Assembly (NCBI RefSeq): GCF_024330105.1
Contig: NZ_JANDHW010000001.1
Span: forward strand, 62,001 to 126,000
Reading direction: 5' to 3'
Origin: Coprobacter tertius
GTDB taxonomy: Bacteria; Bacteroidota; Bacteroidia; Bacteroidales; Coprobacteraceae
Length of the DNA stretch: 64,000 nt
Part shown: positions 1 through 64,000 of the stretch, piece after piece
Layout of the letters: every line of letters starts with the position of its first letter
Numbering within the stretch: position 1 is the first letter of the stretch
The notes under the pieces: model-generated
The model's database searches: none
Seen by the model: only the letters and a program-made list of their open reading frames with translations
What the model was told of the DNA's origin: nothing
Made by a program: the position numbers and the translations under genes

Positions 1-365
1 TTGTAAAGTCCCGGATGCGGCAAAGTTAGCTGAGGTGTACTTATTATAAGGGAGTCATAGGCAAGCAAGTCGATATCGATAATACGATCATGATATACCC
101 CCCCGACTGATTTATCGAGACGTCCCATATCTCTTTCGATCTGCTGGGTCGTCTCGAGTATCTGATAAGGAGAAAAAGACGTTTCTACACAAATGACCTG
201 ATTAATAAATGAATGGAGAGATTGAAAGCCCCACGGCTCGGAATAAAAAAGAGCAGATCGGGCGACAACAACACCCACCTGCTCTTCTATTTTGTGTATG
301 GCTGTTATAAGATTATTTTTTTTATCGCCCAGATTAGTACCCAAACCCAAAAATAACTCTGCCAT
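1..365 (-). CDS. folK: 2-amino-4-hydroxy-6-hydroxymethyldihydropteridine pyrophosphokinase, 3' end outside the window
   Basis: Folate pathway enzyme that transfers pyrophosphate from ATP to hydroxymethyl-dihydropterin. About 121 codons are present from an ATG at 365 reading leftwards; the reading frame is open to the window edge. Family landmarks seen in order: GLGTNLGDK at the start, SEPWGF near residue 57, a D-R-I-I-D-I-D-L-L segment that carries the metal-binding aspartates, and LTLPHPGLY, matching the family's conserved PHP segment, at the edge. FolK proteins are usually about 130-170 residues, so roughly a quarter is missing here because of the window boundary, not because the gene is broken. 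It follows queA by 24 bases on the same strand and is probably the last known member of the ftsX-to-folK run. Confidence 0.9.
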   Translation of the reverse strand, partial: MAELFLGLGTNLGDKKNNLITAIHKIEEQVGVVVARSALFYSEPWGFQSLHSFINQVICVETSFSPYQILETTQQIERDMGRLDKSVGGVYHDRIIDIDLLAYDSLIISTPQLTLPHPGLY

Positions 366-389
366 AATTATACTTTTATTCGAACCTCC

Positions 390-1445
390 TCAACGATCGA
401 GTATCAACATTGCATCACCATAAGCTCCGAAACGATATTTTTCTTTCAAAGCGACATTATAGGCTTCGAGAACCAAATCATATCCACCGAATGCGGCAAC
501 CATCATCAGCATAGTCGATAAAGGCATATGGAAATTGCTGACCAAGCTTGTAGCAACTGTAAAATCATAGGGAGGGAAAATAAATTTATTCGTCCAACCC
601 GAATATGCTTTCAAATGCCCGTCGGTACTCACCGTACTCTCTATCGCACGCATCACCGAAGTTCCTACTGCACAAACCTGCCGATTTTCATCTTTAGCGT
701 TATTCACAAAATTAACCAATTCCGGAGTCACGAGCATTTGCTCCGAATCCATTTTATGTTTAGTAAGATCTTCTACATCGATCTCTCTGAAATTACCTAA
801 TCCCGAATGTAATGTAAGGAAATTATATTCGATTCCCTTTATCTCCATCCGTTTTAATAACTCACGACTAAAATGTAAACCTGCTGCCGGAGCAACGACC
901 GCACCTTCATTTCGCGCGAATATATTCTGATAACGCTCTTCGTCTTCAGGCTCTACGGGACGATTGATATAACGAGGAAGAGGAGTTTCACCCAGTTTAT
1001 ACAACGCCTCTTTAAATTCGTCATGAGTGCCATCGAACAAAAACCGAAGGGTACGTCCCCGAGAGGTAGTATTATCGATTACCTCAGCTACCATAGAATC
1101 ATCATCGCCGAAATACAGTTTGTTTCCGATACGAATTTTACGGGCGGGATCGACTAATACATCCCATAATCGATTTTCCTCATTCAGCTCACGTAACAGA
1201 AAAACCTCAATCTTAGCACCGGTTTTCTCCTTATTCCCATAAAGACGGGCCGGAAATACTTTCGTATCGTTAAATACAAATATGTCTTTATCATCGTAAT
1301 AATCCAGTATTTCTTTAAAAATACGGTGTTCTATCTCACCCGTGTTACGATGGACGACCATCAAACGCGATTCATCTCTGTTCTTGGCCGGATAAAGAGC
1401 AATCTGCTCTTCGGGCAACTTAAATTTGAACTGCGATAACTTCAT
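390..1445 (-). CDS. queA: S-adenosylmethionine:tRNA ribosyltransferase-isomerase
   Basis: Adds the epoxycyclopentane moiety from the ribosyl group of SAM to 7-aminomethyl-7-deazaguanine in tRNA during queuosine synthesis; cytoplasmic. The 351-residue protein has the normal family length. It starts [20 protein letters not shown] and carries the family segments DESRLMVV (about residue 24), [12 protein letters not shown] (about 56), [13 protein letters not shown] (about 180), and the C-terminal [17 protein letters not shown] and [12 protein letters not shown]. The ATG at 1445 lies 14 bases downstream of the truB stop, so the two are almost certainly co-transcribed. Assignment is by family signature and is firm. 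Confidence 0.97.
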
Positions 1446-1459
1446 ACTTTTCTTATTAT

Positions 1460-2188
1460 TTAATTTCCTTTTTGTTCCTGTTCTTCCCGGGCAAGCATCT
1501 CCTGCCGAGCCTGTTCCATAATCTCATCGACTTGCTCTACATGATAGCAATCTCCAAGTCTTACTTCCCCCACTCTCGTACGCACGAGCGCCGTTAAATG
1601 CGCACCGCTACCCAACGCACGTCCGATATCCCGGGCCAAAGCTCTTATATAAGTGCCTTTACTACATACTACACGTATTTTTATATCAGGCAAATTTTCT
1701 TCTAATAATTCTATTTCGTCTATAACAAGCTCTTTCGCCTTCAATTCTACCTCCTCGCCATTTCGGGCAAAATCGTAAGCCCTGCGTCCATCGACTTTAC
1801 AAGCTGAATATACCGGCGGTACCTGTTGAATAACTCCTACAAACGACTGCAAAATTTTCTCGATTTCTTCCCGGGAGATATGTTCAATCGGGTAAGTAGC
1901 ATCTATTTCCGTTTCGAGATCGAACGACGGTGTGGTAGCCCCCAACTTTAGTGTCGCCACATATTCTTTGGTTTTATATTGGAAACTTTCGATCAGTTTA
2001 GTCGCTTTTCCCGTACATATAATCATTACGCCCGTTGCCAAAGGATCGAGAGTACCCGCATGCCCTACTTTAATCTTCTTTATTTTCAGTTTATGCATGA
2101 TTTTAGCACGCACACGTTTTACCAGATTAAATGAGGTCCAGTGCAGAGGTTTATCGAAATATAATACTTCTCCTTCCAGAAAATCCAT
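1460..2188 (-). CDS. truB: tRNA pseudouridine(55) synthase
   Basis: Converts U55 of the T-loop of tRNAs to pseudouridine. The 242-residue protein has the usual bacterial length. The catalytic aspartate lies in [12 protein letters not shown] (about residues 43-54), preceded by the motif [13 protein letters not shown]. Further family segments are [19 protein letters not shown] and [14 protein letters not shown]. It sits three bases downstream of the uppP stop and 14 bases upstream of queA, which supports a single transcript. The C-terminus ends in a charged tail (REEQEQKGN) with no recognisable PUA-like domain, as in many Bacteroidetes homologues. Confidence 0.97.
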
Positions 2189-2191
2189 TTA

Positions 2192-3085
2192 TCAGCCGAT
2201 TTCTAATTCATACCCGAGTAACATCATTACAATAATGACACCTCCCACAATAATACGATAATAACCAAACGCTTTAAAACCATATTTGGTTACAAAACTG
2301 ATAAAAAACTTTATCGCAAGTAAAGCGACTATAAAAGCGACTACATTTCCCACAATAAGCGTGGTCATATTCTCCCGCAATATCTGAACTCCATTTTCGG
2401 AACCAACCAGTTTAACCAGCTTATACGCTGTTGCTGCGAACATAGTAGGAACAGCCAAAAAAAACGAGAATTCCGCCGCATTCTTTCGGGTGAGCTTCTG
2501 CGCCATACCTCCTACGATAGTCGCCATCGAACGGGATACCCCCGGAATCATGGCAATACACTGAAAAAGACCGATTTTAAATGCTCTTTTCTTTGTTATG
2601 GTCTGATCGGCAGAAACCCGGGCAAACCACTTATCGACAAACAACATGACGATACCACCGATAACTAACATTACCGCAACTACCCCTACACTCTCGAGCA
2701 TCATATCGATATAATCACTAAATAATAAACCGAAAAAAGCGGCAGGAATAAAGGCAATCAGCAATTTCCAATAAAAATCATATTTATACAGAAACCGTTT
2801 ACCATAAACAACCCATTTCGAAGCACCCGTTTTGCCAATGACAGCTTCGGCATCGAATATCTTACAGGGGTTAAGCCTGAAAAAACGTTTCCAATACAAC
2901 ACGATTACCGACAAAATCGCTCCAAACTGTATGATCACCGTAAACGCCTTTACAAACTCACTCGAGGGAACGCCTAACAAATGCTGGGCAATAATCATAT
3001 GGCCGGTAGAAGATACCGGAAGATATTCGGTCAGTCCCTCCACTATTGCGATAATAATGGTTTGAAATAAATTTAACTCCTCCAT
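2192..3085 (-). CDS. uppP: undecaprenyl-diphosphate phosphatase (BacA/UppP)
   Basis: Integral membrane enzyme that recycles undecaprenyl pyrophosphate to the monophosphate for peptidoglycan and glycan synthesis; overexpression classically gives bacitracin resistance. The 297-residue sequence is strongly hydrophobic with about eight membrane segments. The two signature regions are visible: [16 protein letters not shown] (about residues 16-31) holding the catalytic glutamates, and [14 protein letters not shown] (about 180-193) holding the conserved arginine and serine. It lies between truB and the small DUF3098-like gene with very short spacing on the same strand. Confidence 0.96.
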
Positions 3086-3102
3086 CTTGTCTTATCGGTC
3101 TA

Positions 3103-3324
3103 TTATTTCGGTTTTCTCATGATTGCAAAAATCATGAAAACAAATCCCAGAAAAGATATTGCCGGAGCAATAACGATACGGCGCACACTAAAAATATCGG
3201 GATTGAAATGCTCAGGAGTAGAACCGGGACCGGCCATCAGAGCAAAACCAAGAATAATCATTACAAAAGCTATACCGATAAGTATAAAATTCTGTCTCCC
3301 TAAAGCAAATTTCTGAATATCCAT
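3103..3324 (-). CDS. small two-helix membrane protein, DUF3098-like
   Basis: The reading frame can be extended to 3399, but that would overlap the ftsX 3' end and add an unusual 25-residue leader. The ATG at 3324 gives a 73-residue protein beginning MDIQKFALGRQNFILIGIAF, which matches the look of DUF3098 proteins that sit between ftsX and uppP in Bacteroidetes. Two hydrophobic segments (residues about 12-32 and 50-68) flank a short loop with PGSTPEHFNPDIF, then a basic end (MRKPK). Its function is unknown. The conserved neighbourhood suggests a role in cell envelope or division, but nothing in the sequence proves that. Confidence 0.8.
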   Translation of the reverse strand: MDIQKFALGRQNFILIGIAFVMIILGFALMAGPGSTPEHFNPDIFSVRRIVIAPAISFLGFVFMIFAIMRKPK

Positions 3325-3379
3325 ATTTAATATGATAAAGGGTTGATATATAATAAATCTATCTTTTTTATATAGAAAT

Positions 3380-4261
3380 TTAAATATAATAAAGTTCATC
3401 CCGGCCCATACGAATGTAACGGTTTACCGCAAAATAAGCCGATATTGCCGTCAAGACAATTCCCATCAACAATACGATGGCAAATACCCCGAGCAAGGAA
3501 GACATGGTCACCAAAGTAGAAAAATTATCTATTTCATTCATCAGGTAATAAATACAACCGCCCAGCAATGCCATAGCGATAAATGCTGCGATTATGCCGT
3601 TTACGATATTCGAAAGAATAAACGGTTTACGTATAAATCCCGGAGTGGCTCCCACCAATTTCATTGTATGTATAATAAATCGCTTCGAATAAGCGGTTAA
3701 TCGTATCGTATTGCTGATAAGGGCAAAAGAAATAAGCATAAGTACCAATGCCAATACAAAAAGAATAAGACTTATACGGCGTACATTATCATTTACCTTT
3801 TGAATAAGATCTTTCTGATAAATAATATTATCGATCGCATTCGTTCCCCGACGTATACTCTTCTCGATCCACTGCAAACTGTCTGCATTAGCATAATCAG
3901 ACTTCAATTTTACCTCGATCGATGCTTTCAAAGGATTCATTCCCAAAAGATCCTCCGGATTTTCACCAATTTCAATTTCCAGTTCTTTCAAAGCATCTTC
4001 TTTCGATATAAACTGAGTAGCCCTCACATAAGGTGCCGTATCGAGCTTTTTTTGAAGGCGCTTTATATGGGCTTCCTTGGCCGAGTCTTTCATCACGATC
4101 GAAAAACCGATATTTTCTTTTACAAACATAGTCAACTGGGTCGTTACGATTCCCATAAGAGCGATAACACCAAGAATAAATAAAACCAGTGAAATACTGA
4201 TAGTAGAAGTAAGCCGGGCATTAAAGAATGTTATGTGTTTGCCGTTTTTCGATTCGCTCAT
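3380..4261 (-). CDS. ftsX: cell division ABC-transporter-like permease FtsX
   Basis: FtsX is the membrane half of FtsEX, which couples the divisome to peptidoglycan hydrolysis. The 293 residues show the family topology: a short cytoplasmic N-terminus, one membrane helix (about residues 19-45), an extracytoplasmic domain of about 120 residues containing FISKEDALKELE, then three helices with the FtsX-type stretch KRFIIHTMKLVGATPGFIRKPF (about 195-215). ftsE is not adjacent, which is common in this phylum. It is the first gene of the leftward run ftsX-DUF3098-uppP-truB-queA-folK. The 258 bases before the next gene upstream (the MFS gene ends at 4520) hold no recognised feature. Confidence 0.93.
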   Translation of the reverse strand: MSESKNGKHITFFNARLTSTISISLVLFILGVIALMGIVTTQLTMFVKENIGFSIVMKDSAKEAHIKRLQKKLDTAPYVRATQFISKEDALKELEIEIGENPEDLLGMNPLKASIEVKLKSDYANADSLQWIEKSIRRGTNAIDNIIYQKDLIQKVNDNVRRISLILFVLALVLMLISFALISNTIRLTAYSKRFIIHTMKLVGATPGFIRKPFILSNIVNGIIAAFIAMALLGGCIYYLMNEIDNFSTLVTMSSLLGVFAIVLLMGIVLTAISAYFAVNRYIRMGRDELYYI

Positions 4262-4519
4262 CTTTTCTTTTATCTTTTTACCTTTATATTATTTTCGGAA
4301 ATTATGATACCGAAATGCAATATACTCGTTGTAAATAACAGTATAAAATACTGTATACAAAAAAATTAAAGTCATACATTCCGGTATATACTACCTTATT
4401 CTTTTACAAAAGAACGCTTTACCCGGAATTTTATGCAAAAGAACAAATAAATTACGGATTTAAGACCTTTTATTTTAATCTTTTAACGAATTTCAGTAAA
4501 TTGTTTTTCAGGATTACAA

Positions 4520-5707
4520 TTACCTCAATTTATTTCTGTTAAAATGCGAAGCCGTAAATAACCTGAAAAAAACAAATCCCAAAACAACCAAAAAGAGTGA
4601 AAATAAATAAGCTGCAGAATAATCGGCCATTTCTGCGATACTCCCTCCCACAAGTACCCCGCAACCCAGCCCGAGGTCCCATGCCGTAAAATAAGTAGAA
4701 TTAGCCGTCCCACGCTGGTTATGAGGCGCAAGATTAATAAATAGGGTCTGAAAAGAAGGACAAATAAAACCATATCCCATACCGAGCACGGCTGCAGAAA
4801 GATAAAATCCGACCGGATTTTTCAGAAATATAAACACACTGTATCCGAGAAAAAGAAAAATGACTCCGAAAGTTATAATACGGGTAATATACCCCTTGTT
4901 TAACCAACGGCCGGAAGTAAGACGCGAAAATATCAATCCGCCGGCCATCATCATAAAATATAATCCGGCACCCGACTCTATTCCTACTTCTTCTTTTCCG
5001 TAAACAGCCAAATAGGTAGAAAGTACCCCATAACTGAAAGAAAGAGGAAATAGTGCGATTACACCGGGAATTCCTTTTATCAGAAAAAAACGGTCGAGCG
5101 ATAAAGGTTCTTTTACTTCCGGTTTTACTTTATCTTTTACCGGCATTTTTATCGTTGTGACACATATAAAACCCAACACACATGAAATCAACGAGATACC
5201 GAACAAATAATCATAATTATGGAATGCGTCGAGCAAATACATCGAAACCGTCGGACCTGTTGCCATTGCCAAATTACTGCTTACCCCGTAATAACCGATG
5301 CCTTCTCCCCTACGATGCGAAGGCATAATATCTATGGCTACCGTGCTGTTCGATACGGTAACCGTACCGAAAGCCAATCCGTGAGCTGCCCTTATTGCCG
5401 CAAACACAAGTACCGTACCAGCCAGTAAATAACCACCGAAAAACAAAGTAAAGGCAAAATAACAAACCAATAATAATTGTTTTCGCGAGAACGAATCGAC
5501 CATATAGCCGGCAAAAGGACGTATAAGCAAAGCCGTTATCGTATATGAAGAAAGGATTACGCCTACCGTGGATTTCGACACCGAAAAATTATCCAGCAAA
5601 TACATCGGTAATGCCGGTAATAAAAGATAAAAAGCGAAAAACAATAAAAAATTTCCTCCGCAAACCGCAAAAAAACTACGAGTCCAGAGACAATTGTTAC
5701 TACTCAT
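4520..5707 (-). CDS. major facilitator superfamily transporter
   Basis: A 395-residue protein with about twelve hydrophobic segments, the classic MFS size and layout. The loop between helices 2 and 3 has the MFS-type motif GYMVDSFSRKQLL (about residues 66-78), and FSRLTSGRWLNKGYITR (about 255-270) is the corresponding loop in the second half. The profile resembles drug or sugar-phosphate efflux permeases, but the substrate cannot be read from the sequence. It starts 59 bases after the miaB stop, with a terminator hairpin in between, so it is probably transcribed separately or by readthrough from miaB. Confidence 0.85.
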   Translation of the reverse strand: MSSNNCLWTRSFFAVCGGNFLLFFAFYLLLPALPMYLLDNFSVSKSTVGVILSSYTITALLIRPFAGYMVDSFSRKQLLLVCYFAFTLFFGGYLLAGTVLVFAAIRAAHGLAFGTVTVSNSTVAIDIMPSHRRGEGIGYYGVSSNLAMATGPTVSMYLLDAFHNYDYLFGISLISCVLGFICVTTIKMPVKDKVKPEVKEPLSLDRFFLIKGIPGVIALFPLSFSYGVLSTYLAVYGKEEVGIESGAGLYFMMMAGGLIFSRLTSGRWLNKGYITRIITFGVIFLFLGYSVFIFLKNPVGFYLSAAVLGMGYGFICPSFQTLFINLAPHNQRGTANSTYFTAWDLGLGCGVLVGGSIAEMADYSAAYLFSLFLVVLGFVFFRLFTASHFNRNKLR

Positions 5708-5722
5708 ACAATTTTTGTACTT

Positions 5723-5747
5723 AAAAACACCGGAAAAATTTCCGGTG
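5723..5747 (-). terminator. intrinsic terminator downstream of miaB
   Basis: On the minus strand a stem CACCGG/CCGGTG (extendable by A-T pairs) is followed by a T-run, seen on the plus strand as the A-run at 5723-5727. It lies just beyond the miaB stop at 5767 and before the MFS start at 5707. Confidence 0.7.
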
Positions 5748-5766
5748 CCCTTTTTATGTCACAAAA

Positions 5767-7140
5767 TCAATCTATCGGTTCACCAAGCAAGGTAGCCGAA
5801 GAAGATCCGGTAATCTTCACTCTCACAAAATCACCGATACGATAATTTTTTTTAGGGAACACGACTACTTTATTCTGCTGTGTACGGCCGAATAAGTCCT
5901 CTCTCGATCGCTTGGAATATCCTTCTACCAAAACTTCAAAAATTTTACCGACATCTCGGTGGTTGCTTTCTGCCGAAAGTTCGTTTTGCAAATCGATCAT
6001 TTCCTGTAAACGACGCACCTTTACTTCTTCGGGAACATTATCAGGAAGATTTTTCGAAGCATAAGTACCAGGACGTTCTGAATATTTAAACATAAAAGAA
6101 GCATCGAAACCTACCTCTCTCATCAGAGACAACGTTTCGGCAAAATCTTCTTCAGTTTCAGAGTGAAACCCACTGAACAAATCGGTCGTAATGCCGCAAT
6201 CCGGTATAATACGATGTATTGCCTCTATCCGCCCCAAATACCATTCACGAGTATATTTTCGGTTCATTAGGTTCAAGATACGACTACTGCCCGACTGTAC
6301 AGGAAGATGTATATGTTTGCAAATATTCCCATATCGAGCTATTGTTTCGAGTATACCGTCTTCCATATCTTTGGGGTGCGAAGTCGTAAACCGTACCCGC
6401 ATACCTTCTCCGGCAGCAATGGCAACCAGTTCAAGTAAACGAGAAAAAGTAACAATCTCACCGTTTTCCTTTTCGAAACGGAACGAATTTACATTCTGGC
6501 CTAATAACGTAACTTCTTTAAATCCGCGCGATTTCAAGTCGGCCAATTCGTTCAATATACTTTCCGGATCGCGACTTCTTTCACGTCCCCGCGTATAAGG
6601 AACAATACAATATGAACAAAAATTATTGCACCCTCGCATAATAGAGATAAATCCCGATATACGGTTACCACCAATACGTGAAGGTATAATTTCACGATAA
6701 GTCTCGGTTACCGACAAATTTACATTCATCGCTTTTTCTCCCCGTTCTACAGCCGCAACCAAATTAGGCAGATCGAGATATGCATCGGGGCCTACGACCA
6801 GATCGACCTGGTGCTCTTTTATCAACGTATCCTTTACACGTTCGGCCATACAACCGAGAACTCCCACAATCAACGCCTTTTTTCTTTTTCGCAAAGCATT
6901 AAAATACAGCAAACGAGAAAATATTTTCTGTTCTGCATTATCCCGTATAGAACAGGTATTTACAAAAACAGCATCTGCCTCGTCAATCGACGAACATAAT
7001 TCGTAGCCCTGCATTTTCATTACAGAAGCTACAACTTCACTATCAGCTACATTCATCTGACAACCATAGGTCTCGATAAATAATTTTTTGTCTCCGTTTC
7101 CGGTCGCAGATTTTAAGTCTACTCCTGTGAAATCTTTCAT
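5767..7140 (-). CDS. miaB: tRNA-2-methylthio-N6-dimethylallyladenosine synthase
   Basis: Radical SAM methylthiotransferase acting on i6A37 of tRNAs. The 457 residues hold three domains in order: the N-terminal UPF0004 domain with ETYGCQMNVADSE (about residues 23-35) and further cluster cysteines (NTCSIRDNA, LGCMAER), a radical SAM core with the CxxxCxxC cluster in CNNFCSYCIVPYTRGRERSR (about 171-190), and a C-terminal TRAM domain ending in RVKITGSSSATLLG. The SRDPESI and RGCNNFCSYC arrangement and the length favour MiaB over RimO. The gene is divergent from the candidate small RNA and the membrane protein gene on the other side of the 7141-7399 gap. Confidence 0.96.
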   Translation of the reverse strand: MKDFTGVDLKSATGNGDKKLFIETYGCQMNVADSEVVASVMKMQGYELCSSIDEADAVFVNTCSIRDNAEQKIFSRLLYFNALRKRKKALIVGVLGCMAERVKDTLIKEHQVDLVVGPDAYLDLPNLVAAVERGEKAMNVNLSVTETYREIIPSRIGGNRISGFISIMRGCNNFCSYCIVPYTRGRERSRDPESILNELADLKSRGFKEVTLLGQNVNSFRFEKENGEIVTFSRLLELVAIAAGEGMRVRFTTSHPKDMEDGILETIARYGNICKHIHLPVQSGSSRILNLMNRKYTREWYLGRIEAIHRIIPDCGITTDLFSGFHSETEEDFAETLSLMREVGFDASFMFKYSERPGTYASKNLPDNVPEEVKVRRLQEMIDLQNELSAESNHRDVGKIFEVLVEGYSKRSREDLFGRTQQNKVVVFPKKNYRIGDFVRVKITGSSSATLLGEPID

Positions 7141-7216
7141 TTGTAAATTATTTTATGTATAAAAATTATATTATGCAAAAATTTAATGCCAAAAACTATC
7201 AAAAAGCAACAATATA

Positions 7217-7247
7217 TTTGAGTCTTAATAATTTACTCTTATTTTTG
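7217..7247 (+). promoter_or_regulatory. Bacteroidetes-type promoter for a candidate small RNA
   Basis: TTTG at 7217-7220 and TATTTTTG at 7240-7247 are separated by 19 bases, matching the Bacteroidetes consensus TTTG-N19-21-TAnnTTTG. No long reading frame starts after it; the terminator hairpin at 7298-7334 follows about 50 bases later. Confidence 0.6.
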
Positions 7248-7253
7248 CACGGT

Positions 7254-7334
7254 AAACATTATGAAAATTTTTCATAGTTAAGGTTTAGGTTAAACCGGAT
7301 AAGGGTAGTTGTGAAACTACCCTTATCTATTTTT
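7254..7334 (+). ncRNA. candidate small RNA of about 80 nt (unknown family)
   Basis: Between a consensus promoter and a very strong intrinsic terminator lies a short non-coding stretch with two more inverted repeats: 7261-7275 (ATGAA/TTCAT ends, A/T loop) and 7282-7296 (GGTTTA, 3-nt loop, TAAACC). The final hairpin has a perfect 13-bp stem and a GTGA loop. The gene that follows at 7400 has its own promoter (7346-7376), so this looks like a free-standing transcript; alternatively it could be an attenuated leader of that gene. The start at about 7254 is inferred from the promoter spacing. No known RNA family was recognised. Confidence 0.5.
7298..7334 (+). terminator. strong intrinsic terminator with GNRA-type loop
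   Basis: Perfect 13-bp stem 7298-7310 / 7315-7327 closed by the tetraloop GTGA and followed by TATTTTT. The T-run exists only on the plus-strand side, so it cannot serve miaB, which is on the minus strand and begins at 7140. Confidence 0.85.
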
Positions 7335-7345
7335 AATTCAGTAGG

Positions 7346-7376
7346 TTTGATTATACGTGAATAATTCGTACATTTG
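7346..7376 (+). promoter_or_regulatory. Bacteroidetes-type promoter of the 7400 gene
   Basis: TTTG at 7346-7349, 19 bases, TACATTTG at 7369-7376; the start codon follows 24 bases after the -7 element. Confidence 0.7.
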
Positions 7377-7399
7377 GGGTACAAAAATACAAAAAGCAT

Positions 7400-7789
7400 A
7401 TGAATCTCTGGATCATATTAATTATTATTTTATTTTTCGTTATACGATCGGTTATTAAAGCCAACGAACAAGTAAAGAAAAATCAGAATGCACAAATTCC
7501 TGAAGAACAAAACGTAAACCCGGAGAAAGAAATTACCTGGGAAGATATTTTTATGCCTCAAGAGAAAAAGCAGCCACAGCCTATACCCATCTTATCCGAA
7601 GAAAAAAAAAGAAAGAAGGAAATAAAAAAAGAAATACCCGAAGAAGTAGCTAACGCCAAAGAAATAGAAATGGTTCCCAACCTCGATTACGATAATGAAG
7701 AGAATTCTTCCGGGTGGTTTAAAGATACCGAGGACTTACAACGGGCAGTTATAAATTCCGAAGTATTATCCCGTAAATTTCAGATATAA
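7400..7789 (+). CDS. small membrane-anchored hypothetical protein (possibly DUF4834-like)
   Basis: A 129-residue protein with one hydrophobic segment at residues 1-16 (MNLWIILIIILFFVIR), followed by a highly charged, Lys/Glu/Pro-rich region with no obvious fold and a C-terminal stretch GWFKDTEDLQRAVINSEVLSRKFQI. The N-terminal helix has no cleavage site, so the protein is likely anchored with a cytoplasmic tail. The layout recalls the small Bacteroidetes DUF4834 family, but this is a weak resemblance. It precedes the CoA-transferase gene by about 95 bases. No function can be given. Confidence 0.75.
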   Translation: MNLWIILIIILFFVIRSVIKANEQVKKNQNAQIPEEQNVNPEKEITWEDIFMPQEKKQPQPIPILSEEKKRKKEIKKEIPEEVANAKEIEMVPNLDYDNEENSSGWFKDTEDLQRAVINSEVLSRKFQI

Positions 7790-7831
7790 AACGACTTTTA
7801 TTTATTCAAGATACTCTTTTTGAAGATAATT

Positions 7832-7856
7832 AATTAATTTCGTCGCGAAATTAATT
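7832..7856. promoter_or_regulatory. perfect inverted repeat upstream of the CoA-transferase gene
   Basis: AATTAATTTCG - TCG - CGAAATTAATT: 11-bp arms and a 3-base spacer, ending 28 bases before the ATG at 7885. There is no T-run after it, so an operator or mRNA leader structure is likelier than a terminator. No regulator is assigned. Confidence 0.4.
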
Positions 7857-7884
7857 CTAACGCCTAATAAAATACACAGAAACT

Positions 7885-9384
7885 ATGTCTTTAAAGTTTA
7901 TTTCAGCGGAGGAAGCCGCTTCTCATATTCATAATAACGATACCGTTGGATTTAGCGGATTTACGGCAGCCGGCACTCCGAAAGTTGTAGCTCCCGAAAT
8001 CGCCCAAAAAGCAGAAAAAGAACACGAAGCAGGCCGCCCGTTCCGGATTAATGTCTTTACCGGTGCATCTACCAACGACTTTGTAGACGGAACTTTATCA
8101 AGAGCAAAAGCTGTTTACAAACGTACTCCATACCAGTCATGTAAAGACATGCGCAATTCGATAAATAATAACGAGACCTCATATTTCGACGTTCATCTCT
8201 CGGAAATGGCACAAAATACACGGTATGGGTTTTATGGTAAAATAAATACAGCAATTATAGAAGCGGCTGATGTGACCGAACAAGGAGAAATCGTTCTTGG
8301 AATCGGAGTAGGTGCATCACCCACTTTCTGCGATATGGCTGATAAAATTATTATAGAACTCAATCATCATAACCCCAAATCGCTGAGAGGTTTCCATGAT
8401 CTGTATCAGCCACTTAATCCGCCTCATCGTAGAGAAATACCTATTTATAAACCAAGTGATCGCATTGGAAGCGAAATTTTAAAAGTCGATCCGAAGAAAA
8501 TTGTGGGTATCGTAGAAAGCGACCTTTATGATAATGTAAAAGAGTTTTCTCCGGTAGATGAAGTCACCGAAAAAATAGGAGAAAATGTTTGTAATTTTCT
8601 TGCCTCACAACATAAGTCAGGCCTTATTCCTCGCGAATTTCTTCCTCTTCAGTCGGGTGTAGGAAATGTTGCAAATGCAGTATTGAGCGGATTAGGAAAC
8701 AATCCCGATATACCGGCATTCGAAATGTATACCGAAGTCGTACAGGATTCTGTTATCGGCCTGATGAAAGAAGGCAAATGTAAATTTGCCAGCTGCTGTT
8801 CTCTCACAATCAGTAATAAGTTGGTCGATGAAGTATTTGCCGATCTCGATTTCTTCCGTAATAAACTGGTCATCCGCCCCGGAGAAATCAGTAATCATCC
8901 CGAAATCGTACGCCGTTTGGGTATTATTACGATTAATACAGCTCTCGAAGCCGATATCTTCGGTAATGTAAACAGTACACATGTTACCGGAACAAAAATG
9001 ATGAACGGTATCGGAGGCTCGGGAGACTTCACCCGTAACGCCTATCTTTCAATCTTTACCTGTCCCTCTGTTGCAAAAAATGGGAAGATAAGCGCGATCG
9101 TTCCTATGGTCTCACACCTCGACCACAGTGAGCACTCGGTGGATATTATCATTACAGAACAAGGTATTGCCGACCTTCGGGGAAAATCTCCGATTGAAAG
9201 AGCTCAAACTATTATCGATAATTGTGCTCACCCCATGTATAAAGGATTATTACGGGATTATCTGAAACTTTCTGCAACTAAAACCCACACGCCTCACACG
9301 CTAAGTGCTTGCTTCGGGTTCCACAACGAATTTATCAAATCGGGAGATATGGCATTGACTAACTGGAGTGACTACATCAAATAA
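7885..9384 (+). CDS. acetyl-CoA hydrolase/transferase family CoA-transferase (probably succinate/propionate type)
   Basis: The 499-residue length and pattern match the class I CoA-transferases of the acetyl-CoA hydrolase/transferase family (Cat1/SCACT-like), which in Bacteroidetes are thought to exchange CoA between succinate, acetate and propionate. Visible landmarks are GFSGFTAAGTPK near residue 19, GIGVGASPTF (about 137), MYTEVVQDSVIGLM (about 281), GIGGSGDFTRNAYLS (about 375), and IITEQGIADLRGKSP (about 415). The exact acids used cannot be told from sequence. It stands alone, with a bidirectional terminator between it and the convergent HmuY-like gene. Confidence 0.9.
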   Translation: MSLKFISAEEAASHIHNNDTVGFSGFTAAGTPKVVAPEIAQKAEKEHEAGRPFRINVFTGASTNDFVDGTLSRAKAVYKRTPYQSCKDMRNSINNNETSYFDVHLSEMAQNTRYGFYGKINTAIIEAADVTEQGEIVLGIGVGASPTFCDMADKIIIELNHHNPKSLRGFHDLYQPLNPPHRREIPIYKPSDRIGSEILKVDPKKIVGIVESDLYDNVKEFSPVDEVTEKIGENVCNFLASQHKSGLIPREFLPLQSGVGNVANAVLSGLGNNPDIPAFEMYTEVVQDSVIGLMKEGKCKFASCCSLTISNKLVDEVFADLDFFRNKLVIRPGEISNHPEIVRRLGIITINTALEADIFGNVNSTHVTGTKMMNGIGGSGDFTRNAYLSIFTCPSVAKNGKISAIVPMVSHLDHSEHSVDIIITEQGIADLRGKSPIERAQTIIDNCAHPMYKGLLRDYLKLSATKTHTPHTLSACFGFHNEFIKSGDMALTNWSDYIK

Positions 9385-9400
9385 GTTTTACGATCATACT

Positions 9401-9448
9401 ATAAAAACAAGCGGCATTAAAATATATTTTAATGCCGCTTGTTTTTAT
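9401..9448. terminator. bidirectional terminator, perfect 48-base palindrome
   Basis: Both 24-base halves are exact reverse complements, with A-runs on the left and T-runs on the right, so it can end transcription from both sides. It lies between the convergent CoA-transferase (ends 9384) and HmuY-like (ends 9470) genes. Confidence 0.9.
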
Positions 9449-9469
9449 ATATCCCTCCTGAAATAACGA

Positions 9470-9853
9470 TTATTGACCAAGAGGAGTTTCCACATCGACA
9501 CTATATCCCGAAGCGGGAGCCTCGGTGGCTTCGTCATACGTTACATTTTCATGATAAATGACGCCTCCGTTACCTTTTCCCGAAGTACCGCTATTGGTTT
9601 TCATACGTTCACCGCAGAAAGCAATATCCCAGTCATTACGAGACGCCCACTGACGATCTTCTTCTTCCGAATCGAACGCACTATAACCGACAATACTCCC
9701 TTTTACAAACGAAAAATAGGTCCACTTCGATTCATCCGCCAACGGCAAAGTCACCATATTTTCAATGGCCACTTTATCACCTGAGCCATCATTATCATCG
9801 TTACAAGCCGATAACAAACATACAGCAAAAATAATAAATATCCATTTTTTCAT
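9470..9853 (-). CDS. short HmuY-like lipoprotein
   Basis: A 127-residue predicted lipoprotein: signal MKKWIFIIFAVCLLSAC with a lipobox LSAC, then an acidic linker. Residues about 35-105 resemble the N-terminal half of HmuY proteins (WTYFSFVKGSIVG, then RQWASRNDWDIAFCGERMKTNSG and GNGGVIY). Porphyromonas HmuY is about 215 residues and binds haem with two histidines of its second half; this protein ends just after the region and has a single His in the mature part, so direct haem binding is doubtful. It starts 4 bases after the stop of the C1 protease gene and is the last gene of the six-gene locus. Confidence 0.75.
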   Translation of the reverse strand: MKKWIFIIFAVCLLSACNDDNDGSGDKVAIENMVTLPLADESKWTYFSFVKGSIVGYSAFDSEEEDRQWASRNDWDIAFCGERMKTNSGTSGKGNGGVIYHENVTYDEATEAPASGYSVDVETPLGQ

Positions 9854-9857
9854 ATTC

Positions 9858-11435
9858 TTACCTCCTTAAATTACGGCTTCCATCACCCTGATAGAAATAA
9901 CGGAAAGTCGCTTTTCCCGTATTCTTATCATATCCTGTAAATTGTACTTTTACATAGCGGCCATCGGCTGTTTTCATAAAGAAAATGCCCGACTTCACTT
10001 TTTGAGTTTCTTTATCCTTCCATTGTTCGGGACTACAAGATACCGAAGTTCGGGGAGCTGTAGTGGCAACCGTCAATTTAGTCGCTCCTTTTATAACCGT
10101 TCCTTCCGCATTTTCACAAACAAATTCTTTAGGATTTTCACTTCCAGACCTGTAATCGACTACCGAGAAATGTTCTATCATACCACTTCCTTTTTCTCCG
10201 TTAACGATCTGCCTTACCTCAAGAAAATATTTCGGTTTCTTAAACGATTCCATACGAGGCAGCATATCGGTAAAATTCAATGCAACCTCCATTTCATTTG
10301 CATTAGCAAGATATGCATATCCTTGCATGGGAAAATCGCCTCCCTGCCGGCTCATTATATCTACCGCCATAGAATATTCAGGCACGTCGGCGTCCTCTCC
10401 ATCTGCCACTCCGAGAGTAAAACTAAGATCGTTTCTCGATGTATAATTCAATTTTACTTTAAATACAATCTTAGGCTCGTGTATTTCAGGAGTCATACAG
10501 GTAGCCGTAGCATCGCTTTCGGAAAGACCGCCATTCTCAACCGGATCGAGGAAAAATTTAAATGGGAAATATGATTTTCCCTGATCTCCCCACCAGGTTC
10601 CCCAAGAATTTACAAAAATAAAAGCACCTTTTTCATCTTCTTGTATCGCACCGTCTCCATTTAGATCGAAACTCACTGTACGATCATATCCTACAATTGT
10701 CAATGCGTGAGCTCCGTCATCGGGTAAGCGATCGATATATTTTTTTATACCGGTAACCGAAGTGCCGGTATAAGTTGCCGGCGTAAAATTTGCTGCCTTA
10801 CACGAAAAAGTCACAACTCCACCCGAAGAACTTCCATCTCCCCGGTCATACAAATAGCGCATTACTTGTTCTATCCCTTCTTTTGTTTTCATCGGAATCT
10901 TCGAAATGCTTTTCGTTCGGTAATGCATTGCCCTTAAATATTTATCGTAACCCGATTGCCACCTTTTATCAGCACTAATATCCGGCATATCGGCAAGCGT
11001 CATCGCCCCGTTTTTTTTAGTCAGGTTAAGTCCCATTTCGGGAAAACTCCCTTCGTCCTTCCCGTCATTTAAAAAATTCCAAGTATAAAAATAACTGAAT
11101 ATCTGGTTATTATCTACTACTTCCCGATCGAGGAGCCGATTTATCTCATAAGTAAACATATATCGAATACCCGAAGCCTGTGAACAAGAATTACCCTGTT
11201 GGGAAAAAACAGGAGGAAAATATTTTTTCAACGAATTATCTACACCATCGGGCAAATCGACTGCACGGGACAAACCGCCTCTCCATACCGGAACAGCATC
11301 CAATACGGCCTTTTCAGCCGCATTGGGAACTTTTACCGGATATACAGGATGTTGTTGCGCTTGTACGGAGAAAACCGCCGCAAAAAGTAAAACAAACCAT
11401 CCAGCATTTTTATTTAAATATTTTTTCTTTTTCAT
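9858..11435 (-). CDS. secreted papain-like (C1A) cysteine protease with an EF-hand-like loop
   Basis: A 525-residue exported protein: signal peptide ending near VQAQ (residue 27), papain-like domain about 70-320, and a beta-rich C-terminal region of about 200 residues of unknown role. The catalytic set is visible: Gln79/80 (oxyanion) before Cys84 in QGNSCSQASG, His243 in DDGAHALTIVGYD, and Asn276 in FIFVNSWGTWWGDQG. Between His and Asn lies DLNGDGAIQEDE (257-268), which fits a calcium-binding EF-hand loop with ligands at positions 1, 3, 5, 9 and 12. No lipobox or T9SS domain is seen; the C-terminus ends FRYFYQGDGSRNLRR. It lies 11 bases after the C25-like protease gene. Substrate is not predictable. 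Confidence 0.9.
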   Translation of the reverse strand: MKKKKYLNKNAGWFVLLFAAVFSVQAQQHPVYPVKVPNAAEKAVLDAVPVWRGGLSRAVDLPDGVDNSLKKYFPPVFSQQGNSCSQASGIRYMFTYEINRLLDREVVDNNQIFSYFYTWNFLNDGKDEGSFPEMGLNLTKKNGAMTLADMPDISADKRWQSGYDKYLRAMHYRTKSISKIPMKTKEGIEQVMRYLYDRGDGSSSGGVVTFSCKAANFTPATYTGTSVTGIKKYIDRLPDDGAHALTIVGYDRTVSFDLNGDGAIQEDEKGAFIFVNSWGTWWGDQGKSYFPFKFFLDPVENGGLSESDATATCMTPEIHEPKIVFKVKLNYTSRNDLSFTLGVADGEDADVPEYSMAVDIMSRQGGDFPMQGYAYLANANEMEVALNFTDMLPRMESFKKPKYFLEVRQIVNGEKGSGMIEHFSVVDYRSGSENPKEFVCENAEGTVIKGATKLTVATTAPRTSVSCSPEQWKDKETQKVKSGIFFMKTADGRYVKVQFTGYDKNTGKATFRYFYQGDGSRNLRR

Positions 11436-11446
11436 CTCTTACCTCA

Positions 11447-13636
11447 TCAATGACCCGTCAAACGGTTATACGTCTTCAAGGCTTCATTTCTTATTGCTTC
11501 AGAATAACTATTATTTTTACTCATACTCAGTGCCACCTTAGCAATTTCAGGAGCCTGATAAGAATAATTATACCATCCGAGAGCTTCGAGAAGGTTTACC
11601 TGAATTTCTTCATCATTTGCACTCTGTACGTAAGCCAGTAATTCGGGAACACAATAATGTACCGTATAATTCCTCAACGATCTTATATCCTGTAACCGAG
11701 TTTTCCGCTTTGTATCTTTTGCAACGATTTCTTCAGCATTTTTAGCCCACCGACCTCCTTGCACCTCGATAGAATGCCTGATAGCTTTCCTCACCCCATC
11801 CTTGTCGCTGTATTGTGTAGTTTTGGCGAACTGACGATCGAATTCATCCAGCAACTTTTTCTTATCATAAAGCGCCATCGCTTGTTTCACACTAAACTCG
11901 ATTCTTTCGGCTGTATTATTCCGGATCATAGTACGTACAATAGCCGGTATCAGACGTTCGTCTCCAGATTTTGCAATAAAATTCATTGCAAAACGCTGTA
12001 CCATCTCATAACTATCATCCATTGCCAAATCGAGACACTGAATAAAATTATCATCATTTATTTCAGACAAACTTACCAAACATTGTACCCTTACAATATC
12101 ATCGGAACTGTTTTTAAAAATATCGAGCAAACGAGCCGAAGTCATCTTCCCCGATTGCATCAGTTTTTCTATCGCCATACTGCGTACAGCAGGATAAGGA
12201 CTATTCTTTAATTGTTTTTCCCAAAATGAAGAAGAGGCGTTTACCAAAGCATCATTTATATCGAATACCTTTACAGCCGGGGTAAACGAAAATGTGGGAT
12301 CCCCAATAAGATGAGATTCGAGATAGGGATTATATTTTACCATATTCCCCACACGCATTCCAAGACCTACCAAACCGGCATAACGATCTATCCATTTATC
12401 TTGCAGTACATTTACACTATTTGCCGTAGCAGCGACCGTTTCTCCGTCACTGAAAATATAAGCATTGGCAATACTGTTATCAAGATGGAACGAACCATTG
12501 AAACATGCATCGAATATTACAAAACGTACATTCGGGTTATAGTTATAGATTTTAAAATCTGCCAGATAGAGGTCGAGATTATCGATATGTAAAGAATCGG
12601 CACGTTTTACTTTCGGATCAAAAGCTCCTGAAAACCAACTATCAGGCACATCGAAACGATTTTTAAGCACTACCTGTATACTATCAACGCTTTTTCCTCT
12701 TTCCTTAGCATGGCGAAGCGATTCACGCAAATATATTTTTATAGATTCTATCTCCTCTTTTGTACCATGAGGCAGTGGCAGGTTATTGAGATATTGAATA
12801 TCTTTATCTCCATGATGATGCAAAACAGCCAAATCGAGATCGGGCCGTTGCAATTCGTTCATTAATCTGAATTTAACATATTTATCACGTAGATGATCGA
12901 TATATTCAATTCCGTTTTTCTGCTGTTTCAACCAAGGAAAATTCTCGAGAATAGCTATTTTTTCATCGATACGGGCCATCATCGATTCCGAAATATAACC
13001 ATGACCGCTGAAATACATCATTTGATCGAGTACATTTCCAGAAACTTTTTGTGCCACCGCTTTACGCAGGTAACGACGTAATTTTTCGTAACGCGAAGTA
13101 CCGTCAGAATCTCCCGGTTTTATACGTCCGGTATAAATCTCGGGAGAAAGGTGTTGAGACGACTCGGGAGTGAGTGAATAATAAAAATAAAGAGGTTCGT
13201 CATTATCTCGGTCGATATATTTGAATTGCAGATCGAAATCATCGTAAAACCGATCGGAAGGAACCGATGATAATTTACGATCGAATGTTTCCTGATTCAT
13301 TTTAAAAGCACTCGTCATATGTTGCGCATCTCTTACCATAGCAATAGGAATATCACCTACAAAAACGGCTCCTTCTATCGGATAATCTTTTTGCTTATAC
13401 ATAGAAATCAAACAGGCTCGTATCGAATCGGGAACCCCCCATTTATCTTCCACAATAAATGTTTTCAAGCCCGAGTTTTCGATAGAATGCGCATAGGCAT
13501 CTACTTCAGTACGAGCTTCAGCATAACTTTTAGGATCGATCACAATCGCAAAACCATGCTGTTTTGCCAGCAAAGCTGCAGGTATCATAGATAAAAAGGC
13601 GATCAACGCCATATATCTTCCAAAGACTTTTCTCAT
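11447..13636 (-). CDS. gingipain-like (C25, caspase-fold) protease with C-terminal HEAT-like repeats
   Basis: A 729-residue protein with signal peptide MRKVFGRYMALIAFLSMIPAALLA. The segment about 30-450 carries peptidase C25 landmarks: VFVGDIPIAMV (about 91), YFSGHGY, the catalytic-type His in LAVLHHHGDKD (273-275), the nucleophile-type Cys378 in VIFDACFNGSF, and HLIGDPTFSF (about 443), comparable to the HG, ACVNG and GDP segments of gingipains. Residues about 460-729 form helical repeats (AVRSMAIEKLMQSG, VRVQCLVSLSEI) resembling HEAT repeats. There is no gingipain-type adhesin region or T9SS sorting domain, so how it leaves the periplasm, if it does, is unclear. It lies between the barrel protein and C1 protease genes. 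Confidence 0.85.
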   Translation of the reverse strand: MRKVFGRYMALIAFLSMIPAALLAKQHGFAIVIDPKSYAEARTEVDAYAHSIENSGLKTFIVEDKWGVPDSIRACLISMYKQKDYPIEGAVFVGDIPIAMVRDAQHMTSAFKMNQETFDRKLSSVPSDRFYDDFDLQFKYIDRDNDEPLYFYYSLTPESSQHLSPEIYTGRIKPGDSDGTSRYEKLRRYLRKAVAQKVSGNVLDQMMYFSGHGYISESMMARIDEKIAILENFPWLKQQKNGIEYIDHLRDKYVKFRLMNELQRPDLDLAVLHHHGDKDIQYLNNLPLPHGTKEEIESIKIYLRESLRHAKERGKSVDSIQVVLKNRFDVPDSWFSGAFDPKVKRADSLHIDNLDLYLADFKIYNYNPNVRFVIFDACFNGSFHLDNSIANAYIFSDGETVAATANSVNVLQDKWIDRYAGLVGLGMRVGNMVKYNPYLESHLIGDPTFSFTPAVKVFDINDALVNASSSFWEKQLKNSPYPAVRSMAIEKLMQSGKMTSARLLDIFKNSSDDIVRVQCLVSLSEINDDNFIQCLDLAMDDSYEMVQRFAMNFIAKSGDERLIPAIVRTMIRNNTAERIEFSVKQAMALYDKKKLLDEFDRQFAKTTQYSDKDGVRKAIRHSIEVQGGRWAKNAEEIVAKDTKRKTRLQDIRSLRNYTVHYCVPELLAYVQSANDEEIQVNLLEALGWYNYSYQAPEIAKVALSMSKNNSYSEAIRNEALKTYNRLTGH

Positions 13637-13665
13637 TCTCTATTCTATATTAAAATTGTTGTTGT

Positions 13666-15210
13666 TTAAAATATAAAGTTCACGCCTGCATTTACATGAC
13701 TTCGGTTAGCGTTCTTCAAAGGCTCATATTCACTCGAGAGACAAGTAATATAACCTCCTCTGGCAAACATTCCCAGATAGGATGTAAAACCCTTAAAAGG
13801 CAACGGTAATCTTACATTGAGTTCTCCTCCTGCACCCACAGCTGAAGCAGTCGTATAACCCCACATGGGTAGAGTAAATTCATTATAAATACGTAAATCC
13901 CGGGTATCGAGATCAGCAGATAGCTTATTACGGTAATTGCCATAAAGCGAAACCGTAAATACACTTTTTTTGATATTAAAATGTTTAGCTATATCGGCTT
14001 TCACATTCATATAGCTGTGATTTGCCGTATAATCTTCAGGATAATTATGTGTTTCAGTCTTTCCGTATCCGAGAGTAACCGACCAGGTAAGAGTAGGCGT
14101 TTCGCCCCTCATTATATCCATACGATAGCCTAAACGAGCTGTCATGGTTTTTTCTTTATGTTTTATTTCACTCGACATAACCTCCCAATAACCTTCCCCG
14201 GTATCGCTATTCATTTGCTTTTGATTATACCAAGTTCCTTTCGAATCGGAATATAGGGCATCGAGTGTTATATTGTGGTACAACCGTTCGCTTCTTACCT
14301 GAAAACGTTCAGTTACAAAAAAAGTCGAATTGTTGTATTTTCCTCCTAAAAATTTATCTGATTTTCCTCCATCGATGGCTTCTTCCTGATTGCGATCGAT
14401 ACCGGCCTCGATCATATTCGAGATAAAGCCGTTTGCAAATACCGCTTGTAAAGCACCATTGTAAGCCCGTCCTTTATATTGACGACTGTAAGATACTCCG
14501 GTACGACCCAAATAAGTTCCCAATCCACTAAAAAGAAAAAATGTATAATTTTTCTCGGTACGTACACAAGTATAATCTGTTTGTTCGTTCATCATTCTGT
14601 ATTCTCCCGAAATACCTAATTCCCAATAACGACTCAATGCAAACGTAAGCCCTGGATTGATGCGAAATTTCATCGCTTTCGTATCGGGACGCGGGTCGGT
14701 CTGGTCAGCCGAACTCCCTACTTCATAAAATGCGCGTAATCCGAGTTTCACCATCGGGGATATCTCATATGCAAATCCCCCATTAAGGCTGAATCTTTCT
14801 ACATTATAACGACTCGCCACAGAGTCGGCGAGAATAAACGGATTAGACGGAGCGATAAATAATGTCGTATTCCACGATTTATCACGCTGCACATCATTAT
14901 AATAAGAGATACCTCCTTCAAAAGAAATTCGGTTAAATTTTTTAATTCCCCACATCGAAACATCGAATCCTGTCTCTTTACCGGTCTGATCCTTTGCTCT
15001 GAAATCACCATCTTCAAAATGATATTTTATACCGATATCGGCAATCGAAAGAAAGGGTGCATGAGAGATCGCTACCGGATTGGTGCTTCCCGAATATATA
15101 TTCCCCAGATACAAAGCATCCCGGTAATAAGGATAAGTACTTTTTTCCTGAGCAAATACCATCAGGGAAAACATCGACACAAGGATAACCGATTTTATTT
15201 TTAGCAACAT
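13666..15210 (-). CDS. outer-membrane beta-barrel protein (DUF6850-like)
   Basis: A 514-residue protein with signal peptide (MLLKIKSVILVSMFSLMVFA) followed by alternating polar/hydrophobic strands rich in aromatic residues, typical of an outer-membrane barrel, and ending in HVNAGVNFIF with a terminal phenylalanine. It resembles the DUF6850 barrel proteins that accompany TonB receptors and DUF4876 lipoproteins in Bacteroidetes; that name is from memory and should be confirmed. No catalytic motif is seen. It may form a pore or a surface anchor for the proteases encoded downstream. It is separated from the lipoprotein gene upstream by a terminator-like hairpin. Confidence 0.75.
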   Translation of the reverse strand: MLLKIKSVILVSMFSLMVFAQEKSTYPYYRDALYLGNIYSGSTNPVAISHAPFLSIADIGIKYHFEDGDFRAKDQTGKETGFDVSMWGIKKFNRISFEGGISYYNDVQRDKSWNTTLFIAPSNPFILADSVASRYNVERFSLNGGFAYEISPMVKLGLRAFYEVGSSADQTDPRPDTKAMKFRINPGLTFALSRYWELGISGEYRMMNEQTDYTCVRTEKNYTFFLFSGLGTYLGRTGVSYSRQYKGRAYNGALQAVFANGFISNMIEAGIDRNQEEAIDGGKSDKFLGGKYNNSTFFVTERFQVRSERLYHNITLDALYSDSKGTWYNQKQMNSDTGEGYWEVMSSEIKHKEKTMTARLGYRMDIMRGETPTLTWSVTLGYGKTETHNYPEDYTANHSYMNVKADIAKHFNIKKSVFTVSLYGNYRNKLSADLDTRDLRIYNEFTLPMWGYTTASAVGAGGELNVRLPLPFKGFTSYLGMFARGGYITCLSSEYEPLKNANRSHVNAGVNFIF

Positions 15211-15276
15211 AATCTTTTCTTTAAATAAACAAGTAATTAAGAAAAGCTGAATAAAAGTATTCTGTTTTTAATAAAA

Positions 15277-15319
15277 GAAAAGTGTGGCGTCGAAATAACT
15301 TCCGCCACCATCACTTTTC
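15277..15319 (-). terminator. intra-operon terminator-like hairpin
   Basis: Arms GAAAAGTG (15277-15284)/CACTTTTC (15312-15319) and inner GGCG (15286-15289)/CGCC (15303-15306). On the minus strand the stem is followed by TTTTATT. It lies between the DUF4876-like gene and the barrel gene and may lower transcription of the downstream protease genes relative to the receptor. Confidence 0.6.
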
Positions 15320-15330
15320 CACCATAAATA

Positions 15331-16533
15331 TTATTCATCAACGGTTGTCGGTTGAACACCCGGAGTAGGAGTCTGATCGATAAGGAAATCTACCGATGAG
15401 TTGTTCGTATCTTTATATTTTACACGTCCGTTTTCGATAGAAACCACTTTACGACGTATGCTTTTTCCGGTAAATGAACCGGGAGTTTTTACTATACCGG
15501 CATCATCCACATTCAGAATATGCTTGTAATTTACAGCATCTGATCCATCTACGATATCGATAGCGTCCAAAACATATTTACTCGGAATCATGATATATAA
15601 ATCGCTCCGGCCAGTTGTCGGTTCAGCCATGAAGTTACTTTCATCAGCAGCAAAATCTGCAGGAGTGGTCCCCTCCGGTAATTTAGCGATAATAAGAGGA
15701 TTTATAAACAGGCCCATAGCAAAATCTTTCTGAGCCAGACCATTCCCATAGATTACATCGAGATTCTTCACGTTTTCATTATCGGTATCCCCTTTTCCGG
15801 GTACAAAAGTTTCCCAGTCGGCATTGCTCAGATCAACCGGAGAGTTAGGGTTTTGTGCATGATGATTTACGGCATTCTGTGCAACTACAACACTTTTACC
15901 GGGTTCCAGCGGATAGCTCTGGCCTGTTCCGGGGAAAGCCATCAGATAATTGTAAATAGGATAGCGATCTAACAGATTGCCTTGGCCATCGACCCATAGA
16001 GAAGGTTGATTGGCTACAGCTGTTTTAGAATTCATGTACATTACCACACCGATCATTACATTATCGAGGTATTGTACTTTATCTGAATTATTATATATTT
16101 CGATAAATTGATCGGTTACATAATAAGGTGGCAGAGGAGCTCCCGAATAATATACTTCTTTAATAATCAATCCGCTCGAAACCGCAGAAACCATATCGAT
16201 AGAAATATTGGTATCGGCATACACCCCAACCTGGTCTTTCGATCCGTTAATAGCAAATTTACCGGCTGAACCCGAAGCCATTATATTATATTCTCCGCCG
16301 GCCAGCGTAAATTCAGCTTTGTTATTTGCGACATCCGCAATAAGTTCTTCTTGAGTCGACTGGTTTTTAACAGTTACTTTCAAGTCGGTTACATCAGCTG
16401 CGTTTATATCCGAAGGCAGATTTACCGTTACCGTTAATTTATATTTTACCGCCGCTTTATTATCATCGTCGGAACAAGACACCACCAAGACTACTGCCAG
16501 CAGTGTCAAAATAGAAATTATACTTTTTCTCAT
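15331..16533 (-). CDS. DUF4876-like surface lipoprotein
   Basis: A 400-residue predicted lipoprotein with lipobox LVVSCSDD (about residues 15-22). Residues about 30-115 look like an Ig-like or carboxypeptidase-regulatory-type beta domain (KLTVTVNLPSDI, AEFTLAGGEYNI). A lamin-tail-like segment follows (IKEVYYSGAPLPPYYVTDQF, then IEIYNNSDKVQYLDNVMIG), consistent with DUF4876 proteins. It directly follows the TonB receptor gene with 30 bases between, the usual receptor/lipoprotein partnership in this phylum, so it is likely a surface ligand-binding partner of that receptor. The ligand is unknown. Confidence 0.8.
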   Translation of the reverse strand: MRKSIISILTLLAVVLVVSCSDDDNKAAVKYKLTVTVNLPSDINAADVTDLKVTVKNQSTQEELIADVANNKAEFTLAGGEYNIMASGSAGKFAINGSKDQVGVYADTNISIDMVSAVSSGLIIKEVYYSGAPLPPYYVTDQFIEIYNNSDKVQYLDNVMIGVVMYMNSKTAVANQPSLWVDGQGNLLDRYPIYNYLMAFPGTGQSYPLEPGKSVVVAQNAVNHHAQNPNSPVDLSNADWETFVPGKGDTDNENVKNLDVIYGNGLAQKDFAMGLFINPLIIAKLPEGTTPADFAADESNFMAEPTTGRSDLYIMIPSKYVLDAIDIVDGSDAVNYKHILNVDDAGIVKTPGSFTGKSIRRKVVSIENGRVKYKDTNNSSVDFLIDQTPTPGVQPTTVDE

Positions 16534-16563
16534 CGGTTAAAAATTTAATTATTAGAATTTGAT

Positions 16564-19473
16564 TTATATTTTTATTTTTATTTCCGCACCGAAATACAAA
16601 TCGGTATACATTTGTCGGTATCCGTCTCGTGTTTTATACTTCACGAGCTTCGAACTTTTCAGGAAGTTATTGGCTGTAAAAGACAACTCAAGTAATTTTC
16701 CGAATTCTTTCGTAAGACGAAAGTTAAACATAACGTATGGAGAAAATTTTTCTTTATCGTAATACTTCAGATTACTGTATCCCGATATCATTTGTTTTCC
16801 AACCGAAGATGAAGCCAATTGATCATTCCAGGGGATAAAATCATTTTTTCTATCGGTATAACCCAGCGGATTTACCTGCAAACGTTCTTCCATTTTTCCA
16901 CCGTTATCTACGACAGCATGATAAAATAGGTCGTTTCCGTCTTTATCTTTATAAATATTTTGAACACTCTCGCTCCACACAACCTGAGCTGTTGTCGTAA
17001 AAATCATTTTCAATCGGGGAATATGAGTAATAAATCTGAAGTTGGTATTAATTCGCTGATTTATACTACCGCTTCCGGCAGGCATCAATACAGCATATTG
17101 CTGGCGGACATTATTTATACTCGTCTCCATAATAGAATAGCTGTTCTCCATATTCTGTCGTTTAATATAAAACCAGGCCCCATCTACAATCAGGCTGGTA
17201 CGTATATAAGGAATCTGACCGAAATCGAAACTATATTCTATACCTCGTTTTATCGTACGTATGCTGTTCGAAGGACGAGCATAAGAAAACATTGTCGTAT
17301 CTACTACCGAAGGTGCTATTTGTGTATGCCCCGAAGCATCGATGTAACTCAATACACCATCATTATAAACAGGTAAAGTACCACCTTGAGGAATCGTATA
17401 TTTATTAAACAACATATTATAGGGCAAAGACCTGAAAGAAAATTCGTTATCATGCTTTTCATAAAAGAAGGTAACATTTCCCTTAACACGACCGATCATT
17501 CCGGCAAGGCCTCCTTCCACTTTTTGAGACCGAGCTGGTTTCAAATCAGGGTTTGCTGTATTTTTGATAACCTTTGTAGATATAATCGCCATCGACTGAG
17601 AAGGATCATTCGGATTATAACGGTTAAGTCCCACTTCATCGAAATATGCACTGTTTGGATACAGATACATTAAAGTAGGTGCTTTAGAGGAAATACCATA
17701 TCCTCCTACAATACTCAAATCTTTAAATAACCGGTTATTAGATTGGTTGAGCAACTGATAACTCACATTTACCCGAGGCTCTACAATCCAGATATTGTTC
17801 TGTAATGACAACGGATCGAGAAACAAGTTCGAAAAACGTACTCCACCCTGCACAGTCAGCATTGTTTTACCCAGTTTAGCCTCGGTTCTGTCTTCTATAA
17901 AATACGAAAGAGTTTTCATAGAAGGTACGTCTTTATATGCCCTGGGACGAATAGAATTTCCCGAACCGGCAGATATAGGATAACCGGGTAGATAAGACAT
18001 TCCGTTTCCATTATTATCTGTCAAATTGAAATCCACTCCGACTTTTATATTTGTATAATTATCGCTGGAGAACTGAAATAATTTGTTTCCTTTTAGTTGT
18101 GCATATATTTCGAGAGGCTTTCCATCGATTGTATATTCTGTCGTATAATTTCCTTGAAGAAAATTTCCTACATATTCTTTATCAACGTAGGAATCACCGA
18201 AAGGCATCATTGCCGTACCTAAAGTTACCTGCAGCCGCGAAAAATCCTTTAAATGGCTGTACTGAGCCATCGCGCTGTACGAAAGATTAGATATCCATGG
18301 TAAATTCAAACGCCAGTTACCCTCTATATTGAGTCGGAAACTGGTATTTTCATTTTTCAGACTTTCATCTTCGTACATCTGAGGATCTTTCTTTACACTG
18401 TTGATATTACGGTAATACATCGCTCTTACATTAAATGTAAGGGGTTTCGTATTTTCCATAAATGTCTTCGAATATCCCAGATTTGCCGTTATACGATCGT
18501 AACCCTGATAGTGTTTACGAATATCGGCATACGATTGCGAATAATCGGCAGCAATATTCATCGCTCCTCCTTTACCCGGTAAAAGAAATCCTTTTCCGGC
18601 ATATACCATTTTCGAAAAAGGGTCGACCTTTACTTTCGCTTCCCAGGGAGTTACCCCCGATTTAGTCTTTATTACCAAAACTCCCGAAGTAAGATTTCCA
18701 TATTCTGCTGAAGGTATTCCACGGATTACTTCTATCGATTCGATATTATCCGGCGACAGCGTACGCAAATCGATACCGCGACCACCTGTTGTTTGATCGG
18801 ACATCCCATTCATTCGTTGACCCGATTTAGAACCCGAAACAGCTGTAGACATCGATTGCATGTTACCGTCGTTAGACATCGGCGCGCCATCGACCATAAC
18901 CGCTACACCCAACGAATTATTATCGTTGGCCGAAATTTCACGTACACTTGCTTGCCCCAAATTACTTAAATTGGGATTTTTAGTCAGATTCCCGGGTAAA
19001 AGCTGCAGCATATCTTCAATGCTTTTGGGCTGTAAATGCTGGATAGCCGTCTGATCTATTTTCGAAGCAGAACCCATCTTCTGTTCTTGAGCTGTTACCA
19101 CGACTTCATTAAGACCCAAACTGAGCGGGTCCATCTTTATCACAAGATTATTTATATTTTTACGTACGATAAGTGTATCTACGTATTTCTGATATCCGAG
19201 GTACGAAACTTCATATACATATTTACCTGCTTTTATCGCGGGAATAACGAATTTTCCTTTTTCATTGGCAGTCGCCCACATATTATTTCCTTTTATTATA
19301 AGGGTTGCCATGTCGAGCGGTTGGTTATCGGCTTTACTCAATATATGACCTTCCACCTTATACGTATCCGAAGTCGTATTTCGTTGTGCCTGCACAGAAA
19401 ATGTCAATAATATAACCGACATTAGCACCAAAAAATATCGAAAGTATTTCATCAGCAACTTATTCATCACCAT
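16564..19473 (-). CDS. TonB-dependent outer-membrane receptor
   Basis: A 969-residue receptor. In order: signal peptide to about residue 30 (SVQAQ), a carboxypeptidase-regulatory-like domain (about 36-115, YKVEGHILSKADNQPLDMA), the plug domain (LNEVVVTAQEQKMGS about 121; IESIEVIRGIPSAEYGNLTSG about 245-265), and a barrel to the C-terminus. It lacks the SusC-type STN domain and the SusD partner; instead a DUF4876-like lipoprotein follows. This arrangement and the downstream proteases and HmuY-like gene suggest uptake of a protein-derived nutrient such as haem, metal or peptides, but the substrate cannot be read from sequence. It is the first gene of the locus. Confidence 0.93.
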   Translation of the reverse strand: MVMNKLLMKYFRYFLVLMSVILLTFSVQAQRNTTSDTYKVEGHILSKADNQPLDMATLIIKGNNMWATANEKGKFVIPAIKAGKYVYEVSYLGYQKYVDTLIVRKNINNLVIKMDPLSLGLNEVVVTAQEQKMGSASKIDQTAIQHLQPKSIEDMLQLLPGNLTKNPNLSNLGQASVREISANDNNSLGVAVMVDGAPMSNDGNMQSMSTAVSGSKSGQRMNGMSDQTTGGRGIDLRTLSPDNIESIEVIRGIPSAEYGNLTSGVLVIKTKSGVTPWEAKVKVDPFSKMVYAGKGFLLPGKGGAMNIAADYSQSYADIRKHYQGYDRITANLGYSKTFMENTKPLTFNVRAMYYRNINSVKKDPQMYEDESLKNENTSFRLNIEGNWRLNLPWISNLSYSAMAQYSHLKDFSRLQVTLGTAMMPFGDSYVDKEYVGNFLQGNYTTEYTIDGKPLEIYAQLKGNKLFQFSSDNYTNIKVGVDFNLTDNNGNGMSYLPGYPISAGSGNSIRPRAYKDVPSMKTLSYFIEDRTEAKLGKTMLTVQGGVRFSNLFLDPLSLQNNIWIVEPRVNVSYQLLNQSNNRLFKDLSIVGGYGISSKAPTLMYLYPNSAYFDEVGLNRYNPNDPSQSMAIISTKVIKNTANPDLKPARSQKVEGGLAGMIGRVKGNVTFFYEKHDNEFSFRSLPYNMLFNKYTIPQGGTLPVYNDGVLSYIDASGHTQIAPSVVDTTMFSYARPSNSIRTIKRGIEYSFDFGQIPYIRTSLIVDGAWFYIKRQNMENSYSIMETSINNVRQQYAVLMPAGSGSINQRINTNFRFITHIPRLKMIFTTTAQVVWSESVQNIYKDKDGNDLFYHAVVDNGGKMEERLQVNPLGYTDRKNDFIPWNDQLASSSVGKQMISGYSNLKYYDKEKFSPYVMFNFRLTKEFGKLLELSFTANNFLKSSKLVKYKTRDGYRQMYTDLYFGAEIKIKI

Positions 19474-19579
19474 TATATATAAAATATATTAAGTAAATAT
19501 TCCAATGCTTTCTCGTTTTTACAAAAAATTCAATTACCTGATTATTAACACCACATCAAACAGCATCGAAATGTGGGCT

Positions 19580-19610
19580 CAAAGATATTCCGGTTATCCT
19601 CATTCTACAA
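19580..19610 (-). promoter_or_regulatory. Bacteroidetes-type promoter of the receptor/protease locus
   Basis: Read on the minus strand: TTG (19610-19608), 20 bases, TATCTTTG (19587-19580). The predicted start near 19573 leaves a 5' leader of about 100 bases before the ATG at 19473. No Fur-like box was convincing. Confidence 0.65.
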
Positions 19611-19802
19611 TCACCATAAATAGGTATTTTTTTATAGAAATTTTTTTACAACATTTTAATGTCAACAAAATAAAGAATAAAAAACCAAAAAGAGAAATAA
19701 TATTAAAAATAAATTACTTTTTGACCTCTAATTATCGATTTTAGAAACGATTTTACATCTAAACGTCGATCTTTCTATTTTATTTTATCCCAAGTTAAAA
19801 AG

Positions 19803-19852
19803 AATAAAGAACGGGCGGAATATAAAATTTTATATTCCGCCCGTTCTTTATT
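19803..19852 (-). terminator. terminator of the GIN-domain gene, perfect 50-base palindrome
   Basis: Two exact 25-base arms with GC-rich middle (GAACGGGCGG) and A/T ends, 30 bases beyond the stop at 19883. Confidence 0.85.
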
Positions 19853-19882
19853 AAAATACACAAAAGTCGGTAATTTACAATT

Positions 19883-20632
19883 TTATTTGATTTCTACATC
19901 TTCGGGCAAAGGTTTTACTTTTCCAGCTCCAATCGTATTTTTCTTTATTTCGGGGTTTCCTTTATAATATACCGTTCCCGCACCTGTAATCAATGAGTTC
20001 AATTTTTGTTCGGCATAACATCCGATAGTAGCATTACCGGTAATCCTGCATTTAACATCACGGGCAACCAATTCGTGTGCTTTTATTTCGCCCGTACCGG
20101 TTATAATCAATTCTGCCGTACGGCAAGTACCTTTAAGAAAAATATCTCCGTTTCCTGCCATTATTTTAGCTTTTACCACACCGAAATCGATATCGTTAGC
20201 TCGTATTTGGCCATTTCCCATCAGTAATAATTCTATTTCGGAACCGTTAATTTCACCAGCAGTTTCAAAAACAGCACCGGCATCATTTTCAACTTTTCTC
20301 AAATCGGTTGAATAAATATCGACGACAACGACACCGAAATCTTTTTTTGAAGTATTAGCAAACTTAATATTCAATACTCCGCTTTTCGACTCGGGAGCCA
20401 TGGCATCTAAAATATTTTCTTCTCCGTATAATTTTATCAAACCGGCCGAATCGGTACTGTGATGATAAATCACATTGAATGCTCCATTTATTTTTACAGT
20501 GTTAAAATCATCTACCTTCAAAACTTTATTCACATAACGATCGTTACCTTCTACTTTTTGGGAAAATACGTTTAAAGATAACAATAGCATCGACACGCAC
20601 AATAACAATCTATTTATCATTTTCATATTCAT
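19883..20632 (-). CDS. secreted GIN-domain (DUF2807) protein
   Basis: A 249-residue protein with signal peptide (MKMINRLLLCVSMLLLSLNVFSQ). The rest is a repetitive beta-strand pattern typical of the putative auto-transporter adhesin head GIN domain (DUF2807): FNTVKINGAFNVIYHHST near residue 43, then turns such as GNGQIRANDIDFG, GNGDIFLKGT, GTGEIKAHEL and GAGTVYYKG at about 20-residue steps, suggesting a right-handed beta-helix. Function in Bacteroidetes is unknown; envelope location is inferred from the signal. It is followed by its own terminator. The ATG at 20632 follows the DusB-like stop (20664) closely, so the two may be co-transcribed. A downstream Met (residue 3) is an equally good start. 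Confidence 0.85.
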   Translation of the reverse strand: MNMKMINRLLLCVSMLLLSLNVFSQKVEGNDRYVNKVLKVDDFNTVKINGAFNVIYHHSTDSAGLIKLYGEENILDAMAPESKSGVLNIKFANTSKKDFGVVVVDIYSTDLRKVENDAGAVFETAGEINGSEIELLLMGNGQIRANDIDFGVVKAKIMAGNGDIFLKGTCRTAELIITGTGEIKAHELVARDVKCRITGNATIGCYAEQKLNSLITGAGTVYYKGNPEIKKNTIGAGKVKPLPEDVEIK

Positions 20633-20663
20633 TTTTTTTAATTTTTTCTTTCATTGAGAGTAT

Positions 20664-21653
20664 TTATTTCGATGTTGTCAACAACATTTCCTCCACCTTA
20701 TCGAGTATGGCACTCAGAGTAATAAGATCTCCCGCCTGCAGCATCGCAATGCGGATTTCCCTAAAATTCGGAATTCCTTTAAACAAAGGAGTTGCTGCAA
20801 GATGACGGCGTATATGTAAAATACCTCGTCTTTCATCGATCCGCTCTACACTTTCTCTTAATTGACGCCGCAAAACTGCCATTTTTTCTACTACTGAAAG
20901 TTTACTTTTTTCTCCTTTGGCAAGATATTCTTTTATCTCTTTAAAAATCCACGGACAACCGATAGAAGCTCTGCCGACCATTATGGCATCTACTCCGTAA
21001 CGAGAAAAACGTTCCCAGGCAATCTCCGGACTTGTTACATCCCCATTTCCGATAATCGGTATTTTCATTCTGGGATTTTTTTTTACTTTTCCGATCAATG
21101 TCCAATCAGCCTCTCCCGTATACATCTGACTGCGTGTACGACCATGTATAGCAAGTGCTGCTATTCCACAATCCTGTAATTGTTCGGCAAGTTCAACAAT
21201 AACTCTCGAATCGTAATCCCATCCTAAACGGGTCTTTACCGTAACCGGTATATTTACAGACTTTACAACAGCGCGAGTTATCTCGAGCATCTTGGGAATA
21301 TCACGTAACATTCCGGCACCAGCTCCTTTCCCCGCTACTTTTTTCACCGGACATCCGAAATTTATATCCAATATGTCAGGATGCGCTTCAGCACAAATGC
21401 GAGCCGCCTCAACCATCGGTTCCACCTCACGACCGTATATTTGTATGGCAACAGGTCGTTCCGCCTCACAAATTTCCAATTTACGGCGAGTTTTGTCAAC
21501 ACTGCGCACGAGTGCATCGCTCGAAACAAATTCGGTATAAACCATATCGGCTCCGAATTCTTTACACATCAATCTGAACGAAGAATCAGTCACATCCTCC
21601 ATCGGCGCCAAAAATACCGGATATTCTCCAAATTCGACAGAACCAATTTTCAT
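20664..21653 (-). CDS. dusB: tRNA-dihydrouridine synthase, DusB type
   Basis: FMN-dependent reductase of uridines in tRNA. The 329-residue protein has the normal length for DusB. Landmarks: APMEDVTDSSFR (about residues 16-27), INFGCPVKKVAGKGAGAGM (about 97-115) with the catalytic Cys in GCP, VKTRLGW (about 140), HGRTRSQMYTGEADW (about 170-184), PIIGNGDV and DAIMVGRASIGCPWIF. Assignment to DusB instead of DusA/C rests on the overall pattern and is likely but not certain. A minus-strand -7-like element (CAAACGTA on the plus strand, 21674-21681) lies just upstream, overlapping an inverted repeat. Confidence 0.92.
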   Translation of the reverse strand: MKIGSVEFGEYPVFLAPMEDVTDSSFRLMCKEFGADMVYTEFVSSDALVRSVDKTRRKLEICEAERPVAIQIYGREVEPMVEAARICAEAHPDILDINFGCPVKKVAGKGAGAGMLRDIPKMLEITRAVVKSVNIPVTVKTRLGWDYDSRVIVELAEQLQDCGIAALAIHGRTRSQMYTGEADWTLIGKVKKNPRMKIPIIGNGDVTSPEIAWERFSRYGVDAIMVGRASIGCPWIFKEIKEYLAKGEKSKLSVVEKMAVLRRQLRESVERIDERRGILHIRRHLAATPLFKGIPNFREIRIAMLQAGDLITLSAILDKVEEMLLTTSK

Positions 21654-21663
21654 TTTCGATCAT

Positions 21664-21696
21664 GTTTGTTATACAAACGTACAAAATTTTTTGTAC
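21664..21696. promoter_or_regulatory. pair of inverted repeats in the dusB/leuS divergent region
   Basis: GTTTGT-TAT-ACAAAC at 21664-21678 and GTACAAAA-TT-TTTTGTAC at 21679-21696, overlapping a minus-strand TAnnTTTG element at 21674-21681. They could be operator sites for dusB, but no matching -33 element was found and no regulator can be named. Confidence 0.3.
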
Positions 21697-21815
21697 ACCC
21701 CGAAAAGATGTCATTCGACACTCCGCTTTTTTACACATTTTTGAAAATAAAATCTCTTCTCCTTACATTTTAAAGCTAAACTCCTTTTACAAAATCAACA
21801 AGTCTTTTTTTTTAT

Positions 21816-21823
21816 TACTTTTG
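21816..21823 (+). promoter_or_regulatory. probable -7 element of the leuS promoter
   Basis: TACTTTTG fits TAnnTTTG and lies 88 bases before the leuS ATG. A TTTG element at the right distance was not seen, so the call is moderate. Confidence 0.45.
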
Positions 21824-21910
21824 CAGGGAAATAACAAAACCCGAATACCGGGTGCAAGAAAATCTCCGTTAAATCAGCTTTAAAATACCGAAACAAACTA
21901 CGTTACGACT

Positions 21911-24679
21911 ATGGAATATAATTTTAGGGAAATAGAAAAAAAGTGGCAGGAATTTTGGAAACAGAACCGGACTTATCAAGTATCGGAAAACAAAGAAAAG
22001 CCTAAATTTTATGTGTTAGACATGTTTCCATACCCATCGGGAGCCGGCTTACACGTAGGCCATCCGCTGGGATATATCGCATCCGATATCTATTCCCGTT
22101 TTAAACGGCTCAACGGTTTCAACGTATTGCACCCCATGGGTTACGACGCATACGGTCTCCCGGCCGAACAATATGCCATACAAACCGGACAGCATCCGGC
22201 CGTAACTACACAAAATAATATCGACCGGTATCGCGATCAACTCGACAAAATCGGATTCTGTTACGATTGGAACCGGGAAATACGTACTTGTGATCCCGAA
22301 TATTACAAATGGACACAGTGGGCATTTATTCAAATGTTCAATCATTATTACGACAACATTAAACAAAAAGCCGTACCGGTTACCGAACTAATCGCTGCTT
22401 TCGAAAAAAAAGGAACCGAAGGTTTACAGGCTGCATGCAGTGAAGAACTTTCTTTTACTGCCGAAGACTGGAAAAATATGAGCGATAAAGAAAAACAAAA
22501 AACTTTATTGAATTACCGCATCGCTTATTTGGGAGATACGATGGTTAACTGGTGCCCTCAATTAGGTACGGTTTTGGCCAACGACGAAGTAAGTGAGGGG
22601 GTATCGGTGCGCGGGGGATATCCTGTAGAACAAAAAATTATGCGTCAGTGGTGTCTGAGAGTTTCAGCATACGCACAAAGGTTGCTCGACGGATTAAACA
22701 CTATCGACTGGACCGATTCTTTGAAAGAAACTCAGAAAAATTGGATCGGTCGTTCAGAAGGAGCGGAAATGCAATTCAAAGTAAAAGATTCAGACATCGA
22801 ATTCATCATATTTACTACACGAGCCGATACGGTTTTCGGGGTCACTTTTATGGTATTGGCTCCCGAAAGCGACTATGTAAAACAGGTTACTACTCCCGAC
22901 CAGAAAAATGCCGTAGAAGAATATATACAAAGCATAAAACACAAAACCGAAAGAGAACGGTTGATGGATAAAAGCGTTACCGGTGTATTTTCGGGAGCCT
23001 ATGCTATAAATCCGCTAAATAACAAAGAAATACCTATTTATATAAGTGATTACGTATTGGCCGGTTACGGTACAGGTGCCATAATGGCTGTACCGGCTCA
23101 TGACAGTCGTGATTATGCTTTTGCTAAAAAATTCGATTTACCCATCGTACCGCTTATCGAGGGTTGCGATGTATCGGAAGAAAGCTTCGATGCCAAAGAA
23201 GGAAAAATGATAAATTCCTGTGGAAACGGTCTCGATTTGAACGGACTCGAAGTGAAAGAAGCAATTGCACGTACAAAGGATTTTATTCGTGAAAAAGGCA
23301 TCGGACGGGTAAAAGTAAATTATCGTCTTCGCGATGCTATTTTTAGCCGGCAACGCTATTGGGGCGAACCTTTCCCGGTATATTATAAAGACGATATGCC
23401 CTATATGCTCGATGAAAGTAAGTTACCTTTATTATTACCCGAAATAGATAAATTTCTCCCTACCGAAAAAGGAGAACCACCTTTGGGAAGAGCCAAAAAT
23501 TGGGTAACTGAAGATCATTTTCCGCTCGAGCTTTGTACGATGCCCGGATTTGCCGGTTCTTCGGCATATTATCTACGTTATATGGATCCCCATAATGACA
23601 ATGCTTTAGTATCGAAAGAAGCAAACGAATACTGGCGTAATGTAGATTTGTATATCGGAGGAACTGAACACGCGACCGGACACCTTATTTACAGTCGTTT
23701 CTGGAATAAATTCTTGTATGATCTGGGAATCGTTTGTGAAGACGAACCCTTCAAAAAACTGGTTAATCAGGGAATGATACAAGGACGATCCAACTTCGTA
23801 TACCGAATAAAAGATACGAATACTTTCGTCTCATATAATCTTAAAAATAATTACGAGACGACTCCTATTCATGTCGACGTAAACATTGTAAATAACGATA
23901 TTCTCGATATCGAGGCCTTTAAAAAATGGCGCCCCGAATTCTCTACCGCAGAATTTATTCTCGAAGACGGTAAATACATCTGCGGATGGGCCGTTGAAAA
24001 AATGTCAAAATCGATGTTCAACGTAGTTAATCCAGATGACATAGTAGAGCGATACGGAGCCGATACACTCCGGTTATACGAGATGTTCCTCGGTCCGCTG
24101 GAACAAAGTAAACCCTGGGATACCAACGGTATAGACGGTGTACACCGTTTTCTGAAAAAATTATGGAATCTTTTCTTCGAAGGTGAAAATCTTTCGGTTA
24201 CCGATGAAAAACCTACAGCCGAAGAACTGAAGTCATTACATAAGCTCATCAAAAAAGTAAGTTGGGATGTAGAGAATTTCTCATTTAATACTTCGATTAG
24301 TGCATTTATGATTTGTGTTAACGAACTTTCGGCCTTAAAAAGCCATAATCGTGAAATACTAAGCAACATAATAATACTGTTGGCTCCTTTCGCACCCCAT
24401 ATCAGTGAAGAATTATGGTACCGAATAGGCAACAATACAACTGTATGCGATGCTCCGTGGCCTGCTTTCAATGAAGAATACCTGAAAGAAGATAAAATAA
24501 ACTATACGATATCTTTTAACGGTAAAGCGAGATTCAACATCGAATTTGCTGCCGATGCATCGAAAGAAGAAATAGAAAATACAGTACTTTCACACCCTAC
24601 ATCAGCTCGATGGACCGAAGGAAAAACTCCTAAAAAAATTATAATCGTTCCGGGCAAAATTGTAAATATCGTACTATAA
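21911..24679 (+). CDS. leuS: leucine--tRNA ligase
   Basis: Class Ia aminoacyl-tRNA synthetase charging tRNA-Leu. The 922 residues give the expected size. The HIGH-type motif is HVGHPLGY (about residues 47-54, after [10 protein letters not shown]), the CP1 editing domain spans about 225-420 (including [20 protein letters not shown] and the [19 protein letters not shown] region that holds the editing aspartate), and the KMSKS motif is intact in [16 protein letters not shown] (about 696). The anticodon-binding region and C-terminal domain complete the protein. It begins the plus-strand run leuS-rdgB-porZ-DUF4251 and is followed by its own terminator. Confidence 0.98.
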
Positions 24680-24699
24680 TCATCATAATTGCATATATA

Positions 24700-24731
24700 A
24701 AAAAGCCGGATCTATGTATCCGGTTTTTTTA
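24700..24731 (+). terminator. leuS terminator
   Basis: CCGGAT (24706-24711), a 6-base loop, ATCCGG (24718-24723), then seven T. It begins about 20 bases after the leuS stop. Confidence 0.85.
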
Positions 24732-24831
24732 TATCCTTACTGTCTATATTATTTATTATATATAAATACATAATAATAGAACCTCTTTTATCGTTTTTAA
24801 TTTAGCGGTAATAGGATTAATAACAAACATC

Positions 24832-25413
24832 ATGAAAAAAAAATTAGTATTTGCAACTAACAACATACATAAATTAAAAGAAATTTCTGCCATTATAGGA
24901 GACAAAATTGATATACTTACTCTGAAAGATATCGGTTGCTTCGAAGACATTCCCGAAACGGCTGATACCATTGAAGGAAACGCTCTCATCAAAGCTCTAT
25001 ATATAAAAAATAAATACGGATACGATTGTTTTGCCGACGATACCGGGTTGGAAATAAAAAGCCTCGATAACCGGCCCGGAGTTTATTCGGCTCGCTATGC
25101 CGGAGAAGAACATGATGCCGAAAAAAATATGTGTAAAGTTCTCTCGGAACTTCAAGGAATTACCGATCGGTCGGCACGTTTTAAAACCTGTTTTGCTCTT
25201 ATTTACGAAAATGAAACACATACTTTCGAAGGTATTGTTAATGGTCGTATTACAGAAAATAAAAGAGGGGAATCGGGTTTCGGATACGATCCTATATTTC
25301 TTCCCGAAGGATACGACAAGACTTTTGCCGAAATGGGTGATGAAATAAAAAACAAAATAAGTCACAGGGCTATTGCCTCACAAAAACTCATAAATTTCTT
25401 AATTAAAAGATAA
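24832..25413 (+). CDS. non-canonical purine NTP pyrophosphatase, RdgB/HAM1 family
   Basis: House-cleaning enzyme that hydrolyses dITP, XTP and ITP to the monophosphates, protecting DNA and RNA. The 193-residue length is normal. Landmarks: [12 protein letters not shown] (residues 5-16), [16 protein letters not shown] (about 50), [27 protein letters not shown] (about 66-92) with the metal-binding acids, [21 protein letters not shown] (about 151-171) and SHRAIA near the end. It begins about 150 bases after leuS and ends 11 bases before porZ. Confidence 0.95.
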
Positions 25414-25423
25414 CCGAATATAC

Positions 25424-27745
25424 ATGAAACGTTTCTTTTCCATACTGTTTTTTCTCATACCCGTATTTTCCATTTGGGCACAAAATGCCGTGGGAGAGTG
25501 GAGACTGTATCCTACTTATTATACCCCTACCAAAATCGTAGTGACCCCCCATTATAACTACATATTAGCAGACAGTAGCTTTCTATTCTCTTACGATAAA
25601 GATTATGACGAACTCAGGGAACTAAGCAAACAGAATATTCTCAGTGATAATGTCGTAAATAACATGGCGTATAATAACGAAACAGGGTTACTTGTCATAA
25701 CTTATTCAAATGGAAATATCGATTTGTATATAGATAACAGAACTTACAATATTCCTTATATTAAAAATACGTCTTTAAAATCGAAAACAATTAATAATAT
25801 TTCTTTTTACGGAGATCATATTTATTTAGCTACCGATTATGGAATTACAGTCATCGACTCTAAAAAGAAAGAAATAAAAGATACGTATAAATTCGATAAA
25901 AGAATTTTATCTACGTGCATATTCAACGGTAATTTAATGGTCGGTACAGAAGAAGAAACTTTTGCAGGGAAACTTACCGATAATCTTCTCGAAAACAGTA
26001 ATTTCAAATTTTATACCGACGTCAAACCCAAATATATGATATCGAATGAAAAACGTATTATTTTTCTCGATATTTATAATTTGATACATTCCTATGATTC
26101 GGAAAACAACTATTCCTTTTTGGAAAGCGCAAGAGGAACAAAAAAGATATTTCCTTATAAAAAAGGCTTTATAGCCTCTAACGATGAAGGTTTTAAAATT
26201 TATGACGAAAATAATAATCTTACGTATACGGTAAATTACGACGATTATGAAATATTGAAAGGAAATAAAATATTCGATATTTTCATGACCGATAATAAAC
26301 TTACCGCATTAAATGAAAAAGGAATTTACAGTTATACTTTTAAAAACAACGAATTTACATTAGAAAAAAAGATCGATCTTTCCAATAATTCCATCGTCAC
26401 AAAACCTTTTAATCTTTTAGTAAATAACGGTAAATTATATGTAAACAGTTATGGAGTAAACTATATGAATACCGTCCAACGAATAAATGGAAACATATCT
26501 ATTCTCGAAAATGGAAAATGGACGAATATAGATGCAAGAAACGTTCCTGTATTTATTAAAACAGACGAAACATTTTGTACTTTATCCAATATTGCGGTAG
26601 ATCCCGACAATGATAATATTTTCTATGTAGGTACTTGGCTCGAAGGACTCTATAAATTCAACAACAATGAAGTAGAAACAACTTATAATGCCACCAACAG
26701 CCCCATACAACAAAAAAACAACCATTGGCAAACAAATGTAGGAGGAGTAACTTTCGATAAAAATAAAAATTTATGGATGAGTAATTTCGCTGAAAATTCG
26801 AGTTTACTCGTACTCAAAAAAGACGGTACATGGGTTAAGCTGGTTTACAATGATATAAAAGATCAGCAATATATGAACACGATTTTCATTCCCGAAAAAT
26901 CAAAGACAAAATGGATTATAAGCAACCGGGATGTCAACATATCTTACAGAGATAAAATTATGGCTTTAAACGATAACGGCACTCTCGAAAATAATAACGA
27001 TGACATAACCCGTACTTTCACCTCTTTTACCGATCAGGATGGCAAGCAAATCGAAAATCCCAATATTATATGTATTACTGAAGATAAAGACGGTAAATTA
27101 TGGATAGGAACAGATCAGGGACCTATCGTAATTAATAATCCCGATAATTTCAACAGTTCCGATTTTCATTGTAACCGGGTTAAAATAGCCAGAAACGACG
27201 GAACAAATGATGCAGACTTATTACTCTCTAACGATTATATACATCGTATCGCCATCGACGGCGGAAATCGTAAATGGATAGCTACTGCATCATCAGGCGT
27301 CTATCTTCTTAGCGAAGACGGTACCGAAACCATTCAACATTTTACGACGCAAAACAGTCCGTTACCCTCTAATACAGTATATAACATAGCGATCGATCCG
27401 AATAGCGGAGAAGTATACTTTGCCACTACCGAAGGTTTGGCCATGTATCGTTCCGATGCAATCGAACCTAAAGAAGATTTTTCAAATGTATATGCATTTC
27501 CAAATCCTGTAAGACCAGACTTTACCGGATGGATTACAATTACCGGACTACAGGAAAAATCGCTGGTAAAAATTACCGATGTTTCAGGCAACCTTATTTA
27601 TCAAAATTACTCTGAAGGAGGACAACTTGCCTGGAATGGAAGAACTCCGGACGGAAACCGAGTAAAAACAGGAATTTATCTTGTTTTTGCAGCAAACAAA
27701 GAAGGAAAACAGGGTGTTGTAACCAAAATTATGGTGGTAAACTAA
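25424..27745 (+). CDS. porZ: PorZ-like beta-propeller protein of the type IX secretion system
   Basis: PorZ of Porphyromonas is a 776-residue surface component of the T9SS attachment complex that binds anionic lipopolysaccharide. This 773-residue protein shows the same plan: signal peptide MKRFFSILFFLIPVFSIWAQ, two consecutive beta-propellers with PorZ-like opening (VGEWRLYPTYYTPTKI, then YILADSSFLFSYD), repeats such as WIGTDQGPIVINNPDNF and WIATASSGVYLL, and a C-terminal sorting-type beta-sandwich beginning near VYAFPNPVRPDFTG (about 690) and ending GIYLVFAANKEGKQGVVTKIMVVN. The call is by length, layout and domain; individual PorZ residues were not compared. It is flanked by rdgB and a DUF4251-like gene, far from any other T9SS gene in the window. 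Confidence 0.8.
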   Translation: MKRFFSILFFLIPVFSIWAQNAVGEWRLYPTYYTPTKIVVTPHYNYILADSSFLFSYDKDYDELRELSKQNILSDNVVNNMAYNNETGLLVITYSNGNIDLYIDNRTYNIPYIKNTSLKSKTINNISFYGDHIYLATDYGITVIDSKKKEIKDTYKFDKRILSTCIFNGNLMVGTEEETFAGKLTDNLLENSNFKFYTDVKPKYMISNEKRIIFLDIYNLIHSYDSENNYSFLESARGTKKIFPYKKGFIASNDEGFKIYDENNNLTYTVNYDDYEILKGNKIFDIFMTDNKLTALNEKGIYSYTFKNNEFTLEKKIDLSNNSIVTKPFNLLVNNGKLYVNSYGVNYMNTVQRINGNISILENGKWTNIDARNVPVFIKTDETFCTLSNIAVDPDNDNIFYVGTWLEGLYKFNNNEVETTYNATNSPIQQKNNHWQTNVGGVTFDKNKNLWMSNFAENSSLLVLKKDGTWVKLVYNDIKDQQYMNTIFIPEKSKTKWIISNRDVNISYRDKIMALNDNGTLENNNDDITRTFTSFTDQDGKQIENPNIICITEDKDGKLWIGTDQGPIVINNPDNFNSSDFHCNRVKIARNDGTNDADLLLSNDYIHRIAIDGGNRKWIATASSGVYLLSEDGTETIQHFTTQNSPLPSNTVYNIAIDPNSGEVYFATTEGLAMYRSDAIEPKEDFSNVYAFPNPVRPDFTGWITITGLQEKSLVKITDVSGNLIYQNYSEGGQLAWNGRTPDGNRVKTGIYLVFAANKEGKQGVVTKIMVVN

Positions 27746-27758
27746 ATACTTTACATAT

Positions 27759-28244
27759 ATGAAAAAGATACTTTTATATTCGATCCTTTTTCAACTGATT
27801 ATAGGCCTGTCTTTTCCCATAGCGGCACAAGATAAAGAAAACAATACTCCCGAAGAAGAGATTATAAGAAAATCGGTAGAAAATAAAAAATTCAATATTG
27901 CGGTAGATTTTGCCATGCCGGCAAGTATGCCTTCACGCTATTTGACGGGAAATTATTCTTTAATTGTAAATAACGATTCGGTTACAATAGACCTTCCTTA
28001 TTTCGGAGTCGCCTATTCTATGCCTTATGGTGCCGACGGTAGTTTAAAATACAAAGGTCTTTACGAAAACTACAAATCGAAATACAATAAAAAAAAGAAA
28101 CAATTTACCCTTAATTTCATTATAAGAAAACCAGAAGACAGTTATGTCATAACTATAAATATTTGGCTCAACGGAAAAACTGATATTCATATAAGACCTA
28201 ACAACAAACAATCCATATCTTTTACCGGGGAACTGAAAAACTGA
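27759..28244 (+). CDS. DUF4251-like secreted or periplasmic protein
   Basis: A 161-residue protein with signal peptide MKKILLYSILFQLIIGLSFPIAAQ, a charged linker, then a compact beta region with the family-like pattern FAMPASMPSRYLTGNYSLIV, DSVTIDLPYFGVAYSMPYG and FTGELKN. These features resemble DUF4251, a family of Bacteroidetes proteins of about 150-180 residues with no known function. No lipobox is seen, so release into the periplasm is likely. It is 13 bases after porZ and may share its transcript, which could link it to envelope or secretion, but that is inference. Confidence 0.75.
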   Translation: MKKILLYSILFQLIIGLSFPIAAQDKENNTPEEEIIRKSVENKKFNIAVDFAMPASMPSRYLTGNYSLIVNNDSVTIDLPYFGVAYSMPYGADGSLKYKGLYENYKSKYNKKKKQFTLNFIIRKPEDSYVITINIWLNGKTDIHIRPNNKQSISFTGELKN

Positions 28245-28269
28245 TAAGTTATACTTCAATATACATCAA

Positions 28270-28310
28270 AAGGGGAATAAAAGAGTTTTTAAGCGACTTT
28301 TATTCCCCTT
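28270..28310. terminator. bidirectional terminator between DUF4251 and nadA
   Basis: Perfect 14-bp stem AAGGGGAATAAAAG / CTTTTATTCCCCTT with a 13-base loop, between convergent genes ending at 28244 and 28334. Confidence 0.85.
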
Positions 28311-28333
28311 GTATATAATTTATCGTTTTTAAA

Positions 28334-29323
28334 TTATAAGCCCAAACGAGCCGAAATATCGAGCATTCTGCGGATCGGTAACAAAGCTCTCTCTGCAATC
28401 TCCTTTTCTACATTAATTTCAGGCAATTCATATTTCAAACTCAAATATAGTTTTTCAAGCGTATTCAAACGCATAAAATTACACTCGTTACAAGCGCATG
28501 TACTGTCTTCCGGTGGTGCCGGAATAAATACTTTATTGGGATTTTGTTTTTGCATTTCATGTAATATGCCCGATTCGGTAGCGACTATAAAACAATCAGC
28601 TTCTGATTGTGAAGCAAATTTCAATAAAGCCGCAGTAGATCCTATTTTATCCGCCAGCATCAATATAGTTTTTCTGCATTCGGGATGTGCCAGTAACAAA
28701 GCCCCAGGATGTTCATCTTTCAGATCGACGATTTTCTGTAAAGAAAATTGTTCATGTACATGACAAGCTCCATCCCATAACATCATATTTCTACCGGTAA
28801 TACTATTGATGTAATTTCCGAGGTTACGATCCGGACCGAAAATAATCTTTTCGTTTTCCGGAAAACTTTCTACAATCTGACGAGCATTCGAAGAAGTAAC
28901 GACTACATCGGTTACCGCTTTTACTGCAGCACTCGTATTCACATAAGAAATTACCGTATAATCCGGGTGATCGGCTACGAAACGCGAAAAAGCACCAGCT
29001 TCACAACTATCGGCCAGCGAACAGCCGGCATTCAGGTCGGGAACGATCACTTTTTTATCAGGGCACAATATTTTTGCTGTTTCTCCCATAAAATGGACAC
29101 CGCACATAACCAATATACGAGCATCGGTTTTTGCAGCCCATTGAGCCAGTGCCAGACTGTCTCCTACAAAATCGGCGATATCTTGCAATTCACCGTTTTG
29201 ATAATAATGAGCTAATATGACTGCATTTTTTTCTTTTCGCAATCGGTTTATTTCTTTCTTAAGGTCGATACCTTTTTCTATCGGTACATCGACGTATCCT
29301 TTCGAGATATTCACAGCATTCAT
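28334..29323 (-). CDS. nadA: quinolinate synthase A
   Basis: Iron-sulfur enzyme that condenses iminoaspartate with dihydroxyacetone phosphate to quinolinate in de novo NAD synthesis. The 329-residue length fits. Landmarks: AVILAHYYQNGELQDIADFVGDSLALAQ (about residues 34-61), ARILVMCGVHFMGETAKIL (about 68-86; first cluster Cys), NAGCSLADSC, YVNTSAAVKA, IIFGPDRNLGNY, HPECRKTILMLAD (second cluster region) and CACNECNFMRLNTLEKLY (third cluster Cys). Its partner nadB is about 9 kb away at 38528-40099 on the other strand, beyond the candidate origin, so the pair is split in this genome. Confidence 0.96.
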   Translation of the reverse strand: MNAVNISKGYVDVPIEKGIDLKKEINRLRKEKNAVILAHYYQNGELQDIADFVGDSLALAQWAAKTDARILVMCGVHFMGETAKILCPDKKVIVPDLNAGCSLADSCEAGAFSRFVADHPDYTVISYVNTSAAVKAVTDVVVTSSNARQIVESFPENEKIIFGPDRNLGNYINSITGRNMMLWDGACHVHEQFSLQKIVDLKDEHPGALLLAHPECRKTILMLADKIGSTAALLKFASQSEADCFIVATESGILHEMQKQNPNKVFIPAPPEDSTCACNECNFMRLNTLEKLYLSLKYELPEINVEKEIAERALLPIRRMLDISARLGL

Positions 29324-29808
29324 TTATTATTCTTTATTTCCTTTTTAATTAAAAATAAATTTAATAACAACAATAATGACTGTTGAAAGTATTTAAATCT
29401 TTCGGTCTCTTTTCTTGCTTTTAAAGTTATTAATAAAGAGCCTTGCATTATGAGTTATATATAAACAATAGTAATACTTTATAATAAAGCATTTACAGAT
29501 GTTATCTACATATTGTTTATAATGTGCAAAGTTAAAAACTTTCTCATATTAAGTATCTTGATAACTCTTTATTTTGACGTTTATAACTCATGAAATACTT
29601 TTTTAAGTTATCGCATGAAAAGAAAAAATACTTTATCATATATTCGAATATTTTGATATAGCATTTTTATTTCTCTAAAATTTATCAGGAAGTTATACAG
29701 TTTTATTTACTATTTATAAGAAGTTGTCAACAGTTTATTCATACTCTTTTATTTTGTATCTTTGGTGCCTGAATAAAAGATATATACTTTCTTTAAACTA
29801 AGGTAGAA
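29324..29808. other. AT-rich intergenic region, left part of the candidate replication origin
   Basis: 485 bases with no reading frame. It contains DnaA-box-like 9-mers: TTATCTACA (29502-29510), TGTTTATAA (29514-29522, reverse of TTATAAACA) and TTGTCAACA (29724-29732), plus repeated ATAACTC-type words (29453, 29561, 29583). TTGATAACTC at 29558-29567 recurs exactly at 31127-31136. nadA and the SpoU gene point away from it. Confidence 0.45.
29757..29764 (+). promoter_or_regulatory. -7 element of the SpoU methyltransferase promoter
   Basis: TATCTTTG, 45 bases before the ATG at 29809. A weak -33 candidate (TTTA at 29734-29737) lies 19 bases upstream. Confidence 0.5.
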
Positions 29809-30336
29809 ATGGAGAAAAAAACAATTTTTGATCTGAAAAGAATTTCCCCTGAAGAATTTAAAAGAGTTGATAAAATACCTCTTATCGTGATTTTAGATAA
29901 TATTAGAAGTTTAAATAATGTAGGGTCGGTATTTCGTACAGGAGATGCTTTTAGAATAGAGAAAGTTATATTATGCGGAATTACGGCAGTTCCTCCTCAT
30001 CCCGAAATACATAAGACGGCATTGGGAGCAGAAGATAGTGTAATGTGGCACTATGAAGAGAATACCTGTAAAGCTGTTGATGATTTGCAGGAAAAGGGAT
30101 ATGTGGTTTATGCCATAGAGCAGGTAGAAAACAGTATTTTATTAAATGATTTGTCTTTAGACAAAAAGAAAAAATATGCTGTCGTATTAGGTAATGAAGT
30201 AAAAGGAGTACAACAGAAAGTAGTAGATATATGCGATCAGAGTATTGAAATACCGCAATACGGAACCAAACATTCGTTGAATGTGTCGGTGACGGCCGGA
30301 TTGGTAATTTGGGATTTTTTTAAACAATTGGGATAA
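29809..30336 (+). CDS. TrmH/SpoU-family RNA 2'-O-ribose methyltransferase
   Basis: A 175-residue SPOUT-fold methyltransferase. The three family motifs are present: LDNIRSLNNVGSVFRTGDAF (about residues 29-48, motif 1), VVLGNEVKGV (about 126-135, motif 2) and IPQYGTKHSLNVSVTAGLVIWDF (about 148-170, motif 3, with the knotted SAM site). It lacks the N-terminal substrate-binding domain of RlmB, so the target (tRNA or rRNA) is uncertain. It lies at the right of the AT-rich block at 29324-29808 and ends 8 bases before the convergent DUF4294-like gene. Confidence 0.92.
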   Translation: MEKKTIFDLKRISPEEFKRVDKIPLIVILDNIRSLNNVGSVFRTGDAFRIEKVILCGITAVPPHPEIHKTALGAEDSVMWHYEENTCKAVDDLQEKGYVVYAIEQVENSILLNDLSLDKKKKYAVVLGNEVKGVQQKVVDICDQSIEIPQYGTKHSLNVSVTAGLVIWDFFKQLG

Positions 30337-30343
30337 GCATTGT

Positions 30344-30949
30344 TTATAACTGTCCCGATTCTACCAATATACAAATACGCTCAAGCATGGCATCTTTATT
30401 TTCAGGTTCCCATTCTGATTTCAGGCTAACACCGAAAACAGCTCCGAAAGTTTGCCAAAAACCGGCTCTGAATCCTCCTAAAAAGGCTTTTATTAAATCA
30501 TAAGAAGATTGGTTACATTCTCTGTCTATTAATTTAATCAATAATTTTCCTTGTCGGTACGACATTTGTTTTAATACGGGTTTGTATTGTTTAAAAAGAT
30601 CTTTTTCCATTTTTTTTAAATGAGCTTCCCGTTCTTTTTGCGTAGGCAGAGTTTGTATATATTCATACGTTTCTATTAAAGCCGCATGTACGAGTTTGGC
30701 GTAAGGTAATGTTTTTTTTACATCTCTTACGGTTCTCCAGTAATATTCTTCTTCTTTTTTATTTTTAAATTTCATCGGAGGAAAACAATATATAGGTTTC
30801 ATATCTATTACCCATATAGTATCGCCGTTTCCCTGTATAAGATGATAGGAACGGGAATATGCACCGAATCCATATTGTGCTTTCGACTCCTGTGAATATA
30901 AAATACAGAATAAGAAAAGACTATATATTATGAAGATATATTTTTTCAT
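30344..30949 (-). CDS. DUF4294-like exported protein
   Basis: The frame extends to 30997, but the ATG at 30949 gives a clear signal peptide (MKKYIFIIYSLFLFCILYSQESKAQ) and is preferred. The mature part contains DTIWVIDMKPIYCFPPMKFKNKKEEEYYWRTVRDVKKTLPYAKL and a long helical stretch ending in GKLLIKLIDRECNQSSYDLIKAFLGGFRAGFWQ, which resembles DUF4294, a Bacteroidetes family without known function. The single conserved-looking Cys and Gln/Asn-rich end are not assignable to a reaction. It sits between the two AT-rich blocks of the candidate origin, convergent with the SpoU gene. Confidence 0.8.
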   Translation of the reverse strand: MKKYIFIIYSLFLFCILYSQESKAQYGFGAYSRSYHLIQGNGDTIWVIDMKPIYCFPPMKFKNKKEEEYYWRTVRDVKKTLPYAKLVHAALIETYEYIQTLPTQKEREAHLKKMEKDLFKQYKPVLKQMSYRQGKLLIKLIDRECNQSSYDLIKAFLGGFRAGFWQTFGAVFGVSLKSEWEPENKDAMLERICILVESGQL

Positions 30950-31336
30950 TCTATGCAAAATTAGTGTATTCGACTTATTATATAGGGTTTTTTGCATTAT
31001 TTATTATTATCGCATACATTATGCTTATTTTAGAGTATATAAGTTGTTTATAATCATTTGACATTATATTTAATAATATATATAAATATTTTATTTACAG
31101 ATATTTATTATTTTATATATCTATTGTTGATAACTCCATTTTTCTAATTTTTTATTTATGTTGATAATTTAATTGTAAGTTGTTTATAATGGGTTTATTA
31201 TATAAAATAAATAACTAGTTTACAAATAAATAAGTTGTTTATCAACAAATTGATAATGTCGCTTGTTGCTTAATTTATATGTTTTCATACGATCTTTTGT
31301 TTATGAAAGATTAATTTTGTACACGATAAAATTAAG
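30950..31336. other. AT-rich intergenic region with an iteron-like cluster, right part of the candidate origin
   Basis: 387 bases of very AT-rich DNA. Five DnaA-box-like 9-mers lie within about 200 bases: TGTTTATAA (31045-31053), TGTTGATAA (31125-31133 and 31159-31167), TGTTTATAA (31181-31189) and TTATCAACA (31239-31247). All are variants of TTAT(A/C)AACA read on one strand or the other. The 11-mer AAGTTGTTTAT occurs three times, at 31041, 31177 and 31232. A TAATTTTG element at 31312-31319 could be the -7 region of the radical SAM gene. Confidence 0.55.
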
Positions 31337-32119
31337 ATGCAAATGGCAACAATATTATTTGATAAAATAGTTTTCGGGCCTATACACAGTCGTAGATTAG
31401 GTATATCTTTAGGTATAAATTTATTGCCGATAGACGGTAAATGGTGTTCGTTCGATTGTATATATTGTGAGTGTGGATATAATGTTCAGGGAAAAGGTAG
31501 TGGATTACCTCAGCGGAAAGAAGTATACGAAGCTCTTGAAGAAAGATTGAAAAAAATGCATATCGATAATGAAAAACTCGATGTAATAACTTTTGCCGGA
31601 AATGGCGAACCCACCCTTCATCCTCATTTTGCCGAAATTATAGATGATACGATCGAATTACGGAATAAATATTATCCTTCTGCCCGGGTAAGCGTATTGT
31701 CTAATGCAACGCGAATAGATAATAAAGCGGTTTTCGATGCTTTAAATAAAATAGATAATAATATTCTTAAGCTCGATTCGGTTTATGTCGATACGGTACG
31801 TGCGATAGATGTACCTAATTCTCCTGATTTTTCTGTGGATAAGTTGGTGGATAACTTGAAAAAGTTTAACGGTAATCTGATCGTACAGACGATGTTTGTA
31901 AGGGGAGAACATAATGGAAAAGTAGTCGACAATACGACTGAAAAAGAAGTTTCAGGTTGGTTAAACGCACTTAGGGAAATAGCACCGAAACAAGTTATGA
32001 TTTATACCATCGATCGGGAAACTCCGGAAAAAAGTTTAGAGAAAGTATCGCTTGACGAATTGAATTCAATAGCTGAAAGAGTAAAAAAACTAGGATTTGA
32101 AGTATCGGTCGCCGGATAA
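31337..32119 (+). CDS. radical SAM protein
   Basis: A 260-residue radical SAM enzyme: the [4Fe-4S] motif CxxxCxxC is CSFDCIYC (about residues 37-44), after the segment FGPIHSRRLGISLGINLLP. GNGEPTLHPHF (about 96-106) is the SAM-binding GGE-type segment, and SVLSNATRID, VYVDTVRAIDVPNSPDF and IVQTMFVRG continue the barrel. The pattern resembles small radical SAM enzymes of the kind that precede tRNA or cofactor maturation, but the reaction is not assigned. Start at 31337 is accepted; ATG at 31343 (MATILFD) is equally possible. It lies alone to the right of the AT-rich block. Confidence 0.85.
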   Translation: MQMATILFDKIVFGPIHSRRLGISLGINLLPIDGKWCSFDCIYCECGYNVQGKGSGLPQRKEVYEALEERLKKMHIDNEKLDVITFAGNGEPTLHPHFAEIIDDTIELRNKYYPSARVSVLSNATRIDNKAVFDALNKIDNNILKLDSVYVDTVRAIDVPNSPDFSVDKLVDNLKKFNGNLIVQTMFVRGEHNGKVVDNTTEKEVSGWLNALREIAPKQVMIYTIDRETPEKSLEKVSLDELNSIAERVKKLGFEVSVAG

Positions 32120-32616
32120 AAATAAATTTGATATATATAAATAGAGGAGTTCGCTTCATACTTCAAATAAGATTTTTAAGTTGCTTATTTAGCATATTGA
32201 CGATAGATTATTGTATTAAATTATAAAATCTATAATTAGGTTTGTGATGAAATTTTTATTTTTAAATTACTGTAAAAATCGACGTAGTTTTTTATTACTC
32301 TATAATTCATATGAATTTGATATAAAACAATATTTTTTTAATATATTCTCTATATTCAATAGTTATATTTCTTAAACTTTATAAAACAGCTGATTCGATG
32401 AGTTTATGACCTTATTTTTTACTTTTATTTTTTGATAATAATAATGGGTCTGAGAGAATAATACCTTTTTCTGTTTATTAATGACTGTAAAAATATTGTT
32501 TTTGTAATTATCATTCGACTAATATAAAAGATAATTAAAATTTTTAGGTATTAAATTAAAAAGTGATATTTCAATTACGTAAATATTTTTTGTATGAAAA
32601 GTAAAAATGCGTTTAT

Positions 32617-32678
32617 AGCGTCAAAAACGTATATTCTTTGTTTTTCAAGCGTCAAAAACGTATATTCTTTGTTTTTCA
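32617..32678. repeat. exact tandem duplication of a 31-base unit
   Basis: Units 32617-32647 and 32648-32678 are identical. Each begins AGCGTCAAAAACG and ends TTTTTCA. There are only two copies without spacer, so it is not a CRISPR array. Confidence 0.95.
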
Positions 32679-32846
32679 TAGGTATTTTATTACCTAATTA
32701 ATAGATTCTTTTTCTTGATATTTTATTTCAAAATGTTACTTAGTTCTTCTTCTATATTACATTATTTTGATTCTAATGATTTATATACATCAAAATGTAA
32801 TAAATTTTAAATATATCGATGTATTAATAATAATTGTTATCAAAAA

Positions 32847-32876
32847 TTTGATTATATTCATAGTTATATATCTTTG
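32847..32876 (+). promoter_or_regulatory. Bacteroidetes-type promoter of the first SusC/SusD operon
   Basis: TTTG at 32847-32850, 18 bases, TATCTTTG at 32869-32876. The ATG of susC follows 64 bases after the -7 element. Confidence 0.7.
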
Positions 32877-32940
32877 CAAAATATTTATTAATAAATAATA
32901 GCTAAAATTTTAAGTACTTGATTAATTAAACCGAGATTTT

Positions 32941-35900
32941 ATGAAGAAAAAACTTATGTTACTGCTGTCATGCGTATGTTTTACCGTATGCGTGGCTATG
33001 GCACAAACTACAAAAGTAACAGGTATTGTTATTTCTCAGAGCGACGGTCTCCCTGTGGTGGGAGCGACGGTAGTAGTAAAGGGTAGTACCAGCGGAACGA
33101 TTACCGATATAGACGGTAAATTCAGTTTAAATGTTTCGGAATCTGCTAAAACATTGGTCGTATCTTTTATAGGTATGAAAAAACAGGAAGTAGGTATTAA
33201 AAAAGGACAGATGAAAATTACGCTTTTGCCCGATGAGCGTAGTCTCGATGAAGTAGTTGTGACAGCTATGGGTATTTCTCGAGAAAAGAAAGCATTGGGA
33301 TATGCAGTGCAAGACATTAATTCCGATCTGTTGAATCAGGCTTCCAATGCCGATTTGGCCGGTTCGCTGCAAGGAAAAGTAGCCGGGGTGCAAATTACGC
33401 CTTCGAGCGGTATGCCCGGGGCATCGTCACAGATTATGATACGGGGTGCCCGCTCGTTTACGGGGGATAACAGTCCTTTGTACGTAATCGACGGATTGCC
33501 GGTGAATTCTACGTATGACGAAAGTACACTGGATGGAGTTAGTGGGGCTGATTTTTCAAATCGAGCGATAGATATCGACCCGAACGATATAGAATCTATC
33601 GATATATTGAAGGGACAGGCGGCTTCGGCGCTTTACGGAATTCGTGCCTCGAACGGGGTAATACTGATTACGACCAAAAGCGGCCGTGGTTTGGCAAAGG
33701 GTAAACCGCAGATTACCTATTCGACAAGTGTAAGTTTCGATAAAATTTCACGGTATCCCGAGTTGCAAACGATGTACGCACAGGGTTCGAAAGGCGTTTA
33801 CGATCCAACTTCATCTATGTCATGGGGACCTAAAATATCGGATTTACCGAATGATGCCAACTACGGAGGAAATGTTGCCAATAAATATAATAATTTCAAT
33901 CCTTCGGGAACACAAGGAATGTATTACGTGCCTCAGCGTGCGGCGGCCGGTCTCAACCCTTGGGTAAAACCGCAAGCGTATAATAATGTAAAAGAGTTTT
34001 TCAGGACGGGAGTAACCTGGAACAATTCGTTAAATGTTGCTCAGGCAACCGAAAAGGCGAACTATTCGTTTTCACTGGGTAATTCAGACCAAAGCGGTAT
34101 TATTCCTTCTACCGGCATGAAACGTTATAATGCGAAGGGAACGGTAGAAGTTAAACTGAATTCGAATTGGACGACTGGTTTCAGTGCCAATTATGTAAAT
34201 ACATCGATCGATAAATTACCTACGGCTAACGATGGTATTCTGGCAACTGTATTCCCGGCACCTCCCAGTTACGACCTGGCCGGAATACCTGCGCATATCG
34301 CCAACAATCCGTACGTGCAGAACAATTATCGCGGTGGTAGTTTTGAAGCGGCTTACTGGATGCTCGACAATGTAAGTTTCGATGAGCAGACGAGCCGGTT
34401 TTACGGAAATGCCTATGCGAATTATAAAACGAAATTCCATACCGATAATCATACATTGAATGTAAAATACCAATTGGGAACCGACGCTTATACGACCGAT
34501 TTTGAAAATGTGTGGGGATATGGGTCTAAAGGTTCGTCTAAAAACGGACAGATTGAAAATTACGGATGGAAAAGCGTTATGCTGAATTCACTCCTTACCG
34601 TTAATTACGACTGGAAAATAAACAGCGACTGGTCTTTCAACGCTTTATTAGGTAACGAATTTATACAAAATAACCGTCTACGATATTATGAATACGGGGA
34701 CTCTTTTAACTTCCCTGGTTGGAATCATATACAAAACGCGACTTCGAAAAACAATGAAATGAGAGATTTAACCAATCGTACGGTCGGTTTCTTCGGTAGC
34801 GCGTCGGCTTCGTACCGCAATATGCTTTACCTGACGGTAACCGGACGTAACGATTACGTTTCGAATATGCCTACCGGCAACCGTTCGTTTTTTTATCCTT
34901 CGGTTTCGGCGGGGTTTGTTCTTACCGAGCTCGAATCGTTAAAGAATGATGTGGTTAACTTCGCTAAAATACGGGCTTCGTATGCAGAAGTAGGACAGGC
35001 AGGAGATTATTTTAATAATTATTACTATACTCCTTCTTACGGAAGCGGTTTTTATATGATAACTCCCTTGATGTTTCCTATAAACGGGGTAAATGGTTTC
35101 AAGCCTTATTATGTTGTATTCGATCCCAAACTGAAACCGCAGAATACGCAATCATACGAATTCGGGTTCGATCTTAATTTTCTCGATAACCGTATCGGTC
35201 TCAGCTATACCTTCTCTCGACAAAATGTAAAAGACCAGATATTCGAGGTACCCCTTGCCGGTTCTACCGGCGCTCAAAGCATGCTTACCAACGGTGGCCG
35301 CATACATACCAATGCGCACGAGATAACACTCTCGGCTAATCCCGTTCGTATGAAAAACTTTAACTGGGACTTTGCTTTTAACTGGAGTAAGGTAGATAAT
35401 TACGTCGACGCTCTGGCCGATGGTGTAGAAAGTATTTTCCTCGGAGGTTTCGCTACCCCGCAGGTAAGAGCCGGTATCGGTGATAAATTCCCGGTTATTT
35501 ACGGTAACAGTTACATGCGTAACGAGAAAGGAGAATTAATCGTAGACGATAAAGGTTTGCCGCAAATTGGCGAGGCTAAAGTGATCGGTAGCGTATCGCC
35601 CGATTTCCGCCTCGGATTCAATACTTCTTTTAGGGTTTATAAGTTTACCTTGAGTGCGGTACTCGACTGGAAACAAGGAGGTCATATGTACGGGGGTACC
35701 GAAGGTTTACTCGACTTTTACGGGGTAAGTAAACGATCGGGAGACCGTGAAGGCAGTTTTATCGTTCCCGGTGTGAAGGAGAACGGCCAGCCAAACGATA
35801 TAGTTATCTCTGGGCCGAAAGGTTATCAGTCTTATTATGAAACGATTAATGATATACACGAGGCGGCCGTATATGAAACTTCTTTTGTGAAATTACGTGA

Positions 35901-36105
35901 ACTGGCCTTGAGTTATCAGGTATTGAATAAGCCTTGGCTGAATATTTCGGTAAACGCCTTCGCGCGGAATATTTTATTGTGGACGGCTATGCCCGATTTC
36001 GATCCCGAATCGAGTCAGGGAAATACCAATATGTCGGGTGCGTTCGAGCGATTTTCATTACCGGCGACATCGAGTTACGGTTTAGGTTTAACGGTTAAAT
36101 TTTAA
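32941..36105 (+). CDS. SusC/RagA-type TonB-linked outer-membrane transporter
   Basis: A 1054-residue SusC-family protein: signal peptide (MKKKLMLLLSCVCFTVCVAMAQ), carboxypeptidase-regulatory-like domain (KVTGIVISQSDGLPVVGA, about 25-105), plug domain with LDEVVVTAMGISREKKALGYA (about 102-122), NDIESIDILKGQAASALYGIRASNGVI (about 214-240), and a long barrel ending LGLTVKF. It lacks the N-terminal STN signalling domain of the other SusC in this window, so it is not expected to signal to a FecR. Together with the SusD-like gene 10 bases later it forms an outer-membrane importer for an unknown nutrient; there is no linked glycoside hydrolase, which makes peptide or other non-glycan use possible. 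Confidence 0.95.
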   Translation: MKKKLMLLLSCVCFTVCVAMAQTTKVTGIVISQSDGLPVVGATVVVKGSTSGTITDIDGKFSLNVSESAKTLVVSFIGMKKQEVGIKKGQMKITLLPDERSLDEVVVTAMGISREKKALGYAVQDINSDLLNQASNADLAGSLQGKVAGVQITPSSGMPGASSQIMIRGARSFTGDNSPLYVIDGLPVNSTYDESTLDGVSGADFSNRAIDIDPNDIESIDILKGQAASALYGIRASNGVILITTKSGRGLAKGKPQITYSTSVSFDKISRYPELQTMYAQGSKGVYDPTSSMSWGPKISDLPNDANYGGNVANKYNNFNPSGTQGMYYVPQRAAAGLNPWVKPQAYNNVKEFFRTGVTWNNSLNVAQATEKANYSFSLGNSDQSGIIPSTGMKRYNAKGTVEVKLNSNWTTGFSANYVNTSIDKLPTANDGILATVFPAPPSYDLAGIPAHIANNPYVQNNYRGGSFEAAYWMLDNVSFDEQTSRFYGNAYANYKTKFHTDNHTLNVKYQLGTDAYTTDFENVWGYGSKGSSKNGQIENYGWKSVMLNSLLTVNYDWKINSDWSFNALLGNEFIQNNRLRYYEYGDSFNFPGWNHIQNATSKNNEMRDLTNRTVGFFGSASASYRNMLYLTVTGRNDYVSNMPTGNRSFFYPSVSAGFVLTELESLKNDVVNFAKIRASYAEVGQAGDYFNNYYYTPSYGSGFYMITPLMFPINGVNGFKPYYVVFDPKLKPQNTQSYEFGFDLNFLDNRIGLSYTFSRQNVKDQIFEVPLAGSTGAQSMLTNGGRIHTNAHEITLSANPVRMKNFNWDFAFNWSKVDNYVDALADGVESIFLGGFATPQVRAGIGDKFPVIYGNSYMRNEKGELIVDDKGLPQIGEAKVIGSVSPDFRLGFNTSFRVYKFTLSAVLDWKQGGHMYGGTEGLLDFYGVSKRSGDREGSFIVPGVKENGQPNDIVISGPKGYQSYYETINDIHEAAVYETSFVKLRELALSYQVLNKPWLNISVNAFARNILLWTAMPDFDPESSQGNTNMSGAFERFSLPATSSYGLGLTVKF

Positions 36106-36115
36106 AGATTTGTCA

Positions 36116-37708
36116 ATGATGAAAAAATATATGATTAAAAACAGCGTTTTAGCGTCGTTGCTTGCGATAGCCTCTCTGTCGTCTTGTACCGACAGTATTA
36201 TGGACGATATCAATCGTGACAGGAATCATCCCGAAAATGTTCCGGCCAAGTTTTTGCTTACCGAAGTAATAACCTCAACGGCCTTTAATGTAACAGGCGG
36301 AGATTTTTCGTTGTACGCTTCGGTTTATATCGAGCATGAAACGGGAATATTCGGACAAATGTATAATGCCGATATCAGAAACGGAGAGCCTAATGTGGCT
36401 ACAACGTATAATAATGCCTGGAACAATGCTTACGCTAATATTAAGACTCTTAAAATTGCGATAGATAAACTGGAGAACGATCCTTTCGAGCAGGGAAACA
36501 ATGTGAGTTTAGGTATTGCCAAGGTATTGCTGGCGTACAATGGCGCCATACTGACCGACCTTTTCGGCGACGTGCCTTTTGTACAGGCGGGCGAGATCAA
36601 TCCCGACAATACCCCTAAGTATATGCAGCCGAAAATAGACAAGCAGGAAGAGGTATACAAAGAGGTATTCCAGTTGTTGGATGATGCGGTTATATTATTC
36701 GATAAAAAAGACGAAGGAAGTAGTGGCGCCATCGGACGCAACGATTATATTTACGGAGGTGATGCCAAAATCTGGAAAAAGGCTGCCTATGCTCTCAAAG
36801 CCCGGTATATGCTGCATGTACTCGACCGCAGTGCCGATAAGGATGCCGATATGCAGACGATTCTTACCTGTGTCGATAATTCGTTCGCTTCGGCGAAAGA
36901 TGAATTGAAATTCGCTGTTTATAATGGTAGTTCACAGTTGAATCCCTATGCCGGTTTTACGATGAGCCGCGATGCGATGGGGGCAAGTAAGAGTTTGGTA
37001 GATAAAATGATCGCACTGAACGATCCCAGGGCTAAATGCTCCTTCATGCAATGTACCGATCCGAGAAATTATACATTCGAGCAGATCACCGATCCGGCGA
37101 AAATAGAGACTGCTCCTAACGGAGAACCGGTACAGACGCAATTTAAGTATAGTTATTCGATGCCTTCTCTGGCGGCGTCGGCACCTACGCAACTGATGAG
37201 TTATCATGAACTGATGTTTATCAAGGCAGAAGTATTGGCTCGTAAAGGACAAAACGACGATGCCTATATAACTCTTAAATCGGCGATCGAAGCCGCTTTT
37301 GCTAACTTGCAGAACTCGATAAAGGCAACGATAGATTATTGTGATTTTACGGGCGATGCCGATCCGGCGGTAGACTTGTCTAAAACGGTAGCTGACGCTT
37401 ATCACACCGCTTTAAAAGCCGCTTTCGATACCGACCCGCTGCGAATGGTCATGTTACAGAAATACCTGTCATTTTTCGGTTCTTCGGGAGAATCGGTCGA
37501 GGCTTATAACGACTATCGTCGGTTGAAAGGAGAAGGCAAAGAAGATTATATCGACTTGAAAAATCCTTTGAACGTGAAAGAGAAATTTCCGTTGCGCTAT
37601 GGGTACGGACAGTCGGACGTATCGGCTAATCAGGAAGTAAAAAAAGCGTTCGGCAACGGACAGTATGTTTATACCGAACCGGTATGGTGGGCCGGCGGAA
37701 CCCGATAA
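36116..37708 (+). CDS. SusD/RagB-like nutrient-binding outer-membrane lipoprotein (SusD-like type 2)
   Basis: ATG at 36116 (or the next ATG at 36119) is used because the frame's earlier start would be a TTG at 36110. The protein has the lipoprotein signal LASLLAIASLSSC, then a helical SusD-like fold with SVYIEHETGIFGQM near residue 60, repeated YKEVFQLLDDAVILFDKKDEG and LMSYHELMFIKAEVLARKGQNDDAY (TPR-like), and a C-terminus ending in VYTEPVWWAGGTR. These features fit the SusD-like_2 (RagB-type) group. It is the partner of the SusC gene 10 bases upstream and is followed by a terminator. Confidence 0.9.
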   Translation: MMKKYMIKNSVLASLLAIASLSSCTDSIMDDINRDRNHPENVPAKFLLTEVITSTAFNVTGGDFSLYASVYIEHETGIFGQMYNADIRNGEPNVATTYNNAWNNAYANIKTLKIAIDKLENDPFEQGNNVSLGIAKVLLAYNGAILTDLFGDVPFVQAGEINPDNTPKYMQPKIDKQEEVYKEVFQLLDDAVILFDKKDEGSSGAIGRNDYIYGGDAKIWKKAAYALKARYMLHVLDRSADKDADMQTILTCVDNSFASAKDELKFAVYNGSSQLNPYAGFTMSRDAMGASKSLVDKMIALNDPRAKCSFMQCTDPRNYTFEQITDPAKIETAPNGEPVQTQFKYSYSMPSLAASAPTQLMSYHELMFIKAEVLARKGQNDDAYITLKSAIEAAFANLQNSIKATIDYCDFTGDADPAVDLSKTVADAYHTALKAAFDTDPLRMVMLQKYLSFFGSSGESVEAYNDYRRLKGEGKEDYIDLKNPLNVKEKFPLRYGYGQSDVSANQEVKKAFGNGQYVYTEPVWWAGGTR

Positions 37709-37737
37709 TATATTGTTGATGAGTTTTATTGATTAAT

Positions 37738-37784
37738 TAAGAGAACCGGTCTGTAGGAATTTTTCCGACAGACCGGTTCTCTTA
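37738..37784 (+). terminator. terminator of the first SusC/SusD operon
   Basis: 17-bp stem around AAGAGAACCGGTCTGT / ACAGACCGGTTCTCTT with a 13-base loop, 30 bases after the SusD stop. Confidence 0.8.
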
Positions 37785-38005
37785 TTGTATAAACGAGAGA
37801 AATAAGGGATATTACAAAATTTTTCGATTTTCAGTTCGGCAACTTATATCTGGTAGTTTTATATGCTTGTATTCCGAAAATAAAGATCTGTTTCTTTCAG
37901 ATAAAAAACAAGTAGCCATTTAAGGAAAACGAGATAAAGATTTTATATGCAATAGCGTGAAAAATAATGAACATGGCGAATAAACGTATAATTTGTTTTT
38001 TAAAA

Positions 38006-38422
38006 TTATATGTTAATAACGGTAATTGTCGGATTTAATCTCCGCATATAAGCGATAAAGCCCACAGGATCGGCAGGAGATACACGCGTACGATGAATGT
38101 GGCCCGATTTCCAGATAATTTTAATACGGGAAAAAGAAACGGCGTATGCCGGTCGGTAACTCTTTATCGGTGAAACGGAAATAATTTGGTCTACCGGTAT
38201 TTGTATGGTGGGTGCATAGCCCGATTTAATCAGTAGAATATTGTTCTCTGTAAAAACGTATTCGGTACGTAACAGAGCGGCGATGAGCCAGATATCGCAA
38301 GCCGCTAAGGGAATGGCCCAAAGAATATGCCGGAACCATACACAATAAATAAGAAGTCCCGAAAGTAAGAGTACCGTGATGAAAAACCATTTATCGGTTT
38401 TCGATTTGAAAGTACGCACCAT
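38006..38422 (-). CDS. two-helix membrane protein with a PH-like domain
   Basis: A 138-residue protein with two hydrophobic segments (about residues 13-30 and 33-50: FFITVLLLSGLLIYCVW and ILWAIPLAACDIWLIAALL) followed by a beta-rich domain: EYVFTENNILLIKSGYAPTIQIPVDQIISVSPIK, then IKIIWKSGHIHRTRVSPADPVGFIAYMRRLNP. This pattern is that of bacterial PH-domain proteins of the DUF304/YcxB kind. No function is known. It is divergent from nadB, sharing a 105-base gap that holds an inverted repeat and possible overlapping promoters. Confidence 0.7.
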   Translation of the reverse strand: MVRTFKSKTDKWFFITVLLLSGLLIYCVWFRHILWAIPLAACDIWLIAALLRTEYVFTENNILLIKSGYAPTIQIPVDQIISVSPIKSYRPAYAVSFSRIKIIWKSGHIHRTRVSPADPVGFIAYMRRLNPTITVINI

Positions 38423-38461
38423 AAAATAGATTTTGCGGCAAGGTACGAAATTTCCAGTTTA

Positions 38462-38483
38462 TTTGTACATTTGTACAAAGATA
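38462..38483. promoter_or_regulatory. inverted repeat within the divergent promoter of nadB and the PH-like gene
   Basis: TTTGTAC-ATTT-GTACAAA at 38462-38479, 7-base arms. A plus-strand TACATTTG (38466-38473) and a minus-strand TATCTTTG (CAAAGATA at 38476-38483) overlap it, so a bound repressor could block both promoters. Possible NAD-linked control is speculation. Confidence 0.4.
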
Positions 38484-38527
38484 AAAACGGATGCGACCGA
38501 CAGCCGCATCAGAAACCGAATACGAGA

Positions 38528-40099
38528 ATGGTACATAAATTTGATTTTCTGGTCATCGGCTCGGGAATTGCCGGGATGAGTTTCGCGTTGAAAGTGGCCG
38601 AAAAAGGCAGGGTAGCTGTTATTTGTAAAACCGGCCTCGAAGAAGCCAATACGTTTTATGCCCAAGGGGGAATAGCGTCGGTAACCAAACCTACCGACGA
38701 TTTCGAAAAACATATACAAGATACGTTGATTGCCGGAGCCGGTGTTTGTGATCGCGTCGCTGTCGAAAAAGTCGTGCGGGAAGCCCCCGGCCAAATACAG
38801 GAACTAATCAACTGGGGGGTGAACTTCGATAAAGACGAGAAAGGAAATTTCGATCTGCATAAAGAAGGGGGACATTCCGAATTCCGTATTTTGCATCATC
38901 AGGACAATACAGGGGCCGAGATACAAGACAGCCTTATACGGGCTTTGAAAAAACATCCGAAAATCGAAGTGTTCGAGAATCATTTCGCTATCGAAATTAT
39001 CACTCAGCATCATCTCGGTGTAGAAGTAAACCGGCATTCGGACGATATCGAATGTTATGGTGCTTACGTACTTGATCAGCGCACCAATCATATACATACT
39101 TTTTTGTCGAAAACGACACTTATCGCCACCGGAGGTATCGGGAATGTTTACAGTACGACGACTAACCCTCCTGTAGCTACAGGAGACGGTATCGCCATGG
39201 TATACCGGGCAAAAGGGGAGGTAAAAGATATGGAGTTTATACAGTTTCACCCCACTGCATTATATAATCCCGGAGAAAGACCCAGTTTTCTGATTACCGA
39301 AGCGATGCGGGGTTATGGGGGCGTGTTGCGTACCAAAGACGGAAAAGAATTTATGCAAAAATACGATGACCGTCGTTCTTTGGCTCCGCGTGATATCGTA
39401 GCTCGGGCAATCGATAATGAAATGAAAATACGGGGTGATGAGTGCGTTTATCTGGATGTTACGCACAAAGATGCCGAAGAAACAAAAAAGCATTTTCCCA
39501 ATATATACCAGAAATGCCTGACATTGGGTATCGACATAACGAAAGAATATATACCCGTAGCACCGGCAGCTCATTACCTGTGTGGAGGAATAAAAGTGGA
39601 TGTAAATGCTCGTTCGTCGATTAAGCATCTGTATGCTGTAGGTGAATGTTCATGTACGGGATTGCACGGAGCCAACCGATTGGCTTCCAACTCGCTTATC
39701 GAAGCAGTGGTGTATGCCGATGCGGCTGCCCGGCATGCGGTAAGCGTATTACCCGGAATAAAACATCAGGAAAATATTCCCGACTGGAATGACGAGGGGA
39801 CTTCTTTGCCCGAAGAAATGGTACTTATTACACAAAGTGTAAGAGAAGTAGAGCAGATTATGTCGGCTTACGTAGGAATCGTACGGTCTAACTTACGTTT
39901 GAAACGTGCGCTCGACCGTCTCGAAATCTTATACCGGGAAACCGAAGACCTCTTTTCGAGATCGGTTGTTTCACGGGAGATTTGCGAATTGCGTAATCTT
40001 ATCAATGTAGGCTATCTGATTATTAAACAGGCCATGGCTCGTAAAGAGAGCCGCGGGCTGCATTACACGATCGATTATCCTAAAAAGAACAAGATCTGA
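38528..40099 (+). CDS. nadB: L-aspartate oxidase
   Basis: FAD enzyme of the first step of de novo NAD synthesis, making iminoaspartate for NadA. The frame opens at 38471, but the ATG at 38528 (MVHKFDFLVIGSGIAGMSFA) places the FAD-binding GSGIAGM at the usual position and gives 523 residues. Landmarks: NTFYAQGGIASV (about residues 38-49), GGHSEFRILHHQDNTG, TTLIATGGIGNVYSTTTNPPVATGDGIAM, EFIQFHPTALYNP, APRDIVARAID and LYAVGECSCTGLHGANRLASNSLIEAVVY. The NadA gene lies about 9 kb upstream on the opposite strand. Confidence 0.97.
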   Translation: MVHKFDFLVIGSGIAGMSFALKVAEKGRVAVICKTGLEEANTFYAQGGIASVTKPTDDFEKHIQDTLIAGAGVCDRVAVEKVVREAPGQIQELINWGVNFDKDEKGNFDLHKEGGHSEFRILHHQDNTGAEIQDSLIRALKKHPKIEVFENHFAIEIITQHHLGVEVNRHSDDIECYGAYVLDQRTNHIHTFLSKTTLIATGGIGNVYSTTTNPPVATGDGIAMVYRAKGEVKDMEFIQFHPTALYNPGERPSFLITEAMRGYGGVLRTKDGKEFMQKYDDRRSLAPRDIVARAIDNEMKIRGDECVYLDVTHKDAEETKKHFPNIYQKCLTLGIDITKEYIPVAPAAHYLCGGIKVDVNARSSIKHLYAVGECSCTGLHGANRLASNSLIEAVVYADAAARHAVSVLPGIKHQENIPDWNDEGTSLPEEMVLITQSVREVEQIMSAYVGIVRSNLRLKRALDRLEILYRETEDLFSRSVVSREICELRNLINVGYLIIKQAMARKESRGLHYTIDYPKKNKI

Positions 40100-40124
40100 G
40101 ATAAGAAGATAATAAATACGGGAT

Positions 40125-40598
40125 TTGCCGCCGGAAATTTGTCCCGAGAACCAAAACCGAAATTACGTGAGTCTGAAATCAAGAAACAAGCCCGATAAAT
40201 TCTGGCCGCAGCTGGGAAGATATACGATTGTAGGAGGTATATCATTCGGTGTGGATGTCGGCCTTTTGTATATTCTTACCGATTTCCTGCATCTTTTTTA
40301 TATTTTATCGGCGACTATTTCTTTTATCGTAGGCTTATGGATAAATTATTACCTGAGCTCGCTTTGGGTGTTCGAGGATTCTAAATTCACCAATAAGAAG
40401 ATAGAGTTTTTACTCTATGCTCTGATCGGTTTTATCGGCTTGGGCTTCAATAATTTATTTCTTTGGGTATTTACTCATTTTTTACATATTTATTATTTGT
40501 GGTCGAAGGTTTTGGCGGCCATTCTCGTGTATATGTGGAATTTTCTGGCGCGTAAATATTTCTTATACGACAATAAATCTGGTACAGATCGCTCTTGA
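40125..40598 (+). CDS. GtrA-family membrane protein
   Basis: A 157-residue protein with about four membrane segments, the GtrA layout (RYTIVGGISFGVDVGLLYILTD, ISFIVGLWINYYLSSLWVF, FLLYALIGFIGLGFNNLFLWVF, LAAILVYMWNFLARKYFLY). GtrA-type proteins are thought to help move polyprenol-linked sugars across the membrane. The frame begins at a TTG (40125); a GTG at 40167 (VSLKSRNKPDKFWPQLG) is an alternative start that gives the usual size of about 140. It is 25 bases after nadB and ends 5 bases before the convergent GH20 gene. Confidence 0.85.
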   Translation: MPPEICPENQNRNYVSLKSRNKPDKFWPQLGRYTIVGGISFGVDVGLLYILTDFLHLFYILSATISFIVGLWINYYLSSLWVFEDSKFTNKKIEFLLYALIGFIGLGFNNLFLWVFTHFLHIYYLWSKVLAAILVYMWNFLARKYFLYDNKSGTDRS

Positions 40599-40603
40599 GT
40601 TTT

Positions 40604-42853
40604 TCAGCGTACGAAAATTTCATCGACGAACATATACCCGTCTTTTTTCGGAACCGCACGGGCTACATAACGCAGATAGCGGGCTTTGTAATTTCCAGTG
40701 ATTCCGAAATTGTGGAATAAAACCCCTTCCGTATCTCTCGGTGTCGTATTTTCAATTCGTTTCAGCAGACTAAATTTTTCACCGTCCTCCGAGGCATAAA
40801 TTTCTACCGTATGCGGAAACCATATCCAGGGGCCGGTTTGTTGCATGAAACGAGCCGTTATATTGTGTATCGGGGTAGATTTACCCAAATCCAATATGAC
40901 GTCCATATCCCCGGTGAAACCTTGCCAGTGACCGTCGCCGTAACTTCTACCTCCGGTATAGCCGTCGGTTAAGGCTGTTTTGCCACCGGCATTGTAATGT
41001 TGGCTGTAAGGTGTGTTATATGTTACTTTCGACCCGATGGCTTTGTGATAATAAACGGTAAAATTCTGGGGTTCGGTAAACTGTTTCCCATTGCCGAATT
41101 GAGCGACTGCAATGTGAGCAGAGTCTTTTACTGTTATAGGTCCGGTGTATAGTGTAGATGTAGGTGATGGTAAAATACCGTCGAGGGTATATCGTATTTC
41201 AACCGGTATGCGGTTGCAGGTAAATGATATTTTTATTTCGTGTGCTGCAGTATCCACGGTTTGGTGCATTTCTACACTTTTAGAAATCGGGTGTGCGTTT
41301 ATACCTTGATCGTGCAACCATGAGAGTTGACGGTTTACAGCGGGCAGAAAGCGTTCCCATGATTTTTGCGGAGTATCGGTCCAGGCGATCTCCGAGAGGG
41401 CTAATAAGCGCGGATAAATCATGTATTCGGCATGTGAATAGGTTGGCATGTATTCGGTCCAAACGTTGGCTTGTACTCCGAGAATACGTTGACTTTTATC
41501 TGCGGTGAGCGAATCGGGTACTGGATTATAGGAATATACTTTTTCGAGCGGAAGGTAGCCTCCGATAGCTTCGGGTTCGAGAATCGGATCGTCTTGATAA
41601 GCGTCGAAATAGCAATATTCTCCCGGAGTCATAATCACATTATGTCCCATATTTACTGCTTTTAGGCCTCCCTGTGTACCTCTCCACGACATGACGGTAG
41701 CATCGGGAGCCAAGCCGCCGTCGAGAATTTCGTCCCATCCTAATAGTTTCCTGCCTTTACTCTCGAGATAATCCGAAATGCGGTGAATAAAATAGCTTTG
41801 CAGTTCATCCACGTTTTTCAGTCCGTTATCATGCATGCGTTTTTGGCATTTCGGACAACTTTCCCAAGTAGTTTTATTGGCTTCGTCACCTCCGATATGA
41901 ATATATTTCGATGGAAAAAGTTCTATGACTTCATCGAGAACGGTTTCGAGAAAGCGGAACGTATCTTCATTGCCGGCACAGAATTCCCCGTTTTTGTAGG
42001 GTTCACCCGAACAAGACAGTTCAGGATAAACGGCAGTTACTTCTTCGCTGTGCCCCGGCATCTCTATTTCGGGAATAACCGTTATAAAGCGGTCGGCGGC
42101 GTATTGTACGATTTCGCGTATGTCTTGGGAGGTGTAAAAACCACCGTAGGCACCGGGAGTATCCTGCCGGCAATAGTGTCGGTCTGAGTTCCACCATTCT
42201 TTCCAGGTATGCTGAGGACGCCAGGCAGCTACTTCGGTGAGTAGCGGATATTTCCCGATATGAATCCTCCATCCGGCTCCGTCGGTAAGATGCCAGTGGA
42301 AACGGTTGAGTTTGTAGGAGGCCATTACATCGAGTTGTTTTTTGATAAACTCTTTATCGAAGAAATGGCGGGATACATCGAGATGCATACCCCGGTAGGC
42401 AAATCGGGGGATGTCTTTTATATGTATAGCGGGTAGTTTTGCCGGCGATGTAGATCGTGCGATCTGTAACAGAGTTTGCACCCCGTAATACAAGCCTTCA
42501 TCGTTATCGGCTTTAATGAGTATGAGGTCGGGGGTAATATCCAGTGCGTAACTGCCGACCTTTTCTCCGGTTTTTTCTTTTATTTTTTGAATGTGAACAC
42601 TTGCGTTTTTTTTGTATTCCTCCGTCAGAATACTATCGGGCCATATACGGTACAGCACGTCGAGCAACCGGTCTTTTTCTATGGGCGTTACCTCTGAGAA
42701 ACAGATGGCCGGAGACGGATGTGAGAAGTATCCCGCCGAGGTTTTTAATTCCTGCGGGTACGGAATCAAAAAAAGACCGGACGTTCCCTGTGATATCACA
42801 GGGAACGAGCCGGTTATTAATAACAAAATGAAAAAAAAACCTTTCTTATTCAT
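40604..42853 (-). CDS. beta-N-acetylhexosaminidase, GH20, with chitobiase-type and discoidin-like C-terminus
   Basis: Removes terminal beta-linked GlcNAc/GalNAc. A 749-residue protein with signal peptide ending ISQ, a GH20b-type N-terminal domain (to about 140), and GH20 catalytic barrel (about 145-500) with RGMHLDVSRHFF, FHWHLTDGAGWR, PEIEMPGHSEE and the catalytic pair Asp323-Glu324 in HIGGDEANK. It continues with a chitobiase-type domain (RYTLDGILPSPTSTLYTGP, about 575) and an F5/8-type discoidin domain ending MFVDEIFVR. The signal-peptide region encodes a perfect palindrome at 42783-42806. The start lies 4 bases after the preceding GH20 stop; both belong to the N-glycan locus. Confidence 0.93.
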   Translation of the reverse strand: MNKKGFFFILLLITGSFPVISQGTSGLFLIPYPQELKTSAGYFSHPSPAICFSEVTPIEKDRLLDVLYRIWPDSILTEEYKKNASVHIQKIKEKTGEKVGSYALDITPDLILIKADNDEGLYYGVQTLLQIARSTSPAKLPAIHIKDIPRFAYRGMHLDVSRHFFDKEFIKKQLDVMASYKLNRFHWHLTDGAGWRIHIGKYPLLTEVAAWRPQHTWKEWWNSDRHYCRQDTPGAYGGFYTSQDIREIVQYAADRFITVIPEIEMPGHSEEVTAVYPELSCSGEPYKNGEFCAGNEDTFRFLETVLDEVIELFPSKYIHIGGDEANKTTWESCPKCQKRMHDNGLKNVDELQSYFIHRISDYLESKGRKLLGWDEILDGGLAPDATVMSWRGTQGGLKAVNMGHNVIMTPGEYCYFDAYQDDPILEPEAIGGYLPLEKVYSYNPVPDSLTADKSQRILGVQANVWTEYMPTYSHAEYMIYPRLLALSEIAWTDTPQKSWERFLPAVNRQLSWLHDQGINAHPISKSVEMHQTVDTAAHEIKISFTCNRIPVEIRYTLDGILPSPTSTLYTGPITVKDSAHIAVAQFGNGKQFTEPQNFTVYYHKAIGSKVTYNTPYSQHYNAGGKTALTDGYTGGRSYGDGHWQGFTGDMDVILDLGKSTPIHNITARFMQQTGPWIWFPHTVEIYASEDGEKFSLLKRIENTTPRDTEGVLFHNFGITGNYKARYLRYVARAVPKKDGYMFVDEIFVR
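42783..42806. repeat. 24-base perfect palindrome in the signal-peptide coding region
   Basis: GTTCCCTGTGAT followed by its reverse complement ATCACAGGGAAC, centred on GATATC. Outer arms ACCGG (42776-42780) and CCGGT (42810-42814) pair as well, so a long hairpin can form in the mRNA early in the GH20 coding region. It encodes the stretch SFPVISQGT near the signal cleavage site. Confidence 0.9.
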
Positions 42854-42857
42854 AGAA

Positions 42858-45212
42858 TCAGCGTATTTCTATCTCATCGACAAACAGGAAAGCTCTATTA
42901 CCCTTTGACGGATGCCAAGAGGGAATTTTGTCTGTTGTCGTTGCGATGATGCGTACATATTGCGTGGTTACGGGATCGAACTGTACGCCATTTACTATGC
43001 GGCCGTCTGTTTCTTTTTCTTTGGGTGTAGGGAACGATTTATCGCATACGGTTTTAAAATCTTTATTATTATCCGAAACTTCGATTTTGAGATTTGTCGC
43101 CGGGAAAATCCAGTCGCCTTTCAGAAATAACATTCCCAAATATACTTTCGATATCGGGGTGGGTTTTCCCAAATCGATCGTTGCGTCGAGATTTTCTTTA
43201 TTAAAACCTACCCAACGACCATTGGCGAAATTTCGGTCACCGGTAATTCCGTCGACCAGTGTATTTCCCCCACCGAAAGTATAACGAGTATCCGGCTGGG
43301 TGTTCAGTACGATTTTTTTTGCAGTAGCTTTGTTGAATAAATAATCTTTGGTCGTGACTACATTCTGGATACCGGAAAAGAAAGCCGTGGCTTTTAATAT
43401 GCTGTTCTGGTTTATTTCGATGGGTTTACCGTCATACTTGGGACTGTTTAGGGTAGGTTCGGTATTGTCGAGCGTATAATAGATAGGGCCGTCGTATAAG
43501 CAAGACAATTCGGCTTCGATGCATCCTTTATCGGGATTTACCGACGATTTTATTTTTACTTTAAATATTTCCTTACTGAAATTGTACCCTTTTAGTTGGT
43601 ATATGCCGATATTGTGTTTTAGTCTCAAGAGAAAATCGTTCAGATTCATATTCCCGGGTTGGGTCCATAAGACTTCGCTCATCGCATCGAGGCGTGGGAG
43701 TAGCATATATTCTATATGGTTGAAATCCGAAATGTATTCGGTCCACATATTCGCTTGTGCACCCAAAATGTATTGGTGGAATTCCGGTTCGAGTTTATCG
43801 GGAACGGGATTAAAAGAATATACTTTTTCTAACGGAATATACCCGCCTATAGCCAGTGGTTCGTCTTGAGTATCTTCACTTTGGTAATAATCGAAATATG
43901 CATAATTTACGGGGGTCATAATTACGTCGTGTTTTTGTCGGGCCGCTTCGATACCACCTTCTGTTCCTCTCCATGACATGACAGTAGCATTACCGGATAA
44001 TCCGCCTTCGAGGATTTCGTCCCAACCGATAATCTGACGACCTTTGGAATTAACGAATTTCTCGATACGGGAGATAAAATAACTTTGCAGTTTTTCTTCA
44101 GCGGTATGGTCTTTATCCGCTTTTAATCCTTCTTTACGAATACGAGCCTGGCAATACGGGCATTTTTCCCAATTGGTTTTAGGACATTCGTCGCCTCCGA
44201 TATGAATGTATTTCGAGGGGAACAGGTCGATCACTTCAGAGAGAACGTCTTCTACGAACTTATAAGTGCTTTCTTTTCCGGCACATAACACTTCGTCGGC
44301 TACACCCCATATCGGTCTAACTTCATAAGGTCCTCCGGTACATCCTAAATAAGGGAATGTCGCCAGTGCCGCAACCATGTGCCCCGGCATATCTATTTCG
44401 GGTATCACGGTAATAAAATGTTTATTGGCATAAGCGACGATTTCACGTATTTCATCTTGTGTGTAGAAACCGCCGTAAGGGGTGTGATCGAATTTATCCC
44501 AGTCTTTTCCTATCATTGTTTTTTTGCGAACACTTCCGATACGGGTAAGTTCGGGATATTTTTTTATTTCGATACGCCATCCTTGATCATCGGTCAGATG
44601 CCAATGAAAAGTATTCATCTTGTGCATCGCCAAGATGTCGATATATTTTTTAACTTCATCTACAGTAAAAAAATGGCGGCTTACATCGAGATGAGCGCCT
44701 CTGTAGGCAAATCGCGGAGCGTCGTTTATTTCTACACAGGGTACTTCCCATTTTTTTACCGTAGAAGTTATGGTATCGGCGTAGATTTCTATGGGTAAAA
44801 GTTGTTTCAGGGTATTTATACCATAAAAAAAGCCGGAGCCGCTCGAAGCTTTTATGGTAATTCTTTTGGGAGTGACTTGTAATGAATAAGCTTCTTTCGA
44901 CAATAATGTATCTGCATCGAAATATAAATTATGGCCGTCGGTTTCATTATCGTTGCTTTCAACAGCCATATCCATTCCCGAAACATTTTTTAGCTGGGTG
45001 GCGAAATCATCGATTACATTTTTCGAAACCGAATCTACACGAGAAGTATAAATAAAACGAGTTTGGTTATCGAATTCGAAAGCGCCGTTTCGGATAGTCA
45101 TTTGGTTTGGTAACGGAATAATAGAATAATTGTCTTTTGTGTTTTTTTGCTGGCACGAGATCAATAAGATCATTAAGACGAACAGTGTTCCGGGTAAAAG
45201 ATTTTTTTTCAT
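42858..45212 (-). CDS. beta-N-acetylhexosaminidase, GH20, lipoprotein
   Basis: A 784-residue GH20 lipoprotein with lipobox ILLISC (Cys20). Domains: GH20b N-terminal region (about 25-160), GH20 barrel (about 165-500) with AYRGAHLDVSRHFF, FHWHLTDDQGWR, PEIDMPGHM and the catalytic pair Asp341-Glu342 in HIGGDECPK, then a chitobiase-type domain (YYTLDNTEPTLNSPKY, about 575) and an F5/8-type domain ending FLFVDEIEIR. It is about 45% similar by eye to the next GH20 gene, suggesting an old duplication; the lipoprotein signal puts this copy on a membrane surface while the sister has a plain signal peptide. It is likely to trim antennary GlcNAc from N-glycans. Confidence 0.93.
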   Translation of the reverse strand: MKKNLLPGTLFVLMILLISCQQKNTKDNYSIIPLPNQMTIRNGAFEFDNQTRFIYTSRVDSVSKNVIDDFATQLKNVSGMDMAVESNDNETDGHNLYFDADTLLSKEAYSLQVTPKRITIKASSGSGFFYGINTLKQLLPIEIYADTITSTVKKWEVPCVEINDAPRFAYRGAHLDVSRHFFTVDEVKKYIDILAMHKMNTFHWHLTDDQGWRIEIKKYPELTRIGSVRKKTMIGKDWDKFDHTPYGGFYTQDEIREIVAYANKHFITVIPEIDMPGHMVAALATFPYLGCTGGPYEVRPIWGVADEVLCAGKESTYKFVEDVLSEVIDLFPSKYIHIGGDECPKTNWEKCPYCQARIRKEGLKADKDHTAEEKLQSYFISRIEKFVNSKGRQIIGWDEILEGGLSGNATVMSWRGTEGGIEAARQKHDVIMTPVNYAYFDYYQSEDTQDEPLAIGGYIPLEKVYSFNPVPDKLEPEFHQYILGAQANMWTEYISDFNHIEYMLLPRLDAMSEVLWTQPGNMNLNDFLLRLKHNIGIYQLKGYNFSKEIFKVKIKSSVNPDKGCIEAELSCLYDGPIYYTLDNTEPTLNSPKYDGKPIEINQNSILKATAFFSGIQNVVTTKDYLFNKATAKKIVLNTQPDTRYTFGGGNTLVDGITGDRNFANGRWVGFNKENLDATIDLGKPTPISKVYLGMLFLKGDWIFPATNLKIEVSDNNKDFKTVCDKSFPTPKEKETDGRIVNGVQFDPVTTQYVRIIATTTDKIPSWHPSKGNRAFLFVDEIEIR

Positions 45213-45290
45213 AGATATCCTCTTATTTAAAAATTGGTATTGATTAATTTATAAAATATATTGTTGTTATATAGCTATTTATCGATATAT

Positions 45291-45345
45291 AAAAGGGCAT
45301 CCCCCGGTTTTACAAAGTTATGAAACCTGCTGGGATGCCTCTTTT
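45291..45345 (-). terminator. hairpin terminator or processing site between GH85 and the GH20 pair
   Basis: GGCATCCC (45296-45303) / GGGATGCC (45332-45339) with an inner GGTTT/AAACC pair. On the minus strand T-rich CCCTTTTATA follows. It separates GH85 from the two GH20 genes, which may be lower expressed. Confidence 0.6.
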
Positions 45346-45398
45346 CTTTTTAGTTAAAATTTTGTATTATATCAGAAAATATTTATAATGCCAAAATC

Positions 45399-48300
45399 TT
45401 ATTGTTTATTTACTTTTACCGTACGTACGTTTACGCCGTCTTTCGATACCCGTACGATATACATACCCGGCGTGCCGTTAACCGCTACGCGTACGATCTC
45501 GCCGTCGGTTACTTCGAGCGATTTTTCGTCGATCTGCGTACCGTCGATGGCAAATACAATCATTTTATAAGTACCGGCGTCTCTGAATTTCATATTTACC
45601 GCATCGGTAAACGGGTTGGGATAAACGCCCAATTTTTCTATCGCTTCGGTGTCTTCGATGCCGTCATAACCGCTTACCACGATATATTCGGTTTTTTTCT
45701 TCACATCTTTGCCCCACATGTTTTCGAGTGTGAGAGTAACATCGTAATTACCGTTTGCCGTATAAGAAGCGGTAGCAGTGCTGCCATCTTGTACGACGCT
45801 GGCATCTGGCATTTCGAATTCGGCTGTGGTTTTGATATCGAGCGAACCGGATATTGCTGGGTTTCCTAATACGTCGATATTGGGTTTCTGCGTTTCTTCG
45901 ATTGTACCCGAAGTGCTTTCTCCACCTCCTCCGATAAAGGTAATGTATCGTCCTTCGAGTCCGGTGCCGTGTCCTTTATTTGTAAAGGTATTGTCGGGAT
46001 TTACGGCTTCGAAATCGTAATAACCGCGTACGTTAGCCGGGACTTCCCTGCCGTCGTATCCCTTCATGGCGTCGAGTACTTCGTCGTCGGTCATGGCTTT
46101 GTCCCACACCTGTACCTCGTCGATCGTTCCGTTAAAACCGGAATGGTACTGGTTAGAACCTCCGAAATAAATCGGAGATATGCCGCCGTTTTTATAATAA
46201 GAAACAAACTCCCGTCCGGTTTCCTGGGCTACTTTCTTACCGTTGAAGTACATGGTTAGCGTTGTTCCCCCTTTTAAGGTTATCGCCAGGTGGTTCCAGG
46301 TATTCAGCGACACGCTGTGTCCTGTGCTCATACAGTCTCCGTTCGGATTTTCATGTTGGTTTACCCGTTGGCCGCCGAAATTAACTGTGTTACCGAAAGT
46401 AGTGTACGATATTTCGTTGGCCGGGTGTACATTGCCTCCTTTTCCTACTTGCGGCCAGATGTGTACCCAGAAGGCACCCCAGTTGTTATTCGGCCAGGGA
46501 GTTTCGGTGGTACGCTTGTTGATGAGGTTGGTACCGTAACGGTCGTGTGAGAAATTATCGGCCTTGAACCATAGAGCTACCGAATAATCCTGTTGGTCGT
46601 AGCCAATGGCCTCCGACGGAAGGCGGAACATGGTGGGGTCGTGCAAGTCGAGCCCGCGAGAAACCTTTCCTTCACCCAGCCGGGCGGCGGTATAGCTTAC
46701 GGTCGTCGTTTCGTCGCGGTCGAGGGTTGTTTTGTCGGCGGTAAAATCCGCGATAATAGGCAAAGCCCCGGTACTTTCGGGAGAGATTTGTACGAACCCG
46801 CGTACGGTGATTTCGCTGCCGTCGTTCATCGATACCACCACATCGAACGAACCTTCCTTGTCGATAGAGGTGGTCATCGAATTACCGCCTTCTACCATTT
46901 GTACGGGGTCGCCGGTTAAAGGATCGTTGATACTCCAATATGAGGCTTCCTCATGTAATATATCTTTAAAGCGTACGGTAAATTCCTCGCCTTTTTTAAT
47001 AATGACTTTATCGATCTCGAGATCGTCTACCGGTGTTACCGCCGGATGATCTTCATATTCACTCCATACGATTTCGCTTTTGGTTTTACCGTCGGGTGCT
47101 ACGGCACATACGCCTATGCGATACCGGGATACATTCGGCAAAGCCGGAGCGCCTACCACATAAGCGGCCCAGGAGGTCGTAGCGGTACATAAAGTGGGTT
47201 CACCGCCTTCGGGTTGGCTCCAAATTTCGAAATACCAGGTATCTACGTCTTCGTTATAGATCGGTGTTGCGGGATCGTTCGGGGCTTGGTCGCGGCTTTT
47301 GAAAATTATTTTGTAATCGATGTTATTGTATTTCCGGTCGAGAATGCGGGTAAGGGTGATTTGCGGTGCGACGGGATTCCATTGCTTGTTATTATTCACA
47401 ATCGAGAATTCTCCCAGTAAAATCTCGTAGTCGGCAGAAGTATTTTCTACCGTAACCCCTATGCAAGCAACCTTGCCGTTCATTTGCAGTTTGTTGGCGT
47501 TCGATTTAAATTCGGTCCATTCTCCGCTTTTCGCGGCGGCCGGTATAACAGCCGAGTGCATGGTATTTTCGCTGCCGACGAAAGACCAGCATAATTTCAG
47601 GTGAGGATCGGTACCGTTTTTTACTTTGTAACGCAGTGATACGATATCGCCTTTTTTCACGTCGAAGTTTGTTTTGAACAGACGTACGTTCGATTTCTGC
47701 GTGGCGCCTCGCATCGCCAGACACGATCCGGCAAACCAGGAATCGTCGAATGTAAATTCACATTCTATGGCGTCTTCGGGAACGTTGCCGTTGTCGTCGG
47801 TAATCCACCATCTCCAGGTAGGCAGCATGTCTTGGGTAGAAATGTTGTACCATTTCTGGTTGAAAGTCGTTTTTCCTTCGCTGCGGAAAGCCTCTCCGTT
47901 ACCTAAACCGAAACGAGTGACGAAAGGCAGTTCTTGCAAAGTACTTCTTGCGGGAAGGTATTTGGCGATCCCGTGGAATTTCTTCATGGCGTTGATGCTG
48001 CTCGTATTTACATTATCGTTGACGGGAGGCAGGTTCTTGACGTTGCGCAACCCGCCGCAGAATACCTGTTCGAGTTTAATCTGGTAAGTCTTTTGCACGG
48101 CTTTGTCGTTCGAACCCAATTCGCCGGAGTTTCCGTATACCTGATTGGTTTGGTGGGCTCCCCAGAAAACGATCGAGGCCGGAGTGGTCGTTAGTTCGGT
48201 CCATCCGTGGTTACCCGATGCTGTATTCTGGTCATGTATCCATCGTCCCTGAATGTCGAAACCGGCGTATATGTCGTAAGTACTGCGTCCGTATTGAGTC

Positions 48301-49148
48301 GCGGCGTTTGCCGATCCGGAAAGATAGCCGCCCCAGTTGTAATTGAGCATATACATGTCGGTTACATTCTGTCCGTTTTTCGACAGCCAGTTTTCTTTTC
48401 CGCTAGGGAAAGTGCTACCAAAATTCACCCCTCCCGAGTTCGACATGGTACCATACCAGTACACGGTAAAGTGCCAACCCAATTCGGGTGCGATACGATG
48501 GCATTCTGCCAGGAAATCCTGAAAATCGCTTGCTCCGGAGATGTAAGATTCCGGGTTGATGCCCAAACCGTCTACTCCGTAATATTTCATGAATTTAATC
48601 AGTTTTTCGGCGTTTTTGAAGTTTCCGTTTTCCTTTTCATTCAGCATATTTATGATCCGTTGTGCAGAAGCTGCTCCGGCTCCCGAGTCGAAGAACAGCA
48701 GACAGCCGTTGGGTACTCCGTTTTTGTGGCAAACATCGCTGAAACCGCCGGGTACGCGAACCCAGTTGATCGCCCAACCGCCATGAGAATCGATGTAGGA
48801 CCACAGGCTGAAATTATCGCCGTCGAAGACGTAGCGGGGTAGCGGCCCCCAATAGTTATCGGCACAACCTATAGGTACCCACCAGCAGAATTTGCGATCT
48901 TGGGTCATTGTAGGGTCTACTTGTGTTTGTGTATTTACAAACCTTTCTTTGGGTTTTACCCTCGAGATATAAAAATTCTCGTCTTCTGAAAGGGGCGTAC
49001 CCGGTTCCCAGGCGGCGAAGTAATCGGCGAAACCTTTATCGCCTTCGATAGCATTTATGTATTTCGGGTGTGTGGGCAAGGATTGTCCGAAAGCCGAAAA
49101 AACATATAACCAAACCAGTGCGACTGAAATGAGTGTCGTTTTTTTCAT
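45399..49148 (-). CDS. endo-beta-N-acetylglucosaminidase, GH85, with LamG-type domain and T9SS sorting domain
   Basis: Cleaves the GlcNAc-beta-1,4-GlcNAc core of Asn-linked glycans. A 1249-residue protein with signal peptide ending AFGQ. The GH85 catalytic domain (about 50-410) has the active-site pair Asn198 and Glu200 in DGLGINPES, the same N-x-E spacing as Endo-A, plus DGDNFSLWSYIDSHGG, YWYGTMSN and GAHQTNQVYG. Beta domains follow, then a concanavalin A-like LamG region (about 840-1040: DYSVALWFKAD, WNHLAITLKGG, FNGTIDEVQVWD). A PKD-like stretch and a type A sorting domain end the protein (GVYPNPFTDAVNM ... GMYIVRVSKDGVNVRTVKVNKQ), so T9SS secretion or surface anchoring is expected. It follows SusD by 196 bases. 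Confidence 0.9.
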   Translation of the reverse strand: MKKTTLISVALVWLYVFSAFGQSLPTHPKYINAIEGDKGFADYFAAWEPGTPLSEDENFYISRVKPKERFVNTQTQVDPTMTQDRKFCWWVPIGCADNYWGPLPRYVFDGDNFSLWSYIDSHGGWAINWVRVPGGFSDVCHKNGVPNGCLLFFDSGAGAASAQRIINMLNEKENGNFKNAEKLIKFMKYYGVDGLGINPESYISGASDFQDFLAECHRIAPELGWHFTVYWYGTMSNSGGVNFGSTFPSGKENWLSKNGQNVTDMYMLNYNWGGYLSGSANAATQYGRSTYDIYAGFDIQGRWIHDQNTASGNHGWTELTTTPASIVFWGAHQTNQVYGNSGELGSNDKAVQKTYQIKLEQVFCGGLRNVKNLPPVNDNVNTSSINAMKKFHGIAKYLPARSTLQELPFVTRFGLGNGEAFRSEGKTTFNQKWYNISTQDMLPTWRWWITDDNGNVPEDAIECEFTFDDSWFAGSCLAMRGATQKSNVRLFKTNFDVKKGDIVSLRYKVKNGTDPHLKLCWSFVGSENTMHSAVIPAAAKSGEWTEFKSNANKLQMNGKVACIGVTVENTSADYEILLGEFSIVNNNKQWNPVAPQITLTRILDRKYNNIDYKIIFKSRDQAPNDPATPIYNEDVDTWYFEIWSQPEGGEPTLCTATTSWAAYVVGAPALPNVSRYRIGVCAVAPDGKTKSEIVWSEYEDHPAVTPVDDLEIDKVIIKKGEEFTVRFKDILHEEASYWSINDPLTGDPVQMVEGGNSMTTSIDKEGSFDVVVSMNDGSEITVRGFVQISPESTGALPIIADFTADKTTLDRDETTTVSYTAARLGEGKVSRGLDLHDPTMFRLPSEAIGYDQQDYSVALWFKADNFSHDRYGTNLINKRTTETPWPNNNWGAFWVHIWPQVGKGGNVHPANEISYTTFGNTVNFGGQRVNQHENPNGDCMSTGHSVSLNTWNHLAITLKGGTTLTMYFNGKKVAQETGREFVSYYKNGGISPIYFGGSNQYHSGFNGTIDEVQVWDKAMTDDEVLDAMKGYDGREVPANVRGYYDFEAVNPDNTFTNKGHGTGLEGRYITFIGGGGESTSGTIEETQKPNIDVLGNPAISGSLDIKTTAEFEMPDASVVQDGSTATASYTANGNYDVTLTLENMWGKDVKKKTEYIVVSGYDGIEDTEAIEKLGVYPNPFTDAVNMKFRDAGTYKMIVFAIDGTQIDEKSLEVTDGEIVRVAVNGTPGMYIVRVSKDGVNVRTVKVNKQ

Positions 49149-49287
49149 GATCGAAAGTTATTAATTAATAAATAGTGTATTGGTTAGTATCAGTAAATGA
49201 TTGTACTTATAAATAGTTCGTGATTCTGTGATCGTTATCTCTTTCCCCCATTTCTTTACATTTGTCGCCTTTTTGTCCTTTTGAGAC

Positions 49288-49314
49288 CGCCAGTGGAGGC
49301 AATCCCCCTTGGCG
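49288..49314 (-). other. intercistronic stem-loop between SusD and GH85
   Basis: CGCCA (49288-49292) / TGGCG (49310-49314) around an inner GGAGG/CCCCC with one mismatch. There is no T-run directly after it on the minus strand, so mRNA stabilisation or processing is more likely than termination. Confidence 0.4.
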
Positions 49315-49344
49315 ACAGAGTAAAGAGAAGACCGGGAAAACGGA

Positions 49345-51009
49345 TTATAATCCGTTATTTCCCGTATCCCACCACAATCGGGTCATTTGATAATTACCGC
49401 CGCCGAGTGCCGGAATACCCAAACTTTCGATGTCGGCTGCTGTAGAACTTTCGGTAGCTACCCAAGGGATGCGGCGTATGAGTTTGCCGTTACCCAGCGA
49501 ACCGTCGCCGATATCGTCGACCGGGAATACTTTTGGGTAACCTGTACGGCGCAGGTCGTTCCAGGCTTCGAGTCCCATGGGAAAGTTGGCGATGTATTTT
49601 TGGGTAATGATTTTTTCCAGTTTTGTCTCGTTATCATCCGCATTATTCCATTTTACCCCTATCGTAATAATACCCGGAGTATTGTTTCTCGGATTTTGCG
49701 GATCTACGTAATCGATTGTCGCATCGGCGCTTTCGAGATCGATATAATCTTTGTATTCCTGTGAAGAAATGCCTATGCCTTCGTCTTTGAACGATTGTTC
49801 TATTCCTTTTTTATATAAGAACGAAACGACTTCGGTACCGACGTTCCAGCGAAGTTTCGCTTCGGCTTTCAGGAATAAGACTTCCGAAAGTTTAAATAGG
49901 GAAACGGGGCGGTAGCTGTAGGTACTGCTCGGGCTCGAATAGCCGAGGAACTGGTTGGTATCGTCGCGCCGTGGCATATCTATTCCAGCCCTGATACCGA
50001 TATAATTACTTCCTTCTGCCATTACGACATTCCCCTCTTTGTCGGTGATGTTTTTGTTATTCTTGTCGAACCATTTGGCCAGCATCGGGCTCTTCAGCCG
50101 TTTGAGCATATTTTCGAACGAGGCGTTCAGCCGGGTATCGTTCCATTTGGTAGCGATATAGGTCATGGGGTGTATTTTACCTTCTAACGTTTCGTCGTAA
50201 GCTACGTTATGGTCTCTGAGTACACCGGCGGCGATAGCATCGGCGGCCTCTTGTTTCGCTCTTTCGGGATTTACGTTACTCATACGTACGGCCATTCTCA
50301 GTCGAATAGAATTAGCGAACTCGATCCAGGTGGCGATGTCTTTTCCACAAATTCTGTCATAACCGTTAAGTATCTTCTGTATTTGCGTTTGGTGTTCGTC
50401 GGAGGTAGAAGGAAATTCTTGTAGAATATCTACGGCAGCTTTAAGATCGACGAAGAGCGAATCGTATATCTGGTCTAAGGGATAATAGGTTAGCGGCGGG
50501 TCTTGCTTCTCCTGTTTGTAATCCCACCAAGGGAAAGGACCGTAAATATCGGACAATTCGAGGGCCGAGTAAGAATAGATGATGCTCGCGATAGCACCCA
50601 GTTCCCGGATATCGAGATCGTTGGCTCCCCGTATAATCGGTAAAACTTGTTGAGAGGTCCAGAAGAAACTGGTCTGGGGTCCTCCTGCAAAATCCGGGAA
50701 ATAGGCGTATATCGAAGGCTGTTTGCCGTCGAAATTTTGCGTCAGGCTGAGATAACCGCTGTAATTATCGATATGCAGGTTGAACTGGTACTGGTATTTA
50801 TGTTCGCGCAGATCGTGCATATATTGCTGTGCCGAAAGAAACATGCCGGCAGCCTGGTCGATCGTAGCGACTTTATTTCCTTGAATAACCTCTTCGTTAT
50901 CTCCTAACGTATCGAGCAGCGAATCGCCGCAAGAAGAGAACGTAAGAGCCGAGGTAGCCGACAGTATCAGAGAGGTAAGAATTACATTGATTTTATTTTT
51001 TATTTTCAT
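49345..51009 (-). CDS. SusD-like outer-membrane lipoprotein
   Basis: A 554-residue SusD-family protein with a lipoprotein signal and lipobox TFSSCGD (about residue 27). The sequence is helical and TPR-like: AIASIIYSYSALELSDIYGPFPWWDYKQEK near 128, KDIATWIEFANSIRLRMAVRMSNV (about 225), SLFKLSEVLFLKAEAKLRWNVGTEV (about 375) and LEKIITQKYIANFPMGLEAWNDLRRTGYP near the C-terminus. It forms the glycan-binding cap of the SusC gene encoded 23 bases upstream. Together they should import GlcNAc-rich glycans released by the GH85 and GH20 enzymes of the same locus. Confidence 0.92.
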   Translation of the reverse strand: MKIKNKINVILTSLILSATSALTFSSCGDSLLDTLGDNEEVIQGNKVATIDQAAGMFLSAQQYMHDLREHKYQYQFNLHIDNYSGYLSLTQNFDGKQPSIYAYFPDFAGGPQTSFFWTSQQVLPIIRGANDLDIRELGAIASIIYSYSALELSDIYGPFPWWDYKQEKQDPPLTYYPLDQIYDSLFVDLKAAVDILQEFPSTSDEHQTQIQKILNGYDRICGKDIATWIEFANSIRLRMAVRMSNVNPERAKQEAADAIAAGVLRDHNVAYDETLEGKIHPMTYIATKWNDTRLNASFENMLKRLKSPMLAKWFDKNNKNITDKEGNVVMAEGSNYIGIRAGIDMPRRDDTNQFLGYSSPSSTYSYRPVSLFKLSEVLFLKAEAKLRWNVGTEVVSFLYKKGIEQSFKDEGIGISSQEYKDYIDLESADATIDYVDPQNPRNNTPGIITIGVKWNNADDNETKLEKIITQKYIANFPMGLEAWNDLRRTGYPKVFPVDDIGDGSLGNGKLIRRIPWVATESSTAADIESLGIPALGGGNYQMTRLWWDTGNNGL

Positions 51010-51031
51010 AATGGGTTATGATTTATAAGGT

Positions 51032-54000
51032 TTAGAAAGAAGCTTTTATAGCGAAGCCGAACATACGGGTGGTCGGCATGCTGAATACATCTACGTTGCC
51101 GAGAGCGTTTTGTGTGGTCATCGATGTTTCGGGATCGATGGGGGCATCTTTATAAATAAAAAACAGGTTACGTGCGTTAAGGCTGAGGGTAAGGTGCTTA
51201 CTTCGGCCGAAAACATCTCGGAATGTGTAAGCCACCGATATTTCCCGTAATCTGAAATTGGTTCCGTTATAAATGTAATTGTTACCGAGCAGTCCCATAG
51301 TTTCGTAATACGCTTGTATAGATGTCAACTGACCGTCGGGCAGGTACATAGCGGGAAATTTGTCGCCCTCTTTATTCTCCCAGACAAGGTTGTTTTGCTC
51401 GGCAAACAGGCGTGCGTCGGCCGTACGCTGCGAAGTTCCGAAATAATCGAGACGACCTTCGGTGAGCGAAATTACTTTTCCGCCGATTTTACCGTCGATA
51501 AGGAAATAGAACTGGAAATCTTTGTAGTTGAATGTATTGCTCCAGCCGAGATGATATTTGGCATTCATATTACCCATATATTTGTCTGATTGTCCGTTTT
51601 TCACGAAAGGACGCCCGTTCCTCGGGTTGATGATGATTTTTCCGGTGGTTTCGTCGCGCATGTAATCTACCGCATATAAATCTCCGTAAGAGCCGCCTTT
51701 AAGGAATTTAACTTTCAAGCCGGTAGAATTTCCCATAGATACCTCATATTTCAAGTCTTTCCCGTCGCTTTTTTTAGCTGTTGAAAGTATTTCGTTGGTG
51801 TTATATGAGAAATTTACGCCGGTCTTCCACGAGAAATCATTATTGGGGGCGAGAATATAACTCGTGGTAAGTTCGATTCCCTGATTGAGTACTTTACCGC
51901 CGTTTACAAATACGGTTTTTCCGCCTTGTCCCTTATAAGACATAAACTGGTTCTCCATAAGGGCGTGATAATAGGTAGCTTCTATATTTAAGGCTCTGCC
52001 GAACAGACTCAGGTCGAAACCTGTTTCTACCGACACCGTCGTTTCGGGTTTGGGGTTTTTGAAATCTTCGATACCTGACATGATGTATGCGCCCGTAGCC
52101 GGGTTACGGCTGGCCGAACTGAGAAACAAACTGTTGGGGATTGAGTTCCCGACTTCAGAATAGGACAAGCGCACTTTGAGTTCATCTATCGATCGGGGCA
52201 TTTCCCAAATGTTGGTCAGAATAGAGTTCGCCCCGAAAGAGAAGTACGGATAATGTTTTTTCATATTCCTGAATTGGGTAAAAGCCCGGTACCAGTCGTC
52301 GCGGTAGCTTCCCTCGATCGTAGCCTTGTCTTTATAACTCAATTGAGCGGTAGCGAAAATGGCTCGTGTCCAGTCCGAGACCTCGAGGCCGCCTTGAGTA
52401 ATCCCATCATTCGGTCCACCCCCTTTGATATAGATATCGCCGAGATTGAACTGGTTTACCGATTTGTCTTCCTGATAGGGTGCTCCGCTCGATGCGGGCG
52501 GAGTAAGAAACCATCTGTTTGACCGAGAGTTCATCATACTGCCGCCGGCATTGACATTCAGGTGAAAGTCTTTGATATCTTTATAGTAACTGAGCATAAA
52601 ATCACCGTAGAAATCTTGTGTAAACGAGGTTCCCCACAGCCAGCGGCCACGATCGTTCATGGCTTCAGGAAGCATGGTGGTGGCGTATTGTCTGGATTCC
52701 GAATAGCCACTGTTACGATCGTATTTAATACGGGCCTGCAGACTCAAGTTATCGATGATCTGGTAATCGGCCGAAATATTTCCGAAAACGCGATTCGATA
52801 TCGATTCGTTCGTCACCCGGTTCAGCAACCACCAGGGGTTGTTCATCGTAGGGGCATCTTGCATATACCATATCTGTTTTCCGTATTTGTTATCGGAAAG
52901 TTCCGAAACGAAACCGGGTTTGAGTATCGTCAGTTGGTCGCTGGGATTATCGGGATTGGGAATTTTTACGATTACATCGTAAGGCGAAGAATTCCATTTG
53001 CCGTTATAATCGACGTAGTTTTGGCGGTAATAGTTCATATCGGCATTCCTTGCCGCAGTATACAAATTGAATAGGGGCGAAAATATAACACCGCTTTGGG
53101 GACGGTTTTTTCCTTTCTGATTAATGTAGTTCGCCGAGAAGTTAATTTTCAGTTTATCCTTGAAAAACGAAAAATTTTCGCGTAACGTTATGTTATGCCG
53201 GTAAAATTTATTGGTGGGAATAATACCCATCGAAGTCGTATTCCCGTAAGAGAAATACGATTGTACCTTTTGAGTACCTCCACTGAAAGAGATCGTATTG
53301 TTATAGGTACTACCGGTATTGAAAAAGTCGGCGATATTATAGGCATTGTTCGTAAGCCGTTGCCTCGAGTTAGCCGGGTCGAGTTGTGAGGCAGTCATAT
53401 CCGAGAGTTTTCCGCCCCAACTCGTAGCCCCTATCGTATAACCGTTGGCTTCATTACCTTTTATCTCGCTGCCGTAAACATTTTGCAGCTTTGGTAATAC
53501 AAGCGGTGTTTCAAAAGTGGTGTTGCTAGAAAAATCGATGCGCAGGGAACCTTCTTTCCCTTTCTTGGTGGTGATCATCAGTACCCCGTTCGAGGCTGCG
53601 CTACCGTACAGGGCGGCCGAGTTGGCGCCTTTCAGGATGGTGATACTTTCGATATCGTCGGGGTTGAGTTGCGATAGCCCGTCGCCGCCTTCACCCGAAC
53701 CTTCGGAGATGAGCAGTTCGCCGTCGCCCATTCCCATTTGGCTCGATACGCTATTGAGCATAGGAACACCGTCGATGACGATAAGGGGGCTGTTGTTACC
53801 GAGCATAGAAGCGTTACCACGCAATAAAATCTTCGATGCGCTACCGGCTCCTCCTGTATTGGGCGTAATTACAAGGCCTGCGCTTTTCCCCTGCAGAGAA
53901 TTGATAAGGTTAGCTTCTTTAGCCCGGGTAAGTTCGTTCCCGCCTACGGTTTGGGTGGCATAGGTAAGGGATTCCGATTTCCGTTCGATTCCCATGGCGG

Positions 54001-54652
54001 TAACGACGACCTCGCCGAGCATTTGCGAATTTTCTTTTAGTATGATGCTAAGATTTTCGTCGGATGCTTTTAAGTTTTGGGCGATATATCCTATATAAGA
54101 TACCGATATAGTGCTTCCTTTGGGAACGCGGATAGAGAATTTTCCTTCGTAATCGGAAATCGTTCCGTTGCCCGTTCCTTTTTGTGAAACGTTTGCCCCG
54201 ATAACCGGTTCGCCTTTTTCATCGATGATCGTACCCTTTACAATGATAGTTTCAGGGGTATCGGGAGAATTTTGCTTTGTCTCCTTGTTTTGAAGTTTGG
54301 CATTGGCATCGGTTAAAATAATTTGATTATCTTTTATAGTATATATAATCGAAGTGTTTTTAAAAAGTTCCTGTAGTATCTCATCGATATTCCGGGTATC
54401 GGCATTCAGGTTTACTTTCCGTTCGATATCGGTTATTTTGTTGTTATACAGGAAGGTATAACCGGTTTGTTTTTCTATTTTCTCGATCACCTGCCCGATG
54501 GTTTCGTTACTGGCGTTGATAGAGAATTGGCGTATTTGGGAATAGCCGTTACTCGCGTAAACTTGCGAGAAGGTAATGATTAAGAGAGAAACGGCTATTT
54601 TTATGCGCCGGGATGCTTTACATAGAATATCCTTTCTTGTTTTTTTATTCAT
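51032..54652 (-). CDS. SusC-type TonB-dependent transporter with N-terminal STN signalling domain
   Basis: A 1206-residue SusC homologue with an extra N-terminal secretin/TonB short N-terminal (STN) domain (about 44-95: FSINASNETIGQVIEKIEKQ, FLYNNKITDIERKVNL), typical of transporters that signal through FecR-type anti-sigma factors. A carboxypeptidase-regulatory-like domain (about 134-212, VKGTIIDEKGEPVIGANV), plug (GEVVVTAMGIERKSESLTYA; IESITILKGANSAALYGSAAS) and barrel follow. It is 23 bases upstream of SusD and 58 bases downstream of the FecR gene, so an inducible sensing loop is very likely. The substrate is inferred to be host N-glycan fragments. Confidence 0.95.
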   Translation of the reverse strand: MNKKTRKDILCKASRRIKIAVSLLIITFSQVYASNGYSQIRQFSINASNETIGQVIEKIEKQTGYTFLYNNKITDIERKVNLNADTRNIDEILQELFKNTSIIYTIKDNQIILTDANAKLQNKETKQNSPDTPETIIVKGTIIDEKGEPVIGANVSQKGTGNGTISDYEGKFSIRVPKGSTISVSYIGYIAQNLKASDENLSIILKENSQMLGEVVVTAMGIERKSESLTYATQTVGGNELTRAKEANLINSLQGKSAGLVITPNTGGAGSASKILLRGNASMLGNNSPLIVIDGVPMLNSVSSQMGMGDGELLISEGSGEGGDGLSQLNPDDIESITILKGANSAALYGSAASNGVLMITTKKGKEGSLRIDFSSNTTFETPLVLPKLQNVYGSEIKGNEANGYTIGATSWGGKLSDMTASQLDPANSRQRLTNNAYNIADFFNTGSTYNNTISFSGGTQKVQSYFSYGNTTSMGIIPTNKFYRHNITLRENFSFFKDKLKINFSANYINQKGKNRPQSGVIFSPLFNLYTAARNADMNYYRQNYVDYNGKWNSSPYDVIVKIPNPDNPSDQLTILKPGFVSELSDNKYGKQIWYMQDAPTMNNPWWLLNRVTNESISNRVFGNISADYQIIDNLSLQARIKYDRNSGYSESRQYATTMLPEAMNDRGRWLWGTSFTQDFYGDFMLSYYKDIKDFHLNVNAGGSMMNSRSNRWFLTPPASSGAPYQEDKSVNQFNLGDIYIKGGGPNDGITQGGLEVSDWTRAIFATAQLSYKDKATIEGSYRDDWYRAFTQFRNMKKHYPYFSFGANSILTNIWEMPRSIDELKVRLSYSEVGNSIPNSLFLSSASRNPATGAYIMSGIEDFKNPKPETTVSVETGFDLSLFGRALNIEATYYHALMENQFMSYKGQGGKTVFVNGGKVLNQGIELTTSYILAPNNDFSWKTGVNFSYNTNEILSTAKKSDGKDLKYEVSMGNSTGLKVKFLKGGSYGDLYAVDYMRDETTGKIIINPRNGRPFVKNGQSDKYMGNMNAKYHLGWSNTFNYKDFQFYFLIDGKIGGKVISLTEGRLDYFGTSQRTADARLFAEQNNLVWENKEGDKFPAMYLPDGQLTSIQAYYETMGLLGNNYIYNGTNFRLREISVAYTFRDVFGRSKHLTLSLNARNLFFIYKDAPIDPETSMTTQNALGNVDVFSMPTTRMFGFAIKASF

Positions 54653-54710
54653 GGTAAATGATTTATTAAATGGTTTGGAATTAGTTTTGCGGTTTCGGTT
54701 ATTTCGGCGA

Positions 54711-55742
54711 TCAGTTCATTCTGACAATGATTTTTTTGTTAGACGGATGTTCGTCGCTGCCTTGTATATATATCTGTTCCCATTCAAGCGGAGCGGTCAT
54801 TTTCAGGTAGTCGAGAATTTGGTAGATGTTTTCATGGGTAAAAGTCGCCCGGTAATTGTAATCTTTTCCCGATTTATTGATAAATTCGATATCGACGTTG
54901 TATATACGGGAAAGCCTCCGGAAAACTTCGGGTAAAGGAGTATCCCGGAATATGGTTTTTCCGTCTTTCCAGGCTGTTTTTTCGTATGGCTTTACGGTTT
55001 TGATAAACGCGTCGCGATTAGACCGGTCATAATAATAGCATTCTCCCGGCTTCATTTGTGTGGTGTTACCGCCCGACATAACGCTCACTTTCCCTTTTTC
55101 GAGGGTGATTTCAATCATTTCTTCATTGCCGTAGGCATTTACATTAAATCGTGTACCGGTCACCTCTACGTCGATATGGTCGGAGGTCGTAACGTAAAAA
55201 GGGTGTTGTTTGTTTGAGGTTACTTTAAAATACGCTTCCCCTTCCATTTCTACTCGGCGGCATTCTCGATCGAAGCGCGCCGGATAACGGAGACGGCTTT
55301 CTGAGTTGAGCCATACTTCTGATTTATCGGGGAGGGTGCAATGGTATATCGTGCCGGGCGCCGATTTTATTTCGATAAAAGACATTTCATCTTCAGTCGG
55401 CTGCAGCAATAAATATCCCATTAGAGCAGAGGAACATAGTAAAGGAAGTGCCATAAAGGCGGCGATACGGTATATGATGGCGGTAAGACCGATTTTTTTA
55501 TTTTTTCTGATGCGTTTATTTACTTTACGGTATGCGTTTTTTACGTCGATGCGGGTATAATGTGCGATTTTTTGGTCGATATCGAGTAGTTTTCTGAGGT
55601 TTTCGATATCGTTTGCCAGAGATTCGTCTCTGGCCGCGCGTGATTCTATTTCGAGTTCTTTTTTCGCGTCGAGCTTTCCTTCGCAATAGTTCAGGAGTTC
55701 ATCGGCTTCTTTAATTCTATCTATGTTATTAGTTTCGTCCAT
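54711..55742 (-). CDS. FecR-type anti-sigma factor
   Basis: A 343-residue inner-membrane anti-sigma factor: cytoplasmic N-terminus (about 1-80, ELLNYCEGKLDAKKELEIE), a single membrane helix near residues 92-112 (AFMALPLLCSSALMGYLLL), the FecR domain (about 120-235, RLRYPARFDRECRRVEMEGEAYFKV, FNVNAYGNEEMIEITLEKGKVSVMSG) and a C-terminal DUF4974/STN-like region (TPLPEVFRRLSRIYNVDIEFI). It receives the signal from the STN-SusC encoded just downstream and controls an ECF sigma factor. The ECF gene is not beside it in the same direction but faces away at 56101, across a 358-base gap. Confidence 0.93.
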   Translation of the reverse strand: MDETNNIDRIKEADELLNYCEGKLDAKKELEIESRAARDESLANDIENLRKLLDIDQKIAHYTRIDVKNAYRKVNKRIRKNKKIGLTAIIYRIAAFMALPLLCSSALMGYLLLQPTEDEMSFIEIKSAPGTIYHCTLPDKSEVWLNSESRLRYPARFDRECRRVEMEGEAYFKVTSNKQHPFYVTTSDHIDVEVTGTRFNVNAYGNEEMIEITLEKGKVSVMSGGNTTQMKPGECYYYDRSNRDAFIKTVKPYEKTAWKDGKTIFRDTPLPEVFRRLSRIYNVDIEFINKSGKDYNYRATFTHENIYQILDYLKMTAPLEWEQIYIQGSDEHPSNKKIIVRMN

Positions 55743-56100
55743 TTTATATGCCTTAGATATATAATAGACAATTGGAAACGAAAAAAAGGACAGCGATATA
55801 TATTATATATAAAACTAATTATGCGAATAATTTTATATACTGAAGTTGAATAAATGATAATTTTATTGATAAACAGAGTCTTAAATGGTAATATGTATAT
55901 GTTTATGTAAAGAAAATATTAAAAAATATTGTATAATTCGATATAAATATATTATTTAGCTGTATTAATACATTTATAAATCGTAAATATTGGTTTTGTC
56001 TGTTTTTAAGACAGATGATTAGATAAATAGAAAGGGGAATCTCCGGCATCATATTACCGATCGGAGAAAGAGTTATCGCTTTGGAAAATAATCGTACCGT
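55743..56100. other. intergenic region between divergent FecR and ECF sigma genes
   Basis: 358 bases, very AT-rich, with no reading frame and no clean TAnnTTTG promoter on either strand. Regulatory sites for both genes must lie here, probably including an ECF-type promoter for FecR-SusC, but none could be identified by eye. Confidence 0.5.
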
Positions 56101-56682
56101 ATGCATATAGATGAATTAATGAAAGACGTTTTAGAGAACAGCAGTCACCGAGCTTTCAGGCAGCTGTTCGAAACATTCTACCCTGCTTTGTGCGTATTCG
56201 GTAAACGGTATATCGAGTCTGACGAGGTGGTAGAAGATATTATACAGGAAATTTTTGTGATGCTGTGGGAAAACCGCAGTAAAATTAATATTCGTACATC
56301 GGTAAAAAATTATCTGATGACAATGACCCGTAATTCTTGCCTTAATTATTTGCAACATGAAAAGATTGTAAGGGAATATGCCCTGGAAAAAGAAATAGAA
56401 AACGCTGAGGCCGTTAACGAATGTGATGAATTATTGTTGCTTGCGGAGTTGAAAAAATTATTTGACGATACTTTGAATGCGTTACCGGTAGAATACCGGA
56501 AGGTTTTTATTATGAGTCGCGTACACGATAGAAATTATCGGGAAATAGCCGAGGAAATGGGTATTTCGGTTAAAACGGTTGGGAGATATAAGGATAAAGT
56601 GGATAAAATTCTCGCGGAAAGTTTGAAAGATTATGTTACTGCGATTATTTTCTTTTACGCATATACTTGGGGTAAATTCTGA
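56101..56682 (+). CDS. ECF-type RNA polymerase sigma factor
   Basis: A 193-residue sigma-70-family factor. Region 2 is visible in ESDEVVEDIIQEIFVMLWEN (about 40-60) with promoter-melting contacts, followed by the RSKINIRTSVKNYLMTMTRNSCLNYL segment; region 4 holds the helix-turn-helix ALPVEYRKVFIMSRVHDRNYREIAEEMGISVKTVGRYKDKV (about 130-172). It is the presumed partner of the FecR-type protein on the other side of the divergent gap and should drive the SusC/SusD/GH85 operon. ECF genes of this type usually lie directly upstream of fecR in the same direction; here the two are divergent. The end of the gene is followed by a strong bidirectional terminator. Confidence 0.93.
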   Translation: MHIDELMKDVLENSSHRAFRQLFETFYPALCVFGKRYIESDEVVEDIIQEIFVMLWENRSKINIRTSVKNYLMTMTRNSCLNYLQHEKIVREYALEKEIENAEAVNECDELLLLAELKKLFDDTLNALPVEYRKVFIMSRVHDRNYREIAEEMGISVKTVGRYKDKVDKILAESLKDYVTAIIFFYAYTWGKF

Positions 56683-56686
56683 AATG

Positions 56687-56741
56687 ATAGTATTATAAAT
56701 AAAGGAAGCGCAAGCGGCGCTTCCTTTATTTATAATACTAT
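56687..56741. terminator. bidirectional terminator, 25-bp perfect stem
   Basis: Arms 56687-56711 and 56717-56741 are exact reverse complements with the 5-base loop AAGCG. The core GGAAGCGC/GCGCTTCC is flanked by A/T-rich ends. It separates the convergent ECF sigma and nuclease genes. Confidence 0.9.
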
Positions 56742-56777
56742 TTAGGACGATTTTGTAATCGTATAAAATTTACGGGA

Positions 56778-58535
56778 TTATAATACCCAGTCGGCAGGAG
56801 TACATTGTTCTTTTACTTTGGCCGGTGCAGTCGGGAAGAAGGTAAATCCGGTAAGTTCTTCTATTTCTTTTACCGATTTACAGTCGGTTGCCAGACTATG
56901 ATTTTCATCATAAACTTTTTCGTGTTCGAACCAGAGTCCGATTGCTTTCAATTCCGACTCGGAACATTCGGCGATCGGTTTACCGGTATTTCCGCTACGG
57001 GTTCTGAGCAATATCTTAAAGTAATGGGTGGGTACTGGACATTCTTTCGACAATGCACTGGCATTTCCCCAAGACGTGGCGTCTAATGTTGTTTTGTAAC
57101 CGTTTCCGAAGTAGCAACCGGTAACGACATAAAGAGTATCGTTGCACATATTGTTTCTTACTTTTCCTTCGAGGGTTCCCCATATGCCCGAGTTGAAATT
57201 ACTGCTTTGCGGAGTCATGTTAGAGGCATAGAACGTTTGTGCATTCAGTGCATCGTTGGCGGTACGGTCGGCCGACGGTATTTGGTGGCCGCGGGTGTAA
57301 TCTTTATACCGGGAAAATTCTTCTCCCCACAGTACGGCTTGCCACGATTCGCTGATGGAGGGGTCGGCGGCCCAGGCTTCGGTACGTCCCGAACTACCCC
57401 GGTAAGACTGATGCAGCGGATATGCTACCCATAGGGCAGCGTATTTTGTTTTATCGAAACACATCGAATAATTACGTACAGTCGTACCGGCCAGATCAGC
57501 AGCATGATATACATACAAATAGTCGTACGGTGTTGTCGTTAGCGGAAGTTCGGGATATGGGTAATTTACCTTCCCGAGATCGATTTTATTTTCAGACGGG
57601 TTGCCGGTGGTAAATTTTATATCGTCGATACGTATTTGCGTAGCGGCTGTAGCTTCGAATTTTAGGTATAAATTCTCTATCGGTTTGGTGAAAGAGAATG
57701 TCGATTTAGCTAAATCCCAGGTTCCCGAATTCGTTGCACGGGTAAATTCGATGGGTATCCACCGGCTTCCGTCTCCCAGCGATACGACCAGGTTGGTTTT
57801 GTTGAATTGGTCGTTCCCAGATAAACCGAAAGAAAGAACATAATCTTGTTTTCCTTGTGGAAGGACAATATTTTCGATGGTAAAATATCCACCGGCTTTA
57901 CTGAAATAAATATTATTTATCCCCGATGCTTTTCCGGCGTAAGAGGGGGCGGGAGAATAGTCTGAGGTCCAGTCGCTGCGTACATTTAAATTGAAAAACG
58001 AATAAGTTTCGCTTCCCGAACCTGAGCCTTCGGCATTTTTCCAACCCTCGAACTGGTCGAGATAAGGCCAATATGAACCGCCTCCATAGGTTTTGGTTGC
58101 TGCCTGTTTATCGAAATTATTGAAATAAACGATATCTCCTTCGACAATGGGCGGATCGACAGGAGCTTCTCGTTTTACCGTTATATTTTTCGATATCGAG
58201 GGGTTTTCCTGTGTTGCTATCGTAGCAATGGTAAGTGTAATCGATTCTCCCTTGGGCATATCGAGGACTTTAATTTTTTCCTCGCCGGCTCCCCTACCCT
58301 CTGCTTTGTCGAGTGATAGTGCCTCGTTATCGGGAGTTGCCGTCCAGGGAGTATTGGAGTTTACGGTAATGTAGTTTTTACTGTCGTCAGTTTCATTAAA
58401 AGTAAATACACTTTCTGGTGTTACGCTCAGAAATACTTTTTCGGGTTCTCCACCTCCGGGTTCGTCGTTCGGAGAATCGCTACAATTCCAAAAAATAAGC
58501 ATGCCGATTAAGGCGTACAAGCAATGTTTTTTCAT
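56778..58535 (-). CDS. exported DNA/RNA non-specific endonuclease lipoprotein with BACON-like domain
   Basis: A 585-residue lipoprotein: signal and lipobox FWNCSDSP (about residue 15-20), a Gly/Pro/Glu linker, then a BACON-like Ig domain (about 35-125, VFLSVTPESVFTFN, VNSNTPWTATPDNEALSL). A galactose-binding-like domain (about 140-310, SGNDQFNKTNLVVSLGDGSRW) follows. The C-terminal region (about 330-570) resembles the DNA/RNA non-specific endonuclease (NUC1) family: the catalytic-type TRGHQIPSADR (His at the DRGH-like position), ASNMTPQSSNFNSGIWGTLEGKVR and TLYVVTGCYFG. The aspartate before RGH in the classic motif is a threonine here, so activity should be tested. It probably scavenges extracellular DNA on the cell surface. 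Confidence 0.85.
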   Translation of the reverse strand: MKKHCLYALIGMLIFWNCSDSPNDEPGGGEPEKVFLSVTPESVFTFNETDDSKNYITVNSNTPWTATPDNEALSLDKAEGRGAGEEKIKVLDMPKGESITLTIATIATQENPSISKNITVKREAPVDPPIVEGDIVYFNNFDKQAATKTYGGGSYWPYLDQFEGWKNAEGSGSGSETYSFFNLNVRSDWTSDYSPAPSYAGKASGINNIYFSKAGGYFTIENIVLPQGKQDYVLSFGLSGNDQFNKTNLVVSLGDGSRWIPIEFTRATNSGTWDLAKSTFSFTKPIENLYLKFEATAATQIRIDDIKFTTGNPSENKIDLGKVNYPYPELPLTTTPYDYLYVYHAADLAGTTVRNYSMCFDKTKYAALWVAYPLHQSYRGSSGRTEAWAADPSISESWQAVLWGEEFSRYKDYTRGHQIPSADRTANDALNAQTFYASNMTPQSSNFNSGIWGTLEGKVRNNMCNDTLYVVTGCYFGNGYKTTLDATSWGNASALSKECPVPTHYFKILLRTRSGNTGKPIAECSESELKAIGLWFEHEKVYDENHSLATDCKSVKEIEELTGFTFFPTAPAKVKEQCTPADWVL

Positions 58536-58674
58536 AAAAATATTTTATCAAATTATTAATTATATATTCTTGAGGATTTGCAAAATTAGACTTTAATGTA
58601 TTTAAAAAAGGATCATATCGTAAAATAAAAGTTTCATTCGGTAAAAAATCAGTTTTTTTGATAGGTTGTACTGG

Positions 58675-59736
58675 TTAATCGGTTTGAAGACTTTTTTGGG
58701 GGAAGTTTTGATATTGTTTTTTGTATTGTAACGGAGTGCAATGGTGCTTTTTTTCGAAAGCCCGGCGAAAAGTGGATATGGAGTTGAATCCCGATCTTTC
58801 GGCGATCTCTTCTACCGTGAGATTTAAACAAGGATCGGATAAAATGCGCTCGGCGTGCTCGATTCGATAAGAATTTATAAAATCATAAAAATTGGTATTC
58901 AGGTTATTATTCAGGTAGTCGGAAAGATACGTCCGGTTGGTTCCCAACATTTTGGACAGTTCCATAATGGTGAGGCCCGAATTTTGAAAAATGCATTTTT
59001 CTTCTAACATGTATTTTAGTTGCGGGATAAAAGTATAACTGTTTTTCTCGGGCATTTCTTCCGAAGAGTTTGCGTATGTATCTTCCTGCAAATCGATAGC
59101 TTTTTGTCTGTCGCTGTAATAGCAAATCACTCCCCATAACAATATGGCCGAACAGTAATATATGGCATCTCCGATCCAAGAGACCCGGTAACAGGCATAG
59201 AGCCAAATACACAGACAACAAAATAGTAGGCCTGTGGCGGTTCTCAGCCATTTTATATCAATATATTCAAGGTTTGAGTAGTTATTTTGCAACATTCGAT
59301 TATAGAGGCGTATTTCACGGCTGAGATAAAAAATGATGAAGCCACTGTAAGCAGCAGCCCAAATACCGTTCAGTATAAAAACAAAGTAATTGCCTGTGAT
59401 CGCGTATAAAAGCGTGAACGACAGGTAAGGGATAATGTGCAAAAGAATGCGTTTTAATGAAAGAGAATGCGGACGCAATAATTCTATTACATAAAAAGCG
59501 CAAGAAACGACAGCCCACATGTCGACAGACATAAACAGTATTTTAAAAAATTCTGATCGATGGAATGTTTCGGTCATAAGGGGCAGATCTTTCCAGAATA
59601 GGAATGCCCAAAACGCAAGGACTTTCCCCAAAGTTTCTTTCAGGTTGCTTTCGCCTCTTTGCCTGAGGAAATAAATAGCCATCAGGGTGAAAAACATGCA
59701 GGCGCTCCCATTAATGAAAAAAGTTATTTTGTTCAT
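58675..59736 (-). CDS. membrane-bound AraC-type transcriptional regulator
   Basis: A 353-residue protein with about six to seven hydrophobic helices over residues 1-215 and a C-terminal AraC-type double helix-turn-helix (about 245-350: GLTIMELSKMLGTNRTYLSDYLNNNLNTNFYDFINSYRIEHAERIL, LTVEEIAERSGFNSISTFRRAFEKKHHCTPLQYKKQ). Membrane-anchored AraC regulators of this plan are common in Bacteroidetes and probably sense a signal in or across the membrane. It is flanked by the nuclease lipoprotein gene and by metK in the opposite direction. Its target genes cannot be predicted. Confidence 0.9.
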   Translation of the reverse strand: MNKITFFINGSACMFFTLMAIYFLRQRGESNLKETLGKVLAFWAFLFWKDLPLMTETFHRSEFFKILFMSVDMWAVVSCAFYVIELLRPHSLSLKRILLHIIPYLSFTLLYAITGNYFVFILNGIWAAAYSGFIIFYLSREIRLYNRMLQNNYSNLEYIDIKWLRTATGLLFCCLCIWLYACYRVSWIGDAIYYCSAILLWGVICYYSDRQKAIDLQEDTYANSSEEMPEKNSYTFIPQLKYMLEEKCIFQNSGLTIMELSKMLGTNRTYLSDYLNNNLNTNFYDFINSYRIEHAERILSDPCLNLTVEEIAERSGFNSISTFRRAFEKKHHCTPLQYKKQYQNFPQKSLQTD

Positions 59737-59951
59737 GTGTGATGTGTGACCGTGTGATTTAATTACAAAGATATGTTTTTAAACTGGATAGAATGTTAAA
59801 ATGATATTTATTTTACAGTTTGTTTTTATTGAATTTCCGTTATTCTCTTTTGGTGTGTTTTTAGTGTGTATAAAGGCTAAAAATAACTTTGTTTTATGTC
59901 GTCGTTTTAAAAATCGGAGATCGACTGTGATATAAAAATAAATTAAAAAAC

Positions 59952-59983
59952 TTGTTTTTCATTGCGGCTAATTATTATCTTTG
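59952..59983 (+). promoter_or_regulatory. Bacteroidetes-type promoter of metK
   Basis: TTG at 59952-59954, 21 bases, TATCTTTG at 59976-59983. The start near 59990 gives a leader of about 190 bases that contains the riboswitch candidate. Confidence 0.75.
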
Positions 59984-59999
59984 CGCCGTAAAGAACATA

Positions 60000-60048
60000 A
60001 TGTGGAAGGATTTGGCTGCTTGCAACCACGAAAAAAAATGCTAAAACT
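60000..60048 (+). promoter_or_regulatory. candidate SAM-II/SAM-V-type riboswitch upstream of metK
   Basis: Stem GTGG (60002-60005) pairs with CCAC (60026-60029) and encloses GGATTTGGCTGCTTGCAA; an A-rich segment and TGCTAAAAC (60039-60047) follow. GATTT, CTTGCA and GCTAAAA in this order are the conserved core of the compact pseudoknot SAM riboswitches (SAM-II and SAM-V), known from Bacteroidetes and other bacteria. An 8-base pairing of AAAATGCT (60035-60042) with AGCATTTT (60089-60096) would be exclusive with the aptamer. The motif match is from memory; the downstream gene, SAM synthetase, fits well. Confidence 0.75.
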
Positions 60049-60179
60049 GCGTCACTAACCCGTTTTTCGGCGGAATTACCACCAGCTAAGCATTTTACCT
60101 TTCCTAAGTGAGGCGATTTTTTCCCGGCATGTTCTTATGCAGTGAAATATATCTATATTTATCAATTAAATTACAGATT

Positions 60180-61472
60180 ATGAATTATTTATTCACCTCT
60201 GAATCGGTGTCTGAAGGACATCCCGATAAAGTAGCCGATCAGATATCGGATGCTTTGCTAGACGAGTTTTTGGCTTATGACCCGAACTCGAAGGTAGCTT
60301 GCGAAACCCTCGTGACGACCGGCCAGGTTGTTCTTGCGGGAGAGGTTAAATCGTCTGCTTATGTAGATCTTATGGAAGTTACACGGCGCGTGATTAACCG
60401 GATCGGTTATACGCGTAGCGAGTACAAATTCGACGGGGATTCTTGTGGCGTATTTTCTGCCATCCACGAGCAATCGGCCGATATAAACCGCGGTGTGGAA
60501 CGCGAAGATGTAATGAATCAGGGAGCTGGTGATCAGGGTATGATGTTCGGTTACGCTTCGAACGAAACCGATAATTATATGCCTATTTCGCTCGATCTTT
60601 CTCATCTTTTGCTGATCGAATTGGCTGCTATTCGCCGAGAAGGAAAGCAAATGACTTATTTAAGGCCCGACTCCAAATCGCAGGTAACGATCGAATATAA
60701 CGAAAATCATGTTCCGGTACGTGTGCATACGATTGTCGTATCTACCCAACATGACGATTTTATTACACCGGCCGATAATACGGTTGCTTCACAGGCTAAG
60801 GCCGATGAAGAAATGTTGCAGGTTATTTACAACGATGTAAAAAATATACTGATTCCCCGGGTTATCAACCAGTTGCCCGAACGAGTAAAAGCTCTTTTCG
60901 ATGATAAACTGATTCTGCATGTAAACCCCACCGGTAAGTTTGTAATCGGAGGTCCTCATGGTGATACCGGACTTACGGGCCGGAAGATTATCGTAGATAC
61001 TTACGGAGGAAAAGGAGCACACGGCGGAGGTGCGTTTTCAGGTAAAGATCCCTCGAAAGTCGATCGCTCGGCGGCTTATGCCGCCCGTCATATTGCGAAG
61101 AATATGGTTGCGGCCGGTGTAGCTGACGAAATGCTGGTACAGATTTCCTATGCCATCGGCGTGGCAAAACCGGTAAGCGTTTATGTAAATACATACGGTA
61201 AATCGAAAGTTGAGATGAGCGATGTACAAATCGCCGGCATGATCGATAAAATTTTCGATCTTCGTCCTAAAGCTATCGAGGAAAGATTGAAATTACGGAA
61301 TCCGATTTATGAAGAAACGGCGGCTTACGGACACATGGGCCGTAAACCGCAGATCGTTGTAAAAACGTTTTCATCGAAATATATTCCCCAACCCATACAG
61401 CGCGAAGTCGAATTGTTTACGTGGGAAAAACTCGATTATGTAGATACGATAAAAAAAGCTTTCGGCTTGTAA
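60180..61472 (+). CDS. metK: S-adenosylmethionine synthetase
   Basis: Makes SAM from methionine and ATP. The frame extends upstream to 60108, but the ATG at 60180 ([20 protein letters not shown]) is the proper start: it gives 430 residues and the standard N-terminus. Landmarks: [19 protein letters not shown] (residues about 10-28), [16 protein letters not shown] (about 118-133), [31 protein letters not shown] (about 260-280) and [22 protein letters not shown] (about 285-306), plus the C-terminal [11 protein letters not shown]. Probable regulation is by SAM through the riboswitch in its leader. A terminator follows at 61491-61534. Confidence 0.97.
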
Positions 61473-61490
61473 TCGTATAAATGATATGGT

Positions 61491-61534
61491 AAATAAATCC
61501 GTCCGGCACGAATGCTTTGGGCGGATTTATTTTG
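61491..61534 (+). terminator. metK terminator
   Basis: AAATAAATCCG (61491-61501) / CGGATTTATTT (61522-61532), with inner CC/GG pairing and T-rich end. It overlaps the -33 element of the next gene. Confidence 0.75.
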
Positions 61535-61561
61535 TGGCTCGGTACAAAAAAAGTAAATTTG
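61531..61561 (+). promoter_or_regulatory. Bacteroidetes-type promoter of the thioredoxin-like lipoprotein gene
   Basis: TTTG at 61531-61534, 19 bases, TAAATTTG at 61554-61561; the ATG follows 26 bases later. Confidence 0.75.
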
Positions 61562-61586
61562 CGGATATAACTTAATACCGAAAAAT

Positions 61587-62699
61587 ATGCGAACCCTATT
61601 CGCTGTCGTATTACTGATATTTTCTGGTCTGTTTTTATCCTGTTCCGATAAGAATGAATATGTTGTGGAAGCTGAACTCTCTAACTTGTCGGATCAGCCG
61701 TTATACGTAATACACGACCGGTTCAGGGCCGGAATGACTTTAGATACCATACGTCCGGTAAATAATTTTTTCCAGTTTAAAGGATCGTCCGAAGCGCTTA
61801 CCCGGGTAAATATCCTCAACCCCGATCGTACTCTTTTGTTACGCCTTTATTTACAAAACGGTGATCGTGTAAAGATTACCGGTGATGTAGAAGTTCCCGG
61901 AGAAATAAAAATTTCGGGAAGCAATACCAATGAAGAACTGGGAAAATTCAGAAACGAAAATTCAGTTGTGTTAGGACGCATAACCGAAGTTGAGAAAAAA
62001 TACGCTCTAGACAAAGATTTGTCTGCTTATTATTCGGATATTACACGACTGCGGGATTCGTTATATTACCCTGTAAAAAAATATGTTACCGAGAATACCT
62101 CTTCTCCGGTATCGGCTTTGCTCATTTATGAATACTTGCTCGATGATGTGAATTTTAAAAGATGCGATTCTCTGTTTAAAAGTATCGATCCGGATGGGAA
62201 ACCCACTAATATACAGGCTCTGGTAGAGTTGTTTCTTGAAAATGTAAAGAAAACCGAGATTGGTAAACGTTTGCCTTATTTTGCTTTTAAAAGTGATAAA
62301 GACAGTATGTTATATACCTCTTCATTTATCGGTAAGCCCACCTTGGTTACTTGCTGGACGGCGGATGATAATGCCAGTATTCACGAAATATTGTCTCAGC
62401 GGGATATTTTCCGGAAGACCGATAAGAAAAAATTAAATATGGTATCTTTTTCCCTCGATCCCGATTCGATCGGATGGAAACGGCAGATTAAAGCCGATAG
62501 TTTGAACTGGCGGCATCTGCGTATTCCTGAAGGCTGGAACGATCGATGGGTGAAACAAATCGGAATCACCCGGATTCCTTACACATTGGTTCTTGATAAA
62601 ACCGGAACGATAGTAGCACGTAATCTGTATGGCAAAGAACTCGAGGATTACATCCTGAAGATGTTAGCCGATACCGAAAAAAAGGAAAAGAATAAATAG
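61587..62699 (+). CDS. TlpA/AhpC-like lipoprotein with DUF4369-like N-terminus, no CXXC motif
   Basis: A 370-residue lipoprotein with lipobox LFLSCSDK (about residue 16). Residues about 25-120 form a DUF4369-like beta domain (YVVEAELSNLSDQPLYVI), followed by helical linker and a thioredoxin-like domain (about 230-355: GKRLPYFAF, SFIGKPTLVTCWTADDN, LNMVSFSLDPDSIGWKRQI, ITRIPYTLVLDKTGTIVARN). The redox motif CxxC of TlpA-type proteins should fall in TCWTADDN but only one cysteine remains, so a disulfide-exchange role is unlikely; peptide binding or a single-Cys peroxidase-like role is possible. It has its own promoter. Confidence 0.85.
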   Translation: MRTLFAVVLLIFSGLFLSCSDKNEYVVEAELSNLSDQPLYVIHDRFRAGMTLDTIRPVNNFFQFKGSSEALTRVNILNPDRTLLLRLYLQNGDRVKITGDVEVPGEIKISGSNTNEELGKFRNENSVVLGRITEVEKKYALDKDLSAYYSDITRLRDSLYYPVKKYVTENTSSPVSALLIYEYLLDDVNFKRCDSLFKSIDPDGKPTNIQALVELFLENVKKTEIGKRLPYFAFKSDKDSMLYTSSFIGKPTLVTCWTADDNASIHEILSQRDIFRKTDKKKLNMVSFSLDPDSIGWKRQIKADSLNWRHLRIPEGWNDRWVKQIGITRIPYTLVLDKTGTIVARNLYGKELEDYILKMLADTEKKEKNK

Positions 62700-62735
62700 C
62701 CCCGGTTTTTTTATAATTTTTTATTTGATTAATCA

Positions 62736-64000
62736 TGCTGGTAAAAGTTTATGGAGCCGCCGTACAAGGTATCGACGCGATTACGGTGACCATCGAAGTG
62801 AATTGTACGAACGGTATTCGTTTTTTTATGGTGGGTTTACCCGATACCGCCGTAAAGGAAAGTCACGAACGCATCGTTTCGGCTGTACAACACAACGGAT
62901 ATAAATTCCCGAGAAAACAAATTGTGGTGAATATGGCGCCCGCTGATATTCGTAAAGAAGGGGCCGCCTATGATCTGCCTCTCGCCATAGGCATATTAGC
63001 TTCTGCCGAAACGGTGTCCCATGCGATGTTATCTGATTACATGATGATGGGCGAGTTATCGCTCGATGGGACGATATTGCCGGTAAAGGGGGTATTACCT
63101 ATCGCCATAAAAGCCCGGGAAGACGGTTTTAAAGGGCTTATAGTACCTAAAGCGAACGTAAGAGAAGCTGCTGTAGTGAATAATATCGATGTATATGGTG
63201 TCGACAATATACGGGAAGTGATCGGTTTTTTTAACGGTGAAATCGAGTTGTCGCCCATGATAATCGACACAAGAGCTGAATTTTATGACAGACAAGAAAA
63301 TTTCGAACTCGATTTTGAGGATGTAAAAGGGCAGGAAAATGTAAAGCGGGCCTTTGAAGTAGCCGCCGCAGGCGGACATAACCTGATTATGATAGGGCCC
63401 CCCGGAGCCGGAAAATCGATGATGGCTAAACGTATTCCCTCCATTCTTCCACCCTTAACGTTACAGGAGGCATTGGAAACGACTAAAATACATTCGGTTG
63501 CCGGTAAAATGGGAAGAGGGGCTTCGCTGTTGAGTCAGCGCCCGTTCCGCTCGCCGCATCACACGATATCGGGGGTAGCTTTAGTGGGGGGTGGTACTTT
63601 TCCGCAACCGGGAGAAATATCCCTGGCGCATAACGGCGTACTTTTTCTCGACGAGTTACCCGAATTTTCGCGACAAGTACTCGAGGTAATGCGACAGCCC
63701 CTCGAAGACCGTAAAATTACGATCTCCCGCATTAAGTATTCTATCGAATATCCCGCCGGCCTCATGTTGGTAGCTTCGATGAATCCCTGTCCGTGCGGCT
63801 ATTATAATCATCCCGATAAAGAATGTATTTGTTCACCGGGAGCCGTGCAGAAATATCTCAATCGCATATCGGGTCCCTTGCTCGACCGTATCGATATACA
63901 AGTCGAGATCGTGCCGGTTCCCTTCGAAAAAATATCGGATATACGACCTTCCGAGCCGAGTGCCAAAATAAGGGAACGGGTGATAAAAGCCCGAAGATTA
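62736..64000 (+). CDS. YifB/ComM-type Mg chelatase-like AAA+ ATPase, 3' end outside the window
   Basis: About 421 codons are visible to the window edge; family members are about 510 residues. The N-terminal domain ([57 protein letters not shown]) precedes the AAA+ module with Walker [13 protein letters not shown] (about residue 220), RPFRSPHHT (about 268), a Walker B-type FLDELPEF (about 305) and [19 protein letters not shown] (about 350). ComM in other bacteria is a helicase that helps branch migration in natural transformation; Bacteroidetes function is less known. It starts 36 bases after the thioredoxin-like gene. Confidence 0.93.

Follow-up and report, generated by a model that had tools for sequence, protein, structure and literature searches.

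A very probable chromosomal replication origin between nadA and a radical SAM gene in a Barnesiella/Coprobacter-like member of the Bacteroidales

Genes and box clusters at the locus

The window, i.e., the whole 64 kb stretch of DNA that we analyzed, corresponds to positions 62,001-126,000 of contig 1 of a genome of 3.31 Mb assembled in 28 contigs. Genes follow each other in the order leuS, rdgB, porZ and DUF4251 (all on the plus strand), nadA (minus), trmH (plus), DUF4294 (minus) and a radical SAM gene (plus), and the closest named relatives of the NadA protein are found in Barnesiella (78%). Two AT-rich gaps interrupt this array, one of which directly adjoins the ATG start codon of nadA. The features of the region are as follows:

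28334-29323, minus strand: nadA (quinolinate synthase), bordering the candidate origin on the left (PF02445, E=7.9e-121)
29324-29808: divergent nadA-trmH gap, candidate core oriC, 21% GC; contains the skew minimum; gap conserved in 69 loci
29324-29362: AT-rich tract beside the trio-like repeat, candidate unwinding element; T/A tract conserved in a 62-row alignment
29363-29380, plus strand: trio-like repeat AAT AAC AAC AAT AAT GAC, a degenerate version of the conserved element GATGATGATRATAG; putative function
29381-29389, minus strand: DnaA-box-like CTTTCAACA, at the alignment position of the conserved TATYAACA box beside the trio-like repeat
29502-29510, plus strand: DnaA-box-like TTATCTACA, aligned with a conserved box position
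29514-29522, minus strand: DnaA-box-like TTATAAACA, facing the 29502 box with a spacing as in several relatives
29526-29534, minus strand: probable -7 element of the nadA promoter, TAACTTTGC, highly conserved; assigned by the Bacteroides promoter consensus
29724-29732, plus strand: DnaA-box-like TTGTCAACA, aligned with the conserved TTATCAACAGG before trmH
29757-29764, plus strand: probable -7 element of the trmH promoter, TATCTTTG, conserved in the alignment; assigned by the Bacteroides promoter consensus
29809-30336, plus strand: trmH-like SpoU RNA methyltransferase gene, between both box clusters (PF00588, E=2.4e-34)
30344-30997, minus strand: DUF4294 protein gene, between both box clusters (PF14127, E=5.6e-63)
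30998-31336: second AT-rich gap; its DnaA-box-like cluster is the densest found in the sampled stretches of the genome
31045-31053, minus strand: TTATAAACA
31091-31099, plus strand: TTATTTACA
31125-31133, minus strand: TTATCAACA
31159-31167, minus strand: TTATCAACA
31181-31189, minus strand: TTATAAACA
31239-31247, plus strand: TTATCAACA
31337-32119, plus strand: radical SAM protein gene, right border (PF04055, E=1.9e-11)

A gene for a PorZ-like type IX secretion protein (25424-27745 of the window) adjoins the candidate origin and is located near the origin in many relatives as well. No parS-like site was detected in the window when up to three mismatches to TGTTTCACGTGAAACA were allowed.

The DnaA-box-like 9-mers that an earlier note had quoted for this DNA are all present, namely TTATCAACA at 31125, 31159 and 31239, TTATAAACA at 29514, 31045 and 31181, TTATCTACA at 29502 and TTGTCAACA at 29724; an additional minus-strand copy of TTATAAACA at 30341 was missing from its list. 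The repetition of AAGTTGTTTAT to which it had drawn attention likewise holds, with copies at 31041, 31177 and 31232 (expectation for the window, 0.12). TTATCAACA occurs just three times in the entire 64 kb, while the mean under a second-order Markov model built from the region is 0.04 copies; neither three copies of TTATCAACA nor six of TTATNNACA within about 210 bp arose in any of 5000 simulations under such a model. The 9-mers are also enriched here over other AT-rich DNA, a comparison that the note had named as a check on its reading. Among 369 intervals of 300 bp with a GC content below 26%, drawn from 864 kb of the genome, the cluster at 31.0 kb ranks first with six boxes; an interval has 0.44 boxes on average, and the runner-up outside the region has three. 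A cluster of DnaA boxes above chance and an AT-rich unwinding element beside such boxes are among the features by which an oriC is recognized, and the clustering was found here, with AT-rich tracts as candidates for such an element.

To define the box without any prior motif, we ranked the 9-mers of 69 nadA-trmH gaps against shuffled sequences. The top-ranking 9-mer was TTATCAACA (76 occurrences against 1.17 expected, in 41 gaps), and it is nine times as dense in the gaps as in the noncoding remainder of these loci. Its own relatives followed in the ranking, together with GCAAAGTTA, present in 45 of the 69 gaps; GCAAAGTTA matches the -7 promoter element known from Bacteroides and probably marks the nadA promoter. 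Since the E. coli box TTATCCACA occurs just 11 times in the gaps, A is the preferred base at position 6 of the box in this group.

Box-like sequences were encountered at other places too. Two copies of TTATCAACA lie beside the origin, within the trmH coding sequence, in each of two congeners (L215:6161, 6308; L218:4696, 4843). Elsewhere in the genome, the pair TTATCAACA...TGTTGATAA forms an inverted repeat just after thrC (G000:C8:133,007-133,048; L024:8007-8048), and the same thrC-side inverted repeat is a long perfect palindrome in the closed genome of a congener, G066 (1,655,871-1,656,038; L236:5871-6038). We set this candidate aside, since a hairpin that terminates transcription is more probable here than a site that titrates DnaA.

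Composition switch in this genome and in relatives

The raw cumulative GC skew of the window reaches its minimum at 29,686, within the nadA-trmH gap. The shift in both gene directions that had been reported from hand counts is borne out at fourfold-degenerate sites, where the skew of plus- and minus-strand genes is -0.24 and -0.20, respectively, to the left of 29,686, and +0.15 and +0.21 to its right. It is negative in every gene from leuS to nadA, zero in DUF4294, and positive in trmH, the radical SAM gene and from SusC onward. A naive two-level fit to all G+C had placed the change point at 22.4 kb because plus-strand genes occupy 22-28 kb; this estimate was dropped once gene strand was corrected for. 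The corrected fit, which uses fourfold sites alone and treats plus- and minus-strand genes separately, gives a change point at 29,800 (3-logL interval 27,600-31,700) with a gain of 68 log units, a resolution too coarse to tell the left block from the right block, which lie 1.5 kb apart.

We sampled the genome in 41 stretches from 14 contigs, amounting to 864 kb. Contig 1 alone passes from negative to positive skew, and it does so at the nadA-trmH locus; no further negative-to-positive switch was found in the 40 other sampled stretches. The other contigs hold one skew sign across their sampled stretches, weakly so near the start of contig C7 and in the middle of contig C3. A single lagging-like to leading-like switch per chromosome, as expected of an oriC, is therefore what the sampled stretches contain. 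The dnaA gene is located on contig 7 at 189.8 kb within a stretch of negative skew, and both stretches sampled from 100 kb on in this contig are negative throughout.

Two relatives with closed or complete chromosomes have their genome-wide skew switch at the same genes. In the closed congener G066 (3.44 Mb), the skew minimum lies at 2,297,452 within that organism's own nadA-trmH gap; the fourfold skew is negative between 0.69 and 2.29 Mb, whereas the arc that starts at 2.30 Mb and ends, past the zero point, at 0.48 Mb is positive, so that the sign returns between 0.48 and 0.69 Mb, where the antipode of the minimum is at 0.575 Mb. Its dnaA gene is found at position 485. In Phocaeicola vulgatus ATCC 8482, the flip occurs in a 21-kb stretch with both trmH and nadA (1.532-1.553 Mb) and has a local skew minimum between these two genes; the reverse change falls between 3.92 and 4.16 Mb, near the antipode at about 4.12 Mb, and dnaA is at base 1. 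The locus is thus not of the dnaA-adjacent type (dnaA-dnaN), with dnaA 1.1 to 1.5 Mb away in these two relatives. When 61 divergent nadA-trmH loci were pooled, the skew moved from -0.118 to +0.145 at the bin boundary of the gap, a step to which the directions of nadA and trmH contribute within 1 kb, while the outer bins with mixed genes keep the sign; the right-side skew exceeds the left-side skew in 59 of the 61 loci. The skew flip across relatives is a consistent and independent placement of the origin.

Composition in three genomes (the window species, G066 and P. vulgatus) thus carries the location. Because the only switch in our sample lies here, the skew of two relatives flips at the same locus, and dnaA is elsewhere in all three genomes, we consider the region 29324-31336 to be, very probably, the chromosomal oriC of this Barnesiella/Coprobacter-like bacterium. 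The earlier note had read it in the same way, and its reading gains support from the sole negative-to-positive switch among the sampled stretches, from the genome-wide switch in both relatives and from the excess of the 9-mers over other AT-rich DNA. We refine it in one respect: the left block, i.e., the nadA-trmH gap, is the best-conserved core, and the right block resembles a second box cluster.

The nadA-trmH gap of P. vulgatus (L102:6842-10000) contains about 2.7 kb of extra DNA and measures 3159 bp vs about 480 bp. In a Prevotella (UBA1705; L170), Alloprevotella tannerae (L162) and a metagenome-assembled Parabacteroides genome (L101), nadA is kept and the element that lies upstream of it in other relatives (see below) is absent; the origin may therefore have been relocated in these three.

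The repeat beside nadA and the DnaA protein

On the nadA side of most gaps, a box is followed by a GC-rich spacer and then by a repeat of 3 nt that resembles the DnaA-trio. In an alignment of 62 gaps, the box strand reads TATYAACA GSCT ATY ATC AYC ATC A, and an A on the box strand (T on the trio strand) occupies five successive third positions in 62, 62, 61, 58 and 62 of the 62 rows. The opposite strand reads 3'-TAR-5', not 3'-GAT-5'. The spacer of the best run measures 4 nt in 40 of 62 rows, and the NTN run at a spacer of 3-4 averages 2.89 as compared with 1.24 at other boxes of these gaps (p=1e-18, with rows that are not independent of each other). With a position weight matrix of the element, none of 3.1 million background positions scored more than 15 bits, and the leave-one-out median of the element itself is 37.9. 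The frame of the repeat is ambiguous: with a spacer of 2 nt, the first trio would read 3'-GAT-5'.

Near-exact copies of the element (0-1 mismatch) were recovered from 13 of 149 genomes that sample the whole order and from none of the genomes of other orders of the class. An order-wide element, for which we had considered a 20-nt pattern, was dropped; with two mismatches the pattern matches background, and since near-exact copies are confined to these 13 of 149 genomes, the strict form is not order-wide.

In the window species the element is degenerate. It scores -16.2 with the matrix, carries one indel, and the boxes of the left gap are weak. Its copy, AAT AAC AAC AAT AAT GAC followed by TGTTGAAAG, retains a central A in each triplet; most of the triplets have lost the G of the conserved GAT, and there is a shift in spacing. 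Three alignable congeners keep GATGATGATAATA or a close form of it, which in one is GATGATAATAATA. Six NAN triplets directly follow the box in the window, an arrangement that falls under the general BUS rule (a box, a spacer of 0-16 nt and at least three trios with a central A), although this rule is easily satisfied by chance in AT-rich DNA, where shuffled sequences average 2.4 triplets. The stricter definition, i.e., a 3'-GAT-5' consensus together with the DnaA residues N187, I190, R202 and E228, does not describe this locus.

In the B. subtilis DnaA protein, the G of the trio is bonded by Arg202 and Glu228 and the A by Asn187, while the third base lies between Ile190 and Ile193; growth suffers when any one of these five residues is changed to alanine (PMC10721633). 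We aligned seven DnaA proteins of Bacteroidales and found N187 replaced by V/T, I190 by T, R202 by I/M and E228 by T/N/A, with V/I at position 193. E. coli, Thermotoga and Aquifex possess Q/N, V, L/M, K/R and E at positions 187, 190, 193, 202 and 228, respectively, the K at 202 being that of E. coli. Other Bacteroidota have V or I at 190, mostly keep E228 outside the class, and have lost R202. Since these other Bacteroidota lack R202, yet keep V/I at 190 and for the most part E228, the pocket has eroded stepwise down the lineage; as R202 is absent already outside the order, the changes in pocket and repeat are imperfectly coupled. The DnaA protein of the window species (L002:973-2370) additionally carries H in place of N196, a residue that contacts the third base in B. 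subtilis DnaA, and L in place of R194. Both residues are kept in G066 and in most of the other aligned Bacteroidales.

From these data, the following course of initiation can be proposed. DnaA, the product of a distant gene, would bind TTATCAACA-type boxes of the nadA-trmH gap, and in this lineage possibly those of the second cluster upstream of DUF4294 as well. From the nadA-side box it would extend as an oligomer onto the trinucleotide repeat and open the AT-rich tract that abuts the start codon of nadA, and replication forks would depart in both directions. Because the repeat reads 3'-TAR-5' and the residues that grip G and A are replaced, the opening code and its initiator probably diverged together. 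The window species, with N196->H and an altered repeat, suggests a joint change of DnaA and repeat; the shifts in question are GAT to AAC/AAT in the repeat and N196->H and R194->L in the DnaA loop. That a changed code for single-strand opening, built on 3'-TAR-5' and a DnaA without R202, E228 and N187, is here caught with co-evolution still in progress is a reading that we advance tentatively and rate as rather less likely than not.

Alternative readings and known origins

The strongest box cluster of the window (31,045-31,247) lies upstream of DUF4294, 1.5 kb from the nadA-side element. It is possible, but in our view rather doubtful, that this second cluster is the functional core in the window species and the nadA-trmH gap a decaying ancestral part. 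Three perfect TTATCAACA and three more boxes there contrast with the degenerate boxes and repeat of the left gap, and in relatives TTATYAACA is found upstream of DUF4294 at 1.10 per kb vs 0.32 in other noncoding DNA (32 of 61 loci). In the congeners, however, the element of the nadA gap is well preserved and there are fewer boxes on the right, and the skew minimum falls into the left gap both in the window and in a congener. Since the DNA upstream of DUF4294 is enriched in relatives and the second cluster is the stronger one in the window, the distribution of boxes suggests that a two-part origin around trmH-DUF4294 is plausible.

Alternatively, the origin could be located here, with the boxes serving mainly as DnaA-controlled sites of a bidirectional nadA/trmH promoter and the repeat as part of the nadA leader. 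Conserved promoter-like sequences (TAACTTTGC and TATCTTTG) among the boxes and the position of the repeat between the nadA promoter and the start codon speak for this unlikely reading. The repeat, however, matches no riboswitch or other Rfam family, an upstream reading frame over it was rejected since an ATG frame exists in just 2 of 36 gaps tested, and the skew switches at the locus in three genomes; where trmH has been separated from nadA in some relatives, the element stays with nadA, which is compatible with both views. A recent inversion or island boundary in place of an origin, as the naive change point at 22.4 kb and the fragmentary assembly might suggest, is highly improbable and for practical purposes refuted by the relatives, because the skew switches at the same genes in P. 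vulgatus and in the closed congener, both of which switch back about half a chromosome further on, and the switch recurs in the 61 pooled loci.

The reading we prefer, an oriC with its best-conserved core in the nadA-trmH gap, can be set beside known systems. Origins of this kind are routinely predicted with DoriC and Ori-Finder. Bipartite origins, in which two box clusters are parted by coding DNA, are known from Helicobacter pylori and B. subtilis; two clusters are present here as well, with trmH and DUF4294 rather than dnaA as the spacer, and a bipartite function is putative. According to the portion of the literature on Prevotella intermedia OMA14 considered here, its oriC was predicted with Ori-Finder and E. 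coli boxes, and Bacteroidetes origins are, by way of DoriC, stated to lie commonly far from dnaA (PMC4755523). Our locus resembles these origins in its skew switch, its multiple boxes and its distant dnaA; that portion of the P. intermedia account mentions neither the genes on either side nor a TTATCAACA consensus or an unwinding element (PMC4755523), whereas we describe the nadA-trmH locus together with a box consensus derived de novo and a repeat that is conserved. The BUS of B. subtilis consists of DnaA-boxes, a short GC-rich spacer and DnaA-trios (PMC8287927). The arrangement here shares with it the box, the GC-rich spacer, the trio strand whose 3' side faces the box, and the AT-rich tract (PMC8287927, PMC10721633); it differs in a repeat of 3'-TAR-5' vs 3'-GAT-5', in a DnaA without equivalents of Asn187, Arg202 and Glu228, and in an origin away from dnaA. 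In the open-licence literature, we found no paper that describes the nadA-trmH locus as oriC, the box consensus or the variant repeat. The distance of Bacteroidetes origins from dnaA has already been published; the pairing of a variant trio with a variant pocket we offer as a hypothesis.

With a precisely located origin, growth rates in a major group of gut bacteria can be estimated from read depth relative to a fixed point, and such an origin is useful for building replicating vectors. If repeat and pocket have indeed diverged together, these bacteria would offer a natural test of the DnaA-trio as a true recognition code, and would show an essential protein and its DNA site changing in step.
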